Part shown: positions 1-53,883 of the stretch, in pieces
Layout: every line of letters starts with the position of its first letter
Position numbering within the stretch: position 1 is the first letter of the stretch
Assembly: GCF_030697305.1 (NCBI RefSeq)
Contig: NZ_JAUYQL010000048.1
Span: 1-53,883 of the forward strand
Direction of reading: 5' to 3'
DNA from: Phenylobacterium sp.
Lineage (GTDB): Bacteria > Pseudomonadota > Alphaproteobacteria > Caulobacterales > Caulobacteraceae
DNA: 53,883 nt
Program-made: the position numbers and the translations under genes
Notes under the pieces: generated by a model
Databases searched by the model: none
What the model was told of the DNA's origin: nothing
What the model saw: only the letters and a program-made list of their open reading frames with translations

Positions 1-1
1 C

Positions 2-481
2 TGGAGATTGGAGCCGATTTCCGGCGCCGATCGCGACGTGGTGGAGGTCATCCGCCTGCCGCCCGAACAGGAGGAATTCGCAGGCAGCCTGGACGAGGTC
101 TTCGGGCGGCTGAACGAGAGCGACGCGGTCGGACTGGAGCAGGGCTTTGCGGTGGTGGAGCCGTCCGGCGAGATCGTAGGCTTCTTCGTCTTGCGCGAAG
201 GCTTGCGTCGCCCCCCCTGGGCGCCGCCCGGCACCGTCAGCCTGCATAGTTTCCGCGTCCGTCCGGGCCTTCAAGGCAAGGGCGTCGGCCGACGGTGCAT
301 TGCGCTGTTGGAAGAATGGTTTTCCCGCGAGCGGCCGGTGCAACCCCAGTTGATGCTGGCCGTGAACGCTCGCAACGCCCCGGCCATCGCCGCCTATCAA
401 AAGATCGGTTTCATCGACACCGGCGACCGGTACGAAGAAGGCCACGGGCCGCAGTTAATCTTCGTCAAGCCGATGGGCTAG
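2..481 (+). CDS. GNAT family N-acetyltransferase, cut by the left edge
   Basis: Acetyl-CoA-dependent N-acyltransferase of the GNAT fold; substrate unknown. The acetyl-CoA loop is visible as VRPGLQGKGVGRR, matching the family pattern R/Q-x-x-G-x-G/A, followed by the typical helix (ALLEEWF) and the late AIAAYQKIGF motif, where the Asn/Tyr region binds the cofactor tail. The reading frame stays open to the first bases of the window. The TTG at position 8 is therefore only the first possible internal start, and the gene probably begins upstream. It converges on flhA, with a hairpin between them. The fold is secure, the role unknown. Confidence 0.85.
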   Translation, partial: WRLEPISGADRDVVEVIRLPPEQEEFAGSLDEVFGRLNESDAVGLEQGFAVVEPSGEIVGFFVLREGLRRPPWAPPGTVSLHSFRVRPGLQGKGVGRRCIALLEEWFSRERPVQPQLMLAVNARNAPAIAAYQKIGFIDTGDRYEEGHGPQLIFVKPMG

Positions 482-500
482 GGGCTCCACATTGCCCCTT

Positions 501-519
501 GGCTCGCGCCTCGCGAGCC
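501..519. terminator. Hairpin between convergent GNAT and flhA genes
   Basis: Perfect 8-bp stem GGCTCGCG / CGCGAGCC with a 3-base loop, in the 59-bp gap between two convergent genes. Neither strand has a clear U-run, so it is a candidate bidirectional terminator or stability hairpin, not a textbook intrinsic terminator. Confidence 0.45.
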
Positions 520-540
520 CAGAGGATGACGATCTAGTTG

Positions 541-2637
541 CTAAATCGAACCCACAGTCTTCAGCCGCGCCTTCGGGTGGATTTCGTTTTGGCTCAGGAC
601 AGGGGTCTGGCCGCGGAAGCGTTCAATGATCGAGCGCACATAGGGGCGGATCTGCGGGCTGGTCAGCAGCACCGCGCTTTCGCCGGCCAGGGCGGCGCGC
701 TCGAAACTGTCGCGCACCAAGCGGATGAAGTCCTGCAGGCGCGAGGGAGCCAGGGCCAATTGCTTCTCATCGCCCGAACCGATCAGGGCGTCGGCGAAGG
801 CGTTCTCCCATTCGGCCGACATCGTGATGATCGGCAGCGATCCGTCGTCCCCGCGATAGGCGAACGAGAGCTGGCGGGCCAGACGGCCGCGAACCTGTTC
901 GACCAGCAGGGTGATCGATTGGGTGTGCGGAGCCGCCTCACCGATGCCCTCGAGGATCGCCGGCAGGTCGCGGATCGACACCCGCTCGCGCAACAGCGCC
1001 TGCAGCACGCGCTGGACTGTGGTGGCCGACACCACGCTGGGGATCAGGTCCTCGACCAGCTTCTTCTGCTCGGTCGGCAGTTCCTTCAGCAGCTTCTGCA
1101 CCTCGGCGTAGGAGAGCAGGTCTGGCATGTTTTCCTTCAGGATCTCGGTCAGGTGCGTGGTCAGCACCGTGGCCGGATCGACGATGGTGTAGCCGCGGAA
1201 CGTGGCCTCTTCCCTCAGGGATTCGTCGATCCACGTGGCCGGCAGGCCGAATGCCGGCTCACGCATATGCTCGCCGGGAATGTCCACCTGGCCGCCCGAG
1301 GGGTCCATGGCCATCAGCGCTCCGAGCCGAACCTCGCCGCCGCCGCCTTCCATTTCCTTGATGCGGATCATGTAGCCCTGCGAAGGCAGGCGCATGTTGT
1401 CGAGGATGCGCACCGCCGGCATGACGAAGCCGAAGTCGGCGGCCAGCGTCCGGCGCAGCGCCTTGATCTGGTCGGTCAGGCGACGGCCTTCCAGGTCGTT
1501 GATCAGCGGCAGCAGGCCGTAGCCAAGTTCGATCTTGATCTCGTCGATGGCCAGCGACTGGCTGATCGGCTCTTCCTGATCCTGCACGGGCGTATTGGCT
1601 GGAACGATGTCGATGGGCGGCGGCTTGGCCGCATCCTGGGCGCGTTTCCAGGCCAGGAAACCGGCGCCGGCCGCCAGGGCCGCGAACGGAATGATCGGCA
1701 TGCCGGGGATCAGCGCCAGCATGCCGGCTGAGGCCGAGACCATGCCGAGCGCGATCGGGTTCATGGCGAGCTGGGCGACCAGGGCCTTGTCGGCCGATCC
1801 GTCGACGCCCGCCTTCGACACCAGGAAGCCGGCGGCGATGGAGATGATCAGGGCGGGAATCTGGCTGACCAAGCCGTCGCCGATGGTCATCAGGGTGTAG
1901 GTGGCCGCGGCTTGGCCGAGTGGGACCTTATGCTGCACCACCCCGATCAGGATGCCGCCGATGATGTTGATGGCCACGATGATCAGGCCGGCGACCGCGT
2001 CGCCGCGCACGAACTTCGAAGCGCCGTCCATGGCCCCGAAGAAGGTCGATTCCTGCTCGAGCTCCTTGCGGCGGGTCTTGGCCTCGGTCTCGTCGATCAG
2101 TCCCGACGACAGGTCCGCGTCGATCGCCATCTGCTTGCCGGGCATGGCGTCGAGGGTGAAGCGGGCGGCGACTTCGGCGATCCGTCCCGAGCCCTTGGTG
2201 ACCACCACGAAGTTCACGATCACCAGGATGATGAACACGATCAGGCCGATGACGAAGTTGCCGCCCATCATCAGCTTGCCGAAGGCTTCGATGATCTTGC
2301 CGGCGCCGTGGGTGCCCTCGTGCCCATGGCCGAGGATCAGCCGCGTCGAGGCGAGGTTCAGGCCCAGGCGGAACAGGGTGGCGACCAGCAGCACGGTCGG
2401 GAAGGCGGTGAATTCCAGCGGCCGCTTGATCAGCAGCGAGGTCATCAGGATCAGCACGGCGCTGGTCAGCGACAGGGCCAGCAGCGTGTCCAGCAGGAAC
2501 GCCGGGATCGGGACGATCAGCAGGACGACGATGCCGACGACGCCGATCGCCATCGCCACGTCGCCGCGCGCCACCCAGCCCCACACCTCGCGCGCACTAG
2601 GCGCGCCGCGGGGGCCTGAGATCCTGGCGTCGGTCAT
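541..2637 (-). CDS. flhA: Flagellar export gate protein FlhA
   Basis: Inner-membrane component of the flagellar type III export apparatus; its cytoplasmic ring receives substrates and chaperones and passes them to the gate. At 698 residues it has the usual family length. The N-terminal half (about residues 20-330) holds the membrane segments, with the FHIPEP-family signature region (RLGLNLASTRLIL, then GDGLVSQIPALIISIAAG). The C-terminal half is the soluble domain (VPAVRILDNMRL and similar). It is the last gene of the operon, 6 bases after flbD, the position known for Caulobacter flhA (flbF). Transcription should start at the fliF promoter. Nothing looks truncated. Confidence 0.97.
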   Translation of the reverse strand: MTDARISGPRGAPSAREVWGWVARGDVAMAIGVVGIVVLLIVPIPAFLLDTLLALSLTSAVLILMTSLLIKRPLEFTAFPTVLLVATLFRLGLNLASTRLILGHGHEGTHGAGKIIEAFGKLMMGGNFVIGLIVFIILVIVNFVVVTKGSGRIAEVAARFTLDAMPGKQMAIDADLSSGLIDETEAKTRRKELEQESTFFGAMDGASKFVRGDAVAGLIIVAINIIGGILIGVVQHKVPLGQAAATYTLMTIGDGLVSQIPALIISIAAGFLVSKAGVDGSADKALVAQLAMNPIALGMVSASAGMLALIPGMPIIPFAALAAGAGFLAWKRAQDAAKPPPIDIVPANTPVQDQEEPISQSLAIDEIKIELGYGLLPLINDLEGRRLTDQIKALRRTLAADFGFVMPAVRILDNMRLPSQGYMIRIKEMEGGGGEVRLGALMAMDPSGGQVDIPGEHMREPAFGLPATWIDESLREEATFRGYTIVDPATVLTTHLTEILKENMPDLLSYAEVQKLLKELPTEQKKLVEDLIPSVVSATTVQRVLQALLRERVSIRDLPAILEGIGEAAPHTQSITLLVEQVRGRLARQLSFAYRGDDGSLPIITMSAEWENAFADALIGSGDEKQLALAPSRLQDFIRLVRDSFERAALAGESAVLLTSPQIRPYVRSIIERFRGQTPVLSQNEIHPKARLKTVGSI

Positions 2638-2643
2638 TCCGCG

Positions 2644-4017
2644 TTAGGCCGCGTGGGCGCCGGCTGCGCCTTGCGGAGCGGGGACCGCGACGCCGGCGTC
2701 GCCGTAGTCACGCAGCTTGTTGCGCAGGGTGCGGATCGAGATGCCCAGCAGGTTGGCGGCATGCGTGCGGTTGCCCAGGCAGTGCTGCAGGGTGTCGATG
2801 ATCAGCTGCTGCTCCATGGCGGCCACCGTCTGGCCGACGAAGGCGCGGCTGACGGTCTCGGCGGCGAAGGAGGCGGCCTGGGCGGCGCGCGAACCGGCGT
2901 CTGGCGCGCTCAGCGGCTGGCCGTCGGGAAGGCGCACGGCCGCCTCCTCGATCTCCGGCCCCGGCGACAGCAGCACCGCGCGGTGCATGGCGTTCTCGAG
3001 CTCGCGCACGTTGCCCGGCCAGCGGTGTCCGGCCAACCGGCGACGGGCCTCCGCCGAGAGCGTCTTGTTCTCAACCCCGTTGGCGGCGGCGTACTTGCGC
3101 GCGAAGTGCTCGGCCAGCGCCAGCACGTCGCCCGGGCGTTCGCGCAACGGCGGCAGGCGCAGGTTGACGACGTTCAGGCGGTACAGCAGGTCCTCGCGGA
3201 ACGCGCCGTCCTTCACTGCCTGGGCGAGATCGCGGTTCGAGGTGGCGAGTACGCGGATGTCGATCTTGACCGGCTTGGTCCCGCCGACCCGGTCGATCTC
3301 GCGTTCCTGCAGGGCGCGTAGCAGCTTGGCCTGCAGGCGCACGTCCATCTCGGAGATTTCATCCAGCAACAGAGTGCCGCCGCTGGCTTCCTCGAACTTG
3401 CCGATGCGCCGGGCGACCGCGCCGGTGAAGGCGCCCTTCTCGTGGCCAAACAGCTCGCTTTCCAGCAGGTTGTCGGGGATCGCCGCGCAGTTGACGGTGA
3501 TGTAGGGGCGCTGCGAACGGCGCGATTTCTGGTGGACGTAGCGGGCGATGACCTCCTTGCCGACGCCGCTTTCGCCGGTGATCAGGATCGAGGCGTCGGA
3601 GGCCGCGACCTGGTCTGCGACGGCGATCACCGCACGCATGGAATCGTCGTGCACCACCATCGGGCGGTTGTCGTCGGAGACGGCGGCCAGGACCGCCGCG
3701 ATCAGCTCGGCGTCCGGTGGGAGCGGGATGAACTCCTTGGCCCCGGCACGGATCGCGTCCGCGGCGCGCTGGGAATCGGCGCCCACACCGCAGGCGACCA
3801 CCGGGACAGTGATCCGCTCGGCCTCGTTGGCCGCGATCAAGGCACCGATGTCGAGTTCGTAGTCGACCATCAGCAGGTCCGCGCCCTGTCCGGCGCGCAA
3901 AGCATGCGTAGCCGCCGCGATGGTCTCCACGTGGCTCACCTTGGCGCCTGCGGCCATCGCCATCTTCACGGCGGTGGACAGTTGCCCGTTCAGTTTTCCG
4001 ACGACCAGAAGCCGCAT
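2644..4017 (-). CDS. flbD: Sigma-54-dependent flagellar regulator FlbD
   Basis: Enhancer-binding transcription factor. In Caulobacter, FlbD activates the late sigma-54 flagellar promoters and represses fliF. Residues 1-115 form a receiver-like domain, but the acidic cluster near residues 8-10 is replaced by GKLNG and the late Lys-Pro is lost (FIPLPP); one Asp remains at about 52 (MVDYEL). The AAA+ domain is intact: Walker A GESGVGKE at about 148-155 and the sigma-54 contact loop GAFTGA at about 195-200. The C-terminal Fis-type helix-turn-helix is at about 410-445 ([19 protein letters not shown]). It lies between fliN and flhA, as in Caulobacter. The degenerate receiver suggests control by a partner (FliX in Caulobacter) rather than by ordinary phosphorylation. 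Confidence 0.93.
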
Positions 4018-4045
4018 CGATTATCTCCCAGAACACGCGCCGTCG

Positions 4046-4384
4046 TCAGGCCGCAGTGTCTCCGTCCTTGATGATTTCAGTCATGGTCACGCCCAGCCGC
4101 TCGTCGACGATGACGACCTCGCCGCGCGCCACGAGGCGGTTGTTCACATAGATGTCGATCGCCTCGCCGACCTTGCGGTCCAACTCCAGCACGCTGCCCT
4201 GACTGAGCTGCAGAAGCTGGGCGACCGACATCGTGGCGCGGCCGAGCACGGCCGAGATGTTGACCGGGACCTCGAAGACGGGGGCCAGGTCCGAGGCGTT
4301 CTTCTCCTCGAGGTCGATGGACGTCTCGGCCGCAGGGCCGTCGTCGGGAGCGAATTCGTCGAGCTTCAGTTCAGTGTCGGACAT
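4046..4384 (-). CDS. fliN: Flagellar motor switch protein FliN
   Basis: C-ring (switch complex) protein that packs with FliM at the base of the basal body and takes part in export and rotor switching. It has 112 residues: an acidic N-terminal tail (about 1-30) followed by a single SPOA/surface-presentation domain with the typical core VPVNISAVLGRATMSVAQLL, GSVLELDRKVGE and VNNRLVARGEVVIVDERLGV. The length and domain are normal. It starts 3 bases after the flbE/fliH stop and precedes flbD, as expected for this operon. Confidence 0.95.
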   Translation of the reverse strand: MSDTELKLDEFAPDDGPAAETSIDLEEKNASDLAPVFEVPVNISAVLGRATMSVAQLLQLSQGSVLELDRKVGEAIDIYVNNRLVARGEVVIVDERLGVTMTEIIKDGDTAA

Positions 4385-4387
4385 GGC

Positions 4388-5035
4388 TCAACTCTCGTGA
4401 CCGGGGATGAGGGGTTCAGCGTGAAGTCCCTCGGCGGCGAGCGCCGCGTCGAGGGCTGCGGCAACGCGTTCGGCGGCGGCCTGCGGATCGAAGCTCGCCG
4501 ATCCGTCGCCGAAATCGAGGGTGAAGGCGCAGGACGGGAGGCCGGCGCCCGGCCGCACCACCAGCGCGCCCGGATAGCCGATCGCCTGGGCGGTCTCGGC
4601 GAGTGCGCTCTCCAGGCCATCGACCAGCTCCGGCGACACGGTCGCGACCAGCCTGGGGGACGCCTCGATCTCGCGCGATAGCACTTCCATCGCCGCCTGC
4701 AGCGGGGCGTGGGGGAAGCGGAACAGGGCGGCGTCGGCAATCGCCCGCCCGCAGGCGAGCGCCAGGGCGGCGGAGCCTTCGCGGTGACCGTGCGCCACCT
4801 CGGCCAGCTTGGGCATGGCGGCGCGGCAGGCCTCGGCGAGGCTCGAAAGCGCCCGCGCCTGCATGGCGGCGACCTCGGCGAGGGCCGCGGCGCGACCGTC
4901 GGCGAAGGCGGTCTCGCGCAAGGCCGCGGCCTCCTCGGCCGTGTACAGGCGCTTGTAGCGGGGCGCTGAGAACTCCGTGTCGCCCTGACCGTCGAACACG
5001 GTGTCGAAGCCGAACTTCTGGGGAGCCTGGGTCAT
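4388..5035 (-). CDS. flbE: Flagellar export regulator FliH-like (FlbE)
   Basis: Occupies the fliH position of the Caulobacter fliF operon, where the gene is called flbE or fliH. FliH binds the export ATPase FliI and delivers it to the export gate. The 215-residue product is Ala/Glu-rich with a long helical middle (YTAEEAAALRETAFADGRAAALAEVAAMQARAL), as expected for the coiled FliH stalk, and a C-terminal alpha/beta part. Sequence conservation in this family is low, so the call rests mainly on position between fliG and fliN and on the helical character. Its start is separated from the fliG stop by about 50 bases. Confidence 0.8.
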   Translation of the reverse strand: MTQAPQKFGFDTVFDGQGDTEFSAPRYKRLYTAEEAAALRETAFADGRAAALAEVAAMQARALSSLAEACRAAMPKLAEVAHGHREGSAALALACGRAIADAALFRFPHAPLQAAMEVLSREIEASPRLVATVSPELVDGLESALAETAQAIGYPGALVVRPGAGLPSCAFTLDFGDGSASFDPQAAAERVAAALDAALAAEGLHAEPLIPGHES

Positions 5036-5084
5036 CGGGCGGACCTCGGCGCCATGGCGCGGAAAGGGGAGGGGGGCGGGCGCA

Positions 5085-6116
5085 TCAGTAGATCAACTCG
5101 TCGTCGCCGCCGGCGCCGGCCAGCATGATCTCGCCCTTCGCGGCGAGGTCCTTGGCCACCTGGACCATGTTCATCTGCGCCTGGTCGACGTCCTTCAGGC
5201 GCACCGGGCCCATGCCCTCCATGTCCTCGCGCATGATCTTCGCCGCGCGTTCGGACATGTTGGAGAAGAACATCTCGCGCAGGGCGTCGGACGCGCCCTT
5301 CAGGGCCAGGCCGAGCTGGTCCTTCTCCACCGCCCGCAGCAGCGTCTGGACGCCGCCCGGGTCCAGTTTCGACAGGTCCTCGAACACGAACATCAGGGCG
5401 CGGATGCGCTCGGCGCTTTCGCGGCTGCGCTCTTCCAGGGCGGCGATGAAGCGCGCCTCGGTCTGGCGGTCGAAGGCGTTGAAGATCTCGGCCATCATCT
5501 CATGGCTGTCGCGCTTGGAGGTGCGCGCCAGGTTCGACATGAATTCGGTGCGCAGGGTCTGCTCGATCTTGTCGAGGATCTCGCGCTGCACCGGCTCCAT
5601 GCGCAGCATGCGGGTCACGCATTCCAGCGCGAAGTCCTCGGGCAGCGACCCCAGCACGCGGGCTGCGTGCTCTGACTTGATCTTCGACAGCACGACGGCG
5701 ACCGTCTGCGGATATTCGTTCTTCAGATAGTTGGCGAGCACGGCCTCGTTCACGTTGCCGAGCTTGTCCCACATGGTGCGGCCCGCCGGACCGCGGATCT
5801 CCTCCATCAGGTTCTCGACCTTCTCGGAGGGCATGATCGCGGCGAGCAGCTTCTGGGTCTGTTCGAACGAGCCCATGATCGCGCCGGCCCCGGACATGCC
5901 GGAGACGAACTCGACCAGCAGGTCCTCGACCACTTGCGCCGAGACCGTGCCGAGACTGGCCATGGCCTGGGAGACCTCCTTGATCTCCTCCTCGTCCAGC
6001 GAACGCCAGATGGTCGCGTGGTCCTCGCCCAGCGACAGCAGGATCACGGCGGCCTTTTCCGGGCCGCTGAGACGCGAGGCGTCTACGATCGTCTTGCCCT
6101 TCAGCCGCGTGCTCAT
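5085..6116 (-). CDS. fliG: Flagellar motor switch protein FliG
   Basis: Rotor protein that joins the MS-ring (FliF) to the FliM/FliN ring and contacts the stator to make torque. It has 343 residues, close to the usual length. The N-terminal FliF-binding domain begins with [19 protein letters not shown]. The middle domain carries the EHPQ-like region ([15 protein letters not shown]). The C-terminal domain has the charged torque helix ([50 protein letters not shown]). Its ATG overlaps the end of fliF in an ATGA junction, so translation is probably coupled. Confidence 0.97.
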
Positions 6117-7765
6117 GCGCTGTCATGCAGCCATGAGCGGAGGATCGAGACCGACTCCTCCGGATGCTTCTCGACGAATTCCGAGACCCGCTTGACGGAG
6201 CTCGCCTTCACCTGGCCCTCGATGCGGGCGATGTCGATCTTCTGGTCCAGCTCGCCCTGCGGGCCGGCGATGGCCAGCGGTTGACCAGTGGCTGGATCGA
6301 CAGCGAGCTGCATCGACTGGCCGCCGGGGCTGGTGGCGAGGTTGGTCACGCCCGGCAGGAAGCCGCCGCCGCCGCCCGCGCCGCCGGCGCTGCGCAGCAA
6401 TGGACGGACCACGAACAGCATGATCAACACCGCGACGATCGCCAGGATCAGCAGTTCGACGCCACGCATGATGTCGTTTTTGTCGAAGCCCATCAGCGGG
6501 TTCGCCGCGGTCACCCCGTCCTGGTCGTCAACTGAAGGGAAGCGGACATTGACCACAGTCACCTGGTCGCCGCGGTCGGAGCTGAAACCCACGGCCGTGC
6601 GCACGAGCTGCTCGATGCGCTGCATCTCCTGGGCGCTGCGCGCGGTGTAGGCGCCCGGTTTGCCGCCCGCGCCGGCCGCGGTGACGCCGTCGACGGCGAC
6701 CGCCACCGACAGGCGCTTGACCTGGCCGGGTTCCTGGATCTCGGTGCGGGTGGTCTTGGAGATCTCGTAGTTGGTGGTCGACTCGGTGCGGCCGGCGGAG
6801 GACCCGGCCTCGCCCTCGTTGGGTCCCACGCCGCCCGGGATGTTGTTGGAGGCCGAGACCTGACCGTTGTCCGCCGGCTCCTTTTCCTTGGAGCTTTCCT
6901 CGGTGGTGGACTCCGAACGGATCACCTGGCCGTCCGGATCGAAGGTCTCCTGCTGGACCGTGACGCGCGACTGGTCGAGATCGGCGGTGACGTTGACCCG
7001 CGCCTTGCCTGGCCCGACCACGCCCTCGACCAAGTTCTTCACGGTCTTGGCGATGCGTTGCTCGTATTCGTTCTTGCGGCCGTCGGCGGCTTCCGAACCG
7101 TCCGTGGGGCCGGAAAGCGTGTTGGCGTGCTGGTCGACTACGGTGACCCGCTCGGGCTTCAGGCCCGGAACCGCCGCACCGACCAGGTTCTGGATCGCTT
7201 TGACCTGCTCGCTGCCTGGCTCGCGGGCGCCGACGCCGATGGTCACCGCGGCGCTCGGCGGATCGACTTCTTCTTCAAAGAGCTGGCGCTTCGGCAGCAC
7301 CAGGTGGACACGGGCCGAGGTCACGCCGTCCAGGCTGCGCACCGTGCGGGCCAGTTCGCCTTCCAGGGCGCGCTGGCGATTGAGTTGCTGGACGAAGTCG
7401 GTCTGCCCCAGCGCGTTCGACTGGTCGAAGATCTCGTAACCCACCGAGCCGGAGGTCGGCAGGCCTTTGCCCGACAGCATCAGCCGGGTGGAGGCGACCT
7501 CGTCGCGCGGCACCATGATCGTCGCGCCGTCGCCCTTCACCTCGTACTTCACGCCCGACTGGTCGAGCGCCTGGGTGATTGAGGCGGCCTCTTTCATGTC
7601 GAGGTTCGAGTAGAGCAGGGCCTTGGGCTGGCCGAGGTTCATGGTCAGGGCGACCAGGGCCGCGGCGACGCCGGCGCCGATGCCGAGGATCGCCATCAGA
7701 CGCCCGACTCCGAACCGCTGAACCATCGCCGCAAACTGGTTCAAGCCTGGAGTCTCCCTGCGCAA
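6113..7765 (-). CDS. fliF: Flagellar MS-ring protein FliF
   Basis: Inner-membrane ring protein on which the basal body is built. It has 550 residues, with a first membrane segment at about 20-40 ([20 protein letters not shown]), the periplasmic ring-building domains with the conserved [12 protein letters not shown] region, a second membrane segment at about 445-465 ([19 protein letters not shown]), and a C-terminal FliG-binding tail ending [16 protein letters not shown]. The start is uncertain. The longest frame opens with TTG at 7765, a second TTG at 7744 has GGGAG nine bases upstream, and the first ATG is at 7726. It is the first gene of the fliF operon. Confidence 0.95.
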
Positions 7766-7806
7766 CGGCGCTCGCGCGATCAGGAGATCGCCGACGCTAG
7801 GCAGGA

Positions 7807-7838
7807 TTTACCCAGTGCTTGGTAAACGGGGCGTTTAA
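7807..7838 (-). promoter_or_regulatory. Repeated half-sites upstream of fliF, candidate CtrA/FlbD region
   Basis: The 113-bp gap upstream of fliF contains TTTACC (7807-7812), GGTAAAC (7821-7827) and GTTTAA (7833-7838). TTTACC-N8-GGTAAA is an exact inverted repeat, and GTAAAC-N5-GTTTAA is nearly one. On the minus strand this reads TTAA followed eight bases later by TTTACC. That resembles, but does not match, the CtrA box TTAA-N7-TTAA. In Caulobacter fliF is a CtrA-dependent class II promoter also repressed by FlbD, so binding sites are expected here. The assignment to either protein is inference. Confidence 0.45.
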
Positions 7839-7878
7839 GCGGGACAGTAATTACCTAGCGATCGGCGAATTGCGCCGG

Positions 7879-10023
7879 TCAGCCGCTCCAGGGGCTGAGG
7901 GCGCCCCAGGTCCACAGGACCGCGGAAAACGCGCCGTAGATCAGCACGGTCAGCGTGAAGCCAGCCTTGCGCAGCGGCGTCCAGCTATCGACCCGCCGCC
8001 CGCCGCGCCACACCGCCGGCAGGGTCACCACCGTGGCCACGGTGAGGGCCGCGGCGACCAGCGCGCAGGCCGAGGCGATCACCAGGAACGGATGCGGCCA
8101 ACCGTACATCACCTCGGCGGCGTCGCCGGTCTTCGCCGCCCAAGCGACGAACAGGGCGATGGCGGTGAGCCAAAGGGCCGCCTGCGTGTTCTGCAGGAGC
8201 GCGATACGGCTCTGGATGCTGGTCTGGCGGAACTCGCGGCGGTCGCGCGTCACCACGCCGCCCAGCGTGGCCAGAGCCGCCAGAGCGGTCAGACCGGCCA
8301 GCAGCGCCAGCGTCGGCGGACGCCGCCAGAACCCGGCGCGTTCGAAGAGATCGCCGCCCGACGAATCCTGGAAGGTGCGCCCGTCGCTCTCGACGTTGAA
8401 CGCCAGGCGCTGGTTACCCATCGTGTCGATGAAGCGGCCCTGTCTCGCGTCGCCGTCGGGTGTCCATTCGCGCCCGCCCAATAGCAGTCGCCCAGCCGGG
8501 GTCACCTGGGAAGAGACGCCGCCACGCAACATGTCGACGAACGCTTCAAGGCCGCCCCGCGCGCGGCCGGCCGGGAGATAGTACCCATCGTAGAGGTGGG
8601 CGGACTGGGCCAAAGCCGGGTCGCCGGCCCGAGGGAACGACTGGTCACCGGTATAGAAATGCCGGATGAGCGCCTCCGGCGCCTCCTGCGTCAGCCGCGC
8701 GCCGGTCTCAGTATTGGCGGCGATGAACACCCCCAGGCCCAACGCGGGCGCCAGCACCATTCGGGTGCGGAACGACAGGGTCTCTCCGTCATGGCCGTAG
8801 CCGCGCACGCCGCCCGGCAGATCATAGACCACGAAGCCATGCGCCCAGCCGTTGATGCCCGGCGCGGTGCGGCGAAGCGGCGTGCGGAAGGCGCGCGCTG
8901 CGACCGGCCCGAACACCGTGGCGTTCTCCAAAGTGCCGTTGTTGAGCAACATCAGCATGTAGCGAGACATGTCTCCCGCGGTGGACGAAGCCGAGCCGGC
9001 GGGCGCGATGTGGCCCATGTATTCGAACGGCCGCGCCTCGAAGTGGCCGCCGACCCAGCGATAGCCATCGGAGAGCCCGGCGGCCTGCGCCGCGGACATC
9101 GGTCCCGGCAGGCCCTGACGGACCGGCCGCGCCTCGCGGAAGGTGGTGCGCGACAGCCCCAGCGGTACGAAGATCTCGTCCTCCACCAAACGCTCGAACG
9201 GCTTGTCGGCGACATAGGAGACGGCGGCCCCGGCCAGCGCCACGCCGTAGTTGGAATAGGTCGAGGCCTCGCCCGGCGCGCGGGCGCGGCGCGGCCGCTC
9301 CTGGCGCAGATACTGTTGCAAAGGCCGCTCGCGCTCGTAGCGTCGCTCCATCAGGTGGCCGAGCTGGCGGGTCTCGAATCCGGCGGAATGGTCCATCAGC
9401 TGGCGCACGCGCACCGGTTGGGTGAAGCCCTGGTCGCGCACCTGCAGCCGCTCCGGCAGGTAGAGATTGATCGGCGCCTCCAGCCCCATGCGGCCGGCCT
9501 CGACCTCCTTCATCAGGGCGATCCAGGTGAAGGTCTTGGAGATCGATCCCAGGCGGAACAGCGTGCGGTCGGGATCGACGCGGCGGGCAGGCGAAAGGCT
9601 CGCGAACCCATAGCCCTTCTTCATCACCACCTGGCCGTTCTGCACGACCGCGACGGTGACGCCGGCGATGTGGTCGGCGGCCATGGCGTCGCGCACCAGG
9701 CCGTCGACGAACGGTTCCAGTTCGCCCGGTGGCAGCGCTTCACCAGTCGCGAGCCGTGCGCCTTGGGCGGTGGTCGGCAGCAGGGCTCCGACCACGGTCG
9801 GGACGACGGGCGCCGGCGCTTGGAGCTTGGTCGTGGCGGGGCGGGCAGGGGCCGCGCGGCGCACGGGGGCGGGCTTGGGTCGGAGCTGGGTGTAGGGGAT
9901 GGGTGCGCTGGGAACGGCGGGCGTCGCAGCCGCCGGAGCCGTCGCCTCTTGAGCCGACAGCAGGGGTGGACAGACGAACAGCGCCGCGAGGACGGCGACG
10001 GCGGCTTTGGCGAGGCGACTCAT
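7879..10023 (-). CDS. Membrane-anchored serine hydrolase of the beta-lactamase/class C family
   Basis: Penicillin-binding-protein-like serine hydrolase facing the periplasm. Counting from the chosen ATG (714 residues), residues 1-25 are a signal peptide (AVAVLAALFVCPPLLSAQ), followed by a Pro/Ala-rich linker to about 95. The catalytic domain has the SxxK motif at about 160-163 (GSISKTF), a YSN motif (TYSNYGVAL) and a late HDG motif (YGHDGETL). The last 150 residues hold several hydrophobic segments, as in many class C-like proteins with a membrane tail. The frame opens 53 codons earlier, but the signal peptide favours the ATG at 10023. Substrate unknown; peptidoglycan or D-amino peptides are possible. 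Not clearly a resistance enzyme. Confidence 0.85.
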   Translation of the reverse strand: MSRLAKAAVAVLAALFVCPPLLSAQEATAPAAATPAVPSAPIPYTQLRPKPAPVRRAAPARPATTKLQAPAPVVPTVVGALLPTTAQGARLATGEALPPGELEPFVDGLVRDAMAADHIAGVTVAVVQNGQVVMKKGYGFASLSPARRVDPDRTLFRLGSISKTFTWIALMKEVEAGRMGLEAPINLYLPERLQVRDQGFTQPVRVRQLMDHSAGFETRQLGHLMERRYERERPLQQYLRQERPRRARAPGEASTYSNYGVALAGAAVSYVADKPFERLVEDEIFVPLGLSRTTFREARPVRQGLPGPMSAAQAAGLSDGYRWVGGHFEARPFEYMGHIAPAGSASSTAGDMSRYMLMLLNNGTLENATVFGPVAARAFRTPLRRTAPGINGWAHGFVVYDLPGGVRGYGHDGETLSFRTRMVLAPALGLGVFIAANTETGARLTQEAPEALIRHFYTGDQSFPRAGDPALAQSAHLYDGYYLPAGRARGGLEAFVDMLRGGVSSQVTPAGRLLLGGREWTPDGDARQGRFIDTMGNQRLAFNVESDGRTFQDSSGGDLFERAGFWRRPPTLALLAGLTALAALATLGGVVTRDRREFRQTSIQSRIALLQNTQAALWLTAIALFVAWAAKTGDAAEVMYGWPHPFLVIASACALVAAALTVATVVTLPAVWRGGRRVDSWTPLRKAGFTLTVLIYGAFSAVLWTWGALSPWSG

Positions 10024-10109
10024 CGGAGGATTTTCCGCGTGCGCTGGGCGTCTAGGGAGCGACGTCTTGTAGGGCGCCCGACAGAGTCGGCAAAGGCCCG
10101 CGACGCATG

Positions 10110-10892
10110 TCAGCGCGACGCGGCTGTGTGCAGTTCGAAGGTATAGAGCGGCAGCATCGGCCGCAGCGCCGCCCCGATCCACACCTGCGGCTCAGACGGC
10201 GGCTGCATGCCCTCCTTCAGCTCGCGCGCCGCGACGCAAGCCTGGGCGAGGGTCGCCAGCTCGGGGAAGTCGTGGGCGGCGCCCGCCGACTGCAGGAAGC
10301 AATCGTCGAAATACGGGTACTTGTCGGACTCACCGCAGCCGAACGACGTGCGGTCGGGGCGGGCGGCGGTGAGGATCATCCGGTTCGGCCGGGCGAGTTC
10401 GGGAATGAACACGCCCGAGAAGCATGCCGAGATGACCACGATGGTTGGTCGGTTGGCGCAGGTCCGATCCAGGATCGCACCCAGCAGCGCCGGCGCCAGC
10501 AGATTCTGATCGACGACCACGCCCTGCGGCGCGCCGTGCGAGCTGAAATAGACCAGGCAACCGCCGGTCGCCCGACCCGCCACCTCGTTCAGGGCCTCGT
10601 AGATCGCCTTGGGGTCAGACTTGAGCGGGCGGGTGTCCCTGTAGCGTTCGGGGCGTACCGAGAACTGGCGCACGTTGGCCGGCGAGAAGCCCATGCCGGT
10701 GAGAGCACGCGAGACGTCGCGCCGGGCGTTGTCGAAGGCTTCGGACGGACCGCCGGAATGGGCGTGCCAGTCGCCGGCCACCACCACCGCAGCCCAATCC
10801 TCAAAAGGCCCCGCGGCCAGCGTCGGCGTCGGCGTCGCCTGGACGACGAGTGCAAGCGCGGCGGCGAGCATGAGGCGCAGCGGGCGGATCAC
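10110..10892 (-). CDS. Secreted C13-family (legumain/caspase-clan) cysteine peptidase
   Basis: 260 residues. Residues 1-27 look like a signal peptide (LMLAAALALVVQATPTPTLAA). The rest matches clan CD cysteine peptidases: a catalytic His in VYFSSHGAPQG (H about 119) and a catalytic Cys in IVVISACFSGVF (C about 157), each after a hydrophobic strand. An upstream FDNARRDVSRALTGMGF block resembles the family start. The start codon is GTG. It lies 4 bases after sspB on the same strand, so the two are probably co-transcribed. Clan CD enzymes usually cleave after Asn or Asp, but the specificity here is unknown. Family call firm, function open. Confidence 0.85.
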   Translation of the reverse strand: MIRPLRLMLAAALALVVQATPTPTLAAGPFEDWAAVVVAGDWHAHSGGPSEAFDNARRDVSRALTGMGFSPANVRQFSVRPERYRDTRPLKSDPKAIYEALNEVAGRATGGCLVYFSSHGAPQGVVVDQNLLAPALLGAILDRTCANRPTIVVISACFSGVFIPELARPNRMILTAARPDRTSFGCGESDKYPYFDDCFLQSAGAAHDFPELATLAQACVAARELKEGMQPPSEPQVWIGAALRPMLPLYTFELHTAASR

Positions 10893-10896
10893 CGCG

Positions 10897-11391
10897 TCAC
10901 TTTTTCCGGAATTGGTCGAGGGAGACGATCTTGGCCTCTCCGTCCGCGGGCTCCGCGGCGGGTTTCGCGACCTCGCTCGGGCCAGCGACCGCAGAGGGCG
11001 CAGAAGCGGCCGCGCCGCCGGGCGGCTCGAACTGCAGCAGGAACTGCACGCTGGGATCGTAGAAGCGGGTGAGCGCCGCGTAGGGCACGGACAGGCGCTT
11101 GGGCTGACCGCCGAAATGCAGGGTCACCGAAAAGAAGGTCTCGCCGGGGGCCAGGTCCCAATAGCGGTGCTGCAGGACGATGGTCATCTCGTCCGGGTAC
11201 TTCGACAGCAGATCGGTGGGGCCGGAGACGCCGGGGGCGTCGGTGCGGAAGGTGATGTAGAAATGATGCGCGCCGGGCAGACCTTCGGGCGCCGCGGCCT
11301 TCTTCAGCGCAGCCTTCACCACGCCGCGCATGGCGTCCTGGGCCATCGCTTCGTAGTGCATCAGATCCTGGGCGGGCGGATCCTGCGCCAT
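10897..11391 (-). CDS. sspB: ClpXP adaptor SspB, alpha-proteobacterial type
   Basis: Adaptor that binds ssrA-tagged proteins and tethers them to the ClpX unfoldase for degradation. The 164-residue product has the SspB fold core (HHFYITFRTDAPGVSGPTDLL, MTIVLQHRYWDL, FFSVTLHFGGQPKRLSVPYAALTRFYDPSVQFLLQF), then a flexible Ala/Pro linker and the C-terminal ClpX-binding peptide IVSLDQFRKK. The ATG at 11391 has GGAG six bases upstream. About 110 bases upstream on the same strand is ssrA, the gene for the tag it recognises. It is followed by the C13 peptidase. Confidence 0.93.
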   Translation of the reverse strand: MAQDPPAQDLMHYEAMAQDAMRGVVKAALKKAAAPEGLPGAHHFYITFRTDAPGVSGPTDLLSKYPDEMTIVLQHRYWDLAPGETFFSVTLHFGGQPKRLSVPYAALTRFYDPSVQFLLQFEPPGGAAASAPSAVAGPSEVAKPAAEPADGEAKIVSLDQFRKK

Positions 11392-11499
11392 GGGAACTCC
11401 GTTGGTCGGAAGGCGCGAAGCGTAACGCGTCGAACGCTCCGCGAAAAGCCGGCTCGACGCGTAGGTGCGCGTTATTCTGATGGGCGGCTGTCGGTGAAG

Positions 11500-11836
11500 G
11501 AAAGTGGAGGGGTTCTGTTGCCAGGCCCCCTCCGAGCCCCGCCTGACGCTGCTAAGACATCAGGGCTTTAGGTCGAGAAACGACCCGCCACATTACGCGG
11601 CGAGGCGAACCTCTTCAGCGAAGTTATCGTTCGCATTTAGTTTAAGGCCCGGAACGGTGGGCAAGGCCGAGAGAAAGCAACACCTTTAGACGTCTGTCGA
11701 TGCTGATCGGCCCCGCGCTTTCCGGCGATACCCGGAAAGGAAGATTGGTGGAGCCGCCGGGAATCGCACCCGGGTCCAGTCCGCTTATGACGTGCGCGTT
11801 TATCTCCATAGTCAGGGCGAACCCTGACCCCCCCAA
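11500..11836 (-). ncRNA. ssrA: Circularly permuted (two-piece) tmRNA
   Basis: Rescues stalled ribosomes and adds a degradation tag. On the minus strand the acceptor piece comes first. It has a strong hairpin (11811-11828, 7-bp stem with a UUCG loop), the T-arm, and a 3' end GGCTCCACCA with CCA encoded at 11748-11746. A 31-base intervening segment (11745-11715, itself a hairpin CTTTCCGG/CCGGAAAG) follows. The coding piece then starts GGGGCCG at 11714. GGGGCCG pairs with CGGCTCC to give a 7-bp acceptor stem with a G-U pair at position 3, the alanyl-tRNA synthetase signal. The tag frame lies downstream. The coding piece probably ends near 11500 after a GGAGGGG/CCCCTCC stem. Outer ends are approximate. 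Confidence 0.93.
11593..11634 (-). other. tmRNA tag reading frame
   Basis: Within the ssrA coding piece, from resume codon GCG at 11634 to TAA at 11595-11593. The 13 codons plus the alanine carried by the tmRNA give the tag AANDNFAEEVRLAA. From memory, the Caulobacter crescentus tag is AANDNFAEEFAVAA, so the SspB-facing half is kept and the ClpX-facing end differs (VRLAA). The final LAA is the usual ClpX recognition end. Confidence 0.92.
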
Positions 11837-11892
11837 TATAGGCGCGTGGGCCGCGGATTAGAAGGCTGCGTGTGTCAGCGGCGACAATCCGC

Positions 11893-12819
11893 TCACTCTG
11901 GGGGCGCGGGCGCGGTGTTTTCTGGCGCGGGTTCGAAGGTCGGCGGCTGTGCGCGCGCGTCGGGTGCGGCCTTCAGGGTCCCGCCGCCTTCCACGAGACT
12001 GCGGTAGGCGTCGCGCGCGCCGCTGAAGTCGATCCTCGGGAACAGCACGTCGATGCGCGGCTCGTGCCCGGCCGCGGCGCGCAAGGCCGGTTCGAGCGCA
12101 TCGGCGATCTGGCCGAACTCGGCGCTGTCGCACGCGCGTCTGAGCGAGCGCGAGCGCCCTGGGACCACCAGGGTCACGTCGTAGGCCACGCCGTCGACAC
12201 AGATGGCGTCGCTGGACCCGCCGCTCTCAACCACGCGCACGTCGCGCGGCGCGTTCCACATCGGATGCTCACGCAGCGCCAGGAACGTGCTCGCCGCGCC
12301 GTCGGGCAGGGCGGCGTCGAAGCCCACCCGGCGTGCGATCCCCGGCTCGCAGCAGGCGAGGCCGGCGCGCGCCTGGACAAAGGCCTGGCCGTCGCGACGC
12401 ACGGTGATGCGGGTCACGGTCTGGCGCACGCTCCCGGCGGGCCTGGTCCACACCTCCAGGATCAGCTCGCCCTGGCGCAACACCTGGGTCTGCAGCGGCG
12501 GCAGGCCCCACAGGCGATATAGTGTCGGCTCCACGCCGCTGTCGACCGCCGTCAGGCGTTCGCGGGCGGCCAGCTTTCGCCCGCCCAGCGGATCGGCGGC
12601 CTCCGCGGGCTTGGGCCGCTCGTCGTCCCACCAGCTTTTCGGATCGGGGGCGGGGAAGGGCCAGACCTGGGCTTCCCAGGCCGGCGTTCCGGCCGGCGCC
12701 TGCGATTGCGGCGGCGGTGGCGGCCGCCGCCGCAGGGTGACCTGGGCGCTCACGGCCTCGGCGAGGGTGGCCGCCAGCAGCAGGCCCAGCGAGATCGAAC
12801 GTCCCCAGGCGCGCGGCAT
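11893..12819 (-). CDS. Secreted protein of unknown function
   Basis: 308 residues. Residues 1-25 are a signal peptide (ISLGLLLAATLAEAVSAQ), followed by a Pro-rich stretch (RRRPPPPPQ) and a globular region from about 85 (VDSGVEPTLYRLWGLPPLQTQVLRQGELILEVWTRP). A Cys pair (ACCEPG) is at about 154-155, and there is a Pro-rich C-terminal tail. I recognise no family. It starts 14 bases after the ilvN stop on the same strand and could be read through from the ilv operon, though nothing links it to amino-acid synthesis. It is probably periplasmic. Confidence 0.7.
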   Translation of the reverse strand: MPRAWGRSISLGLLLAATLAEAVSAQVTLRRRPPPPPQSQAPAGTPAWEAQVWPFPAPDPKSWWDDERPKPAEAADPLGGRKLAARERLTAVDSGVEPTLYRLWGLPPLQTQVLRQGELILEVWTRPAGSVRQTVTRITVRRDGQAFVQARAGLACCEPGIARRVGFDAALPDGAASTFLALREHPMWNAPRDVRVVESGGSSDAICVDGVAYDVTLVVPGRSRSLRRACDSAEFGQIADALEPALRAAAGHEPRIDVLFPRIDFSGARDAYRSLVEGGGTLKAAPDARAQPPTFEPAPENTAPAPPE

Positions 12820-12832
12820 GGCGGCTGGCCTC

Positions 12833-13381
12833 CTACATCGCCTCGGCGCCCCGGGTGATGGAAAGCACGCCGGTGCGCGACAGTTCCACCAGCCCCAGCG
12901 GGCGCATCAGGTCGACGAACTTGTCGATCTTCGACGAGGCGCCGGTGAGTTCGAACACGAAGCTCTCCTGGGTGGTGTCGATCACCTTGGCGCGGAAGAT
13001 GTCGGCGACGCGCAACGCCTCGACGCGGTCGGGCCCGCTGCCGCGCACCTTGATTAGCGCCAGCTCGCGCTGCACCCCGTTCGGGTCGCGGGTGACGTCC
13101 TGCACGTGGCGGGTGGAGACCATCTTCTCCAGTTGCGCCTCGATTTGGGCCAGCACCTGCAGGGTGCCGCGGGTGACGATGGTCACGCGGCTGGTGTGGG
13201 CGCGCCGATCAGTCTCCGCGACGGTGAGGCTTTCGATATTGTAGCCCCGCGCCGCGAACAGCCCGACCAGCCGGTGCAGTACGCCCGGCTCATTGTCCAC
13301 CAGCACCGCATAGGTGGCGAGGTTCTCGGCCTCCACCGCATGGTCGAGGTCGTAGACGGAGGCCGGCTGGGGATCGGGCAT
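12833..13381 (-). CDS. ilvN: Acetolactate synthase small (regulatory) subunit
   Basis: Regulatory subunit of acetohydroxyacid synthase, the first shared step of valine, leucine and isoleucine synthesis; it confers valine feedback inhibition. From the ATG at 13381 it has 182 residues. The N-terminal ACT domain is clear (YAVLVDNEPGVLHRLVGLFAARGYNIESLTVAETD), followed by the C-terminal domain (RELALIKVRG, FRAKVIDTTQESFVFELTG, LGLVELSRTGVLSITRG). The frame is open 50 codons further upstream, but conservation begins after this Met. In the usual arrangement it follows ilvB directly; here a GFA-family gene lies between them. Also named ilvH in other species. Confidence 0.95.
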   Translation of the reverse strand: MPDPQPASVYDLDHAVEAENLATYAVLVDNEPGVLHRLVGLFAARGYNIESLTVAETDRRAHTSRVTIVTRGTLQVLAQIEAQLEKMVSTRHVQDVTRDPNGVQRELALIKVRGSGPDRVEALRVADIFRAKVIDTTQESFVFELTGASSKIDKFVDLMRPLGLVELSRTGVLSITRGAEAM

Positions 13382-13457
13382 GGGGGCGCACGCGGTTTTC
13401 TGTGAAATCTCTGCGCCACGACCTGTCACAAGCCGACGGCCGCCGCAACGTCGGGCT

Positions 13458-13862
13458 TTACAGGTGGCGCGTCTCGGCCGGCGGCTCGAACCAGTTGTCG
13501 TGACGGCCGTCCATGTAGCGGACCGGCGCACCGATCAGCGCCTCGGGCGTCGCGTCGTCGAGGCAGTTGACGTTTACCGACACGTAATCGCCGCCGATCT
13601 CCTCGACGTAGCCGCGGCTAAAGGAGCGGACGCCGCAGTCGCGGCAGAACAGGCCGTGACTGCTCTTCGTGCCGAACTGATAATCGCTGAGCTTGTCCTC
13701 ACCTGCCAGGAGACGGAACGCGTTGGGTTGCACGATCGCCGTCCAGGTCCGAGTCTTGGTGCAGATCGAGCAGTTGCATCTGCCCGTGCCGGCCGCGAGG
13801 TCGATGTCCGCCTCGTAGCGCACCGACCCGCAATGGCAGCTGCCGTGATAGGTCTTCAGCAT
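13458..13862 (-). CDS. GFA/CENP-V family zinc protein
   Basis: 134-residue protein of the glutathione-dependent formaldehyde-activating enzyme (GFA/Mss4-like) fold. The zinc ligands are visible: CHCG near the start ([12 protein letters not shown]), CxxC in NCSICTK, and CRDCG in the middle ([14 protein letters not shown]). The biochemical role of most such proteins is unproven, and glutathione-formaldehyde chemistry should not be assumed. It sits between ilvB and ilvN on the same strand, 19 bases after ilvB and 76 bases before ilvN, and so is probably co-transcribed with them. That interruption is unusual. Confidence 0.87.
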
Positions 13863-13881
13863 TCCCGAGGCCTCCGCCCGC

Positions 13882-15690
13882 CTAAACCAGCCGCTTGCCG
13901 GCGTCGTCGATGATCGAGCCGAGGTCGCGGGCTTCCTCGGCCATGATCATCTCGTTGTGCGCCTTGCCCGAGGGAATCATCGGGAAGCAGTTCTCCAGCT
14001 TGGTCACCCGGCAGTCGAACAGCACCGGGCGGTTGACCGAGATCATCTCGCGGATCTTGTCGTCCAGTTCGTCCGGGTGGTCGGCGCGCAGGCCGACGCA
14101 GCCGAAGGCGTCGGCCATCTTCACGAAGTCCGGCAGGGACGACGAATAGGAGTGCGAGTAGCGCTCGCCGTGCAGTAACTGCTGCCACTGGCGCACCATG
14201 CCCATCCACTCGTTGTTCAAGATGAAGATCTTGATCGGCAGATCGTGCTGAATGGCCGTCGACATCTCCTGCATGGTCATCTGCACGCTGGCGTCGCCGG
14301 CGATGTCGATGACCAGGCTGTTCGGGTGGGCGATCTGCACGCCGACCGCGGCGGGCAGGCCGTAGCCCATGGTGCCCAGGCCGCCGGAAGTCATCCAGCG
14401 GTTCGGCTCGTCGAAGTGGAAGAACTGCGCCGCCCACATCTGGTGCTGGCCGACCTCGGTGGTGATGTAGACGTCCTTGCCGCGGGTCAGTTCGTACAGC
14501 CGCTGGATGGCGTGCTGCGGCTGGATCAGCTTGTCGTCCTTGCGGTAGCGGAAGGAATCGCGCGCCCGCCAGGTCTCGATCTGGCGCCACCACTCGGCGA
14601 TGGCGGCCTGATCCATCGACAGCTTGCGCGCTTCCCACGCCGCGATCAGGTCCTCCAGCACGGAACCGGCGTCGCCGACCAGGGCGATGTCGGTGCGCAC
14701 GTTCTTGCCGATCGACGAGGCGTCGATGTCGATGTGGATCTTGCGCGAGGTGGGCGCAAACGCGTCCAGCCGGCCGGTGACCCGGTCGTCGAAGCGCGCG
14801 CCGACCGCGATCATCACGTCGCAGTCGTGCATCGCGTTGTTGGACTCGAACGAGCCGTGCATGCCGACCATCCCCAGCCACTTGGGGTCGGACGCCGGAA
14901 ACGCGCCCAGGCCCATCAGGGTCGAGGTCACCGGCGCGCCGGTCATCTCGGCGAACTTGCGCAGCAGTTCGGCGGCGCGGGGGCCGGAGTTGATGACCCC
15001 GCCGCCAGTATAGAGGATCGGGCGGCGCGCCTGGGCGATCATGGCCACGGCCTCGGCGATACGCGACGGCTCGGCCTTGGTGCGCGGGTGGTAGCCGTGC
15101 GCGAACTCGACCTCTTTCGGGCCTTTGTAGATCCCGGCTGCGAACTGCACGTCCTTGGGCATGTCGATGACCACCGGGCCGGGGCGGCCCGAGGTGGCGA
15201 TATGGAACGCCTCGTGGACGATGCGCGGCAGCTCCTCGACGCTCTTCACCAGGTAGTTGTGCTTGGTGCAGGGGCGGGTGATGCCGATGGTGTCGCATTC
15301 CTGGAAGGCGTCGGTGCCGATCAGGTGAGTGGCGACCTGGCCGGTGATGACGATCAGCGGGATCGAGTCCATCAGCGCATCGACGATGCCGGTGACCGCA
15401 TTGGTCGCGCCGGGGCCGGAGGTGACCAGGACGACGCCGGGCTTGCCGGTGGAGCGGGCGTAGCCCTCGGCGGCGTGGGTCGCACCCTGCTCGTGGCGCA
15501 CCAGCACGTGGCGCAGCCGGGGCTCGGCGAACAGGGCGTCATAGATCGGCAGCACCGCGCCGCCGGGATAACCGAAGATCACCTCGACGCCCTGGTCGAT
15601 CAGGGCGCGCACGAGGATTTCCGCGCCGGTCATCGTCGCATCCTGGGGCTTGGCGTCGGCTTCGGCGGTGATGGTCTGCTGGGCTGTCAT
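13882..15690 (-). CDS. ilvB: Acetolactate synthase large (catalytic) subunit
   Basis: Thiamine-diphosphate enzyme that condenses pyruvate to acetolactate, or pyruvate with 2-ketobutyrate to acetohydroxybutyrate. It has 602 residues, the normal length. It has the catalytic Glu region [19 protein letters not shown], the SGPGATN loop, the FAD-binding middle domain ([13 protein letters not shown]) and the C-terminal TPP/Mg motif starting GDASVQM and ending [13 protein letters not shown]. It is preceded by a leader peptide and terminator and heads the ilvB-GFA-ilvN block. Expression is probably controlled by branched-chain amino-acid supply through that leader. Also named ilvI or ilvG in other species. 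Confidence 0.97.
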
Positions 15691-15726
15691 GGTCCGGACC
15701 TGGGTTTGGGCGACAAAGCTTTGGGC

Positions 15727-15751
15727 AATAAAAAAGGCCCGCGAGGGGCCT
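15727..15751 (-). terminator. Attenuator-like intrinsic terminator in the ilvB leader
   Basis: On the minus strand, AGGCCC-CTCGC-GGGCCT followed by TTTTT: a 6-bp GC-rich stem and a U-run. It lies about 37 bases before the ilvB ATG and after the leader peptide. A terminator inside an operon's own leader is the mark of transcription attenuation. Confidence 0.85.
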
Positions 15752-15771
15752 GGGCAAGCGACCGCTGTCGG

Positions 15772-15788
15772 CTGACGTTCTACGTCAG
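15772..15788 (-). promoter_or_regulatory. Leader hairpin (possible pause structure) upstream of ilvB
   Basis: CTGACG-TAGAA-CGTCAG, a perfect 6-bp stem that begins at the stop codon of the leader peptide. It is nested inside a further GCGACC/GGTCGC pairing (5' arm at about 15804-15799). A ribosome stalled on the Ile-Leu-Val codons would cover the outer 5' arm. I could not identify a clear antiterminator that competes with the terminator stem. Confidence 0.6.
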
Positions 15789-15829
15789 TCCGCGCGTGGT
15801 CGCCTTACGAGTACGAGGATAGTGCGCAA
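15785..15829 (-). CDS. ilvL: ilv leader peptide, TTG start
   Basis: 14-codon reading frame, MRTILVLVRRPRAD, beginning with TTG at 15829 and ending TGA at 15787-15785. Codons 4-8 are Ile-Leu-Val-Leu-Val, the three end products of the pathway controlled by the downstream genes. GGAG lies about nine bases upstream of the TTG. It is followed by a hairpin and an intrinsic terminator before ilvB. The concentration of Ile/Leu/Val codons in so short a frame, in this position, makes it very likely to be a real attenuation leader. It is too short for normal gene finders, and the TTG start would hide it further. Confidence 0.82.
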   Translation of the reverse strand: MRTILVLVRRPRAD

Positions 15830-15854
15830 TTGCAGTCTCCGAAATGATCGCGAC

Positions 15855-15883
15855 GATGTCGCACGGCGCTTGGAAGGCGTCAA
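15855..15883 (-). promoter_or_regulatory. Promoter of the ilvB operon
   Basis: TTGACGC (15883-15877), 14 bases, then GCGACATC (15862-15855). This fits the Caulobacter biosynthetic promoter consensus TTGACGS-N10-14-GCTANAWC with one mismatch. The start of transcription would fall about 20 bases before the leader peptide. The -35 element overlaps the stop codon of the upstream proline-dehydrogenase-like gene. Confidence 0.7.
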
Positions 15884-16839
15884 GCGCGAGCCGTGGCGCG
15901 CCAGGGCGTGATCATCGACGTCAGCATCTGCATCGCCAGCCCCGGGTTGCGGCGCAGGATGCGCAGCGCGCTGGGCACGAAGCCTCGGCCGAACGGGACA
16001 TAGATCCGTGCGGCGACGCCGGCCTCGGACGCGACGCTGAGCAGGCCATCGGTCTGCAGGCCGTGGATCAGCTCCAGTTCGCAGGGCGTGCCGGCTTGCT
16101 GCACCCGTGAAATCGCCTCAGCGGAAAGCGCCGCGTCGTGGCTGGCGATGGCGACGTGGGCTTGCGCGCCGGCCACGCCCTGCGCCAGCTCCAGGAAACC
16201 CTGGCGCATGTCCCGCGCAGCATCGTCCGGGTCCGGCCACTCGCCCTTGACGATCCGCACGCCGACGCCGCGCTCCAGCAGATGCTTCGCGTCGGCGAGG
16301 CTGCGCGACCACCGCCCGGGCGTGGTTACGCTGATCAGATGGGGCGGCAGCTCATGGGCAAGGTCGCTCGCGAAGGCCAGCGTCAGGTCGGCGACCTGGA
16401 TCCCATGGGAATCGCAGTGCAGTCGCACCCCCGCATCGCGCGCGGCGCGCGCCAGTTCGCGGGCGACGGCGGAGTCGAAGCGCAGCGCCGGCGGCTTGAT
16501 CGACACATAGCCGTTCCCGCCCGCCTCGCCGATACGGGCGATGGCCTGGCGGTAGACATAGGCGACCTGTTCGGGCGCGTAGGCGGGCGTGTCCCAGAAG
16601 CCGAGGGTGTTGGCCAGGCCGCGCCCGCCCAGCGCTTGGGCCACAGCCAGCGCTTCGTCCAGCGTCTCGCCGCCCACATGATCGGGCGCGAGGCGCTTCA
16701 TCGCCGGCAGCAACAGGCCGCTGGCCGTGTCGGCTAGGCCGGCCTTAAGCGCGCGCAGGCCGGATCGGGGCGCAGATGGCGGAGCGGTGTCATACAGGCG
16801 GGCCGCGTTCTGCCCATCGGGCGCGCTGGTCGGGTCCAT
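15880..16839 (-). CDS. Proline dehydrogenase-like (TIM-barrel) protein
   Basis: 319 residues resembling the FAD-dependent proline dehydrogenase barrel. Visible family-like blocks are VSIKPPALRFD, VRIVKGEWPDP (the conserved Lys-Gly strand), VAIASHDAAL (compare ATHN), ELELIHGLQ and RIYVPFGRGFVPSALRILRRNP (compare the RVYVPYG...RR.AE.P end). It is a stand-alone protein without the P5C dehydrogenase domain of PutA. Proline oxidation is the family activity, but these motifs diverge from classic PutA, so the substrate is uncertain. It lies at the end of a minus-strand run from miaA, and the ilvB promoter overlaps its 3' end. Confidence 0.75.
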   Translation of the reverse strand: MDPTSAPDGQNAARLYDTAPPSAPRSGLRALKAGLADTASGLLLPAMKRLAPDHVGGETLDEALAVAQALGGRGLANTLGFWDTPAYAPEQVAYVYRQAIARIGEAGGNGYVSIKPPALRFDSAVARELARAARDAGVRLHCDSHGIQVADLTLAFASDLAHELPPHLISVTTPGRWSRSLADAKHLLERGVGVRIVKGEWPDPDDAARDMRQGFLELAQGVAGAQAHVAIASHDAALSAEAISRVQQAGTPCELELIHGLQTDGLLSVASEAGVAARIYVPFGRGFVPSALRILRRNPGLAMQMLTSMITPWRATARA

Positions 16840-16900
16840 TCTGGCACGCTCCTCGTCGGTTCGCCGCTTGAGCGAGACGGAGAAGCAATTCCGGAACCGG

Positions 16901-17836
16901 TCAGACGCCCGAAGGCGCAGCCCCGTAGAACTTCAGCTTGAACGGGCCCCACCAAAGCACCTTGCCGAGGCCGCGAGCGGCGCGGTCGAGGGTGTCGGCG
17001 GCGTCCGACGCACGCAGGATCGCCTTCACTGCGGCGAGCATGCCGAACGCGAGCGCCTGGCACACGCCCACCGCCATCCAGTAGGCGATCCCGGGAACGT
17101 CCGGCGGCGTCTTCGCCGCGCAAGCCGCCGACGGCCCCTGCCCATAGGCGAAGGCGCGCGCCAGGGTGTAGCGCAGGGTGAGCCGCGACGGCGCGGGGTC
17201 CTCCCACACCCAGGCCTCCGGCGCCCAGGCGAAGCGCGCGCCGGCGACCTGCATGGCCGCGAACATCAAGGTGTCCTCGCCGCCGGTCTGGTTGTGGGTC
17301 GCGTCGAACGGCTGGTCGCCGCCCGGCAGCGACGCGCGGCGCAAGAGACTGTCGCCGCAGCCGTAGTAGTGGGCGATCAGCCCAGCCTCCGCGGGACCGA
17401 TGCGTGAGAAGAACGCCTCCAGATAGGCGCGGTGGCGCGTGACGCCGGGCGGAAGGCGGCCGCGCACCGGACCAAACACCGCGTCGGCGTCGAACCCTAC
17501 CTGGGCCTCAGCAAGCGCGGCCAACCAGCCTGCCGGCGCTTCCTCGTCGTCGTCGAGGAAGGCGATCAACGGCGCGCGCGCGAGGCCCAGCGCGGCGTTG
17601 CGGGCGTTGGCGACCCCGGCGCGCGGCTCGTGCAGGTAGATCACCGGGAACGGCGCCTCGGCGGCCAGCGCCTCGACCTGCGCCTGCGCCGAGGGCCGGA
17701 CGTCGTTGTCGACCACCACCAGCTCCAACGCGCCGGCTTCGAAGCCGGTCTGGGCGAGGGCGGAGCGCATGGCCACGGCCAAACCGCCCGGCCGGCGCTG
17801 GGTGGGGATGACGATGCTGATCCGCGGTTCGCTCAT
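16901..17836 (-). CDS. Glycosyltransferase family 2
   Basis: Inverting GT-A glycosyltransferase, 311 residues. The N-terminus has the sugar-nucleotide fold start ISIVIPTQRRPGGLAVAMRSAL, the block ELVVVDND, and the metal-binding acidic motif in LIAFLDDDEEAPAGWL (about residues 90-96). A GGEDTLMFAAMQVAGARFAWAPEAWVWEDP region matches the acceptor side, including the acidic ED of family members. The C-terminal part has a weakly hydrophobic stretch. Substrate unknown; an envelope polysaccharide is plausible. It starts 6 bases after the TSUP permease stop, so the two are probably co-expressed. Confidence 0.88.
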   Translation of the reverse strand: MSEPRISIVIPTQRRPGGLAVAMRSALAQTGFEAGALELVVVDNDVRPSAQAQVEALAAEAPFPVIYLHEPRAGVANARNAALGLARAPLIAFLDDDEEAPAGWLAALAEAQVGFDADAVFGPVRGRLPPGVTRHRAYLEAFFSRIGPAEAGLIAHYYGCGDSLLRRASLPGGDQPFDATHNQTGGEDTLMFAAMQVAGARFAWAPEAWVWEDPAPSRLTLRYTLARAFAYGQGPSAACAAKTPPDVPGIAYWMAVGVCQALAFGMLAAVKAILRASDAADTLDRAARGLGKVLWWGPFKLKFYGAAPSGV

Positions 17837-17842
17837 GCCTGA

Positions 17843-18631
17843 TCAGAACCATCCTTGCACGATCGCCCGCAGCGGGTTCGCCGGGTCGAGCAGCAGCTTG
17901 GCGGTCATCGCCAGCGAAATCACCACCAGCAGCGGGCGGATCAACGAATGGCCCCAGCGCATGGCGGCGTGCGAGCCCAGGTAGCCGCCGATGAACTGTC
18001 CCGCCGCCATCGCCGCCCCGACCACCCACAGCACGTGGCCTCCGCCGGCCAACACCACCATGGCGACGATATTGCTGGTCAGGTTCAGCGCCTTGGTGTG
18101 GGCGGTGGCGCGGGTCAGGCCCATCCCCATCAGGGTTACCAGGCTGAGCGCGAAGAACGAGCCTGTGCCGGGGCCAAAGAAGCCGTCGTAGAAGCCAATG
18201 GCGGCGGCCACAGAAGCGTAGGCGAGCGGCGTCAGGCGCGCGTGGGAGTCGGCGTCGCTGACTTTGGGGCCGAACAGGAAATACAGCGCGATCGCCACCA
18301 GCAACACCGGCAGCACCACCATCAACCATCGGGTGTCGGCGACGCTGAGGACGGCCGCTCCCAGCAACGCGCCGGCGGCCGTCGCCAGGATCGGGATCTT
18401 CAACGCATTGAAATCGATGCGACCGGCTCGCCAGAAATTCCACACAGCCGAGGCCGTGCCGACGCTGGACTGCACCTTGTTGGTGGCCAGCGCCGCCACC
18501 GGGTTGATCCCCGCGGCCAGCAGCGCCGGGACGGTGATCAGCCCGCCGCCGCCGGCGATGGCGTCGATGAAGCCGGCCGCCGTCGCAGCCAAGGCCAAAA
18601 GTGCGATGATCTCTGGGGCCAGATGGGTCAT
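17843..18631 (-). CDS. TSUP family (TauE/SafE) membrane transporter
   Basis: 262-residue polytopic inner-membrane protein with about eight hydrophobic segments and the two TSUP repeats. The first carries [22 protein letters not shown] and [10 protein letters not shown], the second [21 protein letters not shown] and [11 protein letters not shown]. Relatives export or import sulfite, sulfoacetate or other small organic anions; the substrate cannot be told from sequence. Its ATG overlaps the miaA stop in an ATGA junction, so translation is probably coupled to miaA. Confidence 0.9.
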
Positions 18632-19551
18632 CGGTCGAAGGCCTGGTCACGGAGCTGCGCCCACTGCTCTTCAGGCTGGGTGGCGGTGAGCCTGGGCCAG
18701 TCCCCCGTCTGGTTGCGGAACCAGGTGAGCTGGCGCTTGGCGTAGTGGCGCGTCGCCTGTTTGGCGCGGGTCGTGGCGTCTTCGAGCGAGACCGTCCCGG
18801 CCAGATACGCAGCCAGGTCGCGAACGCCCAGAGCGCCCATGGCTGGCAGCGCGGGGTCCAAGTTGCGAGACGCCAAAGCGCGCACCTCTTCGAGCGCGCC
18901 GGCCGCCAACATAGAGTCGAAGCGTGCGTCGCAACGGGCGTAGAGCGCCTCGCGCGGCGGGTCGAGCACCACCCCGCGCCAGGAGCCGGAGGCGAGGACG
19001 GGCTGTGTGTCGGCCTGCCAGTCGCTGATCGAGCGGCCTGTCGAGCGGGCCACCTCCAAGGCGCGGACCAGCCGCTGCCGATCGCCCGGCGCGATGCGCA
19101 TCTGCGCCTGGGGATCCAGCGTGCGCAGATCGTCGCGCACCGCGTCCTCGCCGCTCGTGTCGTAGCGCGCCTCGGCGGCCAGCCGCGCCGCGCCGGGAAC
19201 CACCGGGATCTCGGCCAGGCCGTCGGTTAGCGCGCGGAAGTAGAGGCCCGTCCCCCCGACCACGACGGCAGGTTTGTCGCGCGCGGCGAGCTCGTCCAGC
19301 ACCTGCGTCGCGGCGCGCAGCCAGCGACCCGTCGACCAGGCCTCGGCGGCGTCGGCGATCCCGAACAGGTGGTGAGGCGCCTGGGCCTCCTCGGCGGCGT
19401 CGGGGCGCGCGCTCAGCACGCGCAGATCGGCGTAGAGCTGCATGGAATCGGCGTTGAGGATCTCGGCCCCGGTCTCGCGCGCCAGCGCCAGGGCGAGCGC
19501 CGACTTGCCGCTTGCGGTGGGGCCGGCGATGAGCCAGATGCGGGGCTCCAT
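18628..19551 (-). CDS. miaA: tRNA dimethylallyltransferase MiaA
   Basis: Transfers a dimethylallyl group to A37 of tRNAs that read codons starting with U. From the ATG at 19551 it has 307 residues, the usual length. The P-loop is [15 protein letters not shown] at about 10-24; then come [35 protein letters not shown], and a C-terminal [15 protein letters not shown] motif typical of the family. A longer open frame upstream is the antisense of serB and should be ignored. The start codon overlaps that of divergent serB by two bases. Its substrate, dimethylallyl diphosphate, comes from the pathway begun by dxs further along the window. Confidence 0.96.
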
Positions 19552-20443
19552 GCAGCTCGCCCTAACCCTCGTCAGCCCCGACCCGGACGCCGGCGCCGCC
19601 GCCGTGTCCATCCTGCCCGCAGCGCTCGCAGGCGCCGGAGCGCGCGTCAAGGAGCCCCGCGCATTGGGCCCCGGGGCCATCGACCTGTTGATCGAGGGCG
19701 AGGACATCGCCGCGGTCCGCGCCGCCGCCGAAACCGCCCTGATCGGACGCCCGGTCGACATCTGCGTGCAGCCCTGGGACGGGCGGCGCAAGCGGCTGCT
19801 GATCGCCGACATGGATTCCACCATCATCGGCTGCGAATGCCTCGACGAGCTCGCCGATTTCGCCGGCGTCAAGGCCGAGGTCTCAGCGATCACCGAGCGG
19901 GCGATGCGCGGCGAACTGGCGTTCGAGGGCGCGTTGCGCGAGCGGGTGGCGATGCTCAAGGGCCTGCCGCTTGGCGCGCTTCAACAGGCCTACGACGAGC
20001 GGGTGCGGCTGAACCCAGGCGCGCGGACGCTGGTTCGGACCATGGGGACGGGCGGCGCGCGCTGCGTGCTGGTCTCCGGCGGCTTCTCCTTCTTCACCGG
20101 ACGGGTCGCAAAGGCGGCCGGCTTCCATGCCGATCGCGCCAATACGCTGGGCGAGGGGGCAGGCGCCCTGGACGGCACGGTGGGTGAGCCGATCCTCGGT
20201 CGTGAAGCCAAGCTCTCGGCCCTGCAGTACGAGGCCGCGGGGGTCGACGCACCGCTCTCGGCGACCCTGGCGATCGGCGACGGGGCCAACGACCTGGCGA
20301 TGATCGAGGCGGCTGGCCTGGGCGTCGCCTATCGCGCCAAGCCGATCGTCGCGGCGCAGGCCGACGCCAAGGTGGACCATGCCGACCTGACCGCTCTGCT
20401 CTATTTCCAGGGCTATCGCGCCGCCGAATTCGTCACGGACTGA
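19550..20443 (+). CDS. serB: Phosphoserine phosphatase SerB
   Basis: HAD-superfamily enzyme for the last step of serine synthesis. From ATG 19550 it has 297 residues: an N-terminal ACT-like domain ([19 protein letters not shown]), then the catalytic core with the nucleophile motif [21 protein letters not shown], motif [17 protein letters not shown] and motif [30 protein letters not shown]. The frame is open upstream, but that part is antisense to miaA. Start chosen because family similarity begins here, although it shares two bases with the miaA start codon. It is followed 4 bases later by a HAD phosphatase. Confidence 0.94.
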
Positions 20444-20447
20444 GGCG

Positions 20448-21119
20448 ATGAGCCTGCCGCGTCCCGTCCGCGCCGTGGTGTTCGACATGGACGGCCTGCT
20501 GGTCGACAGCGAAACCCTGGTGTTCGCAGCGCTGCAGGGCGCCGCGGCCGGCATCGACGGCGAGCTGCCGTTCGAGACCTTCCAGCGCATGGTCGGTTTG
20601 CCGCAGGCGGCAAGCGACCTGATCCTGCTCGAGCACTTCGGGTCGTCGTTCTCGCTGGAGGGCTTTCGTGACGAGGTCCGCGAGCGCATGCACGAGGCGC
20701 TTGTGGCTGGAGCCTGTCTGAAGGCCGGCGTGGTCGAGCTGCTGGATCACCTGGACCAGATCGGCCTGCCGTGCGCCATCGCTACCTCGTCGAGCCTGGA
20801 GTCGGTGGGGCGGACGCTTGGACCGAGCGGCCTCGTCCCACGCTTCCGGGCGCTGATAACCCGCGACGTGATCATCCACGGAAAACCGCACCCGGAGCCA
20901 TTCCTGCGCGCCGCTGAGGCCCTGGACGTCGATCCGGCCGACTGCCTGGCGCTGGAGGACTCGCACAACGGGGTGCGCGCCGCCCACGCCGCCGGGATGA
21001 TGACCATCATGGTGCCGGACCTGCTGGATCCGACCGAAGAGATGCAGGCCCTCTGCGTGCGCATCGCGGCCGACCTGCACGAGGTCGAGGCGCTGCTGCG
21101 CGACGGTGCGAGCGTTTGA
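20448..21119 (+). CDS. HAD-like phosphatase (phosphoglucomutase/PGPase subfamily)
   Basis: 223 residues. HAD motif I is VVFDMDGLLVDSE at about 10-22, motif II is IATSSS near the middle, the motif III Lys is in HGKPHPEPFL, and motif IV is CLALEDSHNGVRAAHAAGM. The cap insertion after motif I and the SHNG signature fit the beta-phosphoglucomutase-like group, whose members dephosphorylate many sugar or nucleotide phosphates; the substrate is not predictable. It lies 4 bases downstream of serB, so they are probably co-transcribed. Confidence 0.9.
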   Translation: MSLPRPVRAVVFDMDGLLVDSETLVFAALQGAAAGIDGELPFETFQRMVGLPQAASDLILLEHFGSSFSLEGFRDEVRERMHEALVAGACLKAGVVELLDHLDQIGLPCAIATSSSLESVGRTLGPSGLVPRFRALITRDVIIHGKPHPEPFLRAAEALDVDPADCLALEDSHNGVRAAHAAGMMTIMVPDLLDPTEEMQALCVRIAADLHEVEALLRDGASV

Positions 21120-21121
21120 GC

Positions 21122-21262
21122 GAGGGGGCATGCCCCCTCCGTCTTTCGCCTGCGGCGAAATCCACCTCCCCCGCTTCGCAAGGGAGGAGCTTGCACACTT
21201 CGCTCCTCCCCGTGCAACGGGGGAGGCGGCGCGCCCCGCTTGGGGCGTGACGGAGGGGGCGT
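21122..21262. repeat. Cluster of GC-rich palindromes between HAD and VOC genes
   Basis: Starts with the 18-base perfect palindrome GAGGGGGCATGCCCCCTC (21122-21139). Then come TTTCGCC/GGCGAAA, CCTCCC/GGGAGG and CCCCG/CGGGG hairpins. GCCCCCTCCGTC near the left end is repeated inverted as GACGGAGGGGGC near the right end (about 21249-21260). The gap separates convergent genes, so it may end transcription both ways. It looks like a dispersed intergenic repeat of high-GC alpha-proteobacteria. Confidence 0.7.
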
Positions 21263-21266
21263 TACG

Positions 21267-21650
21267 TCAGCCCGACGCCCCATACGGCCGGGTGATCACT
21301 TCCAACACGTGGCCGTCGGGGTCGAGGAAGTAGACGCCGCGACCGCCGTCATTGCGGTTGATCTCACCCGAACGCGTGCGGGCAGGGTCGGCCCAGTACT
21401 CCAGGCCGCGCGCCTCGATGCGCGCGAAGACGCCGTCGAACTCGGCCTCGCTGGTCAGGAAGGCGTAGTGCTGGACGGTGACGGCCTCGTCTTGCTGGTA
21501 GAAGTCGAGCGACACGCTGTTGTCCATCTCCACCACCATGAAATGGTAGAACGCCACCGGATCCGGCCGGCCCAGCATCTGGGCCAGGAACGCCGACGAC
21601 CGGTGCTTGTCGCTGCACCAGACGATGGTGTGGTTCAACTGCACGCTCAT
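21267..21650 (-). CDS. VOC family (glyoxalase-fold) protein
   Basis: 127 residues with paired beta-alpha-beta-beta-beta modules: LNHTIVWCSDKHRSSAFLAQMLGRP at the start, VSLDFYQQDE in the middle, and GGRGVYFLDPDGHVLEVITRPYG at the end. Candidate metal ligands are the first His (about 6), a mid-protein His/Gln (VQHYAFL) and the late Glu (HVLEVI). These proteins include lyases, isomerases and dioxygenases; the substrate is unknown. It converges on the HAD phosphatase across a palindromic repeat cluster and lies downstream of hflC. Confidence 0.87.
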   Translation of the reverse strand: MSVQLNHTIVWCSDKHRSSAFLAQMLGRPDPVAFYHFMVVEMDNSVSLDFYQQDEAVTVQHYAFLTSEAEFDGVFARIEARGLEYWADPARTRSGEINRNDGGRGVYFLDPDGHVLEVITRPYGASG

Positions 21651-21742
21651 GACGACCGCTCCGTGATGCGGAGGCAGGATAGGTCGATCTGAGGCGTTCC
21701 TCCAACCTGTCGAATCCGGCTCTCGCCGGGAGGGGCGGGCGC

Positions 21743-22633
21743 CTACTTGGCGCCGGGCCCGCGGTCGAAGTAGCGGAAGAAGGCGCTGTCGGGGGAGAGC
21801 ACCATCGTCGTGTCCCCCTGGCCGAGAGAAGCCTCATAGGCCTGCATCGAGCGGTAGAAGCTTGCGAAGCTCGGGTCCTTGCCGAAGCTGTCGGCGAAGA
21901 TCCTCGTCCGCTGGCTGTCGCCTTCGCCTCGGGTGCTTTCGGCGACTTCGGTGGCGGTGGCCAAGGTGATCGCCACTTCCTTGTCGGCCGAGGCGATGAT
22001 CTCGCGCTTCTGCTGCTCGCCGACCGCACGGATCTGCGCGGCTTCCTGCTGACGCGAGGTCTGCATGCGGCGGTAGACGGCGGCCTGGTTGGCGGCGGGC
22101 AGGTCGGCGCGCTTGATGCGCACGTCGATGACGCTGATCCCCAGGCGCGAGGAGGCGGCGCGCCGGCTGACGTCGATGCGGGTCTGGCGGACCAGCTCGG
22201 CGCGGCGCCCGGAGATGATCTCGTTGGAGGTCGCCGAACCCAGGGTCTGGCGCAACGCCGAATTCAGCAGTCGCTCGATGCGGTCGGCCGCGGTGCGGTC
22301 GTCGCGCAGGGTACGATAGTACTGCAGCGGGTCGTTGATGCGGTAGCGGATGAAGGCGTCGACCACCAGGCGCTCCTGGTCGGCGGCGATGATCTCTTCC
22401 TGATCGGCTTCCAGCGACAGGTTGCGGCGGTCCAACTTCTTCACGTTCTCCATGAACGGGACCTTGGCGTGCAGGCCCGCCTGCTGGCGGCCGGGCTGGT
22501 TGATCACCCGCACGGGCTCGCCGAAGCGGAGCACGAGAGCCTGCTCACGCTGTTCGACGACGAACAGGGTGTTGGCGAGCACGATCACCACGAGGATGGC
22601 CAGGATCGCCCAGCCGGTGAGGCGGCGGTTCAT
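21743..22633 (-). CDS. hflC: Protease modulator HflC
   Basis: SPFH/prohibitin-family membrane protein that with HflK forms a large cage around FtsH and controls its access to membrane substrates. It has 296 residues: an N-terminal membrane anchor at about 7-25 (WAILAILVVIVLANTLFVV), the SPFH domain (EQREQALVLRFGEPVRV, DRRNLSLEADQEEIIAADQERLVVDAFIRYRI), a long helical segment (RRMQTSRQQEAAQIRAVGEQQKREIIASADKE) and a C-terminal YDRGPGAK-type tail. Its ATG overlaps the hflK stop. Confidence 0.95.
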   Translation of the reverse strand: MNRRLTGWAILAILVVIVLANTLFVVEQREQALVLRFGEPVRVINQPGRQQAGLHAKVPFMENVKKLDRRNLSLEADQEEIIAADQERLVVDAFIRYRINDPLQYYRTLRDDRTAADRIERLLNSALRQTLGSATSNEIISGRRAELVRQTRIDVSRRAASSRLGISVIDVRIKRADLPAANQAAVYRRMQTSRQQEAAQIRAVGEQQKREIIASADKEVAITLATATEVAESTRGEGDSQRTRIFADSFGKDPSFASFYRSMQAYEASLGQGDTTMVLSPDSAFFRYFDRGPGAK

Positions 22634-23841
22634 GGGCTTACTCCGGTGTCGACTGGCGCAGCCGGAACGGGGACCGGAATCGGGGCCGCCTGCGGCGTCG
22701 GTCCAGGCGCGGCCGGATCGAGCGAGCGTGACGGCGCGGTCTGGGCGCGCGCGCGGAAGACGTCGGGCGGCAGAATGATCGGCGCGGACGCGCCCTTGCC
22801 GTCGACGATGACCTTGTTGGACCGGGCGAGCACCCTCTGCATGGTCTCCAGATACAAGCGTTCGCGGGTCACGGCTGGGGCGCGGCGATATTCCACCAGG
22901 ATCTGGTTGAAGCGCGCAGAGTCGCCCAGCGCCTCGCGCACCGCCTGTTCGCGGTAGCCTTGCGCCGACTGGGTGATGCGCGAGGCGTCGCCCTTGGCTT
23001 CATTGATCACCCGGTTGCGATAGGTGTTGGCTTCGTTGATCGCCGACTCGGCGTCCTGTCCGGCGTTGGCGACTTCACGGAACGCGGCGACCACTTCCTG
23101 CGGCGGGTTGGCGCTGCGGATCTGCACTTCGACGACGTTCACGCCGGCGCTCCAGCCGTCGAGCGTGCGCTGCATCAGTTCGGCGGCCTGCAGCTGGACC
23201 TGGCCGCGGCCGCGGGTCAGCACCTGCTGCAGAGGCGTCTTGCCGATCACCTCGCGCATCGAACTCTCGGCCACGGCCTTCACCGCGTCTTCGGGCGAGC
23301 GCAGGGTGAACAGGTATTTGGACGCGTCGGACACGCGCCAGGTGACGCTGAAGTCCAGGTCGATGATGTTCTCGTCCCCGGTCAGCATCAGGCTTTCTTC
23401 GGGGATGTCCGCGCCGGCCGAGCCGCCGACGTCGATGCGGTTCAGGCTGGTCACCGCGACCTTCTCGACCCGTTCCAGCGGCGCGGGCAGGTGGTAGCGC
23501 AGACCCGGCGTCTCGGAGCGCGAATAGGACCCGAAGGTGGTGACCACGCCTTCTTCGTTGGGCTGGATCACATAGATGCCGGAGGCGGCCCAGAGCGCGA
23601 ATGCGACGCCGGCGATGGCGACCACCGCGCCGGGACGAACACCGCCGCCGCCGGGACCGCCGAACAGGCCGCGAAGCCGCCGCTGCAGGCGCTCCAGCGC
23701 CGCGGTCAGGTCGGAGCCTTCAGGGCGGCGTGGACCGCGTCCTGGCCCTTGCGGGCGTCGGGACTGATTGCGGCGATCACCGTCGTCCCCCTGCGGGGGC
23801 GAGCCCCAGGGGCCGGGATTGGCATTGTCGTTCCAGGGCAT
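22630..23841 (-). CDS. hflK: Protease modulator HflK
   Basis: Partner of HflC in the FtsH-associated SPFH cage. From the ATG at 23841 it has 403 residues. It has the characteristic Gly/Pro/Arg/Asn-rich cytoplasmic start (MPWNDNANPGPWGSPPQGDD), a membrane segment at about 70-88 (AVVAIAGVAFALWAASGIYVI), the SPFH domain (QPNEEGVVTTFGSYSR, ENIIDLDFSVTWRV) and a helical region. It ends in an Ala/Pro-rich tail. The frame opens 38 codons earlier, but the family start MPW favours this Met. It overlaps hflC by 4 bases and is divergent from the Mrp gene. Confidence 0.94.
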   Translation of the reverse strand: MPWNDNANPGPWGSPPQGDDGDRRNQSRRPQGPGRGPRRPEGSDLTAALERLQRRLRGLFGGPGGGGVRPGAVVAIAGVAFALWAASGIYVIQPNEEGVVTTFGSYSRSETPGLRYHLPAPLERVEKVAVTSLNRIDVGGSAGADIPEESLMLTGDENIIDLDFSVTWRVSDASKYLFTLRSPEDAVKAVAESSMREVIGKTPLQQVLTRGRGQVQLQAAELMQRTLDGWSAGVNVVEVQIRSANPPQEVVAAFREVANAGQDAESAINEANTYRNRVINEAKGDASRITQSAQGYREQAVREALGDSARFNQILVEYRRAPAVTRERLYLETMQRVLARSNKVIVDGKGASAPIILPPDVFRARAQTAPSRSLDPAAPGPTPQAAPIPVPVPAAPVDTGVSP

Positions 23842-23963
23842 AAGCCGTCGCGTCTCGTTCGTATGTCCCGCGCGGCTGCGTCGTCGGCCCGGAGGGGCTT
23901 GTAAACCGGCGCTGTCGCCCGGATATGAGACCCCTTGATGGTCAAAGCAAGACATAGCCGCGC

Positions 23964-25082
23964 ATGAATACCTCGCAGGGTCCCGATCGCGCTGAAGTGC
24001 TGGCCGCGCTGGACGGCGTGCGCGACCCGCGATCTGGATTGGGGTTGTCCGCCGCGGGCCTCGTGCGAGGCCTCGTGCTGTCGCCCGGCCGCGCGGCCTT
24101 CATGCTGGAGGTCCCTGCCGCCGACGCCGAACTCTACGCGCCGGTGCGCGAGGCCGCCGAACGCGCCCTGGCCGGAGCGCCTGGCGTCGACAGGGCCCAG
24201 GTGGTGCTGACCAGCGAAGCCCCGGCGCCAGCCCCGCCGGCGCCAGGCGTGACCCGGGTTCGCAAGGGGGCGCGGGTCTCGCAAGATCCCCAGGCCGCTG
24301 CGCCGCCGCCTCCCGACGTCGAACGCCCGGCCTACGTGCGCCGGGTGATCGCGGTCGCCAGCGGCAAGGGCGGGGTGGGCAAGTCGACCATCGCGGTCAA
24401 CCTGGCCGCGGCGTTTGCTCAGATGGGCCTGGCTGTCGGCCTGCTGGACGCCGACGTCTACGGCCCCTCGGCCCCGCGCATGCTGGGCGTCGAAGGCGAG
24501 CCGGCGTTCGGGCCCGACAAGAAGCTGCACCCGCTGCAGGCGTGGGGCATGAAGGTCATGTCCATCGGCTTCCTGGTCGACGAGGGCGCGCCGATGATCT
24601 GGCGTGGGCCGATGGCCTCGTCCGCCGTGCGGCAGATGACCCACGACGTCGCCTGGGGGAGCGAGGACGCGCCGCTGGACGTGCTGGTGGTCGACATGCC
24701 GCCGGGCACCGGCGACATTCAGCTGACGCTGGTGCAGAAATTGAAGCTGGACGGGGTGGTCGTTGTCTCGACCCCTCAGGAGATCGCGCTGATCGACGCG
24801 CGCCGGGCGGCTGCGATGTTCGCCAAGACCGCGACGCCGATCCTGGGCGTCATCCAGAACATGGCCTACTTCGCCGATCCGGCTGGCGGCGCCCCGATCT
24901 ACATCTTCGGCGAAGGCGGGGCGAAGACCGAGGCCGAGCGACTGGGCGTGCCGTTCCTGGGCGAGATCCCGCTGGAGACGGCGCTGCGCGCCGCCTGCGA
25001 CGCCGGACGGCCGTTCATCCTGGACTTCCCCGACAGCCCCGCCGCCAAGGCCTTCGCCGAGATCGCCCGCAAGCTGGCGTGA
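23964..25082 (+). CDS. mrp: Mrp/ApbC-type iron-sulfur carrier P-loop ATPase
   Basis: Cytoplasmic MinD-like ATPase of the Mrp/Nbp35 group, thought to carry Fe-S clusters to target proteins. Of the 372 residues, about 1-95 are a MIP18/DUF59 domain (VLAALDGVRDPRSGLGLSAAGLVRGL). After an Ala/Pro linker the deviant Walker A VASGKGGVGKSTIAVNLAAAF lies at about 133-153, followed by LLDADVYGPSAPRMLG, VDMPPGTGDIQLTL and VVSTPQEIALIDARRA. The usual Cys-x-x-Cys after the NM(A/S)YF motif is absent (QNMAYFADPAGGAPIYIFG). It is divergent from hflK. Confidence 0.93.
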   Translation: MNTSQGPDRAEVLAALDGVRDPRSGLGLSAAGLVRGLVLSPGRAAFMLEVPAADAELYAPVREAAERALAGAPGVDRAQVVLTSEAPAPAPPAPGVTRVRKGARVSQDPQAAAPPPPDVERPAYVRRVIAVASGKGGVGKSTIAVNLAAAFAQMGLAVGLLDADVYGPSAPRMLGVEGEPAFGPDKKLHPLQAWGMKVMSIGFLVDEGAPMIWRGPMASSAVRQMTHDVAWGSEDAPLDVLVVDMPPGTGDIQLTLVQKLKLDGVVVVSTPQEIALIDARRAAAMFAKTATPILGVIQNMAYFADPAGGAPIYIFGEGGAKTEAERLGVPFLGEIPLETALRAACDAGRPFILDFPDSPAAKAFAEIARKLA

Positions 25083-25092
25083 GCTCCGAGTC

Positions 25093-25112
25093 CGTCTCCC
25101 GCAAGGGAGAAG
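25093..25112. terminator. Hairpin between convergent mrp and SDR genes
   Basis: TCTCCC-GCA-GGGAGA-like hairpin (TCTCCCGCAAGGGAGA) in the 42-bp gap between two convergent genes. It lacks a U-run. It resembles the short TCTCCCGCAAGGGAGAAGG repeats common between genes in these genomes. Confidence 0.4.
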
Positions 25113-25124
25113 GACGCGACGACC

Positions 25125-26030
25125 TCAGCCCGCCTGGACCTTGCGCAGGAACTTCATGGTCTGCTCGCCGCCGGCCGTATAGGCCTGGTGGCCGGTCGGA
25201 TCGGAGATGCGTTCCCAGTTGTCGCGGACTTCCTCGGCCGACAGGCCGTTTTCACCCAGATAGACGCCCTCGGTTTCGTACATCCGGGCGAGCGCAAAGA
25301 CGCCGGCGCCGGCGGCGAGAATAGCGCCGGTCGGGGCCTCGTCGGACGCCAGGTAAATCACGCCGGCGGTGACGTACTCGGGCTTCAACTTGTCCTGCAT
25401 CTCGGGCGGCAGCAGATTCTCGGTCATCCGCGTGGCGGCGACCGGGGAGATGGCGTTGACGTGGATGTTGTTCTTCCCGCCTTCGAGCTTCAGCGTGCCC
25501 ATCAGACCGATCAGGCCCAACTTGGCCGCGCCGTAGTTCGACTGGCCGAAGTTGCCGTAGAGCCCCGTCGACGAGGTGGTGACGACGATGCGGCCGTAGT
25601 TCTGGGCGCGCATGATCTCCCACACGGCGTGGGCGCACTTCACCGTGCCCATCAGGTGGACGTCGACCACCAGCTCGAAGTCGGACACCTCCATCTTGGC
25701 GAAGCTGCGGTCGCGCAGGATGCCGGCGTTGGCGATCAGGATGTCGATCCGGCCCCACTGGTCCATCGTCTGGCGCACCAGGCCGGCGACGCCCGCGTCG
25801 TCGGTGACCGAGGCGCCGTTGGCGATCGCCTGGCCGCCGGCCGCGATGATCTCTTCGACCACCTGACGAGCGGCGTCGGACGAGCCGCCAGAGCCGTCGA
25901 TCGACGCCCCCAGGTCATTGACCACCACCTTGGCCCCGCGCCGGGCCAGCTCCAGGGCGTGGGAGCGACCAAGGCCGCCGCCTGCACCCGTGACGATCGC
26001 CACCTTGTCGTCGAAGCGGACCTCCGCCAT
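25125..26030 (-). CDS. Short-chain dehydrogenase, MFE-2 (3-hydroxyacyl-CoA) type
   Basis: 301-residue SDR. The NAD(P) fingerprint VAIVTGAGGGLGRSHALELARRGAKVVVNDLG is at about 9-40, with IDILIANAGILRD for the NNAG region. The catalytic Ser-Tyr-Lys is in VVTTSSTGLYGNFGQSNYGAAKLGLIGL. The GRSHAL and VVNDLG... signatures and the C-terminal extension (GENGLSAEEVRDNWERISDP) are typical of the dehydrogenase half of peroxisomal-type multifunctional enzyme 2, which oxidises D-3-hydroxyacyl-CoA in fatty-acid breakdown. The ATG at 26030 is preceded by GGAGG, so the longer frame is not needed. Confidence 0.9.
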   Translation of the reverse strand: MAEVRFDDKVAIVTGAGGGLGRSHALELARRGAKVVVNDLGASIDGSGGSSDAARQVVEEIIAAGGQAIANGASVTDDAGVAGLVRQTMDQWGRIDILIANAGILRDRSFAKMEVSDFELVVDVHLMGTVKCAHAVWEIMRAQNYGRIVVTTSSTGLYGNFGQSNYGAAKLGLIGLMGTLKLEGGKNNIHVNAISPVAATRMTENLLPPEMQDKLKPEYVTAGVIYLASDEAPTGAILAAGAGVFALARMYETEGVYLGENGLSAEEVRDNWERISDPTGHQAYTAGGEQTMKFLRKVQAG

Positions 26031-26075
26031 GCGAGCCTCCCTGATCGGCTGTTTGTGGGCGGCTTGTGGCGCTCG

Positions 26076-26091
26076 TTGACGCACGCGTCAA
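26076..26091. promoter_or_regulatory. Palindrome in the divergent SDR/GST intergenic region
   Basis: TTGACG-CACG-CGTCAA, an exact 6-bp inverted repeat with a 4-base spacer, in the 161-bp gap between divergent genes. Each arm reads TTGACG outward and so could serve as a -35 element for either direction or as an operator. On the minus strand, GCCACAAG lies 14 bases after TTGACGC, a weak match to the -10 consensus. Function is inference. Confidence 0.35.
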
Positions 26092-26191
26092 GCGCGCCGC
26101 GGCCTTGCGCCGCAAGCCGGCTTGGTGGTCAAACAGTCCCGCGCGGCGCGTCCGCGCAACCCTGACGCAGGGGTAGTAAGGAGCCGTCCGC

Positions 26192-26809
26192 ATGAAACTC
26201 TACGACGCATCCGGTGCGCCAAATCCACGCCGCGTCCGCTGGTTCCTGGCCGAGAAGGGCGTCAGCGACCTGGCGATCGCGCCGGTGAACATCATGATCG
26301 GCGAGCACAAACAGCCTGGCTACGTCGCCAAGGCCGGCTTCGCCCACGCCCCGGCGCTGGAGATCGACGACGAGGTGACGATCACCGAATCCGTAGCGAT
26401 CTGCCGCTATCTCGAGTCGATCTACCCAGAACCCAACATGTTCGGACGCACGCCGAAGGAGACGGCGGTGATCGAGATGTGGACTCGGCGCGCCGAGCAT
26501 CTGGTCGCGGTGCCGTTGATGCTGGGGGTACGCCACACCCATCCGGCGCTGGCGGTGCTTGAAAAGCCAAATCCCGCGGTCGCCGAATACAACACCCAGT
26601 ACGGGCTGGACGCGTTGAAGGTGTTCGACGCGCAGTTGAGCGGCCGCGAATGGCTGGCCGCCGACCGGCTGACCATCGCCGACATCGTCGCCTTTGTCGG
26701 CCTGGACTTCGCCCGCCTGATCAAGCTGCGGCCGCCGGCGGAGCTGGTCGAGCTGAACCGCTGGGCCCAGGCCATGCGCGATCGGCCGGCGGCCAAGGCA
26801 TCCCAGTGA
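26192..26809 (+). CDS. Glutathione S-transferase family protein
   Basis: 205 residues. The thioredoxin-like N-domain (MKLYDASGAPNPRRVRWFLAEKG) is followed by the cis-Pro/ESVAICRYLE motif, where Glu-Ser bind the glutathione gamma-glutamyl group, and a helical C-domain with the conserved ADRLTIADIVAFVGLDF capping motif. AAGGAG lies upstream of the ATG. The substrate is unknown; possible roles are detoxification or a housekeeping isomerase. It begins a set of four overlapping plus-strand genes that ends with a second GST-like gene. Confidence 0.9.
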   Translation: MKLYDASGAPNPRRVRWFLAEKGVSDLAIAPVNIMIGEHKQPGYVAKAGFAHAPALEIDDEVTITESVAICRYLESIYPEPNMFGRTPKETAVIEMWTRRAEHLVAVPLMLGVRHTHPALAVLEKPNPAVAEYNTQYGLDALKVFDAQLSGREWLAADRLTIADIVAFVGLDFARLIKLRPPAELVELNRWAQAMRDRPAAKASQ

Positions 26810-27726
26810 GGGGTGCGGTCGTCCTGCTCGCCGCTCTGCTGGCCGGCGCGCCGGCGCTGGCCCAGACCCTGACCGTCGTCGGCCTCGACGGGCGCGAGAC
26901 CATCCTCGACGCAGGCCAGATCGCCGCCATGCCCCGCGGTCAGGTGACGATCAGGGAGAACGACAAGTCCAAGGCCTATGAGGGCACGCTGATCGGCCCG
27001 GTGCTACGCGCCGCCGGCGTGCCGCTCGGCCCTCGCCTGCACGGCGACCCGCTGAAGGCCTATGCGGTGGTCACCGGCCGTGACGGCTTTGCAGCGGTCT
27101 ATGCGCTGGCCGAGTTCGACAAGGACTTCCAGGACGACACTGTCATCCTGGCCGACCGTCTGGACGGAACGAAGCTGGATGAGAAGCGCGGTCCTTGGCG
27201 GCTGGTCTCGTCCGGCGATCGCAAGGGTTGGCGCAGCGTCTACGCGGCCCAGCGCATCGAACTTCACGCCGCCGCTCCAGCCCGCGCGATCTCGCCGCGC
27301 GCCATGTTGAACTCAAGGCTCGGCGAGGACAGCCGGTCGCTGATGGTCTCACGTGGCGAGAAGGTGGTGTTCAGGTTGCTCGAGGGCGGGCGGCTGGAGC
27401 TGGTCTCGACGCAGCCGGCGAGCGAGGCCGACGCCCTGCCGCCGAAGCCGGGCGGCGCGTCCGCGGCGGACCCCGTCGCCGGGACGGTGACGGCGATCCT
27501 CGGCGGCGACGCCAAGGCCTCCATCTTGAAACTCGACAGTGGCCTGTCGCACGCCTTCGACTATCGCGTCGCCACCACCGGCGGCCAGACGTCGATCAAG
27601 GCCTGCACGGTGCTGCCGTTGCTGGCGAGCTACGACAGCGGACCGGCGGGACTCGCCGCGGTGACGCTGAGCGAATTGAAATCCAAAAAGGACAATCTCG
27701 TGGTCTGCGAAGGGGCGGGGCGGTGA
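26806..27726 (+). CDS. Secreted protein with oxidoreductase molybdopterin-domain-like N-terminus
   Basis: 306 residues from the GTG at 26806, which overlaps the stop of the GST gene. Residues 1-20 are a signal peptide (GAVVLLAALLAGAPALAQ). Residues about 21-145 resemble the small sulfite-oxidase-type molybdopterin-binding domain found in many exported proteins (GPVLRAAGVPL, AYAVVTGRDGFAAVYALAEFD, GPWRLVSSGDRKGWRSVYAAQRIEL). I see no conserved Cys ligand for molybdenum in that part. After about residue 167 (a Met at 27304) a second unrelated-looking region begins (LEGGRLELVSTQP, KACTVLPLLASYDSG) that I do not recognise. The frame is continuous, so this is a two-part protein or a fusion. Cofactor binding is unproven. 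Confidence 0.7.
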   Translation: MRGAVVLLAALLAGAPALAQTLTVVGLDGRETILDAGQIAAMPRGQVTIRENDKSKAYEGTLIGPVLRAAGVPLGPRLHGDPLKAYAVVTGRDGFAAVYALAEFDKDFQDDTVILADRLDGTKLDEKRGPWRLVSSGDRKGWRSVYAAQRIELHAAAPARAISPRAMLNSRLGEDSRSLMVSRGEKVVFRLLEGGRLELVSTQPASEADALPPKPGGASAADPVAGTVTAILGGDAKASILKLDSGLSHAFDYRVATTGGQTSIKACTVLPLLASYDSGPAGLAAVTLSELKSKKDNLVVCEGAGR

Positions 27727-28001
27727 GCGAAGCGATCGAGACCGCGATGCTGGAACTCATCGGCAAACTCGCCCCCGGCAAGTCGGTGTCGCCGGAGGAG
27801 GTGGCGCGCGCCGCTGATCCTGAGAACTGGCGTCGCCGGCTGGGCCATGTGCGGGCCGTCGCCCGGGGCCTCGCCCGCCAAGGTCGCATCGAGATCACCC
27901 GGCACGGCAAGACCGCCGATCCGGAGCAGTTCAAGGGCGTTTACCGTCTGCGCGCGCCGCAGCCGGTAGACGCCGCGCAGGCGCAAGGAGACGGCTCATG
28001 A
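27723..28001 (+). CDS. DUF3253 family protein
   Basis: 92-residue protein matching the DUF3253 pattern: AIETAMLELIGKLAPGKSVSPEEVARAADPENWRRRLGHVRAVARGLARQGRIEITRHGK, then KGVYRLRAP. The predicted helices and wing-like end suggest a small winged-helix fold, but no function is known. The start is GTG at 27723, overlapping the previous stop; the stop overlaps the ATG of the next gene (ATGA). The tight overlaps on both sides make translation coupling, and hence a real gene, very likely. Confidence 0.85.
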   Translation: MSEAIETAMLELIGKLAPGKSVSPEEVARAADPENWRRRLGHVRAVARGLARQGRIEITRHGKTADPEQFKGVYRLRAPQPVDAAQAQGDGS

Positions 28002-28636
28002 TCCTCTACGGCTCATCCATATCGCCCTATGTCCGCAAGACTCTTGCGTTCGCCGCCGAGAAGGGGATCGCGCTGGACCTGCAGCCGGCCGGCATGGGCC
28101 GCGGACCCGCGGAATTCATGGAGGCCAGCCCGTTCGGGAAGATGCCGGGGTTCCGGGACGGCGACTTCATGATCTCAGACTCGACCGCCATCATCACCTA
28201 CCTGGATGCGATCCAGCCGGAGCCGAACCTGCTGCCGCTGGAAGCGCGCGCCCGGGCCCGCACGGTCTGGTACGAGGAGTTCGCCGACACCATCCTGATT
28301 GCGGCGGGCGCCAAGATGTTCTTCAACCGCCTGGTCGCGCCGCGCTTCATGGGCCGGCCGGGCGACGAGGCCGCCGCCCTGGCGGCCGAGACGGACGAGC
28401 TGCCGCCGATCCTCGACTATCTGGAACGCGCCCTGCCGGCGTCGGGCTTTCTGGTGGAAGACCGCCTGACCCTGGCCGACATCTCGGTGGCGAGCCCGTT
28501 CGTCAACCTGGCCCACATCGGGTGGACCCCGGATCCGCAGCGCTGGCCGAAGATCGTCGCCTATACCCAGGCGATCCTGGCCCGGCCGTCGTTCGCCCGC
28601 TGGGTCGACGCCGAGACCAAGTTCCTCGCCGCTTGA
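27998..28636 (+). CDS. Glutathione S-transferase family protein (second copy)
   Basis: 212 residues. The N-domain MILYGSSISPYVRKTLAFAAEKG has the SPYV(R)K active-site region with Ser in the usual Ser/Cys position. MISDSTAIITYLD is the glutathione-binding Asp/Ser motif, and the C-domain carries VEDRLTLADISVASPFVNL. It is clearly distinct from the GST-like gene at 26192, so not a recent duplicate. It overlaps DUF3253 by 4 bases. Substrate unknown. Confidence 0.9.
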   Translation: MILYGSSISPYVRKTLAFAAEKGIALDLQPAGMGRGPAEFMEASPFGKMPGFRDGDFMISDSTAIITYLDAIQPEPNLLPLEARARARTVWYEEFADTILIAAGAKMFFNRLVAPRFMGRPGDEAAALAAETDELPPILDYLERALPASGFLVEDRLTLADISVASPFVNLAHIGWTPDPQRWPKIVAYTQAILARPSFARWVDAETKFLAA

Positions 28637-28676
28637 GACGACTCGCAGTCGGCGCGCGCGCGCCTATCTGCAGGCG

Positions 28677-29261
28677 ATGAGCCTCGACGCCGTCCTGTCC
28701 GAGATCCGCGCCTGCCGCGCCTGCGCGCGCGAATTTGCGCATGAGCCGAGGCCTGTGGTCCGCGTGTCACCGCAGACCCGCCTGCTGATCTGCGGCCAGG
28801 CTCCTGGGCGAAGGGTGCACGAAAGCGGCCTGCCGTTCGACGATCCGTCGGGCGACCGCCTGCGCGGCTGGATGGGGATCGACCGCGAGACGTTCTACGG
28901 GCATCCAGCGATCGGGGTCGCGGCGATGGCGTTCTGCTATCCCGGCACCGCGGCGCGCGGCGGCGACCATCCGCCGCCCGAGCGGTGCGCGACGACTTGG
29001 CGTCCGCGTCTGCTGGCGCAGCTTCCGAACGTCGAGCTGACCCTGCTGGTCGGCGGCTACGCCCAGGCGTGGGCGCTCGGCGCGCCCGGCGCCGGCGGGA
29101 TGACTGCGACCGTGGCCGATTGGCGCGCGTTCGGGCCAGCGGTGCTGCCCACCCCGCATCCGTCGTGGCGAAACACCGGCTGGTTGAAGCGAAATCCGTG
29201 GTTCGAGGGCGAGGTCACGCCCTACCTTCGCCGCAGGGTCCGGGAGATCCTGGAGCGATGA
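28677..29261 (+). CDS. Uracil-DNA glycosylase superfamily protein
   Basis: 194 residues. The superfamily motifs are visible: motif A-like LLICGQAPGRRVHESGLPFDDPSGDRLRGWMG and motif B-like LPTPHPSWRNTGW. A Cys pair at the N-terminus (ACRACARE) could be metal ligands, but the full four-Cys Fe-S set of family 4 is not visible. Members excise uracil from DNA; this subgroup has little experimental support. It is not the UdgX of this window, which carries the KRRxH loop. It overlaps the following lipoprotein gene. Confidence 0.82.
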   Translation: MSLDAVLSEIRACRACAREFAHEPRPVVRVSPQTRLLICGQAPGRRVHESGLPFDDPSGDRLRGWMGIDRETFYGHPAIGVAAMAFCYPGTAARGGDHPPPERCATTWRPRLLAQLPNVELTLLVGGYAQAWALGAPGAGGMTATVADWRAFGPAVLPTPHPSWRNTGWLKRNPWFEGEVTPYLRRRVREILER

Positions 29262-30274
29262 TGAGATTCGCCGCGATCCTGCTGGCATCGCTCAGCCTGG
29301 CGGCCTGCGCGCCGATGATGGTGCAGCAGCCGTTCAGCGCCGTCGCCGGCTTCAACGGGCCGAGGATGGGGGAGGACGACTTCGTCAGTTTCGACGGCGC
29401 GCGGCTTGGCCTGACCACCTGGGCGGCGGCGGAAGAGCCGTGGGCGGTGGTCATCGGCCTGCACGGCATGAACGACTACGCCAACGCCTTCCACATGGCC
29501 GCGCCGTGGTGGGCGGCCCAGGGGGTGACCACCTACGCCTATGACCAACGGGGTTTCGGCCGCTCGCCGCAGCGGGGCGTCTGGGCGGGCGATCTGATGG
29601 AGGAGGACTTGCGCACGATCGTCGCGCTGGCCCGCGCGCGCCATCCCCATGCGGTGTTGGCGGTGGTCGGCGAGAGCATGGGGGGCGGGGTGGCTATCGA
29701 GACCTTCGCCTCCGAAAGGCCGCCTGCCGCCGATCGGCTGATCCTTTTGGCGCCGGCGGTGTGGGGCTGGTCCAGCCAGCCGCTACCGAACAAGACCATG
29801 CTGTGGTTCGCCGCGCGGTTCACCGGATCGAAGGTCTACAGTCCGCCTGACTGGCTGGCCGAGCGGGTGCATCCCACCGACAACCGCGAGGAACTGATCG
29901 CCATGGGCCGCGACCCATTGATGCTGTGGGGCGCGCGCTCGGACACGCTTTATGGACTTGTCAGCATGATGCAACGAGCCTCCGACCTGGCGGGCCAGGA
30001 TCGCACACCGACTCTGTACCTCTACGGTGCGCACGACGAGATCATCCCCAAACGGGCGACGACGCGGGCGGTCAGCCACCTGCGCCCCGACGACCGCACC
30101 ATCTACTATCCGAAGGGCTGGCACCTGTTGATGCGCGACAGGCAGGGACCGGTGGTGTGGGCGGACATCATGGCCTTCATCCGAGATCCCAAGGCGGCCT
30201 CGCCATCAGGCCTTGGGCCTATTCCGGGGGCTCCGGAGGCGAGGCCGGCGCGCGCGTTGAACGCGGGGTTGTGA
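29258..30274 (+). CDS. Lipoprotein alpha/beta hydrolase (lysophospholipase-like)
   Basis: 338 residues. The signal sequence ends in a lipobox (LSLAACAPM, Cys about 18), so it is probably anchored to a membrane. The alpha/beta-hydrolase core matches the monoacylglycerol lipase/PldB group: VVIGLHGMNDYANAFHMAAPWWAAQGVTTYAYDQRGFGRS, the nucleophile elbow VVGESMGGGVAIE, an Asp in YGAHDEIIPK, and the catalytic His in GWHLLMRD. The likely reaction is hydrolysis of monoacylglycerols or lysophospholipids. Two adjacent ATG codons (29258 and 29261) are possible starts. Confidence 0.88.
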   Translation: MMRFAAILLASLSLAACAPMMVQQPFSAVAGFNGPRMGEDDFVSFDGARLGLTTWAAAEEPWAVVIGLHGMNDYANAFHMAAPWWAAQGVTTYAYDQRGFGRSPQRGVWAGDLMEEDLRTIVALARARHPHAVLAVVGESMGGGVAIETFASERPPAADRLILLAPAVWGWSSQPLPNKTMLWFAARFTGSKVYSPPDWLAERVHPTDNREELIAMGRDPLMLWGARSDTLYGLVSMMQRASDLAGQDRTPTLYLYGAHDEIIPKRATTRAVSHLRPDDRTIYYPKGWHLLMRDRQGPVVWADIMAFIRDPKAASPSGLGPIPGAPEARPARALNAGL

Positions 30275-30337
30275 AGCCTATCCGCGCGGCGTACAGGCCA
30301 ACGCTTCCAACCTCGCAGCAGCGCGCAGCCCTTCCCC

Positions 30338-31417
30338 ATGACCCTGTTCGACAATCCCGCCTTCGAAGGCCACGAAGGCGTCCACAGCTTCTACGACGAG
30401 CCCACGGGGCTGAAGTGCATCATCGCTGTGCATTCGACGGCGCGCGGGCCGGCCGGCGGCGGCTGTCGCATGTGGCCCTATCCGAGCGCGGAGGCGGCGC
30501 TGACTGACGCTCTGCGGCTGTCGCGGGCGATGTCCTACAAGAACGCCATGGCCGACATTGACCTGGGCGGCGGCAAGTCGGTGATCATCGGCGATTCACG
30601 CACCCAGAAGACGCCGGCGCTGTTCGAGGCTTTCGGCCGCTGCGTCGAGGCGCTTGGCGGGCGTTACTGGGGTGCGGAGGACGTCGGCGTGTCGCCTCAG
30701 GACCTGGCGCATGCACGCACCCAGAGCCGCTATATCGTCGGCCTCGACGGTCACCCGGCGGCTTCCGGCGATCCCAGTCCGGTGACCGCGGACGGCGTGT
30801 TCCGCGGGCTCCGCCTGTGCGTGCAACGCGCGCTGGGCCGCGACCTCGACGGGATCACGGTGGCGATCCAGGGGGTCGGCAACGTCGGCCGCCACCTGGC
30901 CGACCGGCTGCATGCCGCCGGCGCGAAGCTGGTGGTCACCGACGTCAACGAAGCCGCGGTCGCCGACGTCGTCGCGCGAACCGGGGCTAAGGCCGTGGCG
31001 CCTGGCGCGATCTTTGACGCCGAGGCCGAGGTGTTCGCTCCCTGCGCGCTGGGCGGCGCGATCACCGCCGAAACCCTTCCCAGGCTGAGCGCCAAGGTAA
31101 TCGCCGGCGGCGCAAACAACCAGCTCGCCGACGCGGACGTGGGGCGCGCCGTGTTCGCCCGCGGCATGATCTACGCACCCGACTACGTGCTGAATGGCGG
31201 CGGCATCATCAATGTGGCGGGCGAGATCCGTGCGTTGGAGGCCGGCGGCCTGTTCGACCCCTCATGGGTCGAGGCCAAGATCACCCAGATGACTGCGACC
31301 CTGGCCGAGGTGCTCGACCGATCGGCCGCTGAAGGCCGTCCCACCAACGAGGTCGCCGACCAGATCGCCCGCGCGCGCCTGGCGGCGGCCAACGCGGCGC
31401 GCAAGGCGGCTGCCTAG
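30338..31417 (+). CDS. Leucine (branched-chain amino acid) dehydrogenase
   Basis: NAD-dependent amino-acid dehydrogenase of the Glu/Leu/Phe/Val family, 359 residues. The substrate-binding Lys lies in AMADIDLGGGKSVIIGD. A second conserved block is GRYWGAEDVGVSPQDL. The nucleotide-binding domain begins VAIQGVGNVGRHLADRLHAAGAKLVVTDVN. ALGGAI and VIAGGANNQLAD are also typical. Length and motifs fit leucine/phenylalanine/valine dehydrogenases better than glutamate dehydrogenase, with substrate among branched-chain or aromatic amino acids. The probable role is amino-acid breakdown, opposite in direction to the ilv genes of this window. Confidence 0.9.
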   Translation: MTLFDNPAFEGHEGVHSFYDEPTGLKCIIAVHSTARGPAGGGCRMWPYPSAEAALTDALRLSRAMSYKNAMADIDLGGGKSVIIGDSRTQKTPALFEAFGRCVEALGGRYWGAEDVGVSPQDLAHARTQSRYIVGLDGHPAASGDPSPVTADGVFRGLRLCVQRALGRDLDGITVAIQGVGNVGRHLADRLHAAGAKLVVTDVNEAAVADVVARTGAKAVAPGAIFDAEAEVFAPCALGGAITAETLPRLSAKVIAGGANNQLADADVGRAVFARGMIYAPDYVLNGGGIINVAGEIRALEAGGLFDPSWVEAKITQMTATLAEVLDRSAAEGRPTNEVADQIARARLAAANAARKAAA

Positions 31418-31445
31418 GCGTCGCGAGGCGCTGCTTGTCGCGGCG

Positions 31446-31607
31446 TCAGTGGCCGGGTCTTGGAGAGAACGACCGTCGCTCGACGCCAGGGGCGGCGCCG
31501 AAATTCGCGGGCAGCGGATCGGGCTTGCGGCCATGCTTGGGACTGGCGGCCGTCTTCATGAACACAGAGTCGGCCGGCCGAGGTTGCTGTTCGAGGCCCT
31601 TGAGCAT
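31446..31607 (-). CDS. Small basic protein of unknown function
   Basis: 53 residues from ATG 31607, which has GGGAGGAA about six bases upstream; a longer frame exists but lacks this. The product is Pro/Lys/Arg-rich and hydrophilic (MLKGLEQQPRPADS, then MKTAASPKHGRKPDPLPANF, ending RRSFSPRPGH), probably disordered. It follows the transglutaminase gene by about 33 bases on the same strand. No family recognised; the good ribosome site and spacing support it. Confidence 0.55.
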   Translation of the reverse strand: MLKGLEQQPRPADSVFMKTAASPKHGRKPDPLPANFGAAPGVERRSFSPRPGH

Positions 31608-31640
31608 CGCAGTTCCTCCCTTTGTGGTTGTCATAATCGC

Positions 31641-32519
31641 CTAAGCGGCGACTGAAAGTGTTTCTCCCAGCCGCACATCTACGTGAACCGTAAGCTGCGA
31701 ATAACCGCCGTCGCCATAGATGGCGCCGGTGACCGGCGCGGCCTGAGCGGGCGAGCGGCTGACCGCCACGGGGATCAGGTCGGCGGATTCGGCGAGGCCG
31801 TTGGTGGGGTCGAACTCGACCCAGCCGAGGTCCGGCAGGAACACCTCGCACCAGGCGTGGGTCGCGCCCGCGCCGCGCACCACGCTTGTCGCCGGTGAAT
31901 AGAGGTAGCCGGTGACGAAGCGCGCGGCGAAGCCCAGCCGCCGAAGCGCCTCCACCATCAGCCAGGCGAAGTCGCGGCAGGTGCCCGAGCGCGTCGCCAC
32001 GGTGTGGGCAGGATCCTGGGTGCCTTCCTCGACGCGCGCCGAATAGGCGAACTCGGCATGGATGGTCTGGTTCAGCCGCAGCAGGTAGTCGAGCGCCGGC
32101 TCCTCCGCCGGTCCGACCTGGGCCCGCAACCACTTCAGCAGCAGATCGTCGGAATCGAGCGTCTCTGGTTCGATGAACGGGTTGAGGATCGTGCGATCGA
32201 CGTTGTCGTAGACGATGGGCGTCACCGTGCGTGGATTGTCGATGCGCAGCGGCGAGAGCGGGGCCGGGAAGCGCTCAATGACCAATTCGCTGACGATCGA
32301 CAGTTGATCGGCTTCGCCCTGTGGCGTCAGCCAGCAGACGCTGTTGCCCAAGGCATCATAGGTCCAGCGCGTGCTGCCGGCGGGCGAGAACGACAGGGCG
32401 GACGCGACGATGCGCATGGCATGGCTGTCGCGCGGCCGGATCAGCAGGCGATGCGGAGCGAACCGCACCGGCTTTTCATAGGTGTAGAGGGTCTCGTGTC
32501 GGAGGGTCAGACGCGTCAT
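31641..32519 (-). CDS. Transglutaminase-like cysteine peptidase family protein
   Basis: 292 residues. An N-terminal bacterial transglutaminase-like domain (LTLRHETLYTYEKPVRFAPHRLLIRPRD) is followed by the papain-fold core. The catalytic Cys is in VATRSGTCRDFAWLMVEALRRLGFAARFVTGYLYSP, the His in GATHAWCEVFLPDLGWVEFDPTNG, and the Asp in the latter block. Such proteins are often encoded with circularly permuted ATP-grasp and alpha-E proteins, but those partners are not present here. The activity is probably peptide or amide hydrolysis. Confidence 0.9.
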   Translation of the reverse strand: MTRLTLRHETLYTYEKPVRFAPHRLLIRPRDSHAMRIVASALSFSPAGSTRWTYDALGNSVCWLTPQGEADQLSIVSELVIERFPAPLSPLRIDNPRTVTPIVYDNVDRTILNPFIEPETLDSDDLLLKWLRAQVGPAEEPALDYLLRLNQTIHAEFAYSARVEEGTQDPAHTVATRSGTCRDFAWLMVEALRRLGFAARFVTGYLYSPATSVVRGAGATHAWCEVFLPDLGWVEFDPTNGLAESADLIPVAVSRSPAQAAPVTGAIYGDGGYSQLTVHVDVRLGETLSVAA

Positions 32520-32582
32520 GCGCTTGCGAACCCCTGGACGTTATGGAGGTTCCGCAAAGCGGGGCAGTTAAGTCGATGGACG

Positions 32583-32597
32583 GAACAAAATAAGAAC
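32583..32597 (+). promoter_or_regulatory. LexA (SOS) box upstream of the radical SAM/UdgX genes
   Basis: GAAC-AAAATAA-GAAC, an exact match to the alpha-proteobacterial LexA box (GTTC/GAAC direct repeat with 7-base spacer), ending 14 bases before the ATG at 32612. Placement this near the start is consistent with repression by LexA and induction by DNA damage. Confidence 0.82.
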
Positions 32598-32611
32598 TAT
32601 ACGGTCGAAAC

Positions 32612-33838
32612 ATGCCAGTTCTCGACCTTAAGCGTAAGCTTTCCATTCTCGCGGATGCGGCCAAGTACGACGCTTCCTGCGCTTCTTCCGGAACCTCTAA
32701 GCGCGACTCCCGCGGCGGGAAGGGGGTGGGGTCGACCGAAGGCATGGGCATATGCCACGCCTATGCGCCGGATGGGCGGTGCATCTCCCTGCTCAAGATC
32801 CTGCTGACCAACTACTGCATCTACGACTGCGCCTACTGCGTGAACCGGGTGTCGTCGAACGTCAAACGGGCGCGGTTCTCGGTGGATGAGGTGGTCAACC
32901 TCACCCTCGACTTCTACAAGCGTAACTACATTGAGGGGCTATTCCTGTCGTCCGGGATCATCCGCGACGCCGACTACACCATGGAGGCGATGGTCCGGGT
33001 GGCGCGCGACCTGCGCCAGGTCCACGACTTCCGCGGTTACATCCACCTGAAGCTGATCCCCGAGGCGTCGCAGGACCTTGCCGACGAGGCTGGACGTTGG
33101 GCCGACCGGCTGTCGATCAATGTCGAACTTCCGCGCGACGAAAGCCTCAAGGCCCTGGCGCCGGAGAAGGACGCCGGCGTCATCAAGCGGGCGATGGGCG
33201 GGGTTCGCCTGGGCATCGACGCGGCCGGAGAGAAGGGGCGTCGCGCCAAACCAACCGCCTTCGCGCCCGCCGGACAGTCGACCCAGATGATCGTCGGCGC
33301 CGACGCCGCCAGCGACGGCGAGATCCTGGCGCGCAGCGAGAGCCTGTACGGCGCCTACCGGCTGCGCCGCGTCTACTATTCGGCGTTCAGCCCGATCCCC
33401 GACGCGCCCGGCCGCCTGCCGCCCATGCGCCCGCCGCTGATGCGCGAGCACCGGCTGTACCAGGCTGACTGGTTGATGCGCTTCTACGGCTTCGCGCGCG
33501 AAGAGATCGTCGGTCCGGCGGAGAACCTCGAACTGGGCATGGACCCCAAGCTCGCCTGGGCGCTGAAGCATCGCGGCGATTTTCCGGTCGACGTCAATGT
33601 CGCCGAACGCGAGACCCTGCTGAGGACGCCGGGGCTGGGGGTGAAGAGCGTCGACAAGATGATCGCGCTGCGCCGTCTGAAGCGGCTGGCGTTGCACGAC
33701 GTCGGCAAGCTCTGCCGCCGCATCGAGTCCGTGCGACCGTTCATCGTCGCCAGCGACTGGAGCCCGGGCGGGCTCACCGACAGCGCCGGCCTGGCGCGCA
33801 GTCTGACGCCGGCGCCGCAGCAGCTCGAGTTGTTTTGA
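32612..33838 (+). CDS. Putative DNA modification/repair radical SAM protein
   Basis: 408 residues. The 4Fe-4S radical-SAM motif Cx3Cx2C is at 69-76 (NYCIYDCAYCVNR). GICHAYAPDGRCISLLK precedes it, and a C-terminal helix-hairpin-helix-like segment follows (ETLLRTPGLGVKSVDKMIALRRLKRL at about 330-355), which would bind DNA. These features define the family annotated as putative DNA modification/repair radical SAM proteins, normally found beside a UdgX gene as here. The chemistry is unknown; repair of a DNA lesion is inferred from the partner and from the SOS box directly upstream. It overlaps udgX by one base. Confidence 0.9.
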   Translation: MPVLDLKRKLSILADAAKYDASCASSGTSKRDSRGGKGVGSTEGMGICHAYAPDGRCISLLKILLTNYCIYDCAYCVNRVSSNVKRARFSVDEVVNLTLDFYKRNYIEGLFLSSGIIRDADYTMEAMVRVARDLRQVHDFRGYIHLKLIPEASQDLADEAGRWADRLSINVELPRDESLKALAPEKDAGVIKRAMGGVRLGIDAAGEKGRRAKPTAFAPAGQSTQMIVGADAASDGEILARSESLYGAYRLRRVYYSAFSPIPDAPGRLPPMRPPLMREHRLYQADWLMRFYGFAREEIVGPAENLELGMDPKLAWALKHRGDFPVDVNVAERETLLRTPGLGVKSVDKMIALRRLKRLALHDVGKLCRRIESVRPFIVASDWSPGGLTDSAGLARSLTPAPQQLELF

Positions 33839-35274
33839 TGCCGGTGGTCAGGCTGGACTCCGAGGTGGACTTCGCCGGTTGGCGCACAGCCGCGCGGTCG
33901 CTGCGAGCGCAGGGCGTTACGCCGGACGACACGCTATGGACAGTGGATGGAGAAGGCGACCTGTTCGCTCCACCGCTGGAGGCCGCGGCTGCTACTGGCC
34001 CGGCCTTCACCGCGCCGCGCGAATTCCTGGCGCTGGCCCAGGCCGTGGTCCTGCATCGTTCGGACGACCGGTTCGCGCTGCTCTACCGCCTGCTGTGGCG
34101 ATTGGCGCAGACGCCGCACCTGTTGCAGTTGACCACCGACCCGGACGTCGCCCGCGCTCGCGATTTCGCCAAGGCGGTGGAGCGCGCCGCCCACAAGATG
34201 AAAGCCTTCGTGCGCTTTCGGAAAGTCGACGAGGCTCCAGGCGAGATGGAGACCTTCGCCGCCTGGTTCGAACCCGCCCACCGGGTGACCGAACGCACCG
34301 CGCCGTTCTTCGCCAGGCGCTACGCCAACATGCGCTTTTCCATCCTGACCCCCGACGCCTGCGCGCACTGGGACGGTGATGCGCTCAGCTTCACGCCGGG
34401 CGCAGACCCCGCCGACGCGCCTGCCGACGACGCGCTGGAGGAGTTCTGGCGCACCTACTACGCCTCGATCTTCAACCCAGCGCGGCTGAAGGTTGGAGCG
34501 ATGACCAAGGAGATGCCCAAGCGCTACTGGCGCAACCTGCCGGAGGCCTCGCTCATTCCGCAGCTGATCGAAGCCGCCGAGAGCCGCAGCCAGGCCATGG
34601 TCAGCGCGGGCCCCTCAGAACCCAATCGACGCATCGTGCGGGCCGCTCTGCGCGCCAGCCGTGACGCGCCCTATGACGGCGCCGCACCGACGGACCTGGT
34701 CGAATTGAACGCCCAGGTTCAGGCCTGCCGGCGTTGCTCGCTGTGGCGCGACGCGACGCAAGGGGTGTCGGGCGAAGGGCCCCGGAGCGCGCGGCTGATG
34801 TTCGTCGGCGAACAGCCGGGCGACCAGGAGGACCTGGCGGGACGACCGTTCGTGGGACCGGCGGGCCAGGTGTTCGACAGGGCGCTGGCAGAGGCAAGGG
34901 TGGAGCGCGCCGAGACCTTCGTCACCAACGCTGTGCGGCACTTCAAGCACGAGCTGCGGGGCAAGCGCCGGCTGCACAAGACGCCCGACGCCGGTGAGGT
35001 TCAGGCCTGTCGATGGTGGCTGGACAACGAACGACGGATGGTGCGCCCGCGGGTGATCGTGGCTCTGGGCGCCACGGCCGCGCTTGCGGTGCTGGGCCGC
35101 CCCACGCCGATCGGCAAGAACCGTGGCCAGGCCTTGCAATTGTCCGATCAGGGACAGGCGGTGGTGACCTACCATCCCTCGTACCTGTTGAGGCTGCCGG
35201 ACGAGGACGCCAAGGCCAAGGCCTACGCGGAATTCGTCGAGGATCTGCGGTTCGCGCAGCGGCTTGCGGCCTAG
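33838..35274 (+). CDS. udgX: UdgX-type uracil-DNA-binding protein with N-terminal DUF4130 domain
   Basis: 478 residues from ATG 33838 (TGATG junction with the radical SAM gene). The N-terminal half, about 1-240, is the DUF4130/TIGR03915-type domain (LYRLLWRLAQTPHLL, RTAPFFARRYANMRFSILTPD). The C-terminal half is a UDG fold with motif A MFVGEQPGDQED, the UdgX-specific loop KRRLHKTP (His at about 380), and motif B TYHPSYLLRLP. In mycobacterial UdgX this His replaces normal catalysis and forms a covalent bond with DNA after uracil removal. The same should hold here because the loop is intact. Cys residues in QACRRCSLWR fit the Fe-S cluster. Expression is probably SOS-induced. Confidence 0.93.
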   Translation: MPVVRLDSEVDFAGWRTAARSLRAQGVTPDDTLWTVDGEGDLFAPPLEAAAATGPAFTAPREFLALAQAVVLHRSDDRFALLYRLLWRLAQTPHLLQLTTDPDVARARDFAKAVERAAHKMKAFVRFRKVDEAPGEMETFAAWFEPAHRVTERTAPFFARRYANMRFSILTPDACAHWDGDALSFTPGADPADAPADDALEEFWRTYYASIFNPARLKVGAMTKEMPKRYWRNLPEASLIPQLIEAAESRSQAMVSAGPSEPNRRIVRAALRASRDAPYDGAAPTDLVELNAQVQACRRCSLWRDATQGVSGEGPRSARLMFVGEQPGDQEDLAGRPFVGPAGQVFDRALAEARVERAETFVTNAVRHFKHELRGKRRLHKTPDAGEVQACRWWLDNERRMVRPRVIVALGATAALAVLGRPTPIGKNRGQALQLSDQGQAVVTYHPSYLLRLPDEDAKAKAYAEFVEDLRFAQRLAA

Positions 35275-35945
35275 GCCAGGAACCCTGCCACGGCGAAGTC
35301 CAGCATGCGGGCGAGCAGCGCCTCGACGTCGCTTTCCTGGGTCAGGCCGCCGGACAGCACGTTCAGCCGGTCGAACTCGGCAGGCTGGCTGTTGTGGATC
35401 AGGCCAAGGCAGAAATGCAGACGCCAGTAGACCTCTTCGCGCGCCAGATCCGGCCTCGCCTGCGCGAGGGCGTCGGCGAAGCGGGCCAGATAGGACACGT
35501 CGTTGCGCAACGCCTCGCGCATCGCCTCCGTGCCCTCGCCGCGGGCGCGGATGATGAACTGCAGCGACAGGCGACGGGGATGGTCGAGAGCGGACCAGTG
35601 CAACGGCGGGGCGAACAGCGCCTCCAGCACCTCGCGCGCCGGCGGCCGCCCGTCGTGGCGGGCATGGGCTTCGTGCAGCATGCGCGCGCGTTGGCGGTTC
35701 AGCTCCGCCGTGCGCCGGCGAAAGATCTCGAACAGCAGCGCGTCCTTGGAGCCGAAGTGGTAGTTGACCGCAGCAAGGTTGACGCCCGCCTCCGTGGTGA
35801 TGTCGCGCACCGAGACGTTCTGGAAGCCCTGTTCGGCGAACAGCCGCTCGGCGGCGGCGAACACCGCGGCCTTGGTGGCGGCGTCCTGCGTTTCTCCGGG
35901 TTCCAACAGCCGCAGATCGATCGGGTTGTCGTTGTCGGAGGTCAT
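35271..35945 (-). CDS. TetR family transcriptional regulator
   Basis: 224 residues from ATG 35945. The N-terminal helix-turn-helix is clear: KAAVFAAAERLFAEQGFQNVSVRDITTEAGVNLAAVNYHFGSKDALLFEIFRRR. The C-terminal ligand domain resembles the CerR/YbiH type (DUF1956-like). Its 3' end overlaps the udgX stop by 4 bases in convergent orientation. It lies 37 bases downstream of the VWA gene on the same strand. Target and ligand unknown. Confidence 0.88.
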   Translation of the reverse strand: MTSDNDNPIDLRLLEPGETQDAATKAAVFAAAERLFAEQGFQNVSVRDITTEAGVNLAAVNYHFGSKDALLFEIFRRRTAELNRQRARMLHEAHARHDGRPPAREVLEALFAPPLHWSALDHPRRLSLQFIIRARGEGTEAMREALRNDVSYLARFADALAQARPDLAREEVYWRLHFCLGLIHNSQPAEFDRLNVLSGGLTQESDVEALLARMLDFAVAGFLA

Positions 35946-35982
35946 TCGCTTGGTGTCGGCGAGGCGGCGGCCGGCGAAGCGT

Positions 35983-37161
35983 TCAGCGCGAAAGCTCGCG
36001 CATCGCCTTGTCGAGGCCATCCAACGTCAGGGGATACATCCGATCGCGGACCAGCTGGCGCATCACCTCGACGGACGGCGTATGCTCCCAATGGCGCTGG
36101 GCCGTGGGGTTCAGCCAGATCACGTGTTCGAAGGTCTGGGTCAGACGGTCCAGCCACACCGCGCCCGGCTCCTCGTTCCAGTGCTCCACCGAGCCGCCCG
36201 GATAGGTGATCTCGTAGGGGCTCATGGTCGCGTCGCCGACGAAGATCACCTTGTAGTCCTTGGGGAACCTGTGGAGCACGTCCCAGGTGGGGATCTTTTC
36301 GGCGTGGCGGCGACGGTTGTCCTTCCAAACCGACTCGTAGAGACAGTTGTGGAAGTAGTAGAACTCCATGTTCTTGAATTCGGTCCGCGCGGCCGAGAAC
36401 AGCTCTTCGCAGACCTTGATGTGCGAATCCATCGAACCGCCGATGTCGAGGAACAACAGCACGCTGATCTTGTTGCGCCGCTCGGGGCGCACCTGGATGT
36501 CGAGGTAGCCCTTCTCCGCGGTGCCGCGGATCGTGCCGTCCATGTCCAGCTCGTCTTCGGACCCGTCGCGCACCCATTTACGTAGGCGGCGCAGCGCGAC
36601 CTTGATGTTGCGGGTGCCGAGCTCGACCGAGTCGTCGAGGTTCTTGTATTCGCGTTTGTCCCAGACCTTCACCGCGCGGCCGTGGCGGCCCTTGTCCTGG
36701 CCGATGCGCTGGCCTTCGGGGTGGTAGCCATTGGCCCCGAACGGCGAACTGCCGTCAGGTTTGGAGCCGCCGTTGCCCTCGCCCTTTTGGCTTTCCTCGC
36801 GCATGCGCTGCTGCAGCGCCTCGATGAACTTCTCGAAGCCGCCCATAGCCTCGATCTGGGCCTTCTCCTCATCGGTGAGGAAGCTGTCGCTCATTCGCTT
36901 CAGCCATTCGGCCGGAATGTCGCCGGCGATGGTGTCGCCCATCTCTTCCATGCCGCGGAACACGCGGCCGAACACCTGGTCGAACCGATCGAGGTTCTTC
37001 TCGTCCTTCACCAGGGCGGCGCGCGACAGGAAATAGAAATCCTCGACGGATCGGTCGATCACCGCCTTGTCGAGCGCCTCGACGAGCATCAGGTATTCTT
37101 TAAGCGTCACCGGCACCTTGGCTTGGCGCAACTCGGTGAAAAACCGCATGAACATGGTCAC
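35983..37161 (-). CDS. VWA domain protein (CoxE-like)
   Basis: 392 residues. The N-terminal part (MFMRFFTELRQAKVPVTLKEYLMLVEALDKAVIDRSVEDFYFLSRAALVKDEKNLDRFDQVF) is typical of CoxE/YeaD-like proteins. The von Willebrand A domain has a modified MIDAS start VLLFLDIGGSMDSH and a later VIFVGDATMSPYEI. The middle section (about 125-185) is Gly/Lys-rich and probably flexible. Relatives work with a MoxR AAA+ ATPase to insert cofactors or remodel complexes. No MoxR gene is in this window, so the partner lies elsewhere or upstream beyond view of this locus. Confidence 0.88.
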   Translation of the reverse strand: MTMFMRFFTELRQAKVPVTLKEYLMLVEALDKAVIDRSVEDFYFLSRAALVKDEKNLDRFDQVFGRVFRGMEEMGDTIAGDIPAEWLKRMSDSFLTDEEKAQIEAMGGFEKFIEALQQRMREESQKGEGNGGSKPDGSSPFGANGYHPEGQRIGQDKGRHGRAVKVWDKREYKNLDDSVELGTRNIKVALRRLRKWVRDGSEDELDMDGTIRGTAEKGYLDIQVRPERRNKISVLLFLDIGGSMDSHIKVCEELFSAARTEFKNMEFYYFHNCLYESVWKDNRRRHAEKIPTWDVLHRFPKDYKVIFVGDATMSPYEITYPGGSVEHWNEEPGAVWLDRLTQTFEHVIWLNPTAQRHWEHTPSVEVMRQLVRDRMYPLTLDGLDKAMRELSR

Positions 37162-37251
37162 GTCCTAGGGAAGACGAACGTTTGTTTGATCCCGAAGGAT
37201 GGGGCCGCGCCAGGCGCATGTCCATAGTCGTGCGCGTGGGCGCGCAGCGCG

Positions 37252-37749
37252 TCAGGCTTCGATGGCCCGCAGCTTGCGCCAAACGGTCATGCGCGAAACG
37301 CCAAGCCGCCGCGCGATCTCCACAGGCCCGACGCCCGCCTCCTGCAGCGCCACGATGTCGTTGGCCGAGGCCGCGCCCCGGCGCTTGCGAAGGGCCACGG
37401 GAGCCTCGACCGCGGCGACCGCCTGCAGCGCTGCGCGCAAGGCGCGGCCGCCCTCGCCGATGCTGGAGATCTCCGGTTCGGCGACGAACAGGGTCGCGCC
37501 CTTGCTCTCAAGCCGGTCGATGACGTCGAGCGCGCTGCGCGAACAGTGGGCCAGGTGCTCGAGCCGGATCACCACCAGTTCGTCGCCCTCGCCGACGAAA
37601 TCCAAAATCGAGCTGAGGACGGCTGAGTCGTCCTTGCCGGGACCGGCGGCTTCGCCAGCGCGCACGACATGACAACCCATCGCCTTCAACGCCTGGGTGT
37701 GGGCCATTGAGTGCGAGTCACGCAGTTTGACGTAGCCGATTCTGAGCAT
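37252..37749 (-). CDS. Serine-recombinase-like DNA-binding protein, catalytic residues lost
   Basis: 165 residues from ATG 37749 (GAGGG upstream). Residues 1-105 have the resolvase N-terminal fold (MLRIGYVKLR, then GDELVVIRLEHLAHCSRSALDVIDRLESKGATLFVAEPEI), and 125-163 carry a Hin/resolvase-type helix-turn-helix (IVALQEAGVGPVEIARRLGVSRMTVWRKLRA). The catalytic residues are gone: the usual YARVS is YVKLR, so the Ser and first Arg are lost, and KLDRLGRD is RLEHLAHC, so both Arg are His. It therefore cannot act as a normal recombinase and is probably a DNA-binding regulator or structural protein. Intact frame, no decay. Confidence 0.8.
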   Translation of the reverse strand: MLRIGYVKLRDSHSMAHTQALKAMGCHVVRAGEAAGPGKDDSAVLSSILDFVGEGDELVVIRLEHLAHCSRSALDVIDRLESKGATLFVAEPEISSIGEGGRALRAALQAVAAVEAPVALRKRRGAASANDIVALQEAGVGPVEIARRLGVSRMTVWRKLRAIEA

Positions 37750-38190
37750 CCCTCGGGGATCCTGTCGCCTTACGGGCGGGGAAGCTCTCAAAAGGAACCC
37801 CGTTAGTCAAAGCGCAGAATGTTAAATCGCCGCAATAATCTCTGCGGTCGCCGAGCCGGCTTTCGGCGGTCCTGCTACCGACCGGCGTCCGGCGGGTCCG
37901 CGCGCGATCAACCAGCGGTTTACGCCGGGGCGCCAACGCGGCCTGAAATCCCAAAGATTCTTATAGCTTAGCTTGAACGCCCCACCTGATCGGACCGCCT
38001 AGCGTCGCGCCGGGCGATCGTTTCGGACACTGAACAACGCCGACCCCAGCGCCCGCCAGGCGCCGCACGAGGCTCCCGCCTTACGTGTTCCGCGCCAATT
38101 CGTCGCAGGTGCGGGCGCGGGCTTTCGCCGCAACGCCGGGCGAACAGCGGATCCTGGCGGCATTTCAGCGCCGATACGCTAGAAGGGGAC
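37750..38190. other. 441-bp stretch without a convincing gene
   Basis: Gap between the divergent dead-recombinase-like gene and the histone-deacetylase-like gene. It must hold both promoters. I see TTAA-containing sequence (about 37821-37840) and a C/G-rich right half, but no clear consensus promoter, hairpin terminator or RNA gene. Short frames crossing it lack ribosome sites and have arginine-rich shadow-type products. Confidence 0.5.
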
Positions 38191-39114
38191 ATGACCGTCG
38201 CGCTCTATACCCACGCGGACATGTTCGACCATCGACCTGGGGCAGGCCACCCCGAGCGGCCAGAGCGGCTGCGCGCGGTGATTGACGCGCTCGACGACGC
38301 CTCCGACCTCGATCTCGAAGCTTTCGACGCGCCGCTGATCGAGGCGGCCGATCTCGCCCGCGTGCACGACCCGCGCTACGTCGAGGCGATCGTCGGGGCC
38401 GCCCCTGCGTCCGGGCGGCTGATGCTAGACGCCGACACCTTCATGTCGCCCGGCAGCCTGTCGGCGGCGCGGCGCGCGGCCGGCGCAGTGGTGGCGGCGA
38501 CGCGCGCGGTCGCATCCGGCCAGGCCGAGCGGGCGTTCTGCGCGGTGCGACCCCCTGGGCACCATGCCGAGCCGGCCGTGCCCATGGGTTTCTGCATCTT
38601 CTCAAACGTCGCGGTGGCGGCGCATGCTGCGCAGGCGGCGGGTCTGAAGCGCGTGGCGGTGGTCGACTTCGACGTCCACCACGGCAATGGCACCCAGACG
38701 GCGTTCGAGGGTCGGCCGGGCCTGTTCCTCGCCTCGCTGCAACAATGGCCGTTGTGGCCGGGCAGCGGGCATCCGTCGCAGACCGCGGCCGACAACATCG
38801 CCAACGCCGTCGTCGCCCCTGGCGCGACCCGCGAGGCCTGGCGTGAAGCCTTCTCCGGTCTGATCGACCAGGTCGACGCTTTCGGCCCTGACCTGATTCT
38901 CGTCTCGGCCGGTTTCGACGCCCATGTGCGCGACCCGACCGCCGCCGAGCAGCAGCTCGAGGCGGAGGATTTCGGCTGGGCGACGCGCGCGATCATGTCA
39001 GTAGCCAGGGCGCGTTCACGCGGCCGGGTTGTCTCCTCGCTCGAGGGCGGGTACGACCTTGAGGCTCTGGGCCGCTCTGCCGTCGCGCATGTGCGGGCTC
39101 TGTCGGAGGGGTAG
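38191..39114 (+). CDS. Histone deacetylase family protein (acetoin/acetylpolyamine type)
   Basis: Zinc amidohydrolase of the arginase/deacetylase fold, 307 residues. Family motifs are [22 protein letters not shown], the active-site [22 protein letters not shown], the zinc site [15 protein letters not shown], and [16 protein letters not shown]. All metal ligands (Asp-x-His and the later Asp) are present. Bacterial members deacetylate polyamines or other small acetylated amines; histones are not implied. A long gap lies upstream. It is followed by a histidine phosphatase gene 52 bases later. Confidence 0.92.
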
Positions 39115-39166
39115 GACGGGAGACGGGCGCCCTGAATGGGATGCGCCCGGCGCCTTTTCAGATGAG

Positions 39167-39784
39167 ATGGCTCACACTTTGACCGCCGAGCCGCCCGCCA
39201 ACGCCGCGGCCCGACAGGGGTCGATCACCCTGATCCGTCACGGCGAGCCAGCCCTGTCGCGCAAGGTGCTGCTCAACGCCGAGGGCTACCGCAAGTTCTG
39301 GGCTCAGTACGAGGTGCTAGGCCTGCTGCCAGGCCAGACGCCGCCCGCCGAACTGGTCGGCATCGTCGCCGCGGCCGGATCGGTGATCTCCTCCACACGC
39401 CTGCGCTCTATCGAGAGCGCCCAGGCGCTGACCGGCGGCGATACGTTCGTCCGCGACCCAATGCTAATCGAAGCGCCGCTGCCTCCGCCCAGGCTGCTGG
39501 CGTTCGTCCGCCTGTCGCCGAGAATCTGGGGATTCATGGCGCGGTTCTGGTGGTGGTTCTTCAATCACCACGAGGGTGCGGAGACCCGCCGCGAGGCCGA
39601 AGGGCGCGCCGATCGCGCCGCGGCGAGGCTGATCGAGACGACCGCCTCCGGCCAGGACGTCGCGGTGATCGCCCACGGTTTCTTCAACTTCATGATCGGC
39701 CGCGCGCTGAAGCGGCGCGGTTGGAGGCTGGCGGCCAGCCAGGGCTACAAATACTGGTCGATGCGCCGCTTTCATCGCGCCTGA
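39167..39784 (+). CDS. Histidine phosphatase family protein
   Basis: 205 residues from ATG 39167. The phosphoglycerate-mutase-like core has the RHG motif in SITLIRHGEPALS, a conserved Arg in VISSTRLRSIESAQAL, and the late catalytic His in DVAVIAHGFFNFMIG. An inserted hydrophobic, Trp-rich stretch (FMARFWWWFFNHHEG) in the middle may touch the membrane. Phosphatase rather than mutase activity is more likely given the lack of mutase-specific regions. The frame is open further upstream within the previous gene, but similarity starts here. Confidence 0.85.
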   Translation: MAHTLTAEPPANAAARQGSITLIRHGEPALSRKVLLNAEGYRKFWAQYEVLGLLPGQTPPAELVGIVAAAGSVISSTRLRSIESAQALTGGDTFVRDPMLIEAPLPPPRLLAFVRLSPRIWGFMARFWWWFFNHHEGAETRREAEGRADRAAARLIETTASGQDVAVIAHGFFNFMIGRALKRRGWRLAASQGYKYWSMRRFHRA

Positions 39785-39873
39785 GGCCGCCGATCGGCGC
39801 GCCGGCGTGCGCCTGGGGCGTTGCGGGCCTTCGCCGCGCTCACTAGGAATGAAGAACGCTCAAGAGGATCCCC

Positions 39874-40119
39874 ATGGCCGACGTCGCGGACATCGCAACC
39901 CTGTCGTTCGAGCAGGCGCTGGCCGAACTGGAACGCATCGTCGCTGAGCTGGAATCCGGCCAGGCGCCCCTGGAGCGCTCCATCGAAATGTATGAGCGCG
40001 GCGCGGCCCTGAAAGCCCACTGCGAGGAACGCCTGGCGGCCGCGCGCTTGCGCGTCGAGAAGATCGTGGTCGGCGCGCAGGGGTCCGCGCCTGGCGTCGA
40101 GCCGGCCGAGTTCAACTGA
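39874..40119 (+). CDS. xseB: Exodeoxyribonuclease VII small subunit
   Basis: 81-residue helical protein that assembles along the XseA large subunit of exonuclease VII, which degrades single-stranded DNA. It has the characteristic [55 protein letters not shown]. The ATG at 39874 has an AGAGGA ribosome site. It is followed by ispA with a one-base overlap (TGATG) and then dxs, the common alpha-proteobacterial order. Confidence 0.96.
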
Positions 40120-41000
40120 TGGCGTCGGTGAAGCAGCGGGTCGCCGAAGCCGCCGATCTGGTCACCGTCGCCCTCGACGAGCTGCTGCCGCGCGCGGATG
40201 GTCCGGAATCGCGGCTGACCGAGGCGATGCGCTATGCGGCGCTGGGGGCCGGCAAGCGGTTGCGCCCGTTCTTCTCCATCGAGACCGGAAAGATGTTCGA
40301 GCTGGACGCACGCTCTGTGCTGCGGGCCGCCTGCGCACTGGAGTGCGTGCACGCCTACAGCATGATCCACGACGATCTGCCGGCCATGGATGACGACGAT
40401 CTGCGCCACGGCCAGCCGACGGTGCACCGCGCCTATGACGAGGCCACCGCCATCCTCGCCGGCGACGCGCTGCAAAGCGCCGCTTTCGAGATCCTCGCCC
40501 ACCCCGACACTCACAGCGACGGGGCGGTGCGCGCAGAGATGGTCGTGCGCCTCGCCCAGGCCGCCGGCGCGCGGGGCATGTGCGGCGGCCAGATGATCGA
40601 CCTGCTGGGCGTCCGTGACGACCTCGGCACGGTGGCGCGCATGCAACGGCTGAAGACCGGGGCGCTGATCGCCTGCGCGTTTGAGCTCCCCCTGGTGATG
40701 GCGCGGGCAGGAGAGGGCGAGCGGCACGCGCTGATGGGCTTCGCCCAGGACCTCGGGCTCGCCTATCAGATCGTCGATGATCTTCTCGACCTGGAAGGTC
40801 AGGAAGCCGACCTGGGCAAGCGCACCGGCAAGGACGCCGCCAAGGGCAAGGTCAACTACGTCACCCTGTTGGGCGCGGAAGCCGCTCGTGACCGCCTTGC
40901 GTTATTGACCGAACAGACCAAGGCCCACCTCGATCCCTTCCGCGAACGGGCCGAATTCCTGCGGGAAGCGGTTGATTTCGTGTTAGAGCGCCGCAACTGA
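40119..41000 (+). CDS. ispA: Farnesyl diphosphate synthase (polyprenyl synthetase)
   Basis: Joins isopentenyl and dimethylallyl/geranyl diphosphates to make farnesyl diphosphate. It has 293 residues. The first Asp-rich motif is [19 protein letters not shown] (DDxxxxD), the second is [13 protein letters not shown] (DDxxD); [10 protein letters not shown] and [11 protein letters not shown] are also typical. Co-transcribed with dxs, so both ends of early isoprenoid synthesis are regulated together, and with xseB by overlap. Confidence 0.96.
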
Positions 41001-41026
41001 ATCAAAAGCCGGTTTGCCTCCCGCCC

Positions 41027-42943
41027 ATGGCTCCAGTGACACCCCTGCTCGACACCGTGGCGACGCCTGCGGACACCCGCGCCTTCTCCGTGGCGCAACT
41101 TCGCCAACTCGCTGACGAGGTGCGCGCCGAGACCATCGACGCGGTCTCTCAGACCGGCGGGCACCTGGGCGCGGGCCTTGGCGTGGTCGAGCTGACCGTG
41201 GCGCTGCACCACGTGTTCGAGACGCCCCGCGACATCCTTATCTGGGACGTCGGCCATCAGGCCTATCCGCACAAGATCCTCACCGGGCGGCGTGACCGCA
41301 TGCACACCCTGCGTCAGGCGGGGGGGCTTTCGGGCTTCACCCGGCGCGTGGAGAGCGAATACGACCCGTTCGGCGCGGCGCACGCGGCGACCTCGATCTC
41401 CGCGGCGCTCGGCTTCTGCGCGGCGCGCGACCGCGAAGGCCGCGACAACAAGGTTGTGGCGGTGATCGGCGACGGCTCGATGAGCGCCGGCATGGCCTAT
41501 GAGGCGATGAACAACGCCGCGGAGACCACCAAGCAACTGATCGTGGTGCTGAACGACAACGACATGTCGATCGCCCCGCCGGTCGGCGGCATGAGCGCCT
41601 ATATGGCGAGGCTGGTGTCCGGCGGCGGCTATCGTTCGATCCGCAAGCTCGGCAAGTCGGTCGCCGGCGCCCTGCCCAAGCCGCTGAAGGAGGCGGCCCG
41701 CAAGGCCGAGGAATACGCCCGCGGCATGGTCACCGGCGGCACCTTCTTCGAGGAGCTCGGCTTCTTTTACGTGGGCCCGATCGACGGCCACGACATGGAC
41801 GCGCTGGTCCATGTGCTGAAGAACGCGCGCGAGATCGCCGACCGCCCGGTGCTGGTCCATGTGGTCACCCAGAAAGGCAAGGGCTACGCGCCGGCCGAGA
41901 GCGCTGAGGACAAGCACCACGCGGTGGCCCGTTTCGACGTGGTCACCGGCCAGCAGGCCCGCGGCCAGGCGACGGCGCCCAGTTACACCAAGGTGTTCGC
42001 CCAGGAACTGATCAAGCAGGCCGAGCGCGACCCGAAGATCGTGGCGATCACTGCGGCCATGCCCTCGGGCACCGGGCTCGACCTGTTCGGCCAGCGCTTT
42101 CCCGAGCGCACATTCGACGTCGGCATCGCCGAGCAACACGCGGTGACCTTCGCCGCCGGTTTGGCCGCCGACGGCATGAAGCCGTTCGCGGCGATCTATT
42201 CGACCTTCCTGCAGCGCGGTTACGATCAGGTGGTCCACGACGTGGCGATCCAGCGCCTGCCGGTGCGTTTCGCCATGGACCGTGCAGGGCTCGTGGGCGC
42301 GGACGGGCCGACGCACGCGGGCTCCTTCGACATCGGCTTCATGGGCGCGCTGCCCGGCATGGTGCTGATGGCCGCCGCCGACGAGGCGGAGCTGGCCCGC
42401 ATGGTCGCCACGGCGGTCGCCATCGACGACCGGCCGAGCGCCTTCCGCTATCCGCGCGGCGAAGGTCTGGGCGTCGCCATGCCCGACATCGCCGAGCCGC
42501 TGGAGATCGGTCGCGGGCGTATCGTGCGCGAAGGAACGGCGGTGGCCATCCTTTCGTTCGGCGCCCGCCTGGGTGAGACCTTGAAGGCGGCCGATATGCT
42601 GGCCGCGCGCGGGCTGTCGGCCACGGTCGCCGACGCACGCTTCGCCAAGCCGCTGGATGTTGACCTGATCCTGCGCCTGGCCCGGGAGCACGAGGCCTTG
42701 ATCACCGTCGAGGAAGGCGCGATGGGCGGCTTCGGGGCCTTCGTGCTGCAGGCGCTGGCCACGCATGGCGCTCTGGATCGCGGCTTGCGGGTCCGCACTT
42801 TGGTTCTGCCGGACGTCTTCCAGGAACACGACAAGCCGGAGGTGATGTACGCCGAGGCCGGCCTCGACGCCGAAGGCATCGTGGCTACCGCACTGGTCGC
42901 GCTAGGTATCGACAACGTCGCCGCGGCGGGACGTCGGGCTTAG
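41027..42943 (+). CDS. dxs: 1-deoxy-D-xylulose-5-phosphate synthase
   Basis: Thiamine-diphosphate enzyme that makes DXP from pyruvate and glyceraldehyde-3-phosphate, the first step of the MEP isoprenoid pathway. It has 638 residues, the normal length. Motifs are [33 protein letters not shown], the TPP/Mg site [19 protein letters not shown] ending [22 protein letters not shown], and the transketolase middle domain [18 protein letters not shown] and [14 protein letters not shown]. It starts 26 bases after ispA. The large frame on the opposite strand is a composition artefact. Confidence 0.98.
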
Positions 42944-43059
42944 GGACTTCCCGCGTCCTTCTGCCTTGCGCGAGCAGTGGCTGCGAAAGGGTCGGTGAAG
43001 GGGTCTCTAGAGCTCAGAGTTTCCGAAGCGGCAAGCTAGCCGCAGACGGCTTTCGACCC

Positions 43060-43110
43060 CTCATCCGGCTTGCATCCGCAGGCCACCTTCTCCCGCAAGG
43101 AAAGAAGGGG
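43060..43110. repeat. Short intergenic repeat of the CCCCTCATCCGG...TTCTCCCGCAAGG type
   Basis: Between convergent dxs and the hemerythrin gene: CCCCTCATCCGG followed by CACCTTCTCCCGCAAGG and AAGGGG. This matches a repeat type common between genes in Caulobacter-like genomes, from memory. It may help end transcription. Confidence 0.45.
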
Positions 43111-43123
43111 CCGCGGAGCGCAT

Positions 43124-43660
43124 CTAGTTCGCTTTGGGCTTGGCCATCTCGGCCATCAGCTCTTGCTTGCGGGCCTTCATGCGTTCGCCCATGGCGTCGA
43201 GATCCTCGTCGCCCTTCTTGGCCTGGGCGAAGATGCCGCCCGGCTGTTCCTCTTCCTTGACGTGGTGCTTGATGTACTCGCCGAGCACCTTGACCTTGGC
43301 GTCGTAGTACTCGTCGGACGGCTTCATCGCCTCGATCTCGGCGATCAGCTTTTTGGCGCCGTCGTGCTCGACGTAGGCCTCGTCCAGCATGTCGTCTTCG
43401 ACCGCGCCGCGTTCCTCGGGGTAGAAGATCTCTTCCTCGATGCGCGTGTGCACTTTCAGGGCCAGCGCGATCTTGTTGAACAACGCCAGCTTTTCGGCGT
43501 CGGCCTCAAGCTGTTCGTACTCGTCGAACCAGGCGTCGACCTCGCGGTGGTCGGCCTTCAGCAGGGTGATGGCCAGCGGGTCGCGCTGACCGGTCCGGCG
43601 CGTGCGGCGCGCGGTCGTCTTCGCGGCTTTAGTCTTGGCGGTGGTGGCGGAAGTCGCCAT
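43124..43660 (-). CDS. Hemerythrin-like (HHE) domain protein
   Basis: 178 residues. The first 25 are Ala/Lys/Arg/Thr-rich and basic. The four-helix HHE domain then shows its iron ligands: LKADHREVDAWFDEYE, LKVHTRIEEEIFYPEERG, YVEHDGAKKLIAEIE, and YIKHHVKEEEQPGGIF. These give the His/Glu/Asp set of a di-iron site. Likely roles are oxygen, nitric oxide or redox sensing or storage; the function is not known. GGGAGG lies upstream of the ATG. The C-terminal helix is highly charged. Confidence 0.9.
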   Translation of the reverse strand: MATSATTAKTKAAKTTARRTRRTGQRDPLAITLLKADHREVDAWFDEYEQLEADAEKLALFNKIALALKVHTRIEEEIFYPEERGAVEDDMLDEAYVEHDGAKKLIAEIEAMKPSDEYYDAKVKVLGEYIKHHVKEEEQPGGIFAQAKKGDEDLDAMGERMKARKQELMAEMAKPKAN

Positions 43661-43722
43661 GGATAGTGCCTCCCTCGGCAGATGCTTGCATGCGCCCCGT
43701 GGCGCGTAAGCCTTGCAAACAC

Positions 43723-43738
43723 CCGCCTGCGGAGGCGG
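43723..43738 (-). terminator. Hairpin after flgH
   Basis: CCGCCT-CCGC-AGGCGG on the minus strand, followed by GTGTTTGC, beginning 13 bases after the flgH stop. It is a 6-bp GC stem with only a short T-run. Candidate terminator for flgF-flgG-flgA-flgH. Confidence 0.5.
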
Positions 43739-43750
43739 TTCCGTAGGTCC

Positions 43751-44485
43751 TCAGAAGGGCGTGAAACGCTCGACGAGCGACTGGCCTGCGGGCGTTTTCT
43801 GCACCCGGCTGATGTCGCCACGACCACCGTAGCTGATCCGCGCTTCGGCGATCTGGGTGTGGCGGATGGTGTTGGACGAGGTGATGTCCTCAGGTCGCAC
43901 GATGCCGGCCACGGTGAGCTGGCGCAGCTCTGCGTTGGTGCGCACTTCCTGGGTGCCTTGGATCACCATGTTGCCGTTGGGCAGCACCGCGCTGACAACC
44001 GCGGCGATGGTCAGGCTGATCTTCTCCGAGCGCGTCACCGCGCCCGAGCCGGCGTTGGACGAGTTCGAACCCGCGCCCACCGCGTTCGCCGGATCGAATC
44101 CGCCAGGGAACACCCGGCCGAGGCTGGATTCCAGGCCGAAGAAGTTGCTGACGCCGGCGTTGACCTCGGACGTGCGCGAGCTCGAGGTGGAGTTCGACGT
44201 CTTGGCGCTGTCGTCGATATCGATCTGCACGGTCAGGATGTCGCCGACCCGGCTGGCGCGCTGGTCGATGAAGAAGGCGCGCGCACCGGCGCGCCACAGC
44301 GAGTTGGGGCCGGCGGGTGATGGGCCTGGATCGCGGGCCGAGGCCAGGATCACCTCCTGGTTCCGAGGCACCAGGGCCGCGGGATAGCCGACGGGGGCGA
44401 GTTCGGGGCCACGCACCGCCTCGGTCACGGTGGTGCAGGCGGCGAGCGGTGCGATGGCGAGGAGGGCGAGCAGGGAAAGACGCAT
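43751..44485 (-). CDS. flgH: Flagellar L-ring lipoprotein FlgH
   Basis: Outer-membrane lipoprotein of the L-ring around the flagellar rod. It has 244 residues: a signal peptide with lipobox (LAIAPLAACTTV, Cys about 17), then SLWRAGARAFFIDQRASRVGDILTVQIDIDDSAKTSNSTSSSR, a Gly/Ser/Asn-rich middle, and the conserved end NMVIQGTQEVRTNAELRQLTVAGIVRPEDITSSNTIRHTQIAEARISYGGRG. It follows flgA by 9 bases and ends the four-gene operon. Confidence 0.96.
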   Translation of the reverse strand: MRLSLLALLAIAPLAACTTVTEAVRGPELAPVGYPAALVPRNQEVILASARDPGPSPAGPNSLWRAGARAFFIDQRASRVGDILTVQIDIDDSAKTSNSTSSSRTSEVNAGVSNFFGLESSLGRVFPGGFDPANAVGAGSNSSNAGSGAVTRSEKISLTIAAVVSAVLPNGNMVIQGTQEVRTNAELRQLTVAGIVRPEDITSSNTIRHTQIAEARISYGGRGDISRVQKTPAGQSLVERFTPF

Positions 44486-44494
44486 GATGTGCCT

Positions 44495-45232
44495 CTAACG
44501 CAGGGCGTACTGGGGTGCGCGCTGGGCGCGGAAATCGTCAGCGGCGGGGCCGACCACGGCTTGTCCTGGACCGGTGGCGACGGCCTGGATCACCTTCTTC
44601 GACGCCGGGTTGAGGATCGAGACGGTGTCGCCGACGCCGCCTTGGGCGGTCGCCTTTCCGATCAGCGACAGGGATATGCCGCCGTTCTCGTAAGCCACGG
44701 TGACGGTGTCGCCGGCCTTGATCACCAGGGCCGCGGCGAGGTCGCGGGTGGAGACCAGGGCGCCGGCGCGCAACGGCCTGCGTGCGGCCATGCCGATCAC
44801 CGCGGCCGGGTCGGCCGGCGCGCCGGCCCTGGCGGAGACGGCCTTGCCCCACACCAGGTCCTGCGGCTGTACGACGTCGCCGGCGTTGAAGTTGCGGGCG
44901 TAGGTCAGCACATCGACGCCGCCTTTGGCCGCCGACGACTGCGCGGTCGCGCCGGAGCGCACGACGATGCGTCGGTAGCCCTCGGCGTTGGCCCAGTCGA
45001 GGCCGGCGCGACGGGCGGCGCCTTGCACGGCGAAGGCGTCGAGCGTCACCGAGGCGCCCGGCTTGCCGGCCACGGGCGTCTTGGCCGCGGCGCCCGCGCC
45101 CTCGAACAGTTCGCCCAGGGTGACGACGCCGTCGTCGTCGAGTGGGTCGGTGCGCAGGCTGACCGCCTGGCCGGCGAAGGCCTGGCCGGCGACCAACGCG
45201 AGCGCTGCGGTGAGGATAAGAGCGCGGGTCAT
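44495..45232 (-). CDS. flgA: Flagellar P-ring chaperone FlgA
   Basis: Periplasmic chaperone for assembly of the P-ring protein FlgI. It has 245 residues: a signal peptide (LILTAALALVAGQAFA), a long N-terminal region and a C-terminal SAF domain (RNFNAGDVVQPQDLVWGKAV, AAVIGMAARRPLRAGALVSTRDLA, VIKAGDTVTVAYENGGISLSLIGKATAQGGVGDTVSILNPASKKVIQAVATGPG). The last block is the strong family signature. It directly abuts flgG (stop and start touch). Confidence 0.95.
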   Translation of the reverse strand: MTRALILTAALALVAGQAFAGQAVSLRTDPLDDDGVVTLGELFEGAGAAAKTPVAGKPGASVTLDAFAVQGAARRAGLDWANAEGYRRIVVRSGATAQSSAAKGGVDVLTYARNFNAGDVVQPQDLVWGKAVSARAGAPADPAAVIGMAARRPLRAGALVSTRDLAAALVIKAGDTVTVAYENGGISLSLIGKATAQGGVGDTVSILNPASKKVIQAVATGPGQAVVGPAADDFRAQRAPQYALR

Positions 45233-46018
45233 CTATTTGATCTGGCTCGAAACCGACAGCATCTCGTCGGCGGTGGAGATCACCTTGGAATTCATCTCGT
45301 AAGCCCGCTGGGCGATGATCAGGGCGCTGATCTCGGACACGGAATCGACGTTTGAGGCCTCGGTATAACCCTGCAGCAGAGTGCCGATGCCGGCGGTCCC
45401 GGGCGATCCGGTAGTGGCCGGACCGGACGCGGCCGTCTCATGGAACAGGTTGTCGCCCAGGGCGTCGAGGCCGGCTTCATTGACGAAGGTCGCCAGCTCG
45501 ATCTGGCCGACCACCTGGGGCGCGGTCTGCCCTGCCTGGATGGCCTGGACCTGTCCATCCTTGGAGATCGACACGGCGGTCGCGTCCGATGGCACGGTGA
45601 TGGCCGGCTCGATCAGATAGCCGTCCTCGGTGACGAGCTGTCCCTGGTCGTTGGTCGAGAGGTTGCCGGCGCGGGTGTAGGCGATCTCACCGGACGGCAT
45701 CTGCACCTGCAGGAAGCCGCGGCCATTGATCGCCAGGTCGTACTGGTTGTCGGTGCGGGTCATCGAACCCTGGGTGGTGATCCGGTAGACCGAGCCGGCC
45801 TTCACGCCGCCGCCCACCTGCACGCCGGTCGGCACGATGGTGCCCTGGTCCGACGACTGCGCGCCCGGCGTCTCCAGCGTCTGGTACAGCAGGTCCTGGA
45901 ACTCGGCCCGCTGACGCTTGAAGCCGATCGTATTCATGTTGGCGATGTTGTTCGAGATGACCTCGACGTTCAGTTGCTGGGCGGCCATGCCCGTGGCTGC
46001 GGTGCGAAGAGCCTGCAT
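45233..46018 (-). CDS. flgG: Flagellar distal rod protein FlgG
   Basis: Builds the distal rod that crosses the periplasm. It has 261 residues, the standard length. The N-terminal rod signature is MQALRTAATGMAAQQLNVEVISNNIANMNTIGFKR; the middle has YDLAINGRGFLQVQMPSGEIAYTRAGNLSTNDQGQLVTEDGYLIEP; the C-terminal end is EASNVDSVSEISALIIAQRAYEMNSKVISTADEML. It lies between flgF and flgA. Confidence 0.98.
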   Translation of the reverse strand: MQALRTAATGMAAQQLNVEVISNNIANMNTIGFKRQRAEFQDLLYQTLETPGAQSSDQGTIVPTGVQVGGGVKAGSVYRITTQGSMTRTDNQYDLAINGRGFLQVQMPSGEIAYTRAGNLSTNDQGQLVTEDGYLIEPAITVPSDATAVSISKDGQVQAIQAGQTAPQVVGQIELATFVNEAGLDALGDNLFHETAASGPATTGSPGTAGIGTLLQGYTEASNVDSVSEISALIIAQRAYEMNSKVISTADEMLSVSSQIK

Positions 46019-46033
46019 GAACTTTGACTTTCC

Positions 46034-46771
46034 TTACTGGATCCGGCCCATCCGCTCGACCGAGCGGCGGGACAGTTCGGCTTCGTTCTCCATCATCCGG
46101 GTGATGGACTCATAGGCGCGGCTGATCTCGATCAGCCGGTTCATCTCGATGACGGGTTTGACGTTGGAGGCTTCGAGCATGCCCTGGCGCACCTTGGCGT
46201 CAGTCGCCGCCTGGGGCTGGAGGTTCGAGTTGTTCTTCAGCAGGTTGTCGCCGACCTTCTCAAGCACCGAGAGGTCGTCGAAGGACACCGCGCCGACCTT
46301 GCCGACGCGCTCGGCGCCCTGGCTCATCGCGCCGTCGGAGGCGATGGTCATCAGGCCCTTCTGCGGATCGACGACGATCTCGCCGCCGCCTTCGTCCAAC
46401 AGGGCGTCGCCCTGCTGGGTGACGATGCGTCCGCGGTCGTCGAGCATGAAGCGGCCGTCGCGGGTGTAGCGTTCGCCGTCGGCCGTGGAGATCTTGAAGA
46501 AGCCGCGGCCTTCGATCGCCAGGTCAAAACTGCCGCCCGTCTGGCGCAGCGAGCCCTGGGTGAAATCGCGCGCCACGCCGTCGGCCATGACGAATTTCAC
46601 CGGCCGCGGCCCTTGGGCGGTGACCGCCGGGGCGCGGGGCTCGGTCTTGGCCATCAGGCTCTCCACCTTGAAGCCGGTGGTGTCCATGTTGGCGATGTTG
46701 TTGGCGGTGATGTCGAGCTCGCGTCGCAGCAGCATCTGCCGCGAGAGTCCGACATAGAGCGCGTTGTCCAT
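46034..46771 (-). CDS. flgF: Flagellar proximal rod protein FlgF
   Basis: Proximal rod subunit, 245 residues. Start MDNALYVGLSRQMLLRRELDITANNIANMDTTGFK, rod/hook core SFDLAIEGRGFFKISTADGERYTRDGRFMLDDRGRIVTQQGDALLDE, end EASNVKPVIEMNRLIEISRAYESITRMMENEAELSRRSVERMGRIQ. It is the first gene of flgF-flgG-flgA-flgH, preceded by a sigma-54 promoter. Divergent from fliL. Confidence 0.97.
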   Translation of the reverse strand: MDNALYVGLSRQMLLRRELDITANNIANMDTTGFKVESLMAKTEPRAPAVTAQGPRPVKFVMADGVARDFTQGSLRQTGGSFDLAIEGRGFFKISTADGERYTRDGRFMLDDRGRIVTQQGDALLDEGGGEIVVDPQKGLMTIASDGAMSQGAERVGKVGAVSFDDLSVLEKVGDNLLKNNSNLQPQAATDAKVRQGMLEASNVKPVIEMNRLIEISRAYESITRMMENEAELSRRSVERMGRIQ

Positions 46772-46820
46772 CGTTAGGCCTGGCTGAGGGTAAGCTGCGA
46801 CACTTTCACAAGTCGAACGC

Positions 46821-46838
46821 CTGCAACCTTCGGGCCAA
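46821..46838 (-). promoter_or_regulatory. Sigma-54 promoter of the flgF operon
   Basis: TTGGCCCGAAGGTTGCAG on the minus strand fits TTGGCACG-N4-TTGCW with one mismatch and has the required GG-N10-GC spacing. It ends 50 bases before the flgF ATG. In Caulobacter the class III basal-body genes use sigma-54 with FlbD, whose gene is in this window. Confidence 0.88.
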
Positions 46839-46882
46839 CCCGAAAGATCAATGAAAACAGTCTGAAAGAAGGTTAATTCGCG

Positions 46883-46906
46883 CCGCTCGGCCGAATTTGC
46901 CGGGCA
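46883..46906. promoter_or_regulatory. Candidate FlbD-binding (ftr-like) site between flgF and fliL
   Basis: GC-rich imperfect palindrome on the minus strand, CCCGGCAAATTCGGCCGAGC, about 45-65 bases upstream of the sigma-54 element, the right position for an enhancer. The GGCAAA...CGGCCG layout resembles Caulobacter ftr elements as I remember them. The consensus was not checked. Confidence 0.4.
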
Positions 46907-46920
46907 AGTCAGGGCGCACG

Positions 46921-46949
46921 TTAACGTCCGTTAAAAACCGATCCTTAAC
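46921..46949 (+). promoter_or_regulatory. Three TTAA half-sites upstream of fliL, candidate CtrA region
   Basis: TTAA occurs at 46921, 46931 and 46945 (a fourth is at 46873). Spacing between starts is 10 and 14 bases, so none makes the canonical TTAA-N7-TTAA (11). In Caulobacter the fliL operon is a CtrA target, and this is the place for its site. The half-sites fit, the spacing does not. Confidence 0.4.
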
Positions 46950-46996
46950 CAAGCAGGGTCGATTGGGGAGGAGCCAAGAATCTAAGGAACGCGCGC

Positions 46997-47605
46997 GTGG
47001 CCAAGGACAAGGTCAAGGAAGCCCCGGAAGAGGCCGCCCCCGAGGGGGAGGACGGCGAGGCTGCGCCTGGCAAAAAGAAGCTGCCGCTGAAGATGCTGAT
47101 CATCGCCGGCGCGGCCGCCCTGGTGGTGCTGGGCGGCGGGGGCACGGCGGCGTTCGTATTCCTCAAGCCCAAGCCCGACGCGGCCCATGCCGAGGACGCG
47201 AAGAAGCACGGCAAGGACAAGAAAAAAGACAAAGAGAAGGGCGGCCACGGCGAGAAGAAGGGCGAGGGCGGCGGCGCGGAGGTCAAGGAAGGCCCCGACG
47301 GCGTGCTGTTCTACACCCTGCCCGACGTGGTGGTGAACATGCAGACCGCCGAGGGGCGGCCCACGTTCCTGAAGCTCAAGCTGACCCTGGAGCTCCCCGA
47401 CCAGGAAACCGTCGACGAACTCGATCCGAACATGCCGAGGCTGCAGGACATGTTCCAGACCTTCCTGCGCGAGCTGCGGCCCGAGGACCTGTCGGGCAGC
47501 CAGGGCAGCTACCAGCTGCGCATGGAGATCCTGCGCCGCGTCAATCTGGTGATCGCGCCCGGCAAGGCGAACGCCGTGCTCATCGAGGAGATGCTGATCA
47601 ACTAG
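46997..47605 (+). CDS. fliL: Flagellar basal body-associated protein FliL
   Basis: Inner-membrane protein near the stator; it is needed for motility in Caulobacter. It has 202 residues from GTG 46997. The N-terminal cytoplasmic part is Lys/Glu-rich, with one membrane segment at about 33-56 (MLIIAGAAALVVLGGGGTAAFVFL). A highly charged Lys/Asp/Glu/Gly linker runs at about 58-95, then the periplasmic FliL domain (GVLFYTLPDVVVNMQTAEGRPTFLKLKLTLELP, LQDMFQTFLRELRPEDLSGSQGSYQLRMEILRRVN, ending VLIEEMLIN). First gene of the rightward operon. Confidence 0.95.
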   Translation: MAKDKVKEAPEEAAPEGEDGEAAPGKKKLPLKMLIIAGAAALVVLGGGGTAAFVFLKPKPDAAHAEDAKKHGKDKKKDKEKGGHGEKKGEGGGAEVKEGPDGVLFYTLPDVVVNMQTAEGRPTFLKLKLTLELPDQETVDELDPNMPRLQDMFQTFLRELRPEDLSGSQGSYQLRMEILRRVNLVIAPGKANAVLIEEMLIN

Positions 47606-47638
47606 GGGCCCGAAAGGGCGCCTGGGCGGCGAACACGC

Positions 47639-48721
47639 ATGGCCGAGAACACCGACATCGACGACGCCGACATCACCACAGCCGACGGTGCGGAGCCGAG
47701 CGCGTGGGAGAACGCCGAAGCCGACGACAACGGCGCGGGCGAGCGCATCCTGAACCAGGACGAGATCGACAGCCTGCTGGGCTTCGACCTGTCCGACGAC
47801 GAAGCGGCCGAGCGTACAGGTATCCGGGCGATCATCAATTCGGCGCTGGTCTCGTACGAACGCCTGCCGATGCTGGAGATCGTCTTCGACCGCCTGGTGC
47901 GGTACATGACGACGTCCTTGCGCAACTTCACCTCCGATAACGTCGAGGTGAGCCTCGACAATATCTCGTCGATCCGCTTCGGCGACTACCTCAACTCCAT
48001 CCCGCTGCCGGCCATCCTCTCAGTGTTCAAAGCCGAGGAGCTGGAAAACTACGGTCTGCTGACCGTGGATTCGAACCTGATCTATTCGATCGTCGATGTG
48101 CTGTTGGGCGGGCGCCGCGGCACCGCCGCCATGCGCATCGAGGGCCGCCCCTACACCACCATCGAACGCGTGCTGGTGCAGCGGATGGTCGAGGTGGTGC
48201 TGGCCGACGCGCGCGCCGCCTTCGAGCCGCTGACGCCTGTGAACTTCACTCTCGACCGGCTGGAGACCAACCCGCGCTTCGCCGCCATCGCCCGGCCGGC
48301 CAACGCCGCCATCCTGGTCAAGCTGCGTATCGACATGGAAGACCGCGGCGGACGCATCGAGCTGCTGCTGCCGTATGCGACGCTCGAACCGATCCGCAAG
48401 ATGCTGCTGCAGCAGTTCATGGGCGAGAAGTTCGGGCGCGACAACATCTGGGAAGGCCACCTGGCCACCGAGCTGTGGTCGACCAAACTCGAGGTCCGCG
48501 CCGTGCTGGACGAAAAGCAGATCAGCCTCAAGGAAGTGCTGAACCTGCAGGTTGGCCAGACCGTCTTGCTGAACGCCACTCCCGACAGCCTGATCGAGCT
48601 GCGCGCAGGCTCCGTGCCGCTGACGCATGGCCGCATGGGCCGCCGCAACCAGAGCATCGCCATCCGCGTCGAGGCGCCGCTGACGTCCAGCGCGCGTGAA
48701 GCCATCCAGAGGTCGAAATGA
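47639..48721 (+). CDS. fliM: Flagellar motor switch protein FliM
   Basis: C-ring protein that binds phospho-CheY. It has 360 residues. The acidic N-terminus carries the CheY-binding motif LNQDEIDSLLGF (about 39-50). The middle domain includes IFDRLVRYMTTSLRNFTSDNVEVSL and LGGRRGTAAMRIEGRPYTTIERVLVQRMVEVVLADAR, and the C-terminal SPOA domain includes VLDEKQISLKEVLNLQVGQTVLLNATPDSLIELRAG. It lies 33 bases after fliL and overlaps the next gene by 4. Confidence 0.97.
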   Translation: MAENTDIDDADITTADGAEPSAWENAEADDNGAGERILNQDEIDSLLGFDLSDDEAAERTGIRAIINSALVSYERLPMLEIVFDRLVRYMTTSLRNFTSDNVEVSLDNISSIRFGDYLNSIPLPAILSVFKAEELENYGLLTVDSNLIYSIVDVLLGGRRGTAAMRIEGRPYTTIERVLVQRMVEVVLADARAAFEPLTPVNFTLDRLETNPRFAAIARPANAAILVKLRIDMEDRGGRIELLLPYATLEPIRKMLLQQFMGEKFGRDNIWEGHLATELWSTKLEVRAVLDEKQISLKEVLNLQVGQTVLLNATPDSLIELRAGSVPLTHGRMGRRNQSIAIRVEAPLTSSAREAIQRSK

Positions 48722-49236
48722 GCATCATCGCCATCGGACTGAACCTGCTGCTGGCCAGCCTGCTGGCTGCGAGCCTGGTGCTGGGATGGCGCCTTAACCG
48801 CCGCCTGCGCGCGCTGCGCGACAGCCAAGAGGGCTTCGCCAAGGCCGTGGCCGAACTGGATCAGGCCGCGCGCCGCGCCGAGACGGGTCTGGCCAGCCTG
48901 CGCGCCGCCACCGACGAAGCGACTGAGGCCCTGGCCGACCGGATCGACAAGGCGCGTGCGCTCACCGCCAAGCTGGAGCGCCTGACCGCCCAGGCGCCGC
49001 AGGGCGCGCCCGCGCGCGACGAGACACCGCTGGAACTCAACATCGCCGTCGAACGCAGCAGCGAGGGCCGTTTGGGCGCGCTCCTGTCGGCGGCCCGGCA
49101 GGGCAAACCCCGGCTGGCTCGTGTCGCCGACCTGCCGATCAGCCGCGAGCAGGCGCTGGCCCGCGGGGTCGCCCAGCTCGACGACGACCTGTTCGAACCC
49201 GCAAGTAGCCGCAGCCCCCTGCGAGGCCGTCAATGA
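48718..49236 (+). CDS. pflI: DUF6468 protein, probable PflI-like flagellar positioning factor
   Basis: 172 residues: one N-terminal membrane segment (about 3-24, IIAIGLNLLLASLLAASLVLGW), a helical coiled-coil-like region at about 25-95 (RRLRALRDSQEGFAKAVAELDQAARRAETGLASL, DEATEALADRIDKARALTAKLERL), and a C-terminal region with LARVADLPISREQA. In Caulobacter the gene after fliM is, as I recall, pflI (flagellum placement at the pole), a bitopic membrane protein. Position and topology agree, so the symbol is by context; a pairwise comparison was not possible. Confidence 0.65.
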   Translation: MSIIAIGLNLLLASLLAASLVLGWRLNRRLRALRDSQEGFAKAVAELDQAARRAETGLASLRAATDEATEALADRIDKARALTAKLERLTAQAPQGAPARDETPLELNIAVERSSEGRLGALLSAARQGKPRLARVADLPISREQALARGVAQLDDDLFEPASSRSPLRGRQ

Positions 49237-50129
49237 AGCCCATTCCCCGCATCCTGCCGCTGGCCGGCATCGCGATAGGCGGCGTGCTGGCCATCAACGC
49301 GCTTTCGGGCGCGCGCGACCTGCCGGACCTTCTGAGCGGCGCCAAGGCGTTCGCCGAGCAGGCCGCCAAACCCGAGAAGGGCGCCAAGGCCGATCCGAAG
49401 GCGAAGGCCGAGGCGGCCGACGCGGCTGCGGACGCCGCCAAGGATGTCGCGGCCAAGGCGGCCTTGCCGCCGGCGAGCATCAAGCCTGGGGCGGTCTGCG
49501 CGCCCACCGCGGCCGAACTCGCCAAGGAAGCCGGACTGTCGCCCGCCGAGCTGCAGGTGCTGCAGAGCCTGGGCGCGCGTCGCGGCCAGCTCGACAGCCG
49601 CGAGCAGCAGCTCGATGTGCAACTCGCCCTGCTGGCGGCGGCTGAGAGCAAGCTGGACGCCAAGATCAAGGCGCTGAACGGGCTGAAAGGCGACATCAAC
49701 GGCCTGCTCAATCAGGCCGATACGAAGGAACAGGCCGAGATCGACCGGCTGGTGAAGGTGTTCGAGGGCATGAAGGCCAAGGACGCCGCGCCGCGCATGG
49801 TGCTGATCGACGACGCTGTGCGTCTGCCGATCGCCGCCAAGATGAAGGAGCGCGCGCTGTCGGCGATCCTCGCCCAGATGCCGCCGGCCGAGGCCAAGCG
49901 GCTGACCGAGTCCCTGGCCAAACGGTTCACCGACGCTCGCGCAAAGGCGAGCGCCGGGGTCGCCGCCGCCGCACCTGCCGCCACGCCTGCTGCGCCTCCC
50001 GCCAAGGCCGCGGCCAAGGCACCCGCGCGCAAGGCCGCCCCGCCGGCGGCCCAGGCCGCCGCCGCGCCCGCGCCCACGCCGGCGAAGGACACAGCGCCTG
50101 CCGCGTCGCCGGCGCCCAAGGCGGGCTGA
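49233..50129 (+). CDS. MotE-like flagellar protein
   Basis: 298 residues. Residues about 1-25 are a signal/anchor (ILPLAGIAIGGVLAINALSG). A coiled coil at about 100-170 (LQVLQSLGARRGQLDSREQQLDVQLALLAAAESKLDAKIKALNGLKGD) is followed by the MgtE-N/MotE-type helical domain (DRLVKVFEGMKAKDAAPRMVLIDDAVRLPIAAKMKERALSAILAQMPPAEAKRLTESLAKR), then an Ala/Pro/Lys low-complexity tail. MotE in rhizobia is a periplasmic chaperone for MotC. The same domain occurs in alpha-proteobacteria next to fliM. No MotC gene is visible. ATGA overlap with the preceding gene. Confidence 0.78.
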   Translation: MKPIPRILPLAGIAIGGVLAINALSGARDLPDLLSGAKAFAEQAAKPEKGAKADPKAKAEAADAAADAAKDVAAKAALPPASIKPGAVCAPTAAELAKEAGLSPAELQVLQSLGARRGQLDSREQQLDVQLALLAAAESKLDAKIKALNGLKGDINGLLNQADTKEQAEIDRLVKVFEGMKAKDAAPRMVLIDDAVRLPIAAKMKERALSAILAQMPPAEAKRLTESLAKRFTDARAKASAGVAAAAPAATPAAPPAKAAAKAPARKAAPPAAQAAAAPAPTPAKDTAPAASPAPKAG

Positions 50130-50133
50130 GGCG

Positions 50134-53037
50134 ATGCGGCTGCGTCAGGCTCTGCGCTCCGGCGTCGTGGCGATCTCCATCGGCGCGGTCGCCGCGCCGG
50201 CGGGCGCCGCCCCGCCGCCTGCGCGCGCCGGCGTCGAGGTCCGCGTGGCTGAGGCCAAGACCTTCTCGCGCATCGAGTTCCGGGGCGCGTCCGTCGCCGC
50301 GCGCCAGGACGGCCAGACGCTGATCCTGACCTTCAACCGTGACGCCGATCCGGACATCGCCAGGCTCAAGGTCGACCCGCCGCGTTGGGTCGAGTCCGCC
50401 CGCGCCGCGCACACCGGCGGCCGGCTGCAGATCGTCCTGACGCTGGCCAAGGACGCCGAGGCCAAGGTCGGGACCGCCGACGGCGCGACCTACGTCAACG
50501 TCTTCGAACGCAAGGCCCCCGATCCGGCCGAGCAGGCCGCGGCCGACGCTCTAGCGGCCCCGCCTGCCGATCCGGAGCCCAACCGTCCCGACCCGCTGCC
50601 GCCCGGCGGCGTGGTGAAGATGGACGCCAAGGTCGCCAACGGCCAGACGGTGCTTAGCTTCCCGTTCGCCCGGCCTGCCGGCGCGGCGGTATTCCGTCGC
50701 GGTGAGGCGGTGTGGGTGGTGTTCGACGCGCCGGCCTCGCTCGACATCGCCCAGGCGCCGCGCGGCGTGCGCGAAGCCTCGTCCATCCAGACCTATCGCG
50801 GGGCGGATTATGCCGCCCTGCGCATCACTTCGCCGACCGGCACACCGGTGTTCGCCAGCGCCCAGGGGCCGGTGTGGAGCATCGCCTTCGGGCCCGGCGC
50901 GCATGGCGAGCAGTCCCTGGTGCGTGTCACCCGCGACGAAGCCGGCGGCCCCGCCGCGCTGAAAGCGCCGCTGGCCGGGGTCACGCGGATCATCCAGTTG
51001 CCCGATCCGGGCGCCGGCGACACCCTGACCGTGGCCACCGCTCTTGGTCCTAGCAAGGGCCTGCCGTCACGCCGCGAGTACGTGCAGATGGCGCTGCTGC
51101 CGTCGATGCAGGGCTTGGCGGTGGAGTCCTACGTCGAGGACCTGATGGTCGCCCGCGACGGCGACATCCTGCGTATCGGCCGACCCCGGGGTCTGAGCCT
51201 GTCGCCCGCCTGGGCGTCGCGCCAGCACGAGGCCTCCGCCGGCCTCGGCGCGCCGCAACCCGCCGCCATGCCGGCGATGATCGGCGCCGACTGGGCCAAG
51301 ACCGGCTCCGGCGGCTTCCTCGCCCGTTACAACGCCCTGCTCAGCGCGGCTACCGACGAGAGCGGGGCAGGGCGCGACGCGCCGACCGACGCACGCATGG
51401 CGCTCGCCCGCTTCCTGGTCGGCAGCGAACTGTCGTTCGAGGCGATCGGCGTGCTTAACGACGCGGCCCGCGCCAAACCCGGGTTGATGGACGACCCGGA
51501 ATTCCGCGGCCTGCGCGGCATCGCCCGGGTGATGGCCCGCCGCTACAAAGAGGCCCAGGCCGACTTCTCCTCGCCGGTGCTGGCCGACGATCCGTCTAGC
51601 GGCCTTTGGCGCGCCTACGCCGCCGCCCAGCTCGCCCAGTGGCCGGAGGTGCGCCAGCAGTTCGCGGTCGGCGCCCAGGCGTTCAGCATGTTCACGCCGA
51701 TGTGGAAGGCCCGGTTCGCCACCGCCGACGCCCAAGCGGCCCTGGCGCTGGGCGACCTGGACGGAGCGACGGCCCGGATCAACCTCGCGATGATGGACCC
51801 ACCGGACTCGCTCGAAGTCCTGGCCACCCGCCTGGTGCAGGCCCGCGTCGTAGAGGCCCAGGGGTTCAAGGACCGGGCCTTGCGCATCTACACCGCGATC
51901 AGCCGCGCGCCGGTTGAGCAACTCTCGGCGCCGGCGCTGCTGCGCGCCACACAGATCCGCATGGAGAGCGGCAAGATCACGCCCGTGCAGGCGGCCAATG
52001 TATTCGACGGCCTGCGCTATCGCTGGCGGGGCGATGCAACCGAGCTGGAGACCATCCGCCTGCTGGGGCGGCTGTATCTCGACCAGGGACGCTACCGGGA
52101 GGCGCTGGAGGCGCTGCGTTCGGCGGGCCAGCGGCTGCCGGACCTGCCCGAGGCGCTGCAGCTGCAGGCCGACCTCGCGGCCGCCTTCCGCGCGCTGTTC
52201 CTGGAGGGAATGGCCGACGGGCTCGAGCCTGTGCAGGCGCTGGCGCTGTTCTACGACTTCAAGGAGCTGACTCCGATCGGCGCCGACGGCGACCTGATGG
52301 TGCGCAAGCTGGTGCGCAGACTGGTCGACGTCGACCTGCTGGACCAGGCGGCCGAGCTGCTGAAATACCAGGCCGACAATCGTCTGGAAGGCCCGGCGCG
52401 CTCGCAGGTGGCGACGGATCTGGCGCTCATCTACCTGATGGACCGCAAGCCCGAGCAGGCGATTCAGGCGATCAACAATTCCCGCACCACCGTGCTGCCC
52501 ACCGCGCTCAACAACGAGCGGCGGCTGATTGAGGCGCGCGCCTGGAGCGCTCTGGGGCGCAATGACTCGGCCCTGGAGATCCTCGGCAAGGACGCCTCGC
52601 GCGACGCCGAAGAGCTGCGTGGCGAGATCACCTGGCGCCAGAAGAACTGGGCCGGCGCCGGCGGACTGTTCGAGAAGACCCTGGGCGATCGCTGGAAGAA
52701 TTCAGAACCCCTGTCGACCGAGGACGAGGGCCGCCTGCTGCGCGCCGGCGTCGCCTACAGTTTGGCGGGCGACGACGCTTCGCTGGCGCGCATGCGCGAG
52801 CGCTATCGGGGCTTCTATGATCAGGCGCGCAATCCCGAGGCGCTGCGCGTGGCGCTGTCGGGCGTGGGCGACGGCCCGCTCAGCGTCGGAGACTTCGGCC
52901 GGATCACCGCCGACAACGAAGCCTTCGCCGGCTGGGTCGACAAGATGAAGCAGCGTTTCAAGCAGGCCCCGGCCAAGCTCCCCGCCGCTCCGGCGAAGCA
53001 GGCCCAGGCCGCTGCTCCGGCTCCGGCGAAGGGGTAG
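50134..53037 (+). CDS. Large exported TPR-repeat protein of the fliL operon
   Basis: 967 residues. Residues 1-26 are a signal peptide (LRSGVVAISIGAVAAPAGAA). About 33-125 form an AMIN-like beta domain (FSRIEFRGASVAARQDGQTLILTFNRDA), and a similar VANGQTVLSFPFARPAGAAVFRRGEAVWVVFDAP repeat follows at about 165-200. From about 385 to the end it is helical repeat (ARFLVGSELSFEAIGVLNDAARAKPGLMDDPEFRGLRGIARVMARRYKEAQADF), with many TPR-like units and an Ala/Pro/Lys tail. It is the last gene of the operon, 4 bases after the MotE-like gene. Probably a periplasmic scaffold for the motor. The family is known beside alpha-proteobacterial fliM/motE, but its function is not. Confidence 0.78.
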   Translation: MRLRQALRSGVVAISIGAVAAPAGAAPPPARAGVEVRVAEAKTFSRIEFRGASVAARQDGQTLILTFNRDADPDIARLKVDPPRWVESARAAHTGGRLQIVLTLAKDAEAKVGTADGATYVNVFERKAPDPAEQAAADALAAPPADPEPNRPDPLPPGGVVKMDAKVANGQTVLSFPFARPAGAAVFRRGEAVWVVFDAPASLDIAQAPRGVREASSIQTYRGADYAALRITSPTGTPVFASAQGPVWSIAFGPGAHGEQSLVRVTRDEAGGPAALKAPLAGVTRIIQLPDPGAGDTLTVATALGPSKGLPSRREYVQMALLPSMQGLAVESYVEDLMVARDGDILRIGRPRGLSLSPAWASRQHEASAGLGAPQPAAMPAMIGADWAKTGSGGFLARYNALLSAATDESGAGRDAPTDARMALARFLVGSELSFEAIGVLNDAARAKPGLMDDPEFRGLRGIARVMARRYKEAQADFSSPVLADDPSSGLWRAYAAAQLAQWPEVRQQFAVGAQAFSMFTPMWKARFATADAQAALALGDLDGATARINLAMMDPPDSLEVLATRLVQARVVEAQGFKDRALRIYTAISRAPVEQLSAPALLRATQIRMESGKITPVQAANVFDGLRYRWRGDATELETIRLLGRLYLDQGRYREALEALRSAGQRLPDLPEALQLQADLAAAFRALFLEGMADGLEPVQALALFYDFKELTPIGADGDLMVRKLVRRLVDVDLLDQAAELLKYQADNRLEGPARSQVATDLALIYLMDRKPEQAIQAINNSRTTVLPTALNNERRLIEARAWSALGRNDSALEILGKDASRDAEELRGEITWRQKNWAGAGGLFEKTLGDRWKNSEPLSTEDEGRLLRAGVAYSLAGDDASLARMRERYRGFYDQARNPEALRVALSGVGDGPLSVGDFGRITADNEAFAGWVDKMKQRFKQAPAKLPAAPAKQAQAAAPAPAKG

Positions 53038-53054
53038 TCGGCTTCCCTCAACAC

Positions 53055-53144
53055 CGCTCATCCCGGCGAAAGTCGGGACCCAAGCGGGCTGTCGGCGCAC
53101 AAATCGTGACTCAGCTTGGGCCCCGGCTTTCGCCGGGGTGAGCG
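53055..53144. repeat. Inverted repeat between convergent TPR and fliP genes
   Basis: Two 31-base arms (53055-53085 and 53114-53144) match in inverted orientation at 28 of 31 positions, separated by 28 bases. Each arm also folds on itself (CCCGGCGAAAGTCGGG; CCCCGGCTTTCGCCGGGG). The sequence TCATCCCGGCGAAAGCCGGGACCCAAGC is, from memory, a dispersed element of Caulobacter-like genomes. In the gap between convergent genes it could end transcription both ways. Confidence 0.8.
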
Positions 53145-53154
53145 GGGTGAGGGC

Positions 53155-53883
53155 TCAACCCCCGCCCGCGCCGCGCTGGAAGCTTTCCACCAGGCTGCCG
53201 CAGACCAGACGCCATCCGTCCACCAGGACGAAGAAGATCAGCTTGAACGGCAGGGACACCACCACGGGGGGCAGCATCATCATGCCCATGCTCATCAGCA
53301 CGCTCGCCACCACCAGGTCGATCACCAGGAACGGCACGAACAGCAGGAAACCGATCTCGAACGCGCGCTTCAGCTCCGAGATCATGAACGCCGGCGTCAC
53401 CACCTGGATCGGGGTGTCGGCGATGGTGCGGGGCCGTTCGATCTTCGACAGCCGCACGAACAGCGCCAGATCCTCACGGTCCACCTGACTCAGCATGAAG
53501 GTCTTCACCGGCGCGCCGGCGGCGTCGAAGGCGGCGGGCAGCTCCATCTGCTGGTCCAGCAGCGGCTTGATCCCGTCGTCGTAGGAGCGCTGAAGGGTCG
53601 GGCCCATGACGATGGCGGTGAGGAACAGCGCCAGGCTGATGATCACCGCGTTGGGCGGGCTCTGCTGCAGGCCCAGCGCCGTGCGAAGCAGCGACAGAAC
53701 CACCACGATGCGCACGAACGAGGTGGTCATGATGACGATCGACGGCGCCAGCGACAGCACCGTCATCAACCCGATGAGCTGGACGACGCGCTCGGTCAGT
53801 CCGGCTCCGGTGCCGAGATTTATGTTCAGAGCCTGGGCGGCGGCGGCCATCGGGAAGATCAGGCTGGCCAGCGTGGTGACGGC
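53155..53883 (-). CDS. fliP: Flagellar export gate protein FliP, cut by the right edge
   Basis: Inner-membrane subunit of the FliP-FliQ-FliR export gate. The visible part is about 242 residues and the 5' end lies beyond the window. The frame is open to the last base, and the sequence there (AVTTLASLIFPMAAAAQALN) reads as a signal peptide that continues past the edge; the Met at 53850 is thus internal. Core motifs are LIGLMTVLSLAPSIVIMTTSFVRIVVVLSLLRTALGLQQSPPNAVIISLALFLTAIVMGP and the end PAFMISELKRAFEIGFLLFVPFLVIDLVVASVLMSMGMMMLPPVVVSLPFKLIFFVLVDGW. Convergent with the fliL operon. Confidence 0.97.
   Translation of the reverse strand, partial: AVTTLASLIFPMAAAAQALNINLGTGAGLTERVVQLIGLMTVLSLAPSIVIMTTSFVRIVVVLSLLRTALGLQQSPPNAVIISLALFLTAIVMGPTLQRSYDDGIKPLLDQQMELPAAFDAAGAPVKTFMLSQVDREDLALFVRLSKIERPRTIADTPIQVVTPAFMISELKRAFEIGFLLFVPFLVIDLVVASVLMSMGMMMLPPVVVSLPFKLIFFVLVDGWRLVCGSLVESFQRGAGGG

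Follow-up and report, generated by a model that had tools for sequence, protein, structure and literature searches.

A predicted SOS-controlled radical SAM-DUF4130 pair with a clamp-type tail and an optional UdgX domain in Phenylobacterium

The LexA control of a COG1573-COG4277 operon has been predicted in Bacteroidetes, and that account cites earlier reports on Verrucomicrobia and Alphaproteobacteria (PMC8565304). A similar prediction is in print for the pair CAC3343-CAC3344 of Clostridium acetobutylicum. COG4277 of the literature is probably the radical SAM family TIGR03916, and the NCBIfam names of TIGR03916, TIGR03915, and TIGR03914 already record their link. Spore photoproduct lyase (SplB) is another radical SAM protein tied to the SOS response in print, and a LexA-linked radical SAM protein appears in the Streptomyces literature. 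UdgX is defined by a GEQPG motif A, a KRRxH R-loop, and an HPS motif B in PMC10359453.

The window analyzed here is the whole stretch of 53,883 nucleotides from Phenylobacterium sp. (contig NZ_JAUYQL010000048.1); all features described below lie on its + strand. As claimed in an earlier note on this DNA, an exact GAAC-N7-GAAC direct repeat of the LexA (SOS) box type, GAACAAAATAAGAAC (32583..32597), ends 14 bases upstream of the ATG (32612) of a radical SAM gene (32612..33838; 408 aa), which is coupled to the next gene by a one-base stop/start overlap, TGATG (33836..33840). The second gene (33838..35274) encodes a DUF4130-UdgX fusion protein of 478 aa. The radical SAM protein scored 536.2 bits against TIGR03916 (rSAM_link_UDG; cut-off 343.5). 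The adjacent protein scored 210.5 bits against TIGR03915 (cut-off 112.25) and 132.8 bits against Pfam DUF4130 over its N-terminal domain (33859..34548), and 328.5 bits, over the cut-off, against TIGR03914 (UdgX; 34552..35253). The operon is of the same kind as the COG4277-COG1573 operon of PMC8565304, and differs from that set in nothing essential. Since its genes are ordinary members of these three families, and both the link between them and a prediction of LexA control have been published, the module is not new. The system is thus better described than the earlier note supposed. Our literature search found no reported activity for a TIGR03916 protein.

The radical SAM cluster motif C69-x3-C73-x2-C76 (32816..32839) is invariant in the aligned proteins and, together with a modelled barrel, places the protein in the radical SAM superfamily; the Pfam Radical_SAM score was marginally (0.2 bits) below the cut-off (29.3 versus 29.5). 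The barrel model aligned with lipoyl synthase 4u0o (Z 17.8, rmsd 3.5 over 228 residues) and HydE 7o1o (Z 17.7, rmsd 2.8 over 213), and MqnE and biotin synthase were also matched; these matches are generic and a substrate is not readable from them. The C-terminal helix-hairpin-helix (HhH) of the earlier note is supported by an HhH-type motif and helices in the structure model at about residues 333-377 (LLRTPGLGVKSVDKMIALRR; 33608..33742), where the sequence signal is weak (Pfam HHH_5, E 0.066; ComEA and RuvA chains matched by profile at E 0.025 to 0.7). A further motif, GICHAYAPDGRC (residues 46-57; 32747..32782), holds C48, H49, and C57. Residues C48, H49, D54, R56, and C57 are identical in 22/22 aligned members and changed in all 23 aligned paralogues, including that of Gemmatirosa. 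It is possible that C48, H49, and C57, together with C23, form a second Fe-S cluster site; the stretch with these cysteines is poorly modelled (residues 26-58).

Exact GAAC-N7-GAAC matches were not significantly frequent in the window (2 observed versus 1.45 expected), and the whole draft genome contained 94 versus 46 for a reversed control pattern. Since the count in the window is at chance level, the number of boxes was dropped as evidence, and position and conservation were used. The exact box lies upstream of the radical SAM gene at 17 of 18 alphaproteobacterial loci, the present window being one of them. It was also found at 74/80 named loci of a second set (74/77 without those labelled as another group) and at all 29 further alphaproteobacterial loci, with a few genomes common to more than one of these sets; an upstream scan of 95 alphaproteobacterial loci found four with no LexA box. 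In a genome of the same genus (G672, L220), the box and its distance to the gene are identical. In this genome, AT-rich boxes of the same type also precede imuA-like and ssb-like genes (proteins recognized by eye).

Among 17 loci from other Pseudomonadota, the upstream scan detected CTGT-N8-ACAG at 12 and a one-mismatch form at three more, and found no LexA box at two. We also scanned 14 upstream stretches from Bacteroides, Acinetobacter, Acetoanaerobium, a faecal contig, Caballeronia, and Verrucomicrobiota for five box types. The sole exact match was the LexA-like palindrome GTTC-N4-GAAC at L160; one-mismatch LexA-type sites, some of which may be due to chance, were present at L114, L118, L122, and L156. 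None of the five types was found at L112 and L119 (Bacteroides), L113 (Acinetobacter), L154, L155, L158, or L159. The script found no mismatch-free box in seven of the eight Verrucomicrobiota members, one of which, L157, has GTTC-N4-GAAC by eye at the edge of the stretch. L116 has CTGT-N8-ACAG by eye, a type outside that scan. As expected of a LexA regulon, the promoter box is conserved in orthologues, and this is so across loci although the LexA code differs between groups.

The radical SAM protein ends in QLELF (33821..33835). The consensus for sliding-clamp binding is QL[S/D]LF or QxxLF in PMC12309361, and we used PolC, with its C-terminal QLSLF, as a yardstick. The two share a C-terminal QxxLF-type motif; however, PolC is a clamp-binding polymerase, whereas the present protein is a radical SAM enzyme for which DnaN binding is predicted from the motif. 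The pattern is present in 95/96 relatives, which are not independent samples, and the motif was seen in four phyla; 12 (as a pentapeptide) or 3 (as a hexapeptide) of 495 other predicted ORFs also have the pattern. A strict form occurs in 85/96 relatives versus 0/495 control ORFs. All eight Verrucomicrobiota members and all 17 from other Pseudomonadota carry the motif (the latter 6 strict and 11 loose, e.g., QMALW), in contrast to none of 22 paralogues without DUF4130. The one relative outside the pattern is L003 (QLSLAI); unusual forms are the Bradyrhizobium-type QLGFGF and QPRLL at L032. A distant Gemmatirosa protein without an adjacent DUF4130 (L115) also ends in QLSLW. Across 140 proteins, the linker between the HhH region and the motif varied from 57 to 84 residues while the motif was kept, and residues 403-408 of the tail had a pLDDT below 50. 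The tail is thus a flexible, conserved segment with a QxxLF-type motif, as in sliding-clamp-binding proteins, and, as judged from sequence, the radical SAM enzyme is probably carried by the replication sliding clamp. The motif suggests a probable work site for the enzyme, and points to a specific role at the replication fork that can be put to the test. Among the papers listed by a literature search that covered few subscription papers, none dealt with a clamp motif in this protein.

The earlier note regarded DUF4130 as an extra N-terminal domain of UdgX. The domain is there; however, it is not an extra, since it accompanies the radical SAM protein almost without exception. Among 289 alphaproteobacterial genomes, TIGR03916 was over the cut-off in 18, TIGR03915 in 18, and both in 17; of the two exceptions, one reflects the end of a contig and the other a remnant of the radical SAM gene. 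The control genome of Caulobacter crescentus (C. vibrioides) matched TIGR03916 and exceeded the TIGR03915 cut-off. DUF4130 was also present at 17/17 loci of other Pseudomonadota and in 7/8 Verrucomicrobiota stretches, and at the Bacteroides, Acinetobacter, and Acetoanaerobium loci, the radical SAM partner is DUF4130 alone. The pair is separated by a gap with unrelated or no clear ORFs at L041, L042, L076, L105, and L109, and the only recurring insertion is a hemerythrin-like one. A DUF4130-only profile had no match among solved chains at E values up to 10, and no fold was recognized for this domain; searches of PDB and viral libraries with the fusion model list UdgX matches. DUF4130 will be needed in any assay of the radical SAM enzyme.

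The AlphaFold2 model of the fusion had a mean pLDDT of 89.1 and a pTM of 0.52. Its UdgX domain aligned with Mycobacterium smegmatis UdgX (6l6s_A, VIA-align) with a Z of 31.6 and an rmsd of 1.3 over 196 residues, and shares its fold and its GEQPG, KRR-[LI]-H, and HPS motifs. The intact KRRLHKTP loop that had been claimed aligns with KRRIHKTP of the M. smegmatis protein, and the crosslinking histidine corresponds to H380 (codon 34975-34977) at the end of the R-loop KRRLH (34963..34977). The solved M. smegmatis chains comprise about 206-229 residues; in contrast, UdgX here follows DUF4130 within one fused protein, whose gene shares its operon with that of a radical SAM enzyme.

We slightly favor the view that the locus encodes a complex of radical SAM enzyme and DUF4130 that is under SOS control, is tethered to the clamp, and processes DNA lesions; in many Proteobacteria, UdgX is fused to it through DUF4130. 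Given the conserved boxes, LexA would repress the operon from the box at 32583 until damage lifts the repression. The radical SAM enzyme may bind DNA by its HhH region, and its flexible QLELF tail may tether it to the DnaN sliding clamp. The enzyme and DUF4130, which co-occur, would then work as a pair and use radical chemistry, perhaps aided by a second Fe-S cluster, on nucleotides that are damaged or misincorporated, either at stalled forks or behind them. In the fused proteins, UdgX would remove uracil from these sites and cap the AP site covalently, so that no strand break forms, if this part functions as its M. smegmatis homologue does. We only tentatively entertain a bolder version, in which the clamp-riding enzyme, with DUF4130 in the SOS response, surveys DNA (template or nascent) and uses radical chemistry with two Fe-S clusters to reverse or edit a lesion in a base. 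In this version, UdgX was fused later and captures the uracil or AP product, so that replication forks would stay unbroken during repair.

The earlier note had suggested a special relation of the radical SAM enzyme to the covalent UdgX-DNA crosslink, which the enzyme might resolve or use. The two genes share one operon, and the loop ends in the crosslinking histidine in 82/82 fused proteins scanned (some being duplicate rows). However, radical SAM and UdgX are uncoupled in both directions. The fused UdgX is missing in 7 of the 17 alphaproteobacterial genomes with TIGR03916 and TIGR03915, five of which have no UdgX over the cut-off at all, and in 11 of the 17 modules from other Pseudomonadota; conversely, 12 of the 24 alphaproteobacterial genomes with UdgX over the cut-off have no TIGR03916 over its own, some of these genomes being incomplete. 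Moreover, RecA-dependent pathways or proteases may resolve the crosslink, according to PMC10359453. UdgX is an optional module of the radical SAM-DUF4130 pair. Modules without UdgX and UdgX genomes without the radical SAM gene argue against an enzyme that exists to resolve these crosslinks; we consider that role very improbable, and the main task of the enzyme probably lies elsewhere than in the crosslink. The reading in PMC8565304 is a UDG-based base-excision operon for SOS conditions, with the radical SAM enzyme as an accessory. However, modules without a UDG commonly keep the LexA boxes and the same tail, and one is tied to LexA in Clostridium by a prediction in print. Uracil removal is therefore unlikely to be the core function, and we consider this second reading unlikely as well. 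The accessible parts of the published accounts of the linked set make no mention of the clamp motif, the GICHxYxPDGRC signature, or the optional nature of UdgX, and the same kind of literature search, with few subscription papers, found no paper that contains both 'UdgX' and 'radical SAM'.

The substrate may also be a protein, such as DUF4130, the clamp, or a polymerase, rather than DNA. Lipoyl synthase, HydE, and similar enzymes, which the barrel resembles, act on proteins or small molecules, and DUF4130, as a constant protein partner, could be the substrate. The HhH region, LexA boxes, and clamp tail suit a DNA substrate better, none of them decisively; we rate protein modification as rather improbable. 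Direct reversal of a UV lesion in the manner of spore photoproduct lyase appears quite improbable. SplB resembles the present enzyme in being a radical SAM protein with a published SOS link; however, the TIGR03916 family differs by its HhH region, clamp-type tail, and DUF4130 partner. The lyase is absent from the 50 structure matches listed, which neither disproves this reading nor excludes kinship. Moreover, a second radical SAM protein of this genome, SplB-like as judged by eye, is encoded next to a LexA-type box (L139). With the clamp motif, the DUF4130 co-occurrence, and the optional UdgX, the open-ended label 'putative DNA modification/repair' narrows to a handful of inexpensive tests.

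TIGR03916 was over the cut-off in 53 of 299 sampled Pseudomonadota genomes and also occurs in other phyla. Matches were found in 158 of 72,556 plasmid and 10 of 50,697 phage records; we draw no conclusion on mobility because some of the matching records look chromosomal (Acinetobacter records with glyQ/glyS). A scan of viral contigs yielded two loci.

The LexA-type direct repeat GAACAAAATAAGAAC, an exact match, is located at 32583-32597 on the forward strand. It precedes, on the same strand, a radical SAM gene at 32612-33838 (408 residues) and a DUF4130-UdgX gene at 33838-35274 (478 residues), which overlap by one base in TGATG. The divergent transglutaminase-like gene and the convergent TetR-family regulator that flank this operon look unrelated to it. 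The draft genome, in which the window is contig C20, comprises 2.8 Mb in 136 contigs and is 93% complete. The first protein scored 536.2 bits with TIGR03916 (cut-off 343.5), and the second 210.5 bits with TIGR03915 (DUF4130) and 328.5 bits with TIGR03914 (UdgX family). These pre-existing NCBIfam models already record the linkage in their names, and the locus belongs to a known, uncharacterised, LexA-linked family set. KRRLHKTP of the UdgX domain aligns opposite KRRIHKTP of M. smegmatis UdgX, which points to H380 as the crosslinking histidine, and the modelled domain matched that protein with a Z of 31.6 and an rmsd of 1.3 over 196 residues. On these results, the earlier note described the locus accurately. 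The histidine-ending loop was present in all 82 fused proteins scanned (some rows are duplicates), so that selection seems to keep the UdgX part reactive. Three fused proteins (L013, L014, and L016) have a UdgX domain in which both the CxxC and a later Cys, probable Fe-S ligands, are missing but the K(R/Q)RIH loop is retained. Genomes G095 and G205 encode an additional UdgX over the cut-off, separate from the DUF4130-fused copy.

The earlier note also raised the question of whether the radical SAM enzyme resolves or uses the UdgX-DNA crosslink. The main result argues against crosslink resolution because DUF4130 is the near-constant partner and UdgX is optional. Among 289 alphaproteobacterial genomes, TIGR03916 and TIGR03915 each exceeded the cut-off in 18, with 17 common to both sets. 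Regarding the exceptions, the radical SAM match of G045 ends near a contig end, while G182 (locus L020) keeps the DUF4130 gene and LexA box with a radical SAM gene degraded to a C-terminal remnant. TIGR03914 exceeded the cut-off in 24 of the 289 genomes. Based on the positions and handles of the profile matches, UdgX was fused to DUF4130 in 10, was only found elsewhere in two radical SAM genomes (G033 and G260), and occurred without TIGR03916 over the cut-off in 12, some of which are incomplete. Five genomes (G162, G175, G198, G252, and G271) have radical SAM-DUF4130 without UdgX over the cut-off. In a Pseudomonadota sample, TIGR03916 exceeded the cut-off in 53 of 299 genomes, 36 alphaproteobacterial (7 already in the first set) and 17 non-alphaproteobacterial; all of the latter had DUF4130 and six had a fused UdgX. 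The Bacteroides, Acinetobacter, and Acetoanaerobium loci had DUF4130 alone, with no UdgX, and DUF4130 was within the fetched stretch in 7 of 8 Verrucomicrobiota members (not in L156). We concluded that the core of the module is radical SAM plus DUF4130, with UdgX as an option. We also guess that CAC3344 of Clostridium acetobutylicum is a DUF4130 protein.

GAAC-N7-GAAC occurs twice in the window against 1.45 expected. This count is at the chance level, but conservation settles the case for a predicted LexA control. The second exact match (47417-47431), with a mixed spacer (GAACTCGATCCGAAC), lies within predicted ORFs and is probably due to chance. The exact box was present upstream of the radical SAM gene in 17 of the 18 alphaproteobacterial loci, the window included and L003 excepted, and within 150 bases in 74 of 80 named loci, or 74 of 77 once loci labelled as other groups were dropped; the two sets overlap by a few genomes. 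It was also present in all 29 further alphaproteobacterial loci of the Pseudomonadota sample. CTGT-N8-ACAG was exact in 12 of the 17 non-alphaproteobacterial loci, had one mismatch in three, and was absent from two. We take CTGT-N8-ACAG and GTTC-N4-GAAC to be LexA box types; the alphaproteobacterial motif is a published one. Because one form appears in alphaproteobacterial loci and another in the remainder, a predicted LexA box is retained within Pseudomonadota ahead of the same gene despite the changing LexA code. A scan of 14 mixed stretches (other phyla and outliers) was largely negative, giving one exact palindrome (L160) and a few one-mismatch sites, with no LexA box at the Bacteroides and Acinetobacter loci. 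Published work on LexA agrees with this conservation: a COG1573-COG4277 operon was placed in the predicted LexA network of Bacteroidetes, with earlier reports cited for Verrucomicrobia and Alphaproteobacteria (PMC8565304), and LexA control of CAC3343-CAC3344 (a so-named radical SAM protein and an unknown-function protein) was suggested from footprinting and expression (PMC3828012). In Acinetobacter Tol 5, a gene of this radical SAM name is reported to be up-regulated when the humidity is 8% (PMC13130816).

The radical SAM protein of the window ends in APQQLELF. The bacterial clamp-binding consensus is QL[S/D]LF, more generally QxxLF, and a C-terminal QLSLF peptide of PolC binds B. subtilis DnaN (PMC12309361). 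In the last 20 residues of 96 relatives (the window and one incomplete row excluded), a clamp-type pentapeptide was present in 89 cases, and six more relatives had a hexapeptide form; L003 (QLSLAI) had neither. The strict form was found in 85 of the 96. Among 495 further ORFs predicted at the loci analysed, none had the strict form, 12 had the loose pentapeptide, and three had the hexapeptide. The motif was also present in 8/8 Verrucomicrobiota members (one, L122, from the same genome as L092 among the 96), in 17/17 non-alphaproteobacterial Pseudomonadota (strict form in 6, loose form in 11), and in five distant loci (Bacteroides, Acinetobacter, Acetoanaerobium, Caballeronia, and a faecal contig), within the last 40 residues in all five and the last 20 in four. 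Its distance from the helix-hairpin-helix (HhH) ranges between 57 and 84 residues (n=140 proteins), while the motif itself is retained. The modelled tail has a pLDDT <50, as would be expected for a free peptide. A counter-example is the distant relative from Gemmatirosa (L115), in which QLSLW is present and DUF4130 is not adjacent. We infer from these C-termini that the radical SAM protein would bind the sliding clamp via its tail. Verrucomicrobiota also have a second subfamily of radical SAM-HhH proteins, which scored 245-296 bits, short of the cut-off of TIGR03916, in 24 of 145 genomes. This subfamily served as a control: at 22 of its loci (L161-L182), all 22 proteins end shortly after the HhH, with no clamp-type motif and no DUF4130 in the fetched stretch.

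C48, H49, D54, R56, and C57 were identical in 22/22 aligned members from Pseudomonadota, Verrucomicrobiota, Bacteroidota, and Bacillota, and changed in 23/23 aligned paralogues, Gemmatirosa among them. C23 was also retained in 22 of these 23. The radical SAM barrel model resembles lipoyl synthase, which has an N-terminal auxiliary cluster; residues 26-58 were poorly modelled. The cysteine signature and this resemblance hint at a possible second Fe-S cluster. The clamp-type tail, the DUF4130-first view of the module, and the cysteine signature are the new points, and none was found in the accessible parts of the literature searched, most subscription journals being outside its scope.

Alongside the gene order, co-occurrence, boxes, and motifs observed here, and the folds seen for two domains out of three, we infer clamp binding, a DNA substrate, a joint complex, and an order of events as follows. 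DNA damage would inactivate LexA, and the operon would be expressed. The radical SAM enzyme would be brought to DNA by DnaN and its own HhH region and, with DUF4130, may process a lesion that either stalls replication or comes after it. Where UdgX is fused, it would excise uracil at the same place and covalently cap the AP site. Such capping was proposed in PMC10359453 to keep the genome from fragmenting, with RecA-dependent pathways or proteases as possible means of resolving the adducts; this proposal is consistent with co-induction with the SOS response.

In five loci, a small hemerythrin-like gene separates the radical SAM gene from the DUF4130 gene, three confirmed by Pfam PF01814 (L058, L065, and L097) and two by eye (L007 and L061); the named ones (L058, L061, and L097) are from Stakelama and Sphingomonas. 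Its product might protect the Fe-S enzyme or sense oxygen or iron for it. Two records labelled as Acinetobacter phage and plasmid (L117, CAKLQH020000003.1; L113, CP040042.1) have glyQ/glyS and other housekeeping genes flanking the module, and look chromosomal. In the window's own genome, an AT-rich GAAC-N7-GAAC (L131, C7:7083-7097) lies between genes that are imuA-like and, divergently, Ku-like by eye, so that LexA may control end joining as well. Another LexA-type box (L139, C22:1268-1282) adjoins a divergent gene for a further radical SAM protein, which by eye is SplB/PA0069-like.
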